This document shows, piece by piece, positions 1 to 38,220 of a stretch of 38,220 nucleotides of DNA. Positions within the stretch are counted from its first letter, which is position 1; every line of letters begins with the position of its first letter. A program made the position numbers and the translations under genes. A model generated the notes under the pieces. That model did no database searches. It had not been told where the DNA came from and saw only the letters and a program-made list of their open reading frames with translations. The DNA is from an uncultured Clostridia bacterium (GTDB lineage: Bacteria > Bacillota > Clostridia > Oscillospirales > Acutalibacteraceae). Location of the stretch: the NCBI GenBank assembly GCA_946182865.1, contig CAMHAV010000008.1, forward strand, positions 1 through 38,220. Reading direction: 5' to 3'.

Positions 1-79
1 CCTTAGTGGCAGCAAGGTAAATACAAATGCACTTTTGTCTGCACGCTAACGGCTAACCGCTAACCAAGGAGTGACAGGT

Positions 80-532
80 ATGAAGCAGCATCCCTATATC
101 AGACGATTTTTCATTGTCATCATTGCCATCGGTATCACACTGACCGTGTTGACGATGCTGGCTTTATCACCGATCGGCTGGTTCGTCTATGAGACACAGT
201 ACAAGGAAACCGCGATTTCCACCTATACCTCTCCCGACGGCGTGTATCAACTGACCCTTTTGGAACGCGGCGAACCCACGTTTCCCTACGGCGCGGCGCA
301 CGGCAGATTTGTCCTGCAAAAGGGACGCGACAGGGTGAGCCGCTATGATTGGAACGCGAATTATGACGGCGTTACCCTGTCAAACAGTCTGGAATATTCG
401 CCGCCGGATGTGCAATGGCGGAGCGACAGGGTGACGGTGTGTATTGTCGATACCGAAAAAGGCGACTGGACGTATGATTTATATTACGATGGCAAAGTCG
501 AGGCGACAAACAGTGTCGCAGGCAACGCGTGA
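80..532 (+). CDS. Hypothetical membrane-anchored protein (one N-terminal TM)
   Basis: ORF track 71..532; ATG at 80 preceded by aaggag at good spacing; hydrophobic N-terminus IIAIGITLTVLTMLALSPIGWFVY. Confidence 0.7.
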   Translation: MKQHPYIRRFFIVIIAIGITLTVLTMLALSPIGWFVYETQYKETAISTYTSPDGVYQLTLLERGEPTFPYGAAHGRFVLQKGRDRVSRYDWNANYDGVTLSNSLEYSPPDVQWRSDRVTVCIVDTEKGDWTYDLYYDGKVEATNSVAGNA

Positions 533-614
533 TTTCACCAAGACAAACAAGTCTTTTCAAAATAACGCACAAATTCATACACAAAACATTCAAAAGTCAG
601 ACATGAAAAATGCA

Positions 615-642
615 TTGTATTTCCTTGACTTTGTGATATAAT
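615..642 (+). promoter_or_regulatory. Putative sigma-A promoter TTGTAT-N16-TATAAT upstream of the TVP38-like gene
   Basis: Direct sequence match, 37 bp upstream of ATG 679. Confidence 0.45.
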
Positions 643-678
643 TAACAATAACCAAGAGCCAAAAGGTGGATGTGAAAA

Positions 679-1455
679 ATGGAAGAAATGGAAAGAGTCG
701 GCGTATTGCAGCCGCAGGCGATTGTGGCTTTGCCGGAGGACAAGCCGGTGACACAAGCCTTGAAAGAAAAGGAAGAACAACTGGAAGTAAAACTCGGAGA
801 AAAAATCGAAAAACCGCTCACCCAGTTAAAGGAACGAGCCGAAAAGGTACACGACAACAAGGCGGTGCGCATTCTGACCCATATCACCACCGTCGTGATT
901 CTGGCCGCGCTCGTCATCCTGACGATTCTCGGCTGGCGGAAGGGGATTTTCAACTCCCCCGAAACGCTGCAAGCGTGGATGGCGGGCTTCGGACTGGCGG
1001 CGCCGCTCATCTTCGTGGCGCTGCAGGCGCTGGAAGTGGGCATTCCCGTCATTCCGGGAGGGGTGACGCTGCTGTGCGGCGTGCTGATGTTCGGCCCGTG
1101 GTGGGGCTTCTGGTATAATTACATCGGCATCGCCATCGGTTCGCTGGTCGTGTTCGGGATTTCCCGCAAATACGGCAAGCCGCTGATGTATCGGCTGTTC
1201 TCCGCCGAATCCATCGAAAAATACGAGCATTGGACGGACGATCACGGACGCTTTGCCAAGCTCTTTGCGGTGGCAATCTTCCTTCCCGGCGCTCCCGACG
1301 GACTGATCTGTTACCTCGCGGGCACCACCAAGATGACATGGAAGACCTACTCGCTCATTATCCTGCTGTGCAAGCCCCTCTCCATCGCCCTCTACAGCCT
1401 CGGCCTCTTCTCCCTCTCCAAAGGCATTTCCGCTTTTGGCAGCGGAGTGGCCTGA
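679..1455 (+). CDS. TVP38/TMEM64 (VTT/DedA-like) membrane protein
   Basis: Multi-TM protein with VIPGGVTLLCGVLMFGPWWGFWYNYIGIAIGSLVVFGISRKYG and FLPGAPDGLICYLAGTTKM, typical of the VTT domain; antisense ORFs have no recognisable content. Confidence 0.85.
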   Translation: MEEMERVGVLQPQAIVALPEDKPVTQALKEKEEQLEVKLGEKIEKPLTQLKERAEKVHDNKAVRILTHITTVVILAALVILTILGWRKGIFNSPETLQAWMAGFGLAAPLIFVALQALEVGIPVIPGGVTLLCGVLMFGPWWGFWYNYIGIAIGSLVVFGISRKYGKPLMYRLFSAESIEKYEHWTDDHGRFAKLFAVAIFLPGAPDGLICYLAGTTKMTWKTYSLIILLCKPLSIALYSLGLFSLSKGISAFGSGVA

Positions 1456-1460
1456 TATTA

Positions 1461-1617
1461 TACTAATTGTCGATTGAAAGTAGACAAACGATTTGCGAGG
1501 ATATTTTGTGACCTGCAAGAAAGAGGACGACGGCAGGCTGGCGCTTGCCTAGGACGATGACGCAGCAGGGCGCAAAATAGACCGCAAAGAATGTCTACTT
1601 TTGATTAACAATTAGTA
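1461..1617. repeat. 157-bp palindromic element, copy 1 (MITE-like or structured RNA), TACTAATTGTC...ACAATTAGTA, flanked by TTA/TTA
   Basis: Gapless alignment with 2447..2603 (139/157 identical by hand); complementary ends; direct TTA on both sides. Confidence 0.9.
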
Positions 1618-1647
1618 TTAGTGTGAAATATCGAAAAGATTAGCAAA

Positions 1648-1700
1648 CAAAAGGGCTGTCCCACTGGAATTCATTTCCTTATGGGACTGCCCTTTGTCTG
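1648..1700 (-). terminator. Intrinsic terminator-like hairpin AAAGGGCTGTCCCA...TGGGACTGCCCTTT
   Basis: 14-bp stem with one mismatch, just downstream of the minus-strand CDS ending at 1706. Confidence 0.65.
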
Positions 1701-1705
1701 TAAGA

Positions 1706-2344
1706 TTATACAAAAGACATCTTCTCTCCGTCTACATACAACGTATAATCCTCGTCCATATCGGTGACGAAGCCATAGTAAAACGGTATCGTATCGGGAT
1801 AATTGACAATCTCAAAATTGGTGTTGCGGTTGTCAATCACATTCGCCGCCACATCGGATATATTGCCCTCGGCGCTGTGCGTGACAATGACAAAGCAATC
1901 GTGGGTGCCGGGAACATACAGCCGCTCCGCCATACAGTAACGAAGCGTCGCCACCTCCCGTTTGCGGTTGTAGACGGTTTCCAGCTTCCACCTGCCGTCC
2001 TTCTTCTGAGGCAATACGTGGGTGGTCAGCCGATTGTCTCCCGTCTGCACCACCACCAGCGCACAGTTATTGTATTCGTCGATCTCCATGATCTCGCCGG
2101 TATGGTTGTAGCGGAAGGAGCTTTGCGGCGTGGCAAATCCCATGAGTAAATTTTCCACTGGCAGGAGGCAAAGCACGACCGTCACCGCGAGGAACACCCC
2201 GCCCGACCAGACCCACACGTCGCTGTCGTTTCTGACAAAACGGCGGCGGCGGGAGGTCACATCCTCGCGCGAATAGGTCAGCATCACAAACGCCACCGCC
2301 GCTGCCGCCAGCGCCAATATCACACGTATCGCAGTGTAAAGCAT
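1706..2344 (-). CDS. Hypothetical protein with two N-terminal TM segments
   Basis: Long ORF; hydrophobic segments MLYTAIRVILALAAAAVAFVML and VWSGGVFLAVTVVLCLLPV. Confidence 0.7.
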   Translation of the reverse strand: MLYTAIRVILALAAAAVAFVMLTYSREDVTSRRRRFVRNDSDVWVWSGGVFLAVTVVLCLLPVENLLMGFATPQSSFRYNHTGEIMEIDEYNNCALVVVQTGDNRLTTHVLPQKKDGRWKLETVYNRKREVATLRYCMAERLYVPGTHDCFVIVTHSAEGNISDVAANVIDNRNTNFEIVNYPDTIPFYYGFVTDMDEDYTLYVDGEKMSFV

Positions 2345-2446
2345 TTCAATCTATCTCCCGTCAATGGTTTCCTGCCTCTATTTTACCATTTCAGCGGAGA
2401 CAATGCAAGACGCGCGACCAATTTTATAGAATCAATCTCCTGTTTA

Positions 2447-2603
2447 TACTAATTGTCGATTGAAAGTAGACAAATGATTTGCGAGGATATTTCGTGTCAT
2501 GCGAGGATGACGACAACGGCGGGCTGGCGCCCGCCTAGGAGGAAGACGAAGCAGGGCGCGAAATAGACCGCAAAGCATGTCTACTTTTGATTGACAATTA
2601 GTA
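2447..2603. repeat. 157-bp palindromic element, copy 2
   Basis: Same length as copy 1 with no indels; flanked by TTA (2444-2446) and TTA (2604-2606); abuts the stop codon of the DUF4349 CDS. Confidence 0.9.
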
Positions 2604-3719
2604 TTACTTCTTCTCCGGCGCTTTTGTGTCCTGCGCGGCGGGGGAATCGGAACCCGCCTGCTGCGGCGCGGTATAGGTCGGCGTATAATAGACAGTCGGG
2701 GCAGCAGGGGCGGACGACTTGGGAGCCTTGGGTGCTTTGGGGTGCTTCTTGCGGTATCTGCGGATCAGGAAGAACATCACGCCCGCGATCAGCAGCACAG
2801 GAGACAGCACCACAATGGCGATGATAAGCCACAGCAGCAGCGACCACAGGAAATTGAGCACGCTCAGAAAACCGTTCTTCATGAGCTTGCAGAAATCACC
2901 GAAACTGAGGGAATCCCAGTGGAAATCCTCGATTTCCTCGGCATTCTTGTCGCGCTGACGGATATTCAGATAAACGGTCGAGAGGTCTACACGGGAATCA
3001 TAATATTTCAGTGTGCCCTCCATCGACTCGATCTCGGCGGTCAGGTCGGTGATGTATCGCTGCACCTCCAGCGATTCCTGAATGGTTTTGGCTTCACTCA
3101 GCAGCTTGTAGTAGTTCTTGAGGGCCTCTTTTTTGCTCTCCAGGCGCAGCTTCACGTCATAATATTCGCGGGTCACGTCGTCGGAGGAAATCTCCGATCT
3201 TGTCACCTTGTCGGTCTTTTCGGCAAGGGTGATGAATTCTTCCAGCTTATCGGGCGCAATTTTCAGCGTCGCATTGATATTGAGATATTCATAATCGCCG
3301 TAGCTTTCATAGGATTTGCTCACGTTCTGCTCGCTGCCGCCGTTTTCCTTGGCGAACTTCATCAGCGTCTGGTAGCACTTTTCCGCGTCGTCCGACTCCA
3401 TATCAATATTGGCGGTGCGGATAATCTTATCCTCCATCCGGTCGGCGGATTTGTCGTTCGACTTGGCGCCGGAACGTGAAACATCCTCTACGGCAGCATC
3501 GTCATATTCCTCATAGAATGCTTCATTTTCCGCGGCATTTCCGGCTTCCATCACTTCGGAGTATTCGTTGTACATGTAACCGTCAGCGGAAGATTTCGCC
3601 CCTTCGGCGGAGGATGAAGCCCCGCACGAGACAACGCTCATACACATCAGCAGCGCCGCGGCGACGGCAGCAATACGCCATGTTTTCTTCCTGTTGCTTC
3701 TTTTTTCCGTTTTTTTCAT
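2604..3719 (-). CDS. DUF4349 domain lipoprotein
   Basis: Lipobox-like LLMCMSVVSCGAS; DUF4349 pattern IIRTANIDMESDDAEKCYQTL...YYDVKLRLESKKEALKNYYKLL...; C-terminal TM and Pro-rich tail. Start set at MKKTEKRSNRKK rather than the longer ORF start. Confidence 0.85.
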   Translation of the reverse strand: MKKTEKRSNRKKTWRIAAVAAALLMCMSVVSCGASSSAEGAKSSADGYMYNEYSEVMEAGNAAENEAFYEEYDDAAVEDVSRSGAKSNDKSADRMEDKIIRTANIDMESDDAEKCYQTLMKFAKENGGSEQNVSKSYESYGDYEYLNINATLKIAPDKLEEFITLAEKTDKVTRSEISSDDVTREYYDVKLRLESKKEALKNYYKLLSEAKTIQESLEVQRYITDLTAEIESMEGTLKYYDSRVDLSTVYLNIRQRDKNAEEIEDFHWDSLSFGDFCKLMKNGFLSVLNFLWSLLLWLIIAIVVLSPVLLIAGVMFFLIRRYRKKHPKAPKAPKSSAPAAPTVYYTPTYTAPQQAGSDSPAAQDTKAPEKK

Positions 3720-3928
3720 ATCATACACGCTCCTTTGATTTGTGTAGAATCGCTGGCTTTGATCTGTGTCAAAAGCCTTACATCTATCATAACTCTGTTT
3801 TTTTTGAAAAGGTTGGAAAAAAGGGATGATTTTTATAAAAAAATATGCTATGATAGAGAGTAAGGATATGTTTCCCTTGCGAATCAAACCCGACACCTAT
3901 TATTTCCTTTATAGAAAGCGTGATCTGT

Positions 3929-4201
3929 ATGAATGAAACACTCAACCGACTGCTTATGGCAGCTCTTCACGATGAGAGCATCAAAGCCGCACTTCTCGCG
4001 ACCAAATCCGCCGCCGATCCGTCCGCCGCGTTCTGTGAATGCGCCACCTCACTGGGCTATCCCGTCACGGTGGGGGAGCTCTTCACCATGGGAGAGGAAT
4101 TCAACGCGGCTATGCTGCGCAGCGTCAACGGCGGCGGCGTGGAAGGCCCCGACGGCTGGGACGACGCTTACGGCATGTTTTTCGCGGCTCTGGAAAACTA
4201 A
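3929..4201 (+). CDS. Small Nif11-like leader/RiPP-precursor-like protein with a GGG site and ~20-aa tail
   Basis: MNETLNRLLMAALHDESIKAALLATKSAADPSAAFCECATSLGYPVTVGELFTMGEEFNAAMLRSVNGGG|VEGPDGWDDAYGMFFAALEN resembles the Nif11 layout (helical leader, A..(L)GY.(V)T..EL, then double Gly). Confidence 0.55.
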   Translation: MNETLNRLLMAALHDESIKAALLATKSAADPSAAFCECATSLGYPVTVGELFTMGEEFNAAMLRSVNGGGVEGPDGWDDAYGMFFAALEN

Positions 4202-4209
4202 ACCGTAAT

Positions 4210-4245
4210 GTGAAATGTGAAATGTGAAATGTGAAGTTGTAAAGT
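4210..4245 (+). repeat. Short GTGAAAT heptad tandem repeat after the stop codon
   Basis: tgaaatgtgaaatgtgaaatgtgaagttgtaaagt; related sequence in inverted orientation at 29975..29996. Confidence 0.7.
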
Positions 4246-4323
4246 GTAAAGGTCTGGTGTGTCTCTGCCGGATGGAATCACTCCACGCTTCACTCTTTAC
4301 TCTGTTAAAAAGGGGTTTTCTGA

Positions 4324-5190
4324 TTGGCTTCTCTTTCGGATATCGGAACGATCAAAGACATCATGCAGCGACACGGGTTCGCTTTTTCCAAGGGGCTGGG
4401 GCAGAATTTTCTGATCAATCCCTCGGTCTGCCCGCGTATGGCGGAAATGGGCGGCGCCAATCCCGACGCGGGTATATTGGAAATCGGGCCGGGCATCGGC
4501 GTGCTGACTGCGGAACTCGCCAAACGCGCCAAAAAAGTCGTTGCCGTGGAACTGGACGACCGGCTGCTGCCTGTGCTGGATGAAACGCTGGCGGAATACG
4601 ACAATGTAACCATCATTCACGGAGACGTGATGAAACTCGATTTACGGGCGCTCATCGCGGAACACTTCGCGGATTGCGCCGAGGTCGCGGTATGCGCCAA
4701 CCTGCCGTATTACATCACCTCTCCCGTCATTATGGCGCTGCTGGAGGGCCAACTGCCGGTTCGCTCTGTGACGGTCATGGTGCAGAAAGAAGCGGCCGAC
4801 CGCATCTGCGCTCCACTGGGCAGCCGGGAAAGCGGTGCGCTCACCGTGGCGGTCAACTATTACGCACGGCCGGAGATCCTTTTTAAGGTCAGCCGCGGCA
4901 GCTTCATGCCGCCGCCCAACGTGGATTCGGCCGTCATCCGCATGGTCATCCGTGAGCGGCCGGAATACGACGTGGGAGACGAGTCTGTCTTTTTCCGCGC
5001 GGTCAAGGCGGGCTTTTCCCAGCGCCGCAAGACGCTCTCCAATTCCCTGACCTCGGGCGGTTTTCTCAGCCGTGAACAGGCGCTGGCCGCACTGGAACAG
5101 GCCGACATCCCCCCCAATACCCGCATCGAAGCGCTGGATATGGCGGGCCTGGCAGCGTTGTCCCGCAGTATTTTTCAAATAAAATCATAA
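4324..5190 (+). CDS. rsmA: 16S rRNA dimethyladenosine transferase RsmA/KsgA
   Basis: HGFAFSKGLGQNFLINPSV, ILEIGPGIGVLTAELAKRAKKVVAVELDDRL, CANLPYYITSPVIM, SRGSFMPPPNVDSAVIRM; TTG start after aaaaaggggttttctga. Confidence 0.97.
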   Translation: MASLSDIGTIKDIMQRHGFAFSKGLGQNFLINPSVCPRMAEMGGANPDAGILEIGPGIGVLTAELAKRAKKVVAVELDDRLLPVLDETLAEYDNVTIIHGDVMKLDLRALIAEHFADCAEVAVCANLPYYITSPVIMALLEGQLPVRSVTVMVQKEAADRICAPLGSRESGALTVAVNYYARPEILFKVSRGSFMPPPNVDSAVIRMVIRERPEYDVGDESVFFRAVKAGFSQRRKTLSNSLTSGGFLSREQALAALEQADIPPNTRIEALDMAGLAALSRSIFQIKS

Positions 5191-5292
5191 AAATACTGTA
5201 CAAAATCCAAAAGATATTATATAATAATAGAATGAGTAAAACAACTGGCCGTCAGGCAGTACAGAATCATTTCTTTCGGGAGGTTTGCAAGG

Positions 5293-6144
5293 GTGAACAA
5301 GGAATTTAAAAAAGCGACGTATATGTCTGTCATTGTTATTTTTTTACTGGGCGTCATGGCGCTGGTAGCGGTTTCGGTCGCAAGCTATTTCTCATTTGAT
5401 GAGGTCGTCGTGATGATAGGCGAAATCGTAGCGCTGCTGGCGTTTCTTGGGCTGCTGGTGATGTGTGTTTCCGCCAAAAGTACTTATAATCAGGTGTGTT
5501 CCCGTTTTGCGGAATACATCGTCAACAATCGTAAAAAAGACTCGGACAAGCGCACAAACGACGCTGAACGCATCAAAGAAATTCAGAATATGAAAGCCGC
5601 TGCCGCACAGGAAAAAGAAAGAGCTGTCGCGGCCGCGCTGGAGCAGGGTCGCAGCGAAGGCGCCAAGGCTGCACTGGAGGGTCAGTATTCGTCTGCACAG
5701 CCGTATCAGCAGACAGCGCAGGCTGTTTCTCAGGTACCGCAGCCGCAGGCCGCCCCCACCTATGCGCAACCCCCTGTCATGCAGACTCCGGCGGAGGAAA
5801 TGCTATATAATGAATACGGTGAGCCGGTGATGGTTCGCCGCCGTGTACGCCGCGCGCAGGTTCCCGCCGAGGGCGAAATGCTCTATGACGGTATGGGCAA
5901 CCCCGTTATCCGCCGCAACCAAGGGCTTTGGGAATCAATTGAACCCCGCCGCGAAATCATTGTGAAGCTGGAAACCGCTCCCAACACCACCGCTTTTGTC
6001 ACCAATATCGAAAAGACAGAAGCCTCCGATCCCTCCACCGTCGCCCCTGCCTCCGACAGTTCCGTCTCCGGCAGCTCCGCCTTTGGCAATTATACCTATG
6101 GATATCCTGCCTCCGGCGACACTACCTCCGGCAAGGTGCAATAA
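5293..6144 (+). CDS. Hypothetical membrane protein, two N-terminal TMs plus Gln/Pro-rich cytosolic region
   Basis: GTG start after gggaggtttgcaag; TM segments VIVIFLLGVMALVAVSVASYF and VVMIGEIVALLAFLGLLVMCV. Confidence 0.75.
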   Translation: MNKEFKKATYMSVIVIFLLGVMALVAVSVASYFSFDEVVVMIGEIVALLAFLGLLVMCVSAKSTYNQVCSRFAEYIVNNRKKDSDKRTNDAERIKEIQNMKAAAAQEKERAVAAALEQGRSEGAKAALEGQYSSAQPYQQTAQAVSQVPQPQAAPTYAQPPVMQTPAEEMLYNEYGEPVMVRRRVRRAQVPAEGEMLYDGMGNPVIRRNQGLWESIEPRREIIVKLETAPNTTAFVTNIEKTEASDPSTVAPASDSSVSGSSAFGNYTYGYPASGDTTSGKVQ

Positions 6145-6164
6145 TTCTCTTGGTACAAAATATC

Positions 6165-6216
6165 AAACATGGGCAGTCCGCGCCGTTCGGGCGCGAGACT
6201 GCCCATGTTTTTTTAA
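6165..6216 (+). terminator. Intrinsic terminator
   Basis: CATGGGCAGTCCGCGCC-gttc-GGGCGCGAGACTGCCCATG followed by TTTTTTT. Confidence 0.9.
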
Positions 6217-6315
6217 TTTTTTGTTTCTTTTTTAAAAGCGGGGTATCAATCAAAAAATCTCCGACATACTATAATTATTAATACCATTCATTTTCCGTCG
6301 GGGAGGTAATAAAAT

Positions 6316-6453
6316 ATGCATGGATTCCTTTTAATTATGATAGGCCTTTTTATCGGGGGACTGACCGGCGTAGCGACCATGTGTCTCATGCAGGTGACCA
6401 AATGCGATCACTGCCCCCGTGGGAAGCCTCCTGTCAACTGGGACGAGAAGTGA
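6316..6453 (+). CDS. Small (45 aa) DUF3789-like membrane protein
   Basis: Read directly: MHGFLLIMIGLFIGGLTGVATMCLMQVTKCDHCPRGKPPVNWDEK*; SD ggggaggtaataaaat; too short for the ORF track. Confidence 0.7.
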   Translation: MHGFLLIMIGLFIGGLTGVATMCLMQVTKCDHCPRGKPPVNWDEK

Positions 6454-7045
6454 TGCGAATGCCGACTTCGCCTGCCGTTTCCGCCGCCTGTGCATAATCC
6501 GCCAAATGTGCTGCTCCCAGCACATAGCTGTCACTGTCGATGTCAATGCCGTACACCGTGATTCCCGACTGCCCCGCGTATTCGTTGAACTGCGCCACCC
6601 AGTCGGGAATGTTTTTCTCCCGGACAAACGACAGGTTTTTCAGAGAAAAGACAATGCCGTTGTTCCTGATAATCTCTTCCAGTGCCGACCGGAATTCCTC
6701 CGCGTCGTCCTTCCAGTCCAGTTCACAAAGATAATCCGCCTCTATGGCAGCGTCCACCGCCGCGATCAATTGCAGCCACGGCGCCGCTTCCTCGTTGTAT
6801 TCCAGACCGCGTTCATCATAGGCTTCTTCATGCGCTTCACAATAGGCCTTGGTATCCGCAAGGCACTCCGTCATCTTTGCCTCTACCGCCTTGTCTCCAT
6901 GGCAGAGAACCGAGAAACTAAACAGCAACGCTTCTCCAAACGTCTTGGGACTTTCGGGTTCTTCCGGCGCGGGGACGCTATCCAAATGAAACAAATCAAT
7001 CAGCCGCATTTTATCATCACTTTCCCATGCTTGTTTTTTCTTCAT
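6434..7045 (-). CDS. Hypothetical acidic cytosolic protein
   Basis: ORF track; start set at MKKKQAWES (MRLIDLF at 7009 also possible); convergent 20-bp overlap with the DUF3789-like ORF. Confidence 0.65.
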   Translation of the reverse strand: MKKKQAWESDDKMRLIDLFHLDSVPAPEEPESPKTFGEALLFSFSVLCHGDKAVEAKMTECLADTKAYCEAHEEAYDERGLEYNEEAAPWLQLIAAVDAAIEADYLCELDWKDDAEEFRSALEEIIRNNGIVFSLKNLSFVREKNIPDWVAQFNEYAGQSGITVYGIDIDSDSYVLGAAHLADYAQAAETAGEVGIRITSRPS

Positions 7046-7092
7046 TTTAGCACAATTCCCCGTGAAACGCAAGACAGGATTCGACAAACAAC

Positions 7093-7131
7093 AAAAAATC
7101 CCCGCGTCCGTTAAGACATAGGGATTTTTTT
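7093..7131 (-). terminator. Terminator-like hairpin AAAAAATCCC...GGGATTTTTT downstream of spoVAE
   Basis: Complementary arms with A/T runs on both sides. Confidence 0.6.
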
Positions 7132-7176
7132 GATGGATGCCCGAAGAAAAAACGCGTCTGCGGAGACAGGAACCGT

Positions 7177-7548
7177 CTACGTCTTTTCATGGGGTTTAGC
7201 GACCAGCGCACAGGCATATCCGAAAAGAATTGCCGCCGCCACGCCGCCTGCCGTTCGGGAAATGCCGCCCGTAAACGCGCCCAGCAATCCCTGTTCTTTC
7301 ACGCCTTCACGCACACCCTCCGCGAGAGAATGGCCGAATCCGGTCAACGGCACGGTGGCGCCTGCTCCCGCGAAATCCGCCAGCGGCTTGTAAAGCCCCA
7401 GCGCACTGAGAAGCACACCCGCCGTCACAAAGCTCACAAGAATTCTGCCGGGGGTAAAATTGGTCTTGTCAATCAATAGCTGTCCGACGACGCAAAACAG
7501 CCCGCCTACTACGAATACTTTGGCGTATTCCCACAATACATCTGTCAT
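7177..7548 (-). CDS. spoVAE: Stage V sporulation protein AE (SpoVAE family)
   Basis: AKVFVVGGLFCVVGQLLIDKTNFTPGRILVSFVTAGVLLSALGLYKPLADFAGAGATVPLTGFGHSLAEGVREGVKEQGLLGAFTGGI is characteristic. Confidence 0.92.
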   Translation of the reverse strand: MTDVLWEYAKVFVVGGLFCVVGQLLIDKTNFTPGRILVSFVTAGVLLSALGLYKPLADFAGAGATVPLTGFGHSLAEGVREGVKEQGLLGAFTGGISRTAGGVAAAILFGYACALVAKPHEKT

Positions 7549-7605
7549 TTCTTACATAGTCCCTTTCTGTTGTTGGATTGGCTCTGCCTCCTGACAAAAT
7601 TAGTA

Positions 7606-7623
7606 TTGGCAGACACCTGCCAA
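7606..7623. promoter_or_regulatory. Perfect palindrome TTGGCAG-ACAC-CTGCCAA between spoVAE and the TIR gene
   Basis: 7-bp arms, 4-bp loop, in a divergent intergenic region. Confidence 0.4.
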
Positions 7624-7679
7624 AAAATACAGCGGTGATACAAAATTGTAAACTGTTATTCAACATTTGTCCAATTCAC

Positions 7680-7708
7680 TTGCACCTTTGCGGGAATTAT
7701 TATATAAT
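7680..7708 (+). promoter_or_regulatory. Putative sigma-A promoter TTGCAC-N17-TATAAT for the TIR gene
   Basis: Direct sequence match, 39 bp upstream of ATG 7748. Confidence 0.55.
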
Positions 7709-7747
7709 ATAATAGTTGTAATTCGTATTGCAGAGGTGTTTTTGATC

Positions 7748-10237
7748 ATGGCATTTGCGCCGATCCCCGAATATGAGGGAAAATCGCCCTTTGTGTTTAT
7801 TTCCTACGCACAGCAGGACGAAAAAATAGCTTATTCCATTGCCGTAAAAATGTATAACGAGGGCTTCCGTGTGTGGAGCAGCGCCGCCTGCGGCAATCCT
7901 TCCAATATGCGCATTGCCGAGCGTCTGAGCAATTCCGCAGTAGCGATGGTATTTCTGTCGCGGAGCTATCTGAAATTTGCCTCCTACAAGGAGTTTGAAC
8001 CGCGTGCCGTTATGAACAGTCCCAAACAGAAAATTGTGATTTGTCTGGACGACACGCCCCTTGGCACCGATTGGAACACGGTCGATTTTCCCGCCGGCAT
8101 CCGCTACAATCCGGATGTTCCGGAAGGACTGTGGCTGCGCATTAATTCCTCCGACGCACTGGAAAAATGCAGGGGCGCCTGGCCCAAACATCCGCTCCCC
8201 CTGCCCTATGAAGAAAAAAACGCTGTGGAAGCCTCCATCGACGAAGGCGATCTGCATAACGAGTTAAGCGATCTTAATTCGGTCATGTCTTCTTTCGGCG
8301 CGGGACTGGACGATGAAGAAATCAACAACATTTCGCTTTTTCGCCGCCAGGATCCTGACGCTGACAAATTCAAATGGCCTCAAAAACAGGAGCCTACGCA
8401 GGAACAGGAATATTATGCCATTGAAAACCTCATCGGCACCGCACCTATGCCCACATCTCCCGAAAAAAAGCAGTACGACAACATGATCGGACTCATCGAA
8501 GGTTTTATGGAAAAGAGCAGCCGCGCCAAGGAGGAAGAACTGCAAAAAGCGCTAAACGAGCCCTCTCCCCTGCCGGCGGAACAACCGGCTGCAGTTTCGT
8601 CCCATTCCTATGGCAATTACCGTCCGATTCCCAAAAACGAATTTGATCGGGTCGATCTTTCCAAGGATACCGCTGCCGAACCGGTAGTCATCACACATTC
8701 CTCCGATATTAAAAAAGCGCATTCCCCCTTTTCCTCTGTCACGGTGGATTACGGTGAGGAAACGCTTCCCGATAACTACTCCATGAAAAGAACTACGGAT
8801 CGTTCCGAGCGGCTTAGCAGCTATGTATTCGATTTTGACACCCACCAACCGGTTGAACCGCCCGCTCCCATCGTAACGGAACCTCCCAAAGAAACGTCGG
8901 AGCCGAAACCGCAAAAAAAAGAAAAGAAAAAACTCAAAACCGATACCGAAGTATTTGAAAAAATCGTGGACGATCGCAAGCTGATGACCTCCACAGAGGA
9001 CAACGCGGACAATGCGCGTCTGACCTATCATCTCGGCAGCGCGTTTGACGGCTTTGACGAAAACGACTTTATCGACAACGAGGAAGAACCCGCTCCCGAA
9101 CCGCCCAAACCCGAACCGAAATTTGAGCCGGTCGATCACACGCCTGTCCGATTTAAGGACGACGAAATTCCTCTTCCGGCGCTCAGCTTTGAGCCGAAAA
9201 AACCTCGTCCCGAATTTGATTTCACCCCGTCAAAACCCATCGTTCCCCCCTCTCCGCAAGAGTCCGACGAACAGAGACGCACGCTTTCCAAACCGCGCAG
9301 GCGCTATATTGTCGCGGTCAGACGCGGCATTCGCCACATCGAATACGAGAACGAAATGTACGAGGTCAACGGCCGCTGGATTCCGGGCGAAATCTATCAC
9401 CGGCTCATGCCCAACGCCGAATACACCGCTATACGGCGTATCAACCGCACGCAGAAGCGGGAACCGGAGCCTACGCCAACCCCCGCTTACCGTCCCCCGT
9501 CCGAAGCCGGTCTGAATTCCGGCAGCCGCCTGTTCAGTGCGGTCAACACCTTCTTCACACCGCCGCCGCGCCAGAATGCGAGCGCACCCGAAAGCATTGA
9601 TGAAAATGTGCGTGCCGCCATGCGGGAACGCCATGAAATACGCCGTAACGAAGCCATCCGGCAATATGAGGAACAGCAAATGGCCGCCGAAAGCGCCAAA
9701 CCCGCCTCCAAGCAGCCAGCCGCTTCGCCGGAAGGGGAAAACCAGCCCGCCCGCAAGCATAAATTCTCTCACGAGGGCGGCATCAAAAAATCGCTGACCG
9801 CCAATATGGAAACGCCCGTTGACACCAGCGGCGAGGAATCGCACCGTCAATACGGCGCGAGAGCAGCCTCCGCGAGTGTTGGCGCAAGCGCCGATACGGA
9901 CGGCAAGCAGAGCAAAAAATCCAAAAAGGCAGACGAAAAGGCCGCCAAAAAAGCGGCGCAGAAAGCGGCGCAAAAGGCGGCACAGAAAAAGGAAGAAGCC
10001 AAAAAGAAAGACAAGGACAAAAAGAAAAAACAAACCAAGGAGGACAGCAAAACCGCCAAGGAGCCTGTCAAGGTGTACGGCGATGTGGATGAGGACAATC
10101 TCATCGAACTGCCCAAAAAGAACCTCCCCAAAATGGATTACGACCCAGAAGTGTTCCGCGACATGAATCTCAGCGAAATCCTCTTTGGCGACAAGGGCGA
10201 CCCTAAAAAGAACGCCAAAAAGAAAAAGAAGAAATAA
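7748..10237 (+). CDS. TIR-domain protein with a long disordered, Lys-rich C-terminal region
   Basis: SPFVFISYAQQDEKIAYSIAVKMYNEGFRVWSSAACGNPSNMRIAERLSNSAVAMVFLSRSYLKFASYKEFEPRAV matches the TIR fold pattern; Pro/Glu/Lys-rich remainder. Confidence 0.85.
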   Translation: MAFAPIPEYEGKSPFVFISYAQQDEKIAYSIAVKMYNEGFRVWSSAACGNPSNMRIAERLSNSAVAMVFLSRSYLKFASYKEFEPRAVMNSPKQKIVICLDDTPLGTDWNTVDFPAGIRYNPDVPEGLWLRINSSDALEKCRGAWPKHPLPLPYEEKNAVEASIDEGDLHNELSDLNSVMSSFGAGLDDEEINNISLFRRQDPDADKFKWPQKQEPTQEQEYYAIENLIGTAPMPTSPEKKQYDNMIGLIEGFMEKSSRAKEEELQKALNEPSPLPAEQPAAVSSHSYGNYRPIPKNEFDRVDLSKDTAAEPVVITHSSDIKKAHSPFSSVTVDYGEETLPDNYSMKRTTDRSERLSSYVFDFDTHQPVEPPAPIVTEPPKETSEPKPQKKEKKKLKTDTEVFEKIVDDRKLMTSTEDNADNARLTYHLGSAFDGFDENDFIDNEEEPAPEPPKPEPKFEPVDHTPVRFKDDEIPLPALSFEPKKPRPEFDFTPSKPIVPPSPQESDEQRRTLSKPRRRYIVAVRRGIRHIEYENEMYEVNGRWIPGEIYHRLMPNAEYTAIRRINRTQKREPEPTPTPAYRPPSEAGLNSGSRLFSAVNTFFTPPPRQNASAPESIDENVRAAMRERHEIRRNEAIRQYEEQQMAAESAKPASKQPAASPEGENQPARKHKFSHEGGIKKSLTANMETPVDTSGEESHRQYGARAASASVGASADTDGKQSKKSKKADEKAAKKAAQKAAQKAAQKKEEAKKKDKDKKKKQTKEDSKTAKEPVKVYGDVDEDNLIELPKKNLPKMDYDPEVFRDMNLSEILFGDKGDPKKNAKKKKKK

Positions 10238-10248
10238 TTCTTTCACGC

Positions 10249-10288
10249 AAAAGCGCGCATCCTTCCCAAGAGGATACGCGCTTTTTGA
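10249..10288. terminator. Bidirectional terminator between convergent genes
   Basis: AAAAGCGCG-CATCCTtcccaagAGGAT-ACGCGCTTTTT. Confidence 0.85.
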
Positions 10289-10302
10289 CACTATAGAGCC
10301 TG

Positions 10303-10983
10303 CTACTCCGCCGCCTTAAAGCCTATGCCCCACACCGTTTCGATATACGGTTCTTCGGTAATGGCTTTCAGTTTGATGCGGATGTGGCTGATGTGGACGT
10401 TGATCGTCTTGTCCTCGCCCTCGTAATATTCTTCCCATGCGTAATTGAAGATTTCCTTTTTGGAAAACACTTTTTTGGGATTGCCAAAGATCAGCTCGAG
10501 AATATTGAATTCCTGATGCGTGAGTGGTACTCTCTGACCGCAGAGCGTGGCGGTATAGGAGGATTTGTCCAGCACCAGCTGCTTATAGACAATGCGCGTG
10601 TCATCCGGCGCTGCGCCGCTTTTGCGCAGACAGACATACACCCGCGCGACCAGTTCTTTCATCTGAAAGGGCTTGGTGATATAATCGTCCGCGCCGCTCA
10701 TGAGCAGATCGACCTTGTTGTCCAGCTCGTCCTTGGCGGAAATGACGATCACGGGAATATGGCTGCATTCCCGCAGCTCGCGCAGCACGGTTTCCCCGCT
10801 CTTGCCGGGAAGCATGAGGTCGAGCAGCACCAGATCAAAGCTGTCGCCCCGCAGGCACATCAGCCCTTCGGTGCCGGAATATGCCGCCACACAGGCAAAC
10901 GAATGCTTTTCCAGCGTCGCGGCGATCATCCCGCTGATATCCGCGTCATCCTCGATGATGAGTATTTTTTTCAAGAAAACCAC
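10303..10983 (-). CDS. OmpR/VanR-type response regulator
   Basis: KILIIEDDADISGMI, LVLLDLMLPGKSG, SGADDYITKPF and a winged-helix output domain. Confidence 0.95.
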   Translation of the reverse strand: MVFLKKILIIEDDADISGMIAATLEKHSFACVAAYSGTEGLMCLRGDSFDLVLLDLMLPGKSGETVLRELRECSHIPVIVISAKDELDNKVDLLMSGADDYITKPFQMKELVARVYVCLRKSGAAPDDTRIVYKQLVLDKSSYTATLCGQRVPLTHQEFNILELIFGNPKKVFSKKEIFNYAWEEYYEGEDKTINVHISHIRIKLKAITEEPYIETVWGIGFKAAE

Positions 10984-10989
10984 CTCCCG

Positions 10990-11892
10990 CTAATGATTCG
11001 CAAACTGCAATGTAATGACAAAATCTCCGTCCTGTATTTCGGCGGAGATTTTTCCTTTCATGGCCTCAGTGAGCTGTTTGGCCACGGGCAGTCCAAGGCC
11101 TGACGAATGACGGCTGCGGGATGGATCCGCGGTGTAAAAGCGGTCGAATATCTTGTCAATCTCACCGCTCCAGTCTTCGCGGAGATTGTTGCGAATGGTG
11201 AGTATGACGTCCGAAGACGCGGCGGTCAAGCGAATCGACACGCTGTCGCGCCCGTGAAGCAGCGCGTTTCGCAGAATATTCTGCACCACCCGTCCGAAGG
11301 CGATTTTGTTGCCCGATATAAAACATTCGCCGTCAGGAAGATCAATCTGCGGCTCGATGCCGTGCGCCCGGAAATCCTCATAAAAGGAGAGGAGAATTTC
11401 GCACAGGCTTTGATTGCAGTCGAATATCTCTGTTTCGAGGCGGTAGGAACCGTTTTGCAGCTTGGCATAGGTAAACAACTGCTCCAGCAAGTCCCACAGC
11501 AGATTCAACCGTCCCGTGATAATCCGGGTATATCTGACCCGGTCTTCTTCCCGCTCTGCCTCACAGAGCAGGTTGAAATACCCGTCCAGCGAGGTCAGCG
11601 GCGTGCGGATGTCGTGCGCCAGATCGGTGATCAGTTCCTTGGTGCGGGTTTCCTGCTCCATATAGCGCGCCCGCTCTCTGCGGCTGTCGTCCAGCCATTG
11701 ATTAACGCTGTCACGCAGCGCGACAATTTCGGCGCGGTCAAGGCTGACACGGAGATCTATGTTGGTTTCCTTTTCATGGTGATAACGCAGTTGGCGGCAA
11801 AGTCCGGCGACCTGCCGCCGATAGCGGATATACTCGATCAGCAGCAGCGCCAGCGCCGCCGAAAGTAAAATGATGACAAGCTTCAAATGCAA
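10990..11892 (-). CDS. Sensor histidine kinase with one N-terminal TM
   Basis: H-box ELITDLAHDIRTPLTSLDGYFNLL; SSGLGLPVAKQLTEAMKGKI ATP-binding motif. Confidence 0.95.
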   Translation of the reverse strand: MHLKLVIILLSAALALLLIEYIRYRRQVAGLCRQLRYHHEKETNIDLRVSLDRAEIVALRDSVNQWLDDSRRERARYMEQETRTKELITDLAHDIRTPLTSLDGYFNLLCEAEREEDRVRYTRIITGRLNLLWDLLEQLFTYAKLQNGSYRLETEIFDCNQSLCEILLSFYEDFRAHGIEPQIDLPDGECFISGNKIAFGRVVQNILRNALLHGRDSVSIRLTAASSDVILTIRNNLREDWSGEIDKIFDRFYTADPSRSRHSSGLGLPVAKQLTEAMKGKISAEIQDGDFVITLQFANH

Positions 11893-11913
11893 ACTCCCTG
11901 TTTTTACGGCGTG

Positions 11914-12780
11914 TTACGCCATATCCCTTTGGGACACGGCCGCGATACTGATTCCATTATACAACAGAAAGAAGAAAATTGCAACCGCCCCGGCGGTTCC
12001 CCACACCTTTGCGTTGTAAGTGACAGGGAGCATCTTAACATGGTAGATCAGGCAATGGTCTAACACGGAGAAATTCTTCAGCTTCAACAGGTCGTCAATT
12101 TTGCTCAGCACGACATTGCCAATGCCCATGCTCAGCAGACAAGTCACCGTGATGGCAATTACCTTGCCGCGTATCAGTTCCGCGAGACACATGATCAACA
12201 CGGAAAAGACGTCGTACAATAGAATTTGCATGCCCAGATATCGGATAATGGAAACGGCACTGCCCAACCGGAACCGGTCGAAATAGCAGACGCTCAAGAA
12301 CAATAAAATGAGTATCACCAATATCATCTCGACAGCGACAAAAATCAGCAAAGAGGCATTCTCGGCGGCCACCATCTGCCATTTTTTATGGGAGTAAATG
12401 CCGAGATTTTTCTGAAAACCGCTTTTATATTTGTTGCAGACCGTGTTGGCGGCGAAAATGCCGCAAAACACCAGAAACACGCCGCTGGAGAGAAAACTGT
12501 GAATCAGCCTTTCAAAAGTGATATCCATGTTGCGTGTAAAATCCACCACCACGAATCCCACGCCGCTGCTTTTGATTTCCATTGCCTGCTCATCAGAAAT
12601 CTCGGCATACATAGCATTGTCTTTTTCCAATGTATTATTTTGGGATTGTTCTCCAAATGAAGCGGACATCGCGAACAACAAAGCGGCAAATATTGCCACA
12701 AATAAAAGCGTTACATACGCCGTCTTTGATCGAACCAACCGAGCCATTTCCATTTTGATTAAATTCGTGATACTACTCAT
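11914..12780 (-). CDS. ABC-2 type permease (BcrB/lantibiotic-immunity-like)
   Basis: Six hydrophobic segments, starts MSSITNLIKMEMARLVRSKTAY; follows and overlaps the cognate ATPase. Confidence 0.85.
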   Translation of the reverse strand: MSSITNLIKMEMARLVRSKTAYVTLLFVAIFAALLFAMSASFGEQSQNNTLEKDNAMYAEISDEQAMEIKSSGVGFVVVDFTRNMDITFERLIHSFLSSGVFLVFCGIFAANTVCNKYKSGFQKNLGIYSHKKWQMVAAENASLLIFVAVEMILVILILLFLSVCYFDRFRLGSAVSIIRYLGMQILLYDVFSVLIMCLAELIRGKVIAITVTCLLSMGIGNVVLSKIDDLLKLKNFSVLDHCLIYHVKMLPVTYNAKVWGTAGAVAIFFFLLYNGISIAAVSQRDMA

Positions 12781-13693
12781 GGTTTTCACCTGCTCCTCCC
12801 GTAAGATTGACAAAAAATTCCTCCAAGCTCTCCTGCCTGACCGATATGCCGCGCAGCAGGATCCCCCGCCGCGCCAGCGTCATATTGATCTCGCCCACCC
12901 TGTCGCAGCAATTCGGCACGCGAACGGTGGCGCTGTCGCACACCTCGTAGGCGGCATAGCCCATTTCTTCGAGCGCCAGACAAACCTCTTTGACCGCGTC
13001 GGATCTGATCTCCACACATTCCGCGCACTGGTCGAGCAATTCCTCTTTGGAAAGCTCCCGCACCAGCTTGCCCTCATTGATAATGCCGTAATGCGTGGCA
13101 ATGCGCGCCAGTTCGTCGAGAATGTGGCTGGAAATGATGACCGTCATTTCATATTCGCGGCTGAGTTTTTCGATCAGCTCGCGAATTTCGATCACGCCGA
13201 CGGGATCCAGACCGTTGATCGGCTCGTCCAGAATCAGCAGGTCGGGCGTGCCGATGAGCGACATGGCGATGCCGAGGCGCTGCTTCATGCCGAGAGAAAA
13301 CTGTCCCGCCTTTTTATGCCCTGTGTCAGACAGCCCCACCAGCGCGAGCAGCTCATTGATTTTCCCGCGATGATAAACGCCGGTCGCCACGGCTTTGAGG
13401 CGCATGTTGTCAAAGGCGGTCATATCGCCGTAGATACCCGGCGCTTCAATCAGCGCGCCGATGCGGTTTTGCCCGATGGAATCCTCCGCGTCGGTGCCAA
13501 AGAGTCTGATCTCTCCGGAGGTGGGCTTTGCCAGCCCGGCAATCATTTTCATAAAGGTGGTCTTGCCCGCGCCGTTTCTGCCGATCAAGCCGTAGATGGA
13601 CCCCTTGGGGACATGCAGACTGAGATCGTCCACCGCGCGCTGATGACCGTAGGTTTTCGTGAGGCATACCGTTTCCAGCAAATACTCATTCAT
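12773..13693 (-). CDS. ABC transporter ATP-binding protein (BcrA/lantibiotic-immunity type)
   Basis: Walker A GRNGAGKTT, signature FSLGMKQRLGIAMSLIG, Walker B LLILDEPINGLDP. Confidence 0.95.
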   Translation of the reverse strand: MNEYLLETVCLTKTYGHQRAVDDLSLHVPKGSIYGLIGRNGAGKTTFMKMIAGLAKPTSGEIRLFGTDAEDSIGQNRIGALIEAPGIYGDMTAFDNMRLKAVATGVYHRGKINELLALVGLSDTGHKKAGQFSLGMKQRLGIAMSLIGTPDLLILDEPINGLDPVGVIEIRELIEKLSREYEMTVIISSHILDELARIATHYGIINEGKLVRELSKEELLDQCAECVEIRSDAVKEVCLALEEMGYAAYEVCDSATVRVPNCCDRVGEINMTLARRGILLRGISVRQESLEEFFVNLTGGAGENHE

Positions 13694-13862
13694 ATCAAAC
13701 CGTCCTCTTTTCTATGGGAAATAATACAAGTCGAGCTCTTCCTGTCAAAACGATTATACTCCCGCAAAGGTAAATCTGGCGCAAAAAAATTATAAAGAAA
13801 GTGTAAAGGCAAGAAAGAAAAAAATAGAAAAAAAAAATAATCCCGCAAATTTAAAAAAACAC

Positions 13863-13891
13863 TTGACAAACCGATAAAAACGTGGTATTAT
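13863..13891 (+). promoter_or_regulatory. Sigma-A promoter TTGACA-N17-TATTAT for the tRNA cluster
   Basis: Exact -35, near-consensus -10, upstream of tRNA-Leu. Confidence 0.8.
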
Positions 13892-13952
13892 ATTTTTCGC
13901 TAACTGATCGGTTGCACGGCAACGCGCTGTGTGTCCCAGTGTTGGCTATTAT

Positions 13953-14039
13953 GCGGATATGGCGGAATTGGCAGACGCGCTAGATTCAGGTTCTAGTGAA
14001 TGCAAGTTCATGCAGGTTCAAGTCCTGTTATCCGCACCA
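13953..14039 (+). tRNA. tRNA-Leu(CAG), CCA encoded
   Basis: Acceptor GCGGATA/TATCCGC, anticodon arm CTAGA-ttCAGgt-TCTAG, long variable arm, GGTTCAAGTCC. Confidence 0.93.
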
Positions 14040-14044
14040 ATTCT

Positions 14045-14133
14045 GGAGGGGTGTCCGAGCGGTTTAAGGAGCTAGTCTTGAAAACTAGTGATAGGGTGAC
14101 CTACCAAGGGTTCGAATCCCTTCCCCTCCGCCA
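14045..14133 (+). tRNA. tRNA-Ser(TGA), CCA encoded
   Basis: Acceptor GGAGGGG/CCCCTCC, anticodon arm CTAGT-cTTGAAa-ACTAG, long variable arm, GGTTCGAATCC. Confidence 0.93.
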
Positions 14134-14182
14134 CACCTCTCTTTTTTTGTTTTATATATGTTATGTTGTTGTCAACACATTC

Positions 14183-14275
14183 GGAGAAGTACTCAAGTGG
14201 TGACGAGGCTCCCCTGCTAAGGGAGTAGGCTGGCTAAACACTGGCGCGAGGGTTCAAATCCCTCCTTCTCCGCCA
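14183..14275 (+). tRNA. tRNA-Ser(GCT), CCA encoded
   Basis: Acceptor GGAGAAG/CTTCTCC, anticodon arm CTCCC-ctGCTaa-GGGAG, long variable arm, GGTTCAAATCC. Confidence 0.93.
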
Positions 14276-14329
14276 AAGCGAAAATCCCATCGACGAACGT
14301 CGATGGGATTTTTACTTTGTATTATTCAT
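14273..14329 (+). repeat. 57-bp direct repeat copy 1 (tRNA CCA plus terminator hairpin)
   Basis: 51/57 identical to 16734..16790 by hand alignment, same length. Confidence 0.85.
14280..14316 (+). terminator. Terminator of the tRNA cluster
   Basis: AAAATCCCATCGACgaacGTCGATGGGATTTTT. Confidence 0.9.
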
Positions 14330-14620
14330 TTGTTTTTATTGCCTGAATCCGGTATGATAGAGACAGACGGAACGGCTTTTTTCTGCACTGACTTTTTCCA
14401 TAATACTGTCATTTTCCCTTTTTGAAGAAACACAAAAGCTTCTTGTTTCTTGCTTTTGTTTATAACCATTTAAAAAAAAGATAATTTACAAAAAAATTAC
14501 AATATCATCGCTCAATAATCACCTATTTACGGACATCTTTTGGTATCATTGGAACATGGAACGGTTTTGCTGTGTGATAGCAGAGGATAATACTTTTCTT
14601 TATTAAGGAGGCATTTTGAT

Positions 14621-16516
14621 ATGAGTAATAAGGAACTATGCAGAATTTAATCAGTCATTTTCTGCTTAAAAATACAGTATGCTTGCGTGTTTCAGAAAGT
14701 GAAATGTATCAATTATTTCTGCATAGTTCCTAAGTATAAGAAAACCCACAATTCAAAATGGGAATCGGGACATTCTGCCTCCCCCCGAGACAGACATAAT
14801 GTTTCGTCCCGACCGGGGCTGCTTTTCCGGCTGGGCTGTGCCGTGTTGGCGATGACGGTGGCAGTATGCGCGGCTCCGCTGCTGCGCCGCTTTTTTGAGG
14901 CGCAATTACCGATGGTGCACGCGGCGGGTCAAACTATAAATGTATACGGAACATGGGATTCTAATGACAAAATGGAGCCGGGTCAAACCTCGTTAGATGT
15001 AGATAAGATATATATGAATGCCGGTAGTGTCATTAGAATCCGTAACGGTAAGACCATAAATATGGTTAATCAACAAACAATAGGATCAGCTGACCTTAGC
15101 GTGATTTATCTTTATTCCAATGCCAATTTGCATTTGTATGGTACGATGACAGGTTCGTGTGATGAATTGAATATAACTTCAGATAGTTCTCATGTTTATG
15201 TTTATCTCAATGAAGGCGCTGTCTTTGACGTTACCTTTAACGATGATACATTCGGAAGTCGTCAGTGCTACATAGAATGTATCGGCTACAATGTCGGCAG
15301 CAACCTAACGGATAGCGAAACCTACCCCGATGTCAACTTTGATATATCAACAGATATCCAAGTGTTGAACGTGAGTGCAGACCCCAATGTGGCTGTCATA
15401 CAAGGTGAATCAGTCGGTAAATTCTGTAATGTTGAAGATACGACCTATCGCTACACTGCCAGCCCTGTCGAGGGATTCAGCCGACTTATCTGGTTAAAAG
15501 GCGGTGCCAATGGCTTCATACTGAACCCCGAAACACAAACCCAATTCCAAAACACAACCCAAATCAAAAACAGAGTGGATTTCTCCTGCAAAGAGAACGC
15601 GAAAGGCCAGTTGTACGCCAAATACATTCCCGACGACGCGTGGACATGGGACTTGGAAGAGGGGAAGGCAACCTATACAGTTACCAACATCGATCCCGCT
15701 GTTGCGGGCGGAACAACAGAAGTGACCTACACCGACGATACGTTGGAATCTGTTGTTAACGAAGAGACCGGCAAGACCATCTATACAGCTTCTGTTACTG
15801 TTGACGGAGAACCCATCACCGGTACTTACGAGGTTGATAACGACAACCAAGGCACCGGCGAAGGTGGCACCGGCGAAGGCGGTACTGGCGAGGGTGGCAC
15901 CGGCGAAGGCGGTACTGGCGAGGGTGGCACCGGCGAAGGCGGCACCGGCGAGGGTGGCACCGGCGAAGGCGGCACCGGCGAGGGTGGCACCGGCGAGGGT
16001 GGCACCGGCGAGGGTGGCACCGGCGAGGGTGGCACCAATGGTGATCATTCAAAAGACTACGCTTTTATCACCGGCAGCGTATGGAGCTGGACAAAGGGTA
16101 CTGCTGCCGGAATGCCGGTGATCCTCAAAAACACGGTGGGAGATGACACCACTACCTTCAGCAAGCTGCAAAAGGTATTTGTAGACGGAACCCTTCTCAC
16201 ACAGGACGTTCACTACAAAGCAGTTCCCGGCAGCATTAAGATCACGCTCCAGCCAAGTTACCTGAAAAACCTCAGCGCAGGCACACACACGCTTACCGTC
16301 GAACTGAAGGACGCCACACTGGAACATACGTTCACCATTGCGGAGTCCGGCGGCAGTGATCCGGGTAAGGGCAGTGATTCACCGAAAACCGGAGAAAGCA
16401 ATTTCAAGCTCTTTTTGTCCGCATGGCTCTTCATGGCTTCCTCCGCAATGATCGTCATGTTGCTCTTCCAGAAGAAAAAGAAAAATACTCCCACAGGTAG
16501 ACGCAGTCAATTCTAA
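14621..16516 (+). CDS. Sortase-type surface protein with GTGEG repeats, 5' end interrupted by a MITE-like element (currently open from GTG 14687)
   Basis: SD taaggagg plus ATG at 14621; signal-peptide-like [24 protein letters not shown]2-like Ig-type domain; SPKTGE-hydrophobic-KKKK C-terminus. One in-frame TAA at 14648-14650 lies inside the inserted element. Confidence 0.8.
14632..14730. mobile_element. 99-bp MITE-like insertion with 14-bp perfect terminal inverted repeats and TAA/TAA flanks
   Basis: GGAACTATGCAGAA...TTCTGCATAGTTCC; TAA at 14629-14631 and 14731-14733; excision restores the ORF. Confidence 0.85.
15851..16030 (+). repeat. 12 x 15-bp in-frame tandem repeat encoding GTGEG
   Basis: Units ggcaccggcga(a/g)gg(t/c) or ggtactggcgagggt, 180 bp total. 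Confidence 0.97.
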
Positions 16517-16547
16517 CCGATAGATTTTGAACATCTCTTTTCAAAGA

Positions 16548-16592
16548 ATAATCGTCGGACAAGGTCGAAAGACAATGTCCGGCGATTTTTTT
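16548..16592 (+). terminator. Intrinsic terminator downstream of the surface-protein gene
   Basis: AATCGTCGGACA...TGTCCGGCGATTTTTTT. Confidence 0.85.
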
Positions 16593-16733
16593 ACTTGATG
16601 AAAATACTAACCGCGTCGAATAGTATGAAAATAAAACCATTGTTGTCATTATGACAGGTACCGGAGAGATTTTCTACGATGAACGCAAGCGGTATCTCAA
16701 TGACTGAGCGGCATCTTTTTTGTACTCCCCTTT

Positions 16734-16790
16734 CCAAAGCGAAAAACCTGTCGACAAACGTCGATGGGATTTTCGCTTTGTATTATTCAT
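16734..16790 (+). repeat. 57-bp direct repeat copy 2 (includes hairpin and the stop codon of the convergent permease)
   Basis: CCAAAGCGAAAAACCTGTCGACAAACGTCGATGGGATTTTCGCTTTGTATTATTCAT. Confidence 0.85.
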
Positions 16791-17596
16791 CCGTTTCCCG
16801 TACTCTTATAAAATCTCAGGCTGAACCGCCAGAATGAGTAAGCGAGAAGGTACAGCGTAACGCCGACAACAGGTGAAATGTACATCAGCCATTCCGGGTA
16901 AGCCGCCATATCCGCCTTGCGCAAAAAGAACTGCGCCGGAAAGTAATTGACAAACGCAAACGGCACCACAAAAATCAGGATGGACTGAATGAACCGGTTG
17001 TATATACTCAGCGGATAGATGGCAAACTTGCGCATATTCCAGTAGAAGATTTCCTTCAGGCTGCCTGTTTCCACCACGTAAAAGCTGATGGACGAAAAGA
17101 ACAGGAATATCGCCCCCTGTATCAGTACGCCGCTGATAACGGCAATGATATAATACACCGCCATTGCCGGATTCCATTGAATCCCCACACGGCTGGCCGA
17201 AATCACAAACAGGACGATGCCGAGCGTGCCGTGTCCCAACGCCGCCAGCCAGTCCGCTCCGCAAAGCACAAGCTGGGTCAGCAATCCTCTCGGACGCAGC
17301 ATCACACGGTCAAAGTCACCGTGCCTGATCCAGTCGGAAAAATCCCTCAGCGCCATAAAGAACACAATGAATATGCCGTAGGTGATGAAAATCAGGCTGA
17401 AAAGAAACAACAGTTCATCGATGTTCCAGTTGTTGATGGTGTCAAATTTCAGCAGAGCAAGGTACATGGCGATAATGCCGCCCGCTTCACGCAGAAACAC
17501 GGCAAACGTCGCCACGATCGCGTCCAGTTTGTATTGAAAGCGGCTTTTCAGCCCCGACTTTGCATAGGCAAAGAAAAGTGACAGAATATCTCTCAT
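16787..17596 (-). CDS. ABC-2 type permease (COG3694-like)
   Basis: Multi-TM, RHGDFDRVMLRPRGLLTQLV motif; paired with a second permease and two ATPases. Confidence 0.88.
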   Translation of the reverse strand: MRDILSLFFAYAKSGLKSRFQYKLDAIVATFAVFLREAGGIIAMYLALLKFDTINNWNIDELLFLFSLIFITYGIFIVFFMALRDFSDWIRHGDFDRVMLRPRGLLTQLVLCGADWLAALGHGTLGIVLFVISASRVGIQWNPAMAVYYIIAVISGVLIQGAIFLFFSSISFYVVETGSLKEIFYWNMRKFAIYPLSIYNRFIQSILIFVVPFAFVNYFPAQFFLRKADMAAYPEWLMYISPVVGVTLYLLAYSFWRFSLRFYKSTGNG

Positions 17597-17599
17597 ACC

Positions 17600-18388
17600 T
17601 TATCCCCCCTGTATCACCAGTTTTTTGATGCCGCTTCGCCAGAAATATTCTCCCACTGCCCAGAGCGCTGTAATCCAGAAAAGCTGTCGTGCGAAGTGAA
17701 AAACGATTTCCTTCCCGCCCAACTCGCCGAGATATAGCTGCACGGGCGTGAAGTAGATGGAATCAAACGGCGTAAAACGAATGGCGCTGCGCAGCCAGTC
17801 CGGCATGAACCACATGGGAATATACGCCCCGGCTAAAATATTGACCATGACGTTTTTTATTGTAATCAAACCCCATACGCTGAAAAGCGTAAACGACCAG
17901 CTTTGTACGATAAAGCTGATTTCCCACAGGACGACGTAGCCAAGAATGACGCTGACAAGGCAAAGCAGGACATCCCGTGCGCCTGACGGCGCCTGAATCG
18001 GCGCAAAGAAGCAAGCAATGATTACTGTTGGCAGAAAGTTGAAAACCACATGGAACGCGCCTTCCCCCATGTCCTCAAACAGCATTCTCAGCTTAAAATT
18101 GACCGGCTTGAGCAGCTCGTTGGCAATGGTTCCCTGCTTGATTTTGTCCTGCAAAAACATCTCGTTTTTATGAAATGCGGCGCTTAGTCCGAGTGAAATG
18201 AGAAAGCTGGTCGTTACCATCGAAAACGTCACGCCGTCCACCTCACTGGCACCGTTGTACAGCGCCTTGTAGATGCTCCAATACACCACGAACGAAAGCA
18301 GCGTATTGAGGATTCCCAGCACATAATCAAAGCGATAGGCCATTTTACTGCGGAATTTAATTCCCGCAAAGGAAAGATATCTTGTCAT
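17600..18388 (-). CDS. ABC-2 type permease (COG4587-like)
   Basis: Multi-TM; IKQGTIANELLKPVNFKLRML motif typical of this family. Confidence 0.88.
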   Translation of the reverse strand: MTRYLSFAGIKFRSKMAYRFDYVLGILNTLLSFVVYWSIYKALYNGASEVDGVTFSMVTTSFLISLGLSAAFHKNEMFLQDKIKQGTIANELLKPVNFKLRMLFEDMGEGAFHVVFNFLPTVIIACFFAPIQAPSGARDVLLCLVSVILGYVVLWEISFIVQSWSFTLFSVWGLITIKNVMVNILAGAYIPMWFMPDWLRSAIRFTPFDSIYFTPVQLYLGELGGKEIVFHFARQLFWITALWAVGEYFWRSGIKKLVIQGG

Positions 18389-18403
18389 ATACTCACAGCC
18401 ACC

Positions 18404-19420
18404 TCAATTCATCACGATTCTGCCCTCATAGATGTCGCGGATAATGGCGTCTATTTCAGGCTCACGTATGCTTACATCCTTGATGTTGTGCGTGTTCATC
18501 AGGGCTGACATCATCTCGTTCACACTCACCTCATCTGTGCTGAACGCAATCCGTTTTTTCAATCCGCTGTTGTCCGCGTCGGAGACAACGGCATGGGAAA
18601 GGTCAAGTGAAATAGGCAGACTTTCAAATTCCGCCTCGATGATGCGGGAGGAACCATAGCCTTTCTTGACATTTTCGAGGCTGCCGTCATACAGCTTTTG
18701 TCCGTCGTCAATGATAATCAGGCGTTCACAGGTCTTTACAATATCCTGCATATCATGCGTGGTGAAGATCATCGTGATGTTGTCAGTCTGATTGAGTGTT
18801 CTGATGAATTTGCGTATTTTGTCCTTTCCCACCACGTCAATACCGATGGTTGGCTCGTCAAAAAAGACGATCTTGGGCGAATGAAGCAGCGCGGCGGCGA
18901 TATCCGCCCGCATACGCTGACCGAGGGAGAGCTGACGGACAGGCTGGCGGATAAAGCTGCCCATATCCAGCAGTTCGGTGTAACGCGCAAGGTTTTCCTT
19001 GTATTGCTTTGGCGGTATTCTGTAAATGTGCCGGATCACCTCATAGCTGTCGAGCGGCGACAAATCCCACGAAATCTGTGACTTCTGCCCGAATACAACG
19101 CCGATATTGGCGACATATTCCTTGCGCTGTTTGTACGGAACGTAGCCCGCTACCTGCATATCGCCACTGTCGGGATAAAGAATCCCTGACAGCATTTTGA
19201 TAGTGGTGGATTTTCCCGCGCCATTGGGGCCGATAAAGCCGACCATTTCCCCCTCATGAATGGAAAAACTGACGTTATCCACCGCTTTTTTCCATTCATA
19301 TGTCGGGTGGAAAATGTCTTTCAATGCCCCTTTAAAGCCTGTAGCACGCTTGTGGATTTTAAACGTCTTGCACAGGTTGTTTACCTCAATGATGTTTTTC
19401 GCTGTTTGCATTGTCCGCAT
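18404..19420 (-). CDS. ABC transporter ATP-binding protein (COG4586-like)
   Basis: Walker A GPNGAGKST, signature LSLGQRMRADIAAALLHSP, Walker B IVFFDEPTIGIDV; SD aaggagg. Confidence 0.95.
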   Translation of the reverse strand: MRTMQTAKNIIEVNNLCKTFKIHKRATGFKGALKDIFHPTYEWKKAVDNVSFSIHEGEMVGFIGPNGAGKSTTIKMLSGILYPDSGDMQVAGYVPYKQRKEYVANIGVVFGQKSQISWDLSPLDSYEVIRHIYRIPPKQYKENLARYTELLDMGSFIRQPVRQLSLGQRMRADIAAALLHSPKIVFFDEPTIGIDVVGKDKIRKFIRTLNQTDNITMIFTTHDMQDIVKTCERLIIIDDGQKLYDGSLENVKKGYGSSRIIEAEFESLPISLDLSHAVVSDADNSGLKKRIAFSTDEVSVNEMMSALMNTHNIKDVSIREPEIDAIIRDIYEGRIVMN

Positions 19421-20384
19421 GATGATCCTCCTTGTACATTTCTTTGATAATATCCTCTACAGTCGGCTTTTGGATAAAAATATCGACTGCCTTGCCGTGG
19501 GACAGCAGATAGTTTGCCAAATCCTTTGAGCTTACAATGCTGCTGTCGTAGTCAAGCGTCAGCATGTTATTTTCGATGCAGCAGTGTTTTATCGGAAAAT
19601 CCTGTAGATCCGGCGGCATTCCCTCAAATATCATCTGCATCCGATTCAGCCCGATATGGGATTTTTTCAACCTGTCAAAGCTGCCGTTATATACGATCTG
19701 TCCGTGGTCAATCAGTATCGCCCTGTCGCATATCCGTTCCAGTTCTTCGACATTATGGGTGGTGAGAATGACGGTTGTTTCTTTTTCACGGGCGATCTCC
19801 TGCAATATGTCGCGAATCTTCTCCCTTGCCGCCACATCTATACCGATAAACGGCTCGTCCAATATCAGCAGGGCAGGCTGAAAGAGAAGCACCGCCGCCA
19901 CCTCCGCTTTCATCCGCTGCCCCAGCGAGAGCTGATGGACGCGGTAATGCATCTGTTCCTGCAAACCGAGCTTCGGCAAAAGCGCCGCCAGTCTCTGCCT
20001 GTACGCTTCCTTGGGAATCCGGTAGATACTCTTTATCAGTTGCAGATTCAGCGCAAGCGTCAAATCTTCCTGCAACAGGGCGCTTCCGTGACCGAAGTGA
20101 TAATTGTAGCCGTCGGTAATGACCTGCCCTGTCACCAGACCGATCAGGTTTTCCCCGGCTTTCCTGCCAAAGTTTTTTCCCCGAAAAGGATTTTCCCGAA
20201 ACACCCTGATATAGCCGTCTGTGGGGAGGTACAAACCGCATATCAGCTTGATCAGCGTTGTTTTGCCCGCGCCGTTTGCGCCGATGAGACCGACGGTTTC
20301 GCCCTTTGCGATATGCAGCGAAATGTCATGGACAGCGGTAATGCCTCCCGGAAAGGTTTTGGTTACGTTTTTGATAACAATCAT
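19386..20384 (-). CDS. Second ABC transporter ATP-binding protein (COG4586-like)
   Basis: Walker A GANGAGKTT, LSLGQRMKAEVAAVLLFQPALLILDEPFIGIDV; 35-bp overlap with the next gene. Confidence 0.95.
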   Translation of the reverse strand: MIVIKNVTKTFPGGITAVHDISLHIAKGETVGLIGANGAGKTTLIKLICGLYLPTDGYIRVFRENPFRGKNFGRKAGENLIGLVTGQVITDGYNYHFGHGSALLQEDLTLALNLQLIKSIYRIPKEAYRQRLAALLPKLGLQEQMHYRVHQLSLGQRMKAEVAAVLLFQPALLILDEPFIGIDVAAREKIRDILQEIAREKETTVILTTHNVEELERICDRAILIDHGQIVYNGSFDRLKKSHIGLNRMQMIFEGMPPDLQDFPIKHCCIENNMLTLDYDSSIVSSKDLANYLLSHGKAVDIFIQKPTVEDIIKEMYKEDHHADNANSEKHH

Positions 20385-20461
20385 TGGCTTCACCTGTTCT
20401 TTATTTTACGGGAATCTCTTTTAAATGCAATATGTCTGGGATAAACTGCCCGAAATCCGTT

Positions 20462-20497
20462 ACAAAAAGCGCCGCAGCGGATGGCTGCGGCGCCCAA
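20462..20497 (-). terminator. Terminator of the kinase/LytTR operon
   Basis: Minus strand GGGCGCCGCAGCCATCCGCTGCGGCGCTTTTTG. Confidence 0.85.
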
Positions 20498-20502
20498 AAC
20501 AA

Positions 20503-21231
20503 CTATGATTCTGACGGAATCATCATACTGATGCAAAACATTCCTTCTTCTTCGTAAATATCTGTCATGCCGTCATATTTTTCGACAATGTCTTTGATTT
20601 GCTTTACACCGCAGCCGTGGTTTTGATTGTCAGGCTTGGTGGAATGCAGATCGGGGTTTTCATCGAGGACGGATTTGTCGGTTTTATTTTTGACTGTGAT
20701 GACGTCGTAGCCTCGCTTTTTGCATATCGACACATAAATCAGCTTCCCGGATGCCCTCAGGCTCGCCTCAATGGCGTTGTCAAGCGCATTGCTCAGCACC
20801 GCCGCAAAATCGACGCTGCCCATTCGGGCAAAGGACAGATTTTCTATTTCCGCCTTGAACGGTACGCCGCAGCGCTGCGCATATTCCAGCTTGGAATTGA
20901 TAACGTAATTCATCACGGCGTTGCCTGTCTGAATATACGAATAGACGCGATTGAGGTTATCCAGCACAACCGACAGGTATTCCTTCGCTTCGTCTGTTTC
21001 GCCGTTGCCCAGATAAGAGGCGATCACCATGATATGATTTTTCATATCATGCTTCAATCGGCGTGTATTTTCATGCAGGACTTCTATGTCCCGCTGCTGG
21101 TCACACAGAATCCGGTATTCGGCGCGCAGACTGTCATATTGATATTGCAAATCGAGGTTTTTGGCGACCTCGGCGGCATACTTCTGATCCAGTGCTTCAT
21201 AGGCGTCCCGGAGTGCGCGGTATCTGCTCAT
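20503..21231 (-). CDS. GHKL-domain (AgrC-like) sensor kinase lacking TM segments
   Basis: RRLKHDMKNHIMVIASYL phosphoacceptor region; VLSNALDNAIEAS N-box; no hydrophobic N-terminus. Confidence 0.9.
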   Translation of the reverse strand: MSRYRALRDAYEALDQKYAAEVAKNLDLQYQYDSLRAEYRILCDQQRDIEVLHENTRRLKHDMKNHIMVIASYLGNGETDEAKEYLSVVLDNLNRVYSYIQTGNAVMNYVINSKLEYAQRCGVPFKAEIENLSFARMGSVDFAAVLSNALDNAIEASLRASGKLIYVSICKKRGYDVITVKNKTDKSVLDENPDLHSTKPDNQNHGCGVKQIKDIVEKYDGMTDIYEEEGMFCISMMIPSES

Positions 21232-21932
21232 CTCATGTACCTCAGAATCGTTTTCTTGACGTTTTCACGGTTTGTCCTGCCAATGGGCAGAAGCTCGTCG
21301 CTGCTAAGCTTGATTTCGTCGCCCTGTATGGCAAAAATATGCTGCTGATTGACCAGGAATCCCTTGTGCGTGCGGATAAATCCCCTTGGTGAAAGCTCGC
21401 TTTCGAGCGCTCCTATGGTTCCCCGGAAGCGAAAGAGCCTGTGGGTACTGTGCAGGCGGATGTAATTGGACTCCGACTCAAAATACAGAATATCCGAAAA
21501 CCGGACTTTAAAAATGCCTTCGCTTGTCTTGCACATAAAATATTCGTTTCTCTTTTGCAGTTCATTGACAATGCTTTGCGCCACCGAGCCGATTTCTTCG
21601 TCAAAATGGCTCTTGCGGATGAAGCCGAAGGGATGATACTGAAACGAACGGTACACCAGCGCATCATGGCTTGTGACAAATACGAGCAATGTGTCGGCGC
21701 CGCTGTCAATCAGAAACTGCGCTATATCCATGCCGCTGAGCCTCGGCATATCCATATCAAGAAACAGCACATCCGGCTTGCGGCTTTTCATATGCTCCGC
21801 CAGTGCAAAAGGATCTTCTGTCTGAAAGATTTCAATGGGGCAGTGCAGGTTCTGAAACGCGTCATGCACCTTGCCGGCAATTTCCTCCAGCACCCTTTTT
21901 TCATCATCACATACAGCCGTATAGATCATCAC
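21228..21932 (-). CDS. LytTR-family response regulator (AgrA-like)
   Basis: Receiver DVLFLDMDMPRLSGMDIAQFL; LytTR ILYFESESNYIRLHST...GFIRTHKGFLVN; start set near MVMIYTAVCDDE. Confidence 0.93.
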   Translation of the reverse strand: MMIYTAVCDDEKRVLEEIAGKVHDAFQNLHCPIEIFQTEDPFALAEHMKSRKPDVLFLDMDMPRLSGMDIAQFLIDSGADTLLVFVTSHDALVYRSFQYHPFGFIRKSHFDEEIGSVAQSIVNELQKRNEYFMCKTSEGIFKVRFSDILYFESESNYIRLHSTHRLFRFRGTIGALESELSPRGFIRTHKGFLVNQQHIFAIQGDEIKLSSDELLPIGRTNRENVKKTILRYMR

Positions 21933-21957
21933 CATCCACCTCGCCAATCTGTGTTAT

Positions 21958-22004
21958 GAAAAACAGGCTGCCGCACCGGGAACGGTGTGACAGCCTGTTT
22001 TTCA
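21958..22004. terminator. Bidirectional terminator between atpC and the LytTR gene
   Basis: GAAAAACAGGCTGCCGCACC...GGTGTGACAGCCTGTTTTTC. Confidence 0.85.
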
Positions 22005-22040
22005 TGCATGATTCATTTACTTCCGTCAACACCGTGCCGT

Positions 22041-23704
<1,664 letters not shown>

Positions 23705-23718
23705 TTAATTCTCTCCTC

Positions 23719-24522
23719 TCAGGCGCCGCTGCCTGCGACAATTTCCGTGATCTCCTGCGTGATAGCGCCCTGACGCGCGCGGTTGTACTCCAGACGGAGA
23801 TCGTCCAGCATCTGCTGCGCGTTCCGACCGGCGTTGTCCATCGCCATGCGGCGGGCGGCGGTTTCACAGGCGAAGCTCTCGCGAATCGCCTCCATGAGCG
23901 CCCCGAATACATATTCCCTGACCGCGCTGCTCAGCACTTCCGACGGCTCCGGCTCAAACAGGATGCCGCCCGGCGCCGTTTCTTCGCTCTTTGTGAGCGG
24001 GAGCAGCCATTCCACTGCCGCCTCCTGCGTCATCATGGAGACATACTTGGTGCAGACAATGCCCACCTTGCCGTATGCGCCGCCGAGATACCCGTCAATG
24101 AGCCGCTGCGCCAGCGCGTAGCCGTCGTCACAGGTAAAGCTCTCGCACAGCGTCAGTTCGCCCCCGAAACGCTCCGAGGCACGCTTGCCGATGGGGATGA
24201 TCTCCGCGTCGGCATACTGCGCCGTCAGACGAAAGATGTTGTTGTTGTAGCCGCCGCAAAGTCCTCTGTCGCCCGCGATGACTACCAGACAGGTCTTGTC
24301 GCTATCGGACGGGGGATTCAGAAAGGCGCTGTTCTGACATTCGGCGTTGGCGGCCAGACGGGAGGTCATGGTGCGCAGCGCCTGCGCGAAGTCATGCGCG
24401 TTTTCCATCGCCTGACTGGCGCGGTACATTTTGGAAGAAGCGACAAGCCCCATCGCGGTGGTAAGGTGCAGCATGGAGTCCACGCTGCGGATGCTGGAAC
24501 GGAGACTTTTGATATCCGCCAT
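23719..24522 (-). CDS. atpG: F1 ATP synthase gamma subunit
   Basis: IKSLRSSIRSVDSMLHLTTAMGLVASSKM; GDRGLCGGYNNN; C-terminal NARQGAITQEITEIVAGSGA. Confidence 0.97.
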   Translation of the reverse strand: MADIKSLRSSIRSVDSMLHLTTAMGLVASSKMYRASQAMENAHDFAQALRTMTSRLAANAECQNSAFLNPPSDSDKTCLVVIAGDRGLCGGYNNNIFRLTAQYADAEIIPIGKRASERFGGELTLCESFTCDDGYALAQRLIDGYLGGAYGKVGIVCTKYVSMMTQEAAVEWLLPLTKSEETAPGGILFEPEPSEVLSSAVREYVFGALMEAIRESFACETAARRMAMDNAGRNAQQMLDDLRLEYNRARQGAITQEITEIVAGSGA

Positions 24523-24525
24523 GTG

Positions 24526-26022
24526 TTATCCCCTCCGCATCTCCGCGAGAATGTCCTTCAATTCATCAATGTCGGACTGCTCGAAGTAATTGTTTTCGAT
24601 TCTTTCCAACCACGCGGTATGCTCCGCTTCCATCCGGCGGAACAGCTTCTGCTCGTAATCGTTGACCTTATTCACCGGAATCTCGTCGAGATAGCCGTTG
24701 ACCACCGCGAAAATAATCGCCACCTGACAGCCGATGCGCACAGGGGAATTCTGCTTCTGCTTGAGCACCTCCACAATGCGTTCGCCCAGCGCCAGACGGG
24801 ACTTGGTGTCCTCGTCAAGGTCGCTGCCGAACTGCGCGAAGGATTGCAGCTCACGGTACTGGGAATAAAGCAGCTTCAGTTCGCCCGAAACCTTCTTCAT
24901 GGCTTTGAGCTGTGCCGAACCGCCGACACGGCTGACCGAGATACCGGGGTTGATGGCGGGAATGATGCCCGCGTGGAACATCTCGGTTTCAAGGAAGATC
25001 TGACCGTCCGTGATGGAGATGACGTTGGTCGGGATGTAGGCCGAAACGTCGCCCGCCTGCGTCTCGATGACCGGCAGCGCGGTAATGGAGCCGCCGCCGT
25101 ATTCCGGCGCGACACACGCCGCGCGCTCGAGCAGCCGGGAATGCAGATAGAAAACGTCGCCCGGATAGGCTTCACGTCCCGGCGGTCTGCGGATCAGCAG
25201 CGAAATCGCACGGTAAGCGACCGCGTGCTGGGACAGATCGTCGTAGATAATCAGCACGTCCTTGCCCTGCTCGCGGAAATACTCCGCCATCGCGCAGCCG
25301 GCATAGGGTGCAATGTATTGCAGCGGGGCACTTTCCGAAGCCGTCGCCGCCACGACGATGGTATATTCCATCGCGCCCGCGTCCGCCAGCTTCTGCACGA
25401 GCTGCACCACGGTGGAATTCTTCTTGCCGATGGCGACATAGATGCACAGCACGCCGCTGTCTCTCTGGTTGATAATGGTATCGGTCGCGATCTCGCTCTT
25501 ACCCGTCTGACGGTCACCGATCAGCAGTTCGCGCTGACCGCGTCCGATCGGAATCATGCTGTCGATCGCCTTGATGCCCGTGTGCAGCGGCACCGAAACG
25601 CTCTTGCGCTCGATGATGCCCGGCGCTTCGGACTCGATGCAGCGGGTCTGGGTGCAATGCACCGCGCCCTTGCCGTCGATGGGATTGCCCAGCGCGTCCA
25701 CAACGCGTCCGAGCAGTTCCTCGCCCACCGGCACCGAAAGCACGCGGCCGGTACGCTTGACGGTGGTACCCTCGCGGATATCGTTGCTGTTGGCGAGAAT
25801 CGCCGCCGAAACGGTTTCCTCCTCGAGGTTCTGCGCGAGTCCCACGCTGCCGTCCTCAAATTCCAGCAGCTCGCCCGCCATGCAGCTGCGAAGTCCGTAG
25901 ACGCGGGCAATGCCGTCGCCTACCATGACAACGGTGCCGGTCTCGGACATCTCCACCTTCGCCTTGTAGTTTTTAATCTGTTCTTTCAGAATATTGCTGA
26001 TTTCTTCCGGCTTTCTGTTCAT
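24526..26022 (-). CDS. atpA: F1 ATP synthase alpha subunit
   Basis: [52 protein letters not shown]. Confidence 0.99.
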
Positions 26023-26558
26023 TCGCTCATCACTTCCCTTATATTTTTGAGCCTGCCGCGCAAACTGCCGTCCATCAGCAGACCGTTCAGATCGACCGTC
26101 ATGCCGCCCAGCAGCGAGGAATCGACCCGGTAGCTGACATTCACGCGGCTGCCGCTGAGCGACTCCAGCCTGCGCTCCAGCTTTTGCTTCTGCTGCTGGG
26201 TCAGCGCCACGGCGCTGGTCACCCGCGCGGGAATGACACGCCGTTCTTCATTGTATAGCTTCTCGTATTCTTCGGCGCATGCCGGCAGAATATCCGCGCA
26301 CCCCTGCTCGCACAGCAGCGAGAGGAACGACACCGTATATTCGTGAAAGTCCGCGCCAAAGCTTTCTTCAACGGCAGCAAGCCGCTCGCTGGCCGGAATA
26401 CAGGGCGCATTGAGAAAATCCGCGTATTCGGGCGTGGCTTCCCACAAGTCCCTGAGTACCCGCATTTCCTCCAGAAACACATCTTCCAGATCGCATTCCT
26501 GCGCCAGAGCGAACAGCGCGACCGCGTATTCCTTACTTGTCGCCCTCATCGTCTTCAC
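26019..26558 (-). CDS. atpH: F1 ATP synthase delta subunit
   Basis: [11 protein letters not shown]...C-terminal [29 protein letters not shown]; start may be 26549. Confidence 0.95.
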
Positions 26559-27048
26559 CTATTTCCGAAATAAAAGAGTCGATCAATTCGCTGTGATCGT
26601 CGGCGTTCAGCTCCCGGCCGATCATCTTTTCGGCCAGCGCCACCGATACATCCGCGATCTGATCCTTGATTTCCTGCTCCGCTTTGCGGCGCTCCGAGGC
26701 CGCTTCCTCCTGCGCACGGGTTATCATGCGCGCCGCCCTTTCACGGGTCTGATCGAGAATCTCGCGGCTCTGCACATTGGCGCTCTTGACGGCGTTCTCC
26801 AGAATGCCGTCCGCCTCCGTGCGCGCCGTGGTCATCTTTTCCTCCCAGCTCTCCTTCATGGCAAGCGCTTCGCTTTTGGCGGTCTCCGCCTGCTCATATT
26901 GCAGGTCGATGGTCGCCTGCCGCTGGGCAAGCATTTTTTTCACCGGCTGATAAAGGAAGTGCTTGAACATCAGAAACAGCAGCAGCAGATTGCAGAGGGA
27001 AATCAGGACATTCCAGAAATTGATCGAAATGATCTCCAACGTCTGCAT
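26533..27048 (-). CDS. atpF: Fo ATP synthase subunit b
   Basis: Single N-terminal TM then amphipathic helix; position in operon. Confidence 0.95.
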   Translation of the reverse strand: MQTLEIISINFWNVLISLCNLLLLFLMFKHFLYQPVKKMLAQRQATIDLQYEQAETAKSEALAMKESWEEKMTTARTEADGILENAVKSANVQSREILDQTRERAARMITRAQEEAASERRKAEQEIKDQIADVSVALAEKMIGRELNADDHSELIDSFISEIGEDDEGDK

Positions 27049-27070
27049 TCTTCGTCACCTCTTGCTCTGC

Positions 27071-27361
<291 letters not shown>

Positions 27362-27370
27362 TTACCTCCG

Positions 27371-28285
27371 TTAATTGTTGTTGGTTTGTAATCTTTTGGC
27401 TTTCTTTTTCTCTTGTTTTTTGAAATAATCCTCCGCCGGGAAAGCGCCCCCTACATACAGCATGGTCAGCATGGCGAAAATAAACGCCTGCAAACATCCG
27501 CTGAACAGGTCAAAGTAAACCGAGAGCACGGCGGGTATGCCGATGCGCAGCCACGGCACCTCTCCGAGAATGCCGGGCAGCCGTCCGAGAATGATCTGGG
27601 ACAACCCTTGCAGCGCCGCCGCCACCAGCACCGAAATGACCGAACCGGAAAGGACGTTGCCGTAATGACGAAACGCCATGGAGACCGGCGTGGCGATTTC
27701 ACTGATGACATTGAGCGGTGTGAGGAACGCCACCGGTTCGGCAAAGCTCTTGAGATAGTGAACCGGGCCGCACTTCATCTTGTAGTAAGTAATCAGTATA
27801 AAGACCAGAATCGCCCAGCCGCCTGTGACATTGATATCCGAGGTAGGCGGGAACAATCCCGTGAGCGACAGCAGGCTCGAAAACGCCGACAGCGCGAGCA
27901 TGGCGCCGATGAACGGGGCAAATCCGGCGAAATATTCGCCCATATTGCTTGTGACCAGTCCTTCGGTCTGCTCCACAATCCACTCCGCGACGTGCTGGCG
28001 CTTGGTCTGCGCCTTCTCGGAAAGTCCCCGTGTCAGATAGAGACACAGAAAGAGCAGCGAAAGCATGACCAGCCACGAATTGACCTGCGTCTCCGTGATC
28101 GGCAGTCCGCCCAGCGGCAGCGGCAGCGTAAAGAAGATATACGCGCCCGTGATCTCAATGCCCTCCGATGCGGGAACCAGCAGCACTTTCAGCGCGATGC
28201 CCGCCGCAATCGGCAGCAGCATTCCGAGCAGCAGCAGCGCGTCAACCGCCTTGGATGGCCTGCCCGTTGGCCGTGTATGTTTCAT
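27371..28285 (-). CDS. atpB: Fo ATP synthase subunit a
   Basis: Conserved Arg in VSMAFRHYGNVLSGSVISVLV; position in operon. Confidence 0.95.
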   Translation of the reverse strand: MKHTRPTGRPSKAVDALLLLGMLLPIAAGIALKVLLVPASEGIEITGAYIFFTLPLPLGGLPITETQVNSWLVMLSLLFLCLYLTRGLSEKAQTKRQHVAEWIVEQTEGLVTSNMGEYFAGFAPFIGAMLALSAFSSLLSLTGLFPPTSDINVTGGWAILVFILITYYKMKCGPVHYLKSFAEPVAFLTPLNVISEIATPVSMAFRHYGNVLSGSVISVLVAAALQGLSQIILGRLPGILGEVPWLRIGIPAVLSVYFDLFSGCLQAFIFAMLTMLYVGGAFPAEDYFKKQEKKKAKRLQTNNN

Positions 28286-28698
28286 TTTCCTTCACCCTCC
28301 TTTCCGTCGCCGTTTTTGTTCCGTTTGTCCATCAGCGGACGAACCGCGATGGCGACGCGCGGAAAAAACAGCGGAATGATCACCGCGAGCGTGTGAAAGC
28401 ATGGCGCCGCGGCGCCAACCGCTACCACGACAAACAGCAGCAGCAGCCTCAGCCGCTGCGACAGCCGCATGGTATCCGCCGCCTCCTTTTCCCCTTTGCC
28501 CAGAGCTTTCTGTACCGTCAGACCCATCAGGAAAAAGTTGCCGACAGCCGCCGCCGCGCTCAGCAGATTTCCGCACAGCACGGTGTAATCCCAACGACCT
28601 GCCACCAGGAACACCGCCTGCATCAGCACGCTCAGCACACCGACAAATGCCGCTATATACACGCTTTCGCGTTTGACCGTCTCATCAATCTTGGACAT
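28282..28698 (-). CDS. AtpI-like small membrane protein
   Basis: Four hydrophobic segments; first gene of the atp operon, overlaps atpB by 4 bp. Confidence 0.75.
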   Translation of the reverse strand: MSKIDETVKRESVYIAAFVGVLSVLMQAVFLVAGRWDYTVLCGNLLSAAAAVGNFFLMGLTVQKALGKGEKEAADTMRLSQRLRLLLLFVVVAVGAAAPCFHTLAVIIPLFFPRVAIAVRPLMDKRNKNGDGKEGEGK

Positions 28699-28812
28699 GA
28701 TGCACACTCCTATCCTCCGCACCTACGGCATTGCCGCTGTGCGCCTGTGATATTCATTATAAGAGAAGCGCAGCGAAATGACAATAGACACTCGCCCCAC
28801 GCCTGCCTGTTT

Positions 28813-28840
28813 TTCAGACATTGGCTCTCAAATGTCTGAA
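28813..28840. promoter_or_regulatory. Perfect inverted repeat TTCAGACATT-N8-AATGTCTGAA in the atp leader
   Basis: 10-bp arms, between the putative atp promoter and the AtpI-like gene. Confidence 0.6.
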
Positions 28841-28874
28841 CAAATACAGACCTCCCATGATATGATAATGAATA

Positions 28875-28903
28875 ATTATACCTTTTTTGGACACGTATTT
28901 CAA
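28875..28903 (-). promoter_or_regulatory. Putative sigma-A promoter of the atp operon, TTGAAA-N17-TATAAT
   Basis: Minus-strand match with 17-bp spacer. Confidence 0.75.
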
Positions 28904-29054
28904 TAGTAGGATTGTTAATTTTTTCGGATTTCTTCGCGCAGATTTCCCCAAAATGCCCAACTAACGGTTTTTTTGAGAGCCGCATGAAACTTGTGTGACA
29001 ACACGCGCTAAAAAAGCCGCCGCACGAAGAAAAAACTCCGCTGCGGCAGCTCCG

Positions 29055-29636
29055 TCACGCGCATCCCATTTGGGATTTTAAGATGGCCGCGATATCGTCA
29101 GCGGAGTCGGCCTTGATCTTGAAAATGCGGCGGAATTCCTGCGCCTTTTCCTCCTGCATGCCGTCATTCAGCCAGTCGATGGTCACGCCGAAGAACAGGC
29201 ATTTGTAATAATTGACAATGATTTTGCGGTTGCGCTCGATCATCTCCCCGTCGATGCCGCCTTCCGACAGCAGCGCGTCGATATACTGGGTGATGAAATA
29301 TTCGCAGATCTGCATGAGATACCGCTCGAATACATCGCGGCTCACGGAACGGTAGATGTGCATAATGGCCCGCCTGCGGTGGGAGGCAAATTCCTCGATC
29401 GCGTCGTAGCACTCCACCACCGAATGCACCGACGAGTATTTTTCGATAACGGCGTCGGCCTCCTCTTTGACAATCTCTTCGAGCAGCGCCGGCAGATCGT
29501 GAAAGTGGTAATAGAAAGAATTGCGGTTGATGCCGCACTCCTCCACCACGTTTTTGACCGTGATTTCGCTGAACGGATGTTCCTCCAGCAGTTTCAAAAA
29601 CGCCGCTTTGATCGCGTCGCGGGTAAAATTCGCCAT
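29055..29636 (-). CDS. TetR/AcrR-family regulator
   Basis: HTH ITVKNVVEECGINRNSFYYHFHDLPALLEEIV. Confidence 0.93.
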   Translation of the reverse strand: MANFTRDAIKAAFLKLLEEHPFSEITVKNVVEECGINRNSFYYHFHDLPALLEEIVKEEADAVIEKYSSVHSVVECYDAIEEFASHRRRAIMHIYRSVSRDVFERYLMQICEYFITQYIDALLSEGGIDGEMIERNRKIIVNYYKCLFFGVTIDWLNDGMQEEKAQEFRRIFKIKADSADDIAAILKSQMGCA

Positions 29637-29690
29637 ATATAAACTCCCTGTTCCTTTCCTCTGTCATGCCGTCATTATCTCAATATCAAC

Positions 29691-29719
29691 ATTATACAAA
29701 CCACCAAGAAAATATTCAA
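29691..29719 (-). promoter_or_regulatory. Putative sigma-A promoter of the tetR gene, TTGAAT-N17-TATAAT
   Basis: Minus-strand match with 17-bp spacer, 55 bp upstream of the start. Confidence 0.75.
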
Positions 29720-29814
29720 CACGGAGATTGTTAATTTTTTGCCAAGCAAAAGCAGCCAAGAGACAAAGTTCCTCCCTTGGCTGCCGATGTGCTGACACTC
29801 TTCTATTACCTATG

Positions 29815-29959
29815 CACTATCCACAACTTAAGCACTCCCCCAGTCAGCTACGCTGACAGCCCCCTCAAAGAGGGAGCCATTTTTCGCCTCCCTCTCTGAG
29901 GGAGGTGGCACGCCGCAGGCGTGACGGAGGGAGTTTATTTCCCTAAGTTGTGGACAGTG
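29815..29959. mobile_element. 145-bp palindromic MITE-like element
   Basis: Terminal inverted repeats CACTATCCACAACTTA/TAAGTTGTGGACAGTG (15/16); direct repeats ATTACCTATG at 29805-29814 and 29960-29969; internal hairpins. Confidence 0.88.
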
Positions 29960-30013
29960 ATTACCTATGTGCTGACTTTACAATTTCACATTTCACACTT
30001 CACACTCCACATT

Positions 30014-32014
30014 TTACTCAACCGCGCCGGTGCGATAGATGAATTTGACGCTTTCCTCGGTCTGACCGTCAGCCGAGAAGTGTGCGCTGTAGGCGCGGGA
30101 AACGTCCTTGAGCGCCTGCCATCTCACGCCCAGACCCGCCACATCACCGTTCGCCATGGTGGCGAGCTTCTCCAGACTGCTGCCCTCGAACCGCTTCATA
30201 CCGTCGGAAAGCTGCATCGCGCCGCTGTTGAGGCGGTTAATGCCGTCGGTGAGCGCGCCGGAACTGCCGTCCACCTGGTTCAGCCCGTCGCTCAAGCTCT
30301 TCGCGCCCTCCTGTAATTGCGCTGTGCCGTCATAAAGCGCCTGCACGCCGTTGGTGTACTGGCAGATGCCCTGATAAAACGCATTGTAGGCGTTGAGCTG
30401 TTCGAGCGCGGTGTTGATGCTCTTTTGTCCTTCCTTTGCCTTGGGAAGATTGGCGGCAAGCGCCTGATTGATCTGGCTTCTGATCGCGTCACTGTTCATG
30501 TTCTGTTCGATGAGCTGCGCCTTGGCGTCGCTGACATGGCTTTGAATCGTCCCCTGTATTTCATCCGACTGCATTTGCTGCTGCGTATACTGCTCTACCG
30601 TGCTGTCAATGACCGCCCTGGTCGCTTCGTCGGCGTTCTGATAATCCTCGCCGGTCAGACCTTTACTTTCCAGCACACTGCCGAGAACACCCTGCCGCAC
30701 CTGTTCCCGCACGGTGCCCGTCACCTGCTCTGTAATCGCCGCGGTATTGGCTTCCACCTGTGCGGCGACAGCCTCGCGCGCCGCCGCTTCCGCCTGACCG
30801 CGCAGACTTTCCTCGCTCAGTCCCGAAACGATACTGCCCAGCACGGCGGCATAGTTGTCACGGCTGAGGGCAGGACAATCCATCCCTGCCGCCTGAATCT
30901 GCTGCTGCGTGGTGGCAAGCAGGGTGTCAAACACCTTCGCCGCGCCGCCCTGCAAATCGGCGTTGTTGCTGCAAAGGAACGCAAGCGTCTGGCGCACGGT
31001 ATCTACGCCGCCGCTGACCTGCTGCCCGCCCTCGGTCAACTGATGAATGCCCTCGATCAGCAAGCCCGACTTTTGCAGAAGCTGGCTGGTGCCGTCATAC
31101 AGCGCGGAGGAACCGTCCGTGAGCTGATGGATGCCGCTGCTGAGCGCGCCGAGCGACAGATCAGCGCCGCCCTTTTCCGCTGCCTTCTCCTCCGCTTTTT
31201 CCGACGCCTCGTTAAAGAGGTCGTTCGTCACCATCGTCAGCGTGGTGGTGAGCGCGAAATTCTCCACGTCGGCGGTGATTTCAATGCTTTCGGGGATGTC
31301 AATAGACGCCTGGTTCAGATGGAGGCTTTCCTGCATACCCGGCAGGGCAAAGCCGATGACAATGCTGCGGGTGCCGTCGTTGATGATCTTGCCGTTGGAG
31401 ATTTCCACATGGGAGAAGACATTGTTGTCGAGAATCGCGCCTGTCACCACCGTGAAAGGCACATAGATATCCTCGTCCCTGCCGTCGATGGAGACGGTCT
31501 GCTTCTGGTTGTTGGTGTAGTCAAAGCGAATGGTCGCCCTGCCGCTCTTTCCGGCGATTTCTTCGGCGGTCATCTCCTTGCCGTCGAGAAGGTAGGTCAG
31601 CTTTACACTGACGGGAAGCTGCTCCGACCGGGTGATGTCACCGCCGTCGGTGTTCCACTGGTAGGCGTTGTCGGTGTCCATGCCGTAGCCGTCGGTTTCT
31701 CCCACTTGGGCTACGCTCTGACCCTTGCCGCCGTTTTTCATCCAGTCGCTCACGATGATTTTTTCCGCGCTGCCGTCCGCGCCTGCGATGACATACACCG
31801 TGTCGTCCGTCACGGCGGAGGTTTCGCCGTCGTCACAGACGGTCTGGGCGGCGGTCACGGTGGGTTGATGCCGCGACAGCACCGCATAGGTGCCAAAACC
31901 CGCGCCCGACAGCACCAGCGCCGCCGCCAAAGCGAGAATCATGGTTCTTTTGGAAAGCTGTCCGAGTTTTTCTTCTGTCTTATCCAGTAGTTGTTTGATG
32001 TTTGTCGTTTTCAT
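30014..32014 (-). CDS. YhgE/Pip-like membrane-anchored protein, partner of the MMPL transporter
   Basis: One N-terminal TM (TMILALAAALVLSGAGFGTYAVL), long Ala/Gln coiled region and repeated LxDGxxQL-type motifs; adjacent to MMPL. Confidence 0.7.
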   Translation of the reverse strand: MKTTNIKQLLDKTEEKLGQLSKRTMILALAAALVLSGAGFGTYAVLSRHQPTVTAAQTVCDDGETSAVTDDTVYVIAGADGSAEKIIVSDWMKNGGKGQSVAQVGETDGYGMDTDNAYQWNTDGGDITRSEQLPVSVKLTYLLDGKEMTAEEIAGKSGRATIRFDYTNNQKQTVSIDGRDEDIYVPFTVVTGAILDNNVFSHVEISNGKIINDGTRSIVIGFALPGMQESLHLNQASIDIPESIEITADVENFALTTTLTMVTNDLFNEASEKAEEKAAEKGGADLSLGALSSGIHQLTDGSSALYDGTSQLLQKSGLLIEGIHQLTEGGQQVSGGVDTVRQTLAFLCSNNADLQGGAAKVFDTLLATTQQQIQAAGMDCPALSRDNYAAVLGSIVSGLSEESLRGQAEAAAREAVAAQVEANTAAITEQVTGTVREQVRQGVLGSVLESKGLTGEDYQNADEATRAVIDSTVEQYTQQQMQSDEIQGTIQSHVSDAKAQLIEQNMNSDAIRSQINQALAANLPKAKEGQKSINTALEQLNAYNAFYQGICQYTNGVQALYDGTAQLQEGAKSLSDGLNQVDGSSGALTDGINRLNSGAMQLSDGMKRFEGSSLEKLATMANGDVAGLGVRWQALKDVSRAYSAHFSADGQTEESVKFIYRTGAVE

Positions 32015-32033
32015 GTCAGATTACCCCTTTGCT

Positions 32034-34112
32034 TCAATCAGAAATCTTTGTCATGCCAGCCGTGGTCTTGCAGATCAGTTTGTCAAAGACCATAAAGAGA
32101 GCGGGCAGCACCAGAAGCACCGCACACATGCTGATCAAGGCGCCTCTGGCCATGAGCATGCACAGCGAGCCGATGATATCCACATCCGAATACAGCGCCA
32201 CGCCGAAGGTCGCTGCGAAAAAGCCGAGCGCGCTCACCATAATGGAACCGATGCTCGTGACGAGCGCCGTGCGGACGGCTGTCTTTTTATCCGCGCCGCC
32301 CATGCGTTCCAGCTTGTAGCGAGAGGTCATGAGAATGGCGTAGTCCACTGTCGCGCCGAGCTGGATGGTGCTGATGCAGATGGGAGCGATAAACGGAAGC
32401 TGGGTGTCGGTGTAGAACGGTATGCCTAGGTTCACGAAGATAGCAAATTCAATGACCGCCACCAACAGGAAGGGCAGCGACGCACTCTTAAGCACCACGG
32501 CGATAATCAGGAAGATAGCGACGATGGAAACCGCGTCCACCACCTTGAAATCGTGGTCGGTGATGGTGATTAAGTCCTTGGTGCAGGGAGCTTCCCCGAT
32601 CAGCATGGCGCTGCTGTCGTATTTCTTGATGATCCGGTTGATGTCGTCGATCTGCCGATTGACTTCATCCGTCGCCACCTTGTATTCCGAGCTGACCAGC
32701 AGGAGCTGCCAGCGGTCGCTTTTGAGAATCCGCCGTACCGAATCGGGAAGCAGTTCCTCCGGCACATGGCTGCCGATGAGCGAATCCAGTCCCAGCGCAG
32801 CTTTCACGCCTTTCACCTGCTTGATCTCGTCGGTCATGCGCCGCGCGTCCTCCGGCGAAAGCTGCGCGTCCGCCAGAATCATATGCGTGGAGGACATATC
32901 AAATTCGTCCTGCAATTTATTGGTTGCGATGACATATTCCATATCCTCCGGCAGCGTCGCGCCGAGGTCATAATACACCTTGGCGTTGCTCTGTCCGTAA
33001 AACGCCGGAACCGCAAGGACCACAAACAGCGCGAGCGACACGGGGACGATTTTCAGAATGCCGCCGCCGATTTTGTCCATATCAGGCATGAGCGGCTTGT
33101 GTCGGGTCTTTTCGATCAGACCGTCGAGCAGCAGAATCATGGAGGGCAGCGTGGTCACACAGCCGATCACGCCGAACACCACGCCTTTAGCCATGACAAT
33201 GCCGAGATCGAGTCCCAGTGTAAAGGTCATGAAGCAGAGCGCCAGAAAGCCCGCAACGGTCGTGACGGAACTGCCAACCACCGAGGTAAGCGTGGCGGAA
33301 ATGGCGTGCGCCATCGCGTCGTCGTTGCTGTCGGGGAAATGGCGCTTCTGTTCGCTGTAGCTGTGCCACAGAAAGATGGAATAATCCATTGTCACGGCGA
33401 GCTGCAACACCGCCGCCAGCGCTTTGGTGATGTAGGAAACCTCGCCCATCAGCACATTGCTGCCGAGGTTGAGCAATATCGCCATGCCGATGCTCGCCAA
33501 AAAGACAAGCGGAATAATGAACGAATCCATAAAGAGCATCATGACGATCACCGAACAGAGCACCGCGATACCGACATAAATCGGTTCCTCCTGCTCGCAC
33601 AGGTTTTTCAGGTCGGTGACCATGGCGGACATCCCTGTGACAAAGCACTGTTTGTCGGCAATCGAGCGGATGGAGCCGATAGCCTCCATCGTTTCGTCGG
33701 CACTGGTAGAGGTGTCAAAGAACACCGCCATCAGTGTGGCGTCGCCGTTGTTGAACGCGTCATAAACCTTTTCGGGGAGAAATTCCATCGGAACCGAGTC
33801 CCCCAGAATGCTGTCGTACCACACCACATCCACCACATGATCGACCTGTTCGATCTGCTTTTTCAGGTGGGACACATCATCCGGCTGCATTCCCTCCACC
33901 ACCAGAATGGAGAACGCGCCTTTGTCGAAATCCTCCAGCAGAATCTCCTGTCCGCGCATGGTGTCGATATCGTCCGGCAGATAGTCGAGCATATCGTAAT
34001 TGATTCTGGTCATGGCCATGCCGATGACCGACGGCACGAGAAGCATCACGGCCAGAAGCAGGATGAGCTTCTTGTGCCGAACCACAAAATTACCGAATCT
34101 GTCCAATTCCAT
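32034..34112 (-). CDS. MMPL/RND-family transporter
   Basis: Two-fold TM architecture; LAVTMDYSIFLWHSYSEQK and LGATVDYAILMTSRYKLE motifs. Confidence 0.93.
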   Translation of the reverse strand: MELDRFGNFVVRHKKLILLLAVMLLVPSVIGMAMTRINYDMLDYLPDDIDTMRGQEILLEDFDKGAFSILVVEGMQPDDVSHLKKQIEQVDHVVDVVWYDSILGDSVPMEFLPEKVYDAFNNGDATLMAVFFDTSTSADETMEAIGSIRSIADKQCFVTGMSAMVTDLKNLCEQEEPIYVGIAVLCSVIVMMLFMDSFIIPLVFLASIGMAILLNLGSNVLMGEVSYITKALAAVLQLAVTMDYSIFLWHSYSEQKRHFPDSNDDAMAHAISATLTSVVGSSVTTVAGFLALCFMTFTLGLDLGIVMAKGVVFGVIGCVTTLPSMILLLDGLIEKTRHKPLMPDMDKIGGGILKIVPVSLALFVVLAVPAFYGQSNAKVYYDLGATLPEDMEYVIATNKLQDEFDMSSTHMILADAQLSPEDARRMTDEIKQVKGVKAALGLDSLIGSHVPEELLPDSVRRILKSDRWQLLLVSSEYKVATDEVNRQIDDINRIIKKYDSSAMLIGEAPCTKDLITITDHDFKVVDAVSIVAIFLIIAVVLKSASLPFLLVAVIEFAIFVNLGIPFYTDTQLPFIAPICISTIQLGATVDYAILMTSRYKLERMGGADKKTAVRTALVTSIGSIMVSALGFFAATFGVALYSDVDIIGSLCMLMARGALISMCAVLLVLPALFMVFDKLICKTTAGMTKISD

Positions 34113-34194
34113 TACCTCTCATTTCATTTCTTTATCGGGGCGGTTCCCGACTTGTGATAACAGTTTATGCCGCGGCGCTCGGTTTATCAATAGA

Positions 34195-34240
34195 CAAAGC
34201 CGTCCGCTGTGTCGGATTTTCAGACACACGGACGGCTTTG
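34195..34240. promoter_or_regulatory. Strong hairpin in the divergent MMPL/DUF308-like intergenic region
   Basis: CAAAGCCGTCCG...CGGACGGCTTTG plus inner TGTGTC/GACACA. Confidence 0.6.
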
Positions 34241-34333
34241 CCTAAAAATGATACATCCGCCGCGGATTGCCTGTTTTCTTCCGCTCGGCGTGGGATTATA
34301 CTGTTACCATCATAACAAAAGGAGTGAACAGGG

Positions 34334-34954
34334 ATGAAACCTCGTTCTGTGATTCCCATGCAGGTGGCAAAATTCGGAACGATCGCGCTGTCCGCCGTCT
34401 TCTGCGCGGTGGGTCTCCTCATGATCGCGGTTCCCGAAAAGATGCTTCCCGCGTGGGTGGATTTCTTCGGCGTCGCCATGATGATTTTCGGCGTGATCAA
34501 GCTGGTGGGGTACTTTTCCAAGGATCTCTACCGCCTGGCGTTTCAGTATGATCTGCCATTCGGCATTCTGATGATTGCACTGGGCTTCATCACCACCGTC
34601 AAATCCGACAGCGTGCTGTATTTCCTGTGCATCGCGCTGGGGATTTCCATTTTGGCGGACGGGCTGTTTAAAATGCAGATTGCCATTGACGCCAAACGCT
34701 TCGGCATCGGCGCGTGGTGGCTGATCGTAGTGCTGGCGGCGGCCGCCGGAGCCATCGGACTGCTGCTGGTCTTTCGTCCGGCGGAAAGCCTGCGCGTAAT
34801 GACGATTCTTCTCGGCGCGTCGCTGCTGGCGGACGGCATATTGAATATGTGCGTCGCCATCAGCACCGTCAAGATTATCCGTCACCAGATGCCGGATGAC
34901 ATCGGGATGCCGGACGACATCGGGATGCTGGATGTCATTGACGCGGCGGAATGA
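34334..34954 (+). CDS. DUF308/HdeD-like membrane protein
   Basis: Six hydrophobic segments; LGFITTVKSDSVLYFLCIALGISILADGLFKMQ; C-terminal MPDDIG duplication. Confidence 0.8.
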   Translation: MKPRSVIPMQVAKFGTIALSAVFCAVGLLMIAVPEKMLPAWVDFFGVAMMIFGVIKLVGYFSKDLYRLAFQYDLPFGILMIALGFITTVKSDSVLYFLCIALGISILADGLFKMQIAIDAKRFGIGAWWLIVVLAAAAGAIGLLLVFRPAESLRVMTILLGASLLADGILNMCVAISTVKIIRHQMPDDIGMPDDIGMLDVIDAAE

Positions 34955-34969
34955 TTGATTCGGGCACCG

Positions 34970-35029
34970 ACAAAAGACCCGTACAGAGCGGTCACTTTCA
35001 TGTGAAACCGTCCTGTACGGGTCTTTTGT
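34970..35029. terminator. Bidirectional terminator
   Basis: ACAAAAGACCCGTACAG...CTGTACGGGTCTTTTGT. Confidence 0.9.
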
Positions 35030-35069
35030 TTTCTCTTTTATTTTCTCTCAGTGATGTTTTTATACGCTA

Positions 35070-35963
35070 TCAGTCTACTACGCCGCCCTCTACCACGAGG
35101 TTGTCAGGATTGGCTGCCGAACCGTAGACGGAAGCGAGGGTCGCTTCGTAATCGGCATGGAAGAAGTTCTCTTCGCCAAGGGCTTTGATCTCGTCATTGA
35201 GCCAGTTGAGCAGGGAGGCGTTGCCCTTCTGCACGGCGGGCGCAATGGTGTCGGCACTGCCCAGCGCGTCAATGCCTACCGTGTAGCCGGGATTGACAAT
35301 CGCCCACGCAAGCACCTCCGTGTTGTCGGTGGAGAAAGCGTCGCCGCGTCCCTGGAGCAGGGCGTTGTAGGCGTCGGCGTACTCGTCGTATTTCTGGAGC
35401 TTCACATCGGGTTCGTTCTTTTCAAAATAGGTTTCGGCGGTGGTACCCTTGACCACGATAAGGGTCTTGTCTTTGAGGTCGTCAATGCTCTTGACCACGG
35501 CGCTGTCGGGAGACACCACGCCCAGCTTGACTTTCATATAGGGCAGGGCGAAGTCCACCTTCTCGGCGCGTTCCTCGGTCACGGTGAAGTTGGCGAGGAC
35601 AATATCCACCTTGCCGGTCGCGGCGTATTCCACACGGCTGGCGGGGTCGGTGGAGACATATTCGACGTCAACGCCCAAATCCTTGCCGATTCTCTCCGCA
35701 AAATACACATCGTAGCCCTGGTATTTTCCGTTTTCATCCACATAGCCAAAGGGGGCCTTGTCGCTGAATACGCCGATGACCACCTTGCCGCTCTCCTTGA
35801 TCTCGTCAACCGTGCGATAGGAGGCTTTGGTCTGACCGTTGCTGCCGCTGTTATCGCTTCCGCTCACTTTGCTGTCGGAACCGGAGCAGGAGGCGAGTGC
35901 GCCTACCGCGAGAACGGCGGAAAGGGAAAGGGCTGCTATTTTTTGTATAAAATTGTATTTCAT
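35070..35963 (-). CDS. Polar amino-acid ABC transporter substrate-binding lipoprotein (SBP family 3)
   Basis: Lipobox LAVGALASCSG; GKVVIGVFSDKAPFGYVDENGKYQGYDVYFAERIGKDLG. Confidence 0.95.
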   Translation of the reverse strand: MKYNFIQKIAALSLSAVLAVGALASCSGSDSKVSGSDNSGSNGQTKASYRTVDEIKESGKVVIGVFSDKAPFGYVDENGKYQGYDVYFAERIGKDLGVDVEYVSTDPASRVEYAATGKVDIVLANFTVTEERAEKVDFALPYMKVKLGVVSPDSAVVKSIDDLKDKTLIVVKGTTAETYFEKNEPDVKLQKYDEYADAYNALLQGRGDAFSTDNTEVLAWAIVNPGYTVGIDALGSADTIAPAVQKGNASLLNWLNDEIKALGEENFFHADYEATLASVYGSAANPDNLVVEGGVVD

Positions 35964-35977
35964 GATATATTTTCCTT

Positions 35978-36733
35978 TCATTGTTTATTGAATTCAAAAG
36001 TCTGCAAAAAGTCTTTGGCTCTCTGTGTGCGGGGATGGGTAAAGAATTCCTCGGCGGGCAGGTTTTCCAGAATCTTTCCCTCGTCGAGGAATACGATCCG
36101 GTCAGCGACCGCGCGGGCAAATCCCATTTCATGGGTAACGATCAGCATGGTCATGCCGCCTTGGGCAAGCTCCAGCATTACGTCGAGCACCTCCCGCACC
36201 ATTTCGGGGTCGAGCGCGGCGGTCACTTCGTCAAAGAGCATGATTTCGGGATTGACGCAGAGCGCCCGCACGATGGCGACGCGCTGCTTTTGTCCGCCCG
36301 ACAGCTCGCGGGGATACGCCTTGCGCTTTTCCCAGAGTCCCACGCGCAGCAGAAGCTGCTCTGCCTCTGTCCGCGCGTCCTCCTTGGTGCGCTTCTGCAC
36401 CTTAATGGGCGCAAGGGTCACGTTGTCGAGGATATTTTTGTGCGGGAAAAGATCGTAGCTCTGGAACACCATGCCGATCTTTTGCCGCAGACGGGTCAGA
36501 TTTTTCGCGCCGGGGGTGATGGCCTCGCCGTCGATGAGAATGCTGCCGCCGTCGATGGGTTCCAGACCGTTGATGCAGCGCAGCAGCGTGCTTTTGCCGC
36601 AGCCGGACGAACCGAGAATCACGACCACTTCGCCCTTGCGGACGGTCAGATCCACGCCGTCGAGAATCACGTCGTCACCGAATTTTTTCTGTAAGCCCGC
36701 AATTTCGAGCTGAATGGTTTCTTCTGCCGCCAC
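35978..36733 (-). CDS. Polar amino-acid ABC transporter ATP-binding protein (GlnQ-like)
   Basis: GSSGCGKSTLLRCINGLE, ELSGGQKQRVAIVRALCVNPEIMLFDEVTAALDPE. Confidence 0.97.
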   Translation of the reverse strand: MAAEETIQLEIAGLQKKFGDDVILDGVDLTVRKGEVVVILGSSGCGKSTLLRCINGLEPIDGGSILIDGEAITPGAKNLTRLRQKIGMVFQSYDLFPHKNILDNVTLAPIKVQKRTKEDARTEAEQLLLRVGLWEKRKAYPRELSGGQKQRVAIVRALCVNPEIMLFDEVTAALDPEMVREVLDVMLELAQGGMTMLIVTHEMGFARAVADRIVFLDEGKILENLPAEEFFTHPRTQRAKDFLQTFEFNKQ

Positions 36734-36739
36734 GGCAAG

Positions 36740-37414
36740 TCACCTCCAACGCTTTTCGAGAGTTCTGGCCAGCAGCGATATCGGCCAGCAGGCGAGAAAA
36801 TACAGGATAAACACCGCGCCGTAAACCCACAGCGACGCGGTGGGATAGGCAAAGCGGTTCACGTCAATGATCTGCTTGCCCACCTTGAGCACCTCCGTGA
36901 TACCGATGAGCACCACCAGGCTGGTGGTCTTGATCATGCGGGTGGTCAGATTGATGGTGGGAGGCAGCAACCGGCGCAGCGTCTGGGGCAGGATGATATG
37001 GGCAAAGGTCTGCCATTTCGTCATGCCGAGCGCCGCCGCGCTGTCGTATTGGTGCTTGGGAATGCTTTGCAGCGCGCCGCGCACCAAATCCCCCATCTCT
37101 GCCGTTCCCCACAGCGTAAAGACCAGCACCGCGCTGAAATCCGCCGACCAGTTCCAGCCGAAGGCCCTTGTCACGCCGAAATAGGCGATAAAGAGCAGCA
37201 CCAACTGGGGCATGATTCTGACAAATTCCAGATACACGCGGCTGACGGCTTTTGCCAGCGGATGCCGCAGCGTCATGAACATACCAAGGAGTATGCCGAG
37301 GGGAATGGAGAGCAGCACCGCCAGCAGGCTGATGCGCATAGTGACCCACAGTCCCTCTATCAGCCGGGCAAAATTTCTGCCTAAAAAGAGGACGTTAATT
37401 CCCGAAGCCTGCAT
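36740..37414 (-). CDS. Polar amino-acid ABC transporter permease
   Basis: HisM-type motif AAALGMTKWQTFAHIILPQTLRRLLP; start set at MQASGINVLF. Confidence 0.93.
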   Translation of the reverse strand: MQASGINVLFLGRNFARLIEGLWVTMRISLLAVLLSIPLGILLGMFMTLRHPLAKAVSRVYLEFVRIMPQLVLLFIAYFGVTRAFGWNWSADFSAVLVFTLWGTAEMGDLVRGALQSIPKHQYDSAAALGMTKWQTFAHIILPQTLRRLLPPTINLTTRMIKTTSLVVLIGITEVLKVGKQIIDVNRFAYPTASLWVYGAVFILYFLACWPISLLARTLEKRWR

Positions 37415-38063
37415 GGCGCAGCCTCCTTTCGAGAAGCGTGGCGGCGACTGAAACCGGCAGCAGAATGACCAGATACGCCACCACCAGCATGGTGAGCGCC
37501 TCATCCGTCCGGTAATACAGACCGATCAGGTCTTTGGCCACATACATCAGGTCCGCCAGCGCAATGCCGCTGACCACGGAGGTTTCTTTGATAAGAAAAA
37601 TGACATTCGCGCATATGCCGGGCACCGACACCGCCAAAGCCTGCGGAAAGATGATCTCCTTCATGGTGAGCCACCGTCCGAAGCCGAGGCTGGCGGCGGA
37701 TTCCGCCTGCGATTTGTCGATAGATTCCAGTCCGCTGCGCAGCGTTTCCGCCATATAGCTGCCGCCTAAAAAGGCGATGCCGATGACAGCGCACGCTTCG
37801 CCGCTGAGGACAATACCGATATTCGGCAGTCCGAAATAGAGAAAGAAGAGCTGCACGAGCAGCGGCGTGTTGCGGCTGAGTTCGATATAGACCGCTATCA
37901 CCCGGCGCAGCACCGGCACGCGGTAATACAGCGCCGCCGAACAGACCATGCCCACGAGCAGGGCAAAGAGAATGCCCCAGAAGGCGATATATACCGTCAG
38001 CTTTGCCGCTTCCACATAAAGCGGCGCATACCGCGCGATAAATTCCCAGTCGAGTCGGGTCAT
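37395..38063 (-). CDS. Polar amino-acid ABC transporter permease
   Basis: ESAASLGFGRWLTMKEIIFPQALAVSVPG; start at MTRLDWEF with SD GGAAAGGAG; longer ORF start would fall in the tandem repeat. Confidence 0.93.
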   Translation of the reverse strand: MTRLDWEFIARYAPLYVEAAKLTVYIAFWGILFALLVGMVCSAALYYRVPVLRRVIAVYIELSRNTPLLVQLFFLYFGLPNIGIVLSGEACAVIGIAFLGGSYMAETLRSGLESIDKSQAESAASLGFGRWLTMKEIIFPQALAVSVPGICANVIFLIKETSVVSGIALADLMYVAKDLIGLYYRTDEALTMLVVAYLVILLPVSVAATLLERRLRHAGFGN

Positions 38064-38083
38064 GTCGGTTCTCTCCTTTCCGG

Positions 38084-38220
38084 TTGAGCGTTCGCATTCG
38101 CTCACTGAGTTGAGCGTTCGCATTCGCTCACTGAGTTGGGCGTTCGCATTCGCTCACTGAGTTGGGCGTTCGCATTCGCTCACTGAGTTGAGCGTTCGCA
38201 TTCGCTCACTGAGTTGGGCG
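38084..38220. repeat. 26-bp tandem repeat, at least 5 full units plus a partial one, truncated by the window end
   Basis: TTGRGCGTTCGCATTCGCTCACTGAG units at 38084, 38110, 38136, 38162, 38188, 38214. Confidence 0.97.

Follow-up and report, generated by a model that had tools for sequence, protein, structure and literature searches.

The window, by which we mean the whole 38,220-nt stretch of DNA analysed here, contains two copies of a 157-bp element that we call family A. Copy 1 lies at positions 1461–1617 on the plus strand (ends TACTAATTGTC.../...AATTAGTA), starts five bases past the stop codon of a VTT-domain (DedA-like) gene, and has the sequence TTA on either side as a target-site duplication (1458–1460 and 1618–1620). 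Copy 2 lies at 2447–2603, also on the plus strand, and is defined by its sequence, its fold and an empty site in a sister species (G012); sequence and empty site likewise mark its left TTA (2444–2446), while the right TTA (2604–2606) doubles as the stop codon (TAA, minus strand) of the DUF4349 gene that the element abuts. At the centre of each copy is a conserved 52-nt module, or core, on the plus strand, at 1515–1566 in copy 1 (74.8 and 70.3 bits with R1 and R2, our two covariance models of the core, the first of which is 52 positions long) and at 2501–2552 in copy 2 (81.4 and 71.3 bits). In copy 1 the module is a GGCAGGC-TGGC-GCTTGCC hairpin atop single Watson-Crick pairs that alternate with tandem G.A steps. 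Further out, GCGAGGA (plus strand, 1495–1501) pairs with GACCGC (plus strand, 1580–1585) in an internal loop made of a bulged A followed by a G.A/A.G step, and the same two motifs are found in copy 2 at 2481–2487 and 2566–2571, again on the plus strand.

The two copies align without gaps across 157 bp with 18 differences (89% identity over 163 bp when the flanking TTA is included), and each folds end to end, with energies of -69.9 and -82.5 kcal/mol (z ~ -12); no shuffled sequence folds equally well. A sequence-only reading of this locus had described two gap-free 157-bp hairpins with 18 differences, and alignment and folding bear this out at the coordinates given above. The differences that it listed as preserving pairing, and the tandem G.A loops that it placed at element positions 40-41/120-121, 63-64/96-97 and 66-67/93-94, are consistent with the computed folds, and its change from A.C to G.A at 57/103 is as described. 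The TTA direct repeats flanking both copies were missing from that reading.

Several other features of the window were recorded. Three consecutive tRNA genes of 84–90 nt occupy 13953–14272. A second repeated hairpin, CAAAGCGAAAA..TTTTCGCTTTG with 46-nt arms, occurs at 14273–14335 and 16734–16796, a pair that is both direct and inverted and flanks about 2.4 kb; a similar hairpin adjoins an element at another locus (L009). Within an open reading frame without a Pfam match (14687–16516) there is a 15-bp tandem repeat at 15820–16059, and a 26-bp tandem array runs from 38057 up to the contig end at 38220.

The two window hairpins are copies of a mobile element (MITE). The sister species has no element at the copy 2 site, only a single TTA, and family A elements are flanked by a 3-bp TNA duplication in 79 of 97 instances, a longer one never being seen. 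About twenty full or partial copies are present in the genome of the window; in a survey of the genus, matches were obtained in 11 of the 18 genomes searched, with a maximum of 53 in one genome (G012), and a further genome (G015) gave 68 + 67 end matches. The criteria for a MITE are met in size (157 bp without a transposase gene; other forms are 156, 177 and 277 bp), in terminal inverted repeats (TACTAATTGTC/GACAATTAGTA, plus other ends) and in target-site duplication (TNA for family A, TA for families B and C). Family A fails the criterion of a 2-bp TA duplication for IS630-derived elements, duplicating 3-bp TNA instead. No autonomous family A element was found by paired terminal repeats or near DDE_Tnp_1 genes, the only long pair of family A ends in the paired-end search being the two window copies themselves, and a blastn search of phage and plasmid collections gave no match to the element. 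At four loci of the same genome (L009, L010, L011 and L020) we observed solo palindromes of about 33 bp that consist of family A ends only (TACTAATTGTCTACTTTCAATCGACAATTAGTA) and are apparently core-less elements.

A second set of elements, family B, has TATAGCAATCC ends and a 2-bp TA duplication in 110 of 112 instances; here, as in the family A count, each element was possibly counted on both strands. The ends and arms of family B are unrelated to those of family A and the centre alone is common to both, and family B elements sit inserted within family A elements. The genome of the window also contains an open reading frame for the C-terminal part of an IS630-type transposase (DDE_3), directly followed by the family B terminal repeat. 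By the criterion of ends shared with an autonomous element, family B thus matches IS630, whereas no partner was found for family A. This terminal-repeat match identifies an IS630-family transposase gene in the same genome as the donor for family B, movement by it being inferred. In a genome of another genus, an IS630-type element bears a CTAGTACTCTGTAA end. Most of the genomes are draft assemblies from metagenomes, and hairpins are poorly assembled. Family B copies in G012 (e.g. L088-L107, L063, L067 and L071) have lost one arm from the core onward; in contig coordinates the missing arm is invariably the right-hand one, regardless of how the element is oriented, and many contigs end at elements. 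We rejected these arm deletions as biology and take them as an assembly artefact of long hairpins. In family B elements such as L015, an RBS-like AAAGGAGG and an ATG precede an open frame that passes through the core to the terminal repeat.

The core is not confined to families A and B, being found within elements whose terminal repeats are of at least 15 unrelated kinds. With the first, 52-position covariance model it was found in 35 of 300 genomes of the family and 23 of 394 of the order, and with the second in 56 of 391 genomes of the class and 14 of 399 of the phylum; these per-clade rates vary with the choice of genomes and with stricter filtering. An exact search for the centre pattern in GTDB representatives matched rumen Clostridia and also recovered elements with other ends, and the contexts of the core in the wider searches were again terminal-repeat elements. 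The single-module form is usually about 156–160 bp long, with ends that include TATAGTCGAT, TATAGTCATTCCACC, TATAGCAATCC, TACTAATCTCA, TTAGACCTCCTCGGAAAC and CTAGTACTCTGTAA; module elements of 277 bp have GACTGATTGGCGG ends, and elements of about 300 bp, with TACCCTCAGTGGACAAGGGGCAA or TAGCATCGG ends, carry two modules in inverted orientation. Pairwise comparison of 29 elements gives a mean identity of 0.70 for the core and 0.37 for the arms, and many families also have the outer internal loop GCGAGGA/GACCGC. Matches that were weak or coding (L306, which is an acidic repeat, as well as L410 and L384) were not counted as real. No match to the element or to the wider loci was obtained in Rfam 15 at either gathering or permissive thresholds. 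Of the checks that the sequence-only reading had proposed, the comparison with Rfam matched no family, and the building of a covariance model with a search for relatives recovered the core widely and with covariation.

A few individual loci deserve mention. One 277-bp class module element (L310, G358:C31) is immediately followed by the RNase P RNA gene (rnpB), and a viral contig (L441) contains a module element at 6793–6828 with CTAGTGGTGCATCC ends, unlike those of family A. An extra small hairpin just 5' of the core, CCGCTGACGGCTTGCCGTCAGC, is common to a family A element (L066) and a family B element (L080), and copies in G015 (e.g. L045) have TAGCTGTCGACTCGTCGACAGC at this site. The extra hairpin common to A and B elements hints at core exchange between families, which we raise only as a possibility.

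The core consists of a 7-bp apical stem with a 4-nt loop and, below it, what we term a G.A zipper, in which single Watson-Crick pairs alternate with tandem sheared-type G.A/A.G steps. In a MAFFT alignment of 41 diverse cores (A4), 96% of cells pair and 12 of 13 pairs have two-sided changes; the covariation is 0.665, compared with 0.185 after shuffling and at most 0.10 in the slid control. A further alignment (A5) gives 0.726 against 0.185 shuffled. A5, like A3, was fitted to the model, so that its counts lean towards the structure, whereas the A4 alignment is independent of the model. RNAalifold recovered the same helices without being supplied with the structure. Across the 111 distinct cores of A5, 12 of the 13 Watson-Crick pairs change on both sides, each of the isolated pairs 8/44, 11/41 and 14/38 is found as every one of the four Watson-Crick combinations, and about 87–96% of copies retain the G.A and A.G cells that separate these pairs. 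Of the twelve strongest APC-corrected mutual-information signals from these cores, eleven fall on predicted pairs, and the twelfth is the non-canonical 7/45, which co-varies between C.A (86 of 108) and A.G (18 of 108); position 16/36 is similar (C.A 47, A.G 25, A.T 16). In RNA, A.G and C.A are isosteric as trans Hoogsteen/sugar-edge pairs, so that the second can stand in for the first. The core therefore shows covariation of the structured-RNA type, beyond that of shuffled and slid controls; that it is expressed as RNA is inferred. A LoaP-type antitermination hairpin was considered and rejected, the target in that case being a small UNCG hairpin (PMC12691694), unlike the present structure.

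Two alternative explanations of the conservation can be judged from these data. The first is that the elements are ordinary palindromic MITEs in which pairing is kept by mutation alone, through arm-to-arm template switching (quasipalindrome correction). The outer arms are indeed long near-palindromes of unconstrained sequence. However, such correction removes mismatches, yet the tandem G.A steps persist at the frequencies given above in unrelated elements; co-variation is seen at isolated pairs with mismatches on either side and at a non-canonical pair; and the process predicts no asymmetry of G.T over A.C (see below). We consider this explanation very unlikely. The second is that the conserved sequence is coding, as family B, with its AAAGGAGG, start codon and open frame through the module, might suggest; read by eye, this frame is open from ATGATGGTGAGTGCA to the terminal repeat. 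The same frame contains stops in family A, however, and conservation tracks base pairs rather than codons, which all but excludes a coding role.

Mismatches in the elements are not distributed equally between the two strands. When the arms beyond the core are read on the core strand, single mismatches with pairs on both sides are G.T in 66 cases and A.C in 15 (38 loci, binomial p = 9e-9, an approximate value as the loci include some related pairs), and G.A plus A.G outnumber C.T plus T.C by 34 to 11. Within the core there are 63 G.T and 19 A.C, as against 132 and 105 when the letters within each pair are shuffled. Since neutral, strand-symmetric change would give equal G.T and A.C, we conclude that one strand is selected as the folded strand. 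This bias does not prove RNA, because G.T and G.A are also better tolerated in DNA hairpins. The folded strand is probably RNA, this being the simplest reading, although there are no transcript data and single-stranded DNA is not excluded. The rival view is that the fold acts as single-stranded DNA, a hairpin into which one strand folds during replication or transposition, to be recognised by a protein of the host or of the transposition machinery, in the manner of attC or IS200/IS605. It has in its favour the same tolerance of G.T and G.A in DNA hairpins, with which the strand asymmetry fits, the unbiased orientation of elements relative to genes (see below), expected if transcription is irrelevant, and the inverted arrangement of the module in double-module elements. 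Against it, the TA/TNA target-site duplications and the IS630 link are typical of double-strand DDE transposition, and the C.A/A.G exchange at 7/45 resembles the isostericity known from RNA. We regard single-stranded DNA as unlikely.

In the light of these results the interpretation offered by the sequence-only reading, either a mobile structured RNA or a MITE whose hairpin is constrained, holds in both halves. The MITE half is upheld by target-site duplication, copy number, the empty site and nested insertions. The constrained-hairpin half is upheld by a tip module that covaries strongly, conserves its G.A steps and is common to elements with unrelated ends, and the pattern seen in two copies becomes overwhelming once many are aligned. 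The inner 52 nt are under the strongest constraint; further out, the arms keep their pairing and the bias of G.T over A.C, with sequence free to vary. Its proposal of selection on an RNA or single-stranded DNA fold is supported as far as one folded strand is concerned, the choice between the two remaining unsettled.

Whom the core serves can be approached through the orientation of insertions. For 131 elements, judged with simple ORF calls, the upstream gene runs with the element in 70 cases and against it in 61, and convergent gene pairs around elements outnumber divergent ones by 37 to 18. If the core acted on host transcripts in a fixed way, insertions should favour one orientation; as no such bias is seen, the core probably serves the element. 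The presence of the same module in elements with at least 15 unrelated ends likewise points to a passenger domain that serves the element and not a given host gene. Benefit to the element is therefore the better guess, although the function of the core has not been shown. In the ~300-bp class, the inverted modules would present one sense module in either direction. The opposing view is that the element is a host-beneficial regulatory element, a terminator or a hairpin affecting mRNA stability, that selection has spread and retained at its insertion sites. Both window copies lie directly after stop codons and convergent gene pairs are in excess, as this view would have it. On the other hand, orientation is unbiased, avoidance of promoters alone also yields an excess of convergent genes, and the site of copy 2 is empty in the sister species. 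We find this view very unlikely.

The explanation that we favour, and consider likely overall, is that these are MITEs mobilised in trans that carry a folded passenger module. Mobility, the common module, conservation of structure and strand asymmetry are shown. The remaining steps of the mechanism are proposed. The elements would be non-autonomous and transposase-dependent, moved in trans via their terminal repeats, and built around a 52-nt module that behaves as a passenger domain; selection would act on its fold as a single strand, most likely of RNA. This RNA would arise by read-through and may recruit a widespread host RNA-binding or transcription factor, which in turn may make insertions tolerable or stabilise the transcript; no protein partner or phenotype is known. 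A bolder reading, which we would neither press nor dismiss, is that the G.A zipper hairpin represents a new class of structured RNA, an interchangeable passenger of many unrelated non-autonomous transposons of Clostridia, acting on a widespread host factor to aid survival of the element.

Bacterial MITEs are usually viewed as shrunken insertion sequences that bring nothing of their own. In the present case a single folded core has been retained or picked up by elements whose ends differ and, for at least some of them, whose transposases differ too, and because different-ended elements keep the same co-varying core, a selected function inside such 'junk' repeats is indicated. The alternation of single Watson-Crick pairs and tandem G.A steps would be a new RNA structural motif, missing from Rfam. 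Which protein binds the core, and whether the core helps the element to move or to be tolerated, are questions that this raises; function is testable, given that near-identical copies, species rich in copies and a covariance model are available.

The present elements can be compared with several known systems. Correia/NEMIS and ERIC are MITEs of 100–200 bp whose transcripts form long stem-loops able to alter mRNA fate (PMC2229807); the present elements are alike in size and in their long stem-loops, but hosts and ends differ, and no module resembling the G.A zipper is mentioned in the relevant sections of that work (PMC2229807). RUP of S. pneumoniae is a 107-bp MITE for which mobilisation by IS630-Spn1 was inferred from shared terminal repeats and TA targets (PMC2229807). 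Family B, with its IS630 ends and TA targets, is the same case, whereas an internal module common to other element families is not reported for RUP in the relevant sections (PMC2229807). In covariation and in the way it behaves in searches, the module resembles a curated RNA family such as those of Rfam 15, but none of these matches the element or the wider loci. The closest case is BOX of Streptococcus, small modular MITE-like repeats that fold as RNA (PMC3049150); in S. suis, the same boxB modules occur in two kinds of BOX element whose end modules differ (boxA/C and boxE/F), so that a modular MITE is already known (PMC3049150). BOX, however, was described in streptococci, whereas here one 52-nt tandem-G.A module spans many terminal-repeat families across the class and beyond. 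What is new is the absence of the module from Rfam, the strength of its covariation, its G.A zipper structure and its breadth.

Follow-up and report, generated by a model that had tools for sequence, protein, structure and literature searches.

The interrupted surface-protein gene

The window, a 38,220-nucleotide stretch of contig CAMHAV010000008.1 from an uncultured Clostridia bacterium (GCA_946182865.1), belongs to an assembly of 3.3 Mb in 274 contigs from a ruminant-gut Clostridia, referred to here as G000. It carries a gene for a predicted surface protein, which a 99-bp element interrupts just after the start codon (Table 1). Behind its signal peptide, the predicted product has a long extracellular part with approximately 12 GEGGT-type repeats, as well as a weak CBM_X2 match and an SPKTG anchor. 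The pentapeptide repeats lie at about 15860-16050 of the window, and their copy number could vary. Directly upstream of the gene are three tRNA genes and a strong terminator (13953-14313).

Table 1. Positions, in the window, of the features of the interrupted gene and of the inserted element.
Feature	Position	Strand	Basis
Shine-Dalgarno sequence TAAGGAGG	14604..14611	+	Direct reading; also in the G017 and G001 homologs
Original ATG and 9-codon frame MSNKELCRI, stop TAA at 14648-14650 within the element	14621..14650	+	Sequence and translation
Target-site duplication TAA, left copy	14629..14631	+	Identical 3-bp TWA on both sides in 12/12 G000 copies
MITE, 99 bp, non-coding, probably ISAzo13-derived	14632..14730	+	12 full copies in G000; found in most congeners
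Left terminal inverted repeat GGAACTATGCAGAA, perfect 14 bp	14632..14645	+	Matches the transposase 3' end of the candidate partner element
Right terminal inverted repeat TTCTGCATAGTTCC, perfect 14 bp	14717..14730	-	Direct reading and comparison with the candidate partner
Target-site duplication TAA, right copy	14731..14733	+	G000 and genus-wide flank comparison
Rest of the surface-protein gene, 593 codons and stop, intact	14735..16516	+	Translation; homologs in G010, G007, G017 and G001; weak CBM_X2 match
Predicted hydrophobic signal-peptide core	14810..14884 (about)	+	Read from the translation
SPKTG motif, hydrophobic stretch and basic tail, predicted sortase-type wall anchor	16379..16513	+	Translation; same layout in the G007, G017 and G010 homologs

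Direct reading agreed with the initial annotation on the 99-bp length, the 14-bp ends, the TAA repeats, the Shine-Dalgarno sequence and the in-frame stop, which is the only one met within the element when reading from the original ATG. The Shine-Dalgarno sequence precedes the ATG by 9 nt, and the element follows the ATG by 8 nt. No transposase open reading frame was found inside the 99 bp, and the RNA fold of the element gave z = -7.3, a strong fold-back. The initial annotation had also placed the break in the coding region of the signal peptide. This was correct in that the insertion lies in the n-region, at codons 3-4; however, the hydrophobic core is untouched and lies downstream. Removal of the element together with one TAA (102 bp) joins the flanks in frame, as had been claimed, and the join matches the homologs.

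Homologs of the window gene were identified in four congeners, G010 (44% identity), G007 (37%), G017 (45%) and G001, each with a similar Shine-Dalgarno sequence and spacing, an ATG and a lysine-rich n-region. We looked among relatives for a fixed 99 bp with a conserved start inside it and found instead that all four of these homologs were without the element. The joined window flanks aligned through the junction with G017 (76% over 255 bp), G007 (72%) and G010 (71%). Because the congener homologs run through the site without interruption, the insertion in the window represents the derived state. Separately, a 5-nt deletion close to the 5' end of the G001 homolog (L075, G001:C285) appears to shift its reading frame; this gene, too, may be off, or the deletion may be an assembly error.

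Copies, target sites and empty sites

The initial annotation suggested that the genome be searched for further copies, and 12 full copies were found in G000 (7 identical, 5 at 95%), with 3 more cut by contig ends. The paired-end pattern occurred 12 times in the 3.3-Mb genome compared to 0 times for the reversed control. All 12 full copies were flanked on both sides by a perfect 3-bp TWA (TAA or TTA). Genus-wide, a perfect 3-bp duplication was present at 71 of 95 distinct sites, and was TWA at 69 of these; when the sites were oriented to TTA, the preceding base was C in 57%, giving CTTA as the preferred target. Most of the 17 congeners tested had the element, and copies that were 100% identical occurred in at least 4 other species, which suggests recent spread. 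Among 60 relatives, the element was absent outside the genus save for chance-like matches of 21-27 bp, and no MITE end was detected in viral contigs. The named records with the element are metagenome-assembled genomes (MAGs) titled uncultured Ruminococcus, Clostridiales or Clostridia, several of them from goat abomasum or omasum. The MITE family is genus-wide and appears to have been active recently in these little-studied ruminant-gut Clostridia.

Base-perfect empty sites in another species were found for three other copies: a copy in G016 compared to G017 (94% over 498 bp), a copy in G001 compared to G005 (96.6% over 500 bp), and a copy in G005 compared to G001 (90% over 499 bp). These sites show that the target duplication is precise; they would follow from precise insertion or from precise excision, which look alike here. 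With multiple copies, inverted ends, a target duplication and empty sites, the MITE reading of the initial annotation held, and the sequence supports a true MITE insertion at the window locus. The strong fold-back (z = -7.3) and the terminal stem, in which a few changes are compensatory, could instead point to a fixed palindromic or regulatory repeat acting as an RNA element and not as a transposon. We consider this extremely unlikely; it is contradicted by the perfect TWA duplications and the precise empty sites, conservation of the stem is expected of inverted repeats recognized by a transposase, and there was no Rfam match at the site.

The other insertion sites in G000 were varied. At two loci (L006 and L011), the copy sits exactly on a TAA stop codon, which the TWA duplication leaves in place; such a landing site is harmless. 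In an AAA_25-type ATPase gene (L002 1165-2140, G000:C232), the copy is in frame, and reading through it adds 34 residues. Of the other copies, one breaks a BspA-type LRR gene (L003), one a gamma-glutamyl-cyclotransferase-like gene (L008, near codon 11) and one a gene that weakly matches PA14 (L009); another lies in a small RelE/ParE-like gene (L001). Since genes are hit at several loci, they are not spared by the element, and the window insertion is not an isolated case.

Shorter derivatives of approximately 42 bp (L250 144-185; L109 134-175) and approximately 60 bp (L100) were also observed, each with both ends kept and identical flanking TWA. In G005, a tandem pair of copies has one TWA in common (L158, G005:C16:42673-42879); as its sequence reads, one MITE copy is inserted into the target duplication of the other. 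Most copies in G017, and some in G013 and G012, had lost a few terminal bases together with the duplication at the contig-right end. We considered whether these truncated right ends (L113-L125, L083 and L095 among them) were heterogeneous joining products and rejected this, the loss being nearly always contig-right whatever the orientation of the element. Because the side of the loss tracks contig coordinates and not element orientation, the truncated ends in these public MAGs are probably an assembly artefact.

The candidate partner element

A partner was sought with the MITE end pattern, with three mismatches allowed. Six further TWA-flanked ends of the form GGAATTGTGCATAA were found in G000, each about 50 bp short of the end of a contig, the pattern left by a longer multicopy element at which assembly broke off. 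Beyond the inverted repeat, the ends of this longer element matched those of the MITE at 20 of 25 positions on the left and 21 of 25 on the right, and none of 20,000 shuffles was as good. Its left end could be extended to 98 bp in G006 and to about 90 bp in two copies from G404, which is a different genus. In both genomes, the reverse strand of the left end encodes a C-terminus, ELASVNIIGDDFHPNWNYTILPQPTE or ELASINIVGDDFHPNWNYTISPQLTE, followed by a TAA stop 15 bp from the tip; the coding differences between the two versions are mostly synonymous or conservative.

The C-terminal peptide, of which 26 codons are visible, aligned to the last positions of the ISAzo13 models in Pfam (E 0.043-0.16) and NCBIfam (E 0.008-0.022), a match that falls below the curated cut-offs because of its shortness; ISAzo13 was the only family returned by either search. 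A tblastn search of plasmids matched 57 records; the 20 matches listed overlie 8 annotated genes, 7 of which are ISAzo13 transposases. Two annotated Mesorhizobium ISAzo13 copies, delimited by comparison with each other, had GG tips, TAA duplications and a stop 15 bp from the tip. Duplications of 3 bp have been described for the ISAzo13 family (PMC10045372).

These data strongly indicate that the longer partner would be an ISAzo13 insertion sequence. Because the ends are shared, the C-terminal peptide matches, and the GG tip, TAA target, 15-bp stop-to-tip spacing and 3-bp duplication are those of ISAzo13 insertion sequences, we assign the MITE, with high confidence, to an ISAzo13-type transposase. 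The MITE differs from ISAzo13 insertion sequences in that it has no transposase, and over 25 bp its ends share 80-84% identity with those of the G000 partner. The matching transposase called for by the initial annotation was traced in part: probable ISAzo13-type partner ends are present, but the G000 assembly contains no PF07592 gene. Assembly yielded no complete ISAzo13 element bounded by these ends, every copy being cut at a contig end, and the longer element's end was not found as DNA in viral contigs, phages or plasmids.

Other candidates for the partner were rejected. The TWA target had suggested an IS5/Harbinger partner; however, none of the 25 DDE_Tnp_1 matches inspected was flanked by such ends, and neither was the one DDE_Tnp_4 gene found in nine genomes. 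In G005, an unpaired left end (L111/L126) was examined as a possible autonomous copy, and only ordinary genes lay beyond it, with no second end found. In G167, which belongs to another genus, an ISAzo13 gene proved to be a decayed copy without these ends.

Expression of the gene and possible precise loss of the element

From the original ATG, translation would stop after 9 codons, and the strong fold-back starts just past this codon, 11 nt from its A. In the initial annotation, weak expression from GTG 14687 was considered. The element could supply a new start at this codon or at GTG 14699, in which case protein would continue to be produced, but with an altered n-region; the 609-aa ORF that GTG 14687 opens in frame preserves the signal core. 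However, no Shine-Dalgarno sequence precedes any in-frame start inside the element, these two included, and a promoter scan of the region detected no sigma-70-like promoter and nothing above chance. Expression from a new start is therefore highly doubtful. Because a stop follows after 9 codons and there is no internal start with a Shine-Dalgarno sequence, the gene is probably off, and loss or strong loss of surface-protein expression is the likeliest outcome. The undamaged remainder of the gene fits a young insertion, although low-level expression and a very young allele would look alike in an intact downstream ORF.

The gene could also be a reversible switch, in which precise loss of the element, either mediated by a transposase or by replication slippage between the 3-bp repeats aided by the fold-back, restores it in part of the population and produces phase variation of the surface protein. 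Such a switch would agree with the in-frame 102 bp and a join that matches the homologs, with the undamaged downstream ORF, with the other G000 copies in envelope-type genes (the BspA-type LRR gene and the gene with a weak PA14 match), and with the precise empty sites between species, comparisons that draw on one consensus genome per species. In contrast, no excised allele was seen within one population at any locus, three surface-type genes among 12 sites are too few to show targeting, and the choice of TWA alone accounts for the target. We regard the switch as highly improbable, and it is likewise highly improbable that the MITE serves as an on/off switch at a useful rate for this and other envelope-type genes in G000.

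Taken together, the best explanation, to which we assign a probability of roughly 0.85, is an off allele created when a MITE mobilized in trans by an ISAzo13-type transposase inserted into the surface-protein gene. The non-autonomous element would have inserted at TAA, duplicating 3 bp, and its family was very likely mobilized by the transposase of an ISAzo13-family insertion sequence with like ends (GG tip, TWA duplication). The G000 allele would be null or nearly so. Trans-mobilization, loss of expression and recency are what we infer from these comparisons.

Prokaryotic MITEs such as Correia, MITEAba12, RUP and QMITEs (PMC10969869) are likewise about 100 bp, with perfect inverted ends, a target duplication, many copies, no coding capacity and a presumed foreign transposase; the window MITE differs from them in its sequence, its TWA target and its ISAzo13-type partner. 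ISAzo13 is not mentioned in that review, and no ISAzo13-derived MITE was found in the literature searched, so that this is apparently the first. In-gene palindromic elements (Rickettsia RPE, intragenic ERIC) resemble the copy that is read through in the AAA-ATPase-like gene, whereas in the window copy the frame used has a stop and the gene is interrupted. Eukaryotic PIF/Harbinger MITEs have a TWA (TTA/TAA) duplication. In this they are alike, but the partner here looks like ISAzo13 and not like IS5/Harbinger.

The MITE family adds a genus-wide case, linked to ISAzo13, to the ruminant-gut Clostridia. A surface gene interrupted at codon 4 and otherwise intact in sequence is a clean test case for the precise exit of small fold-back elements in bacteria.
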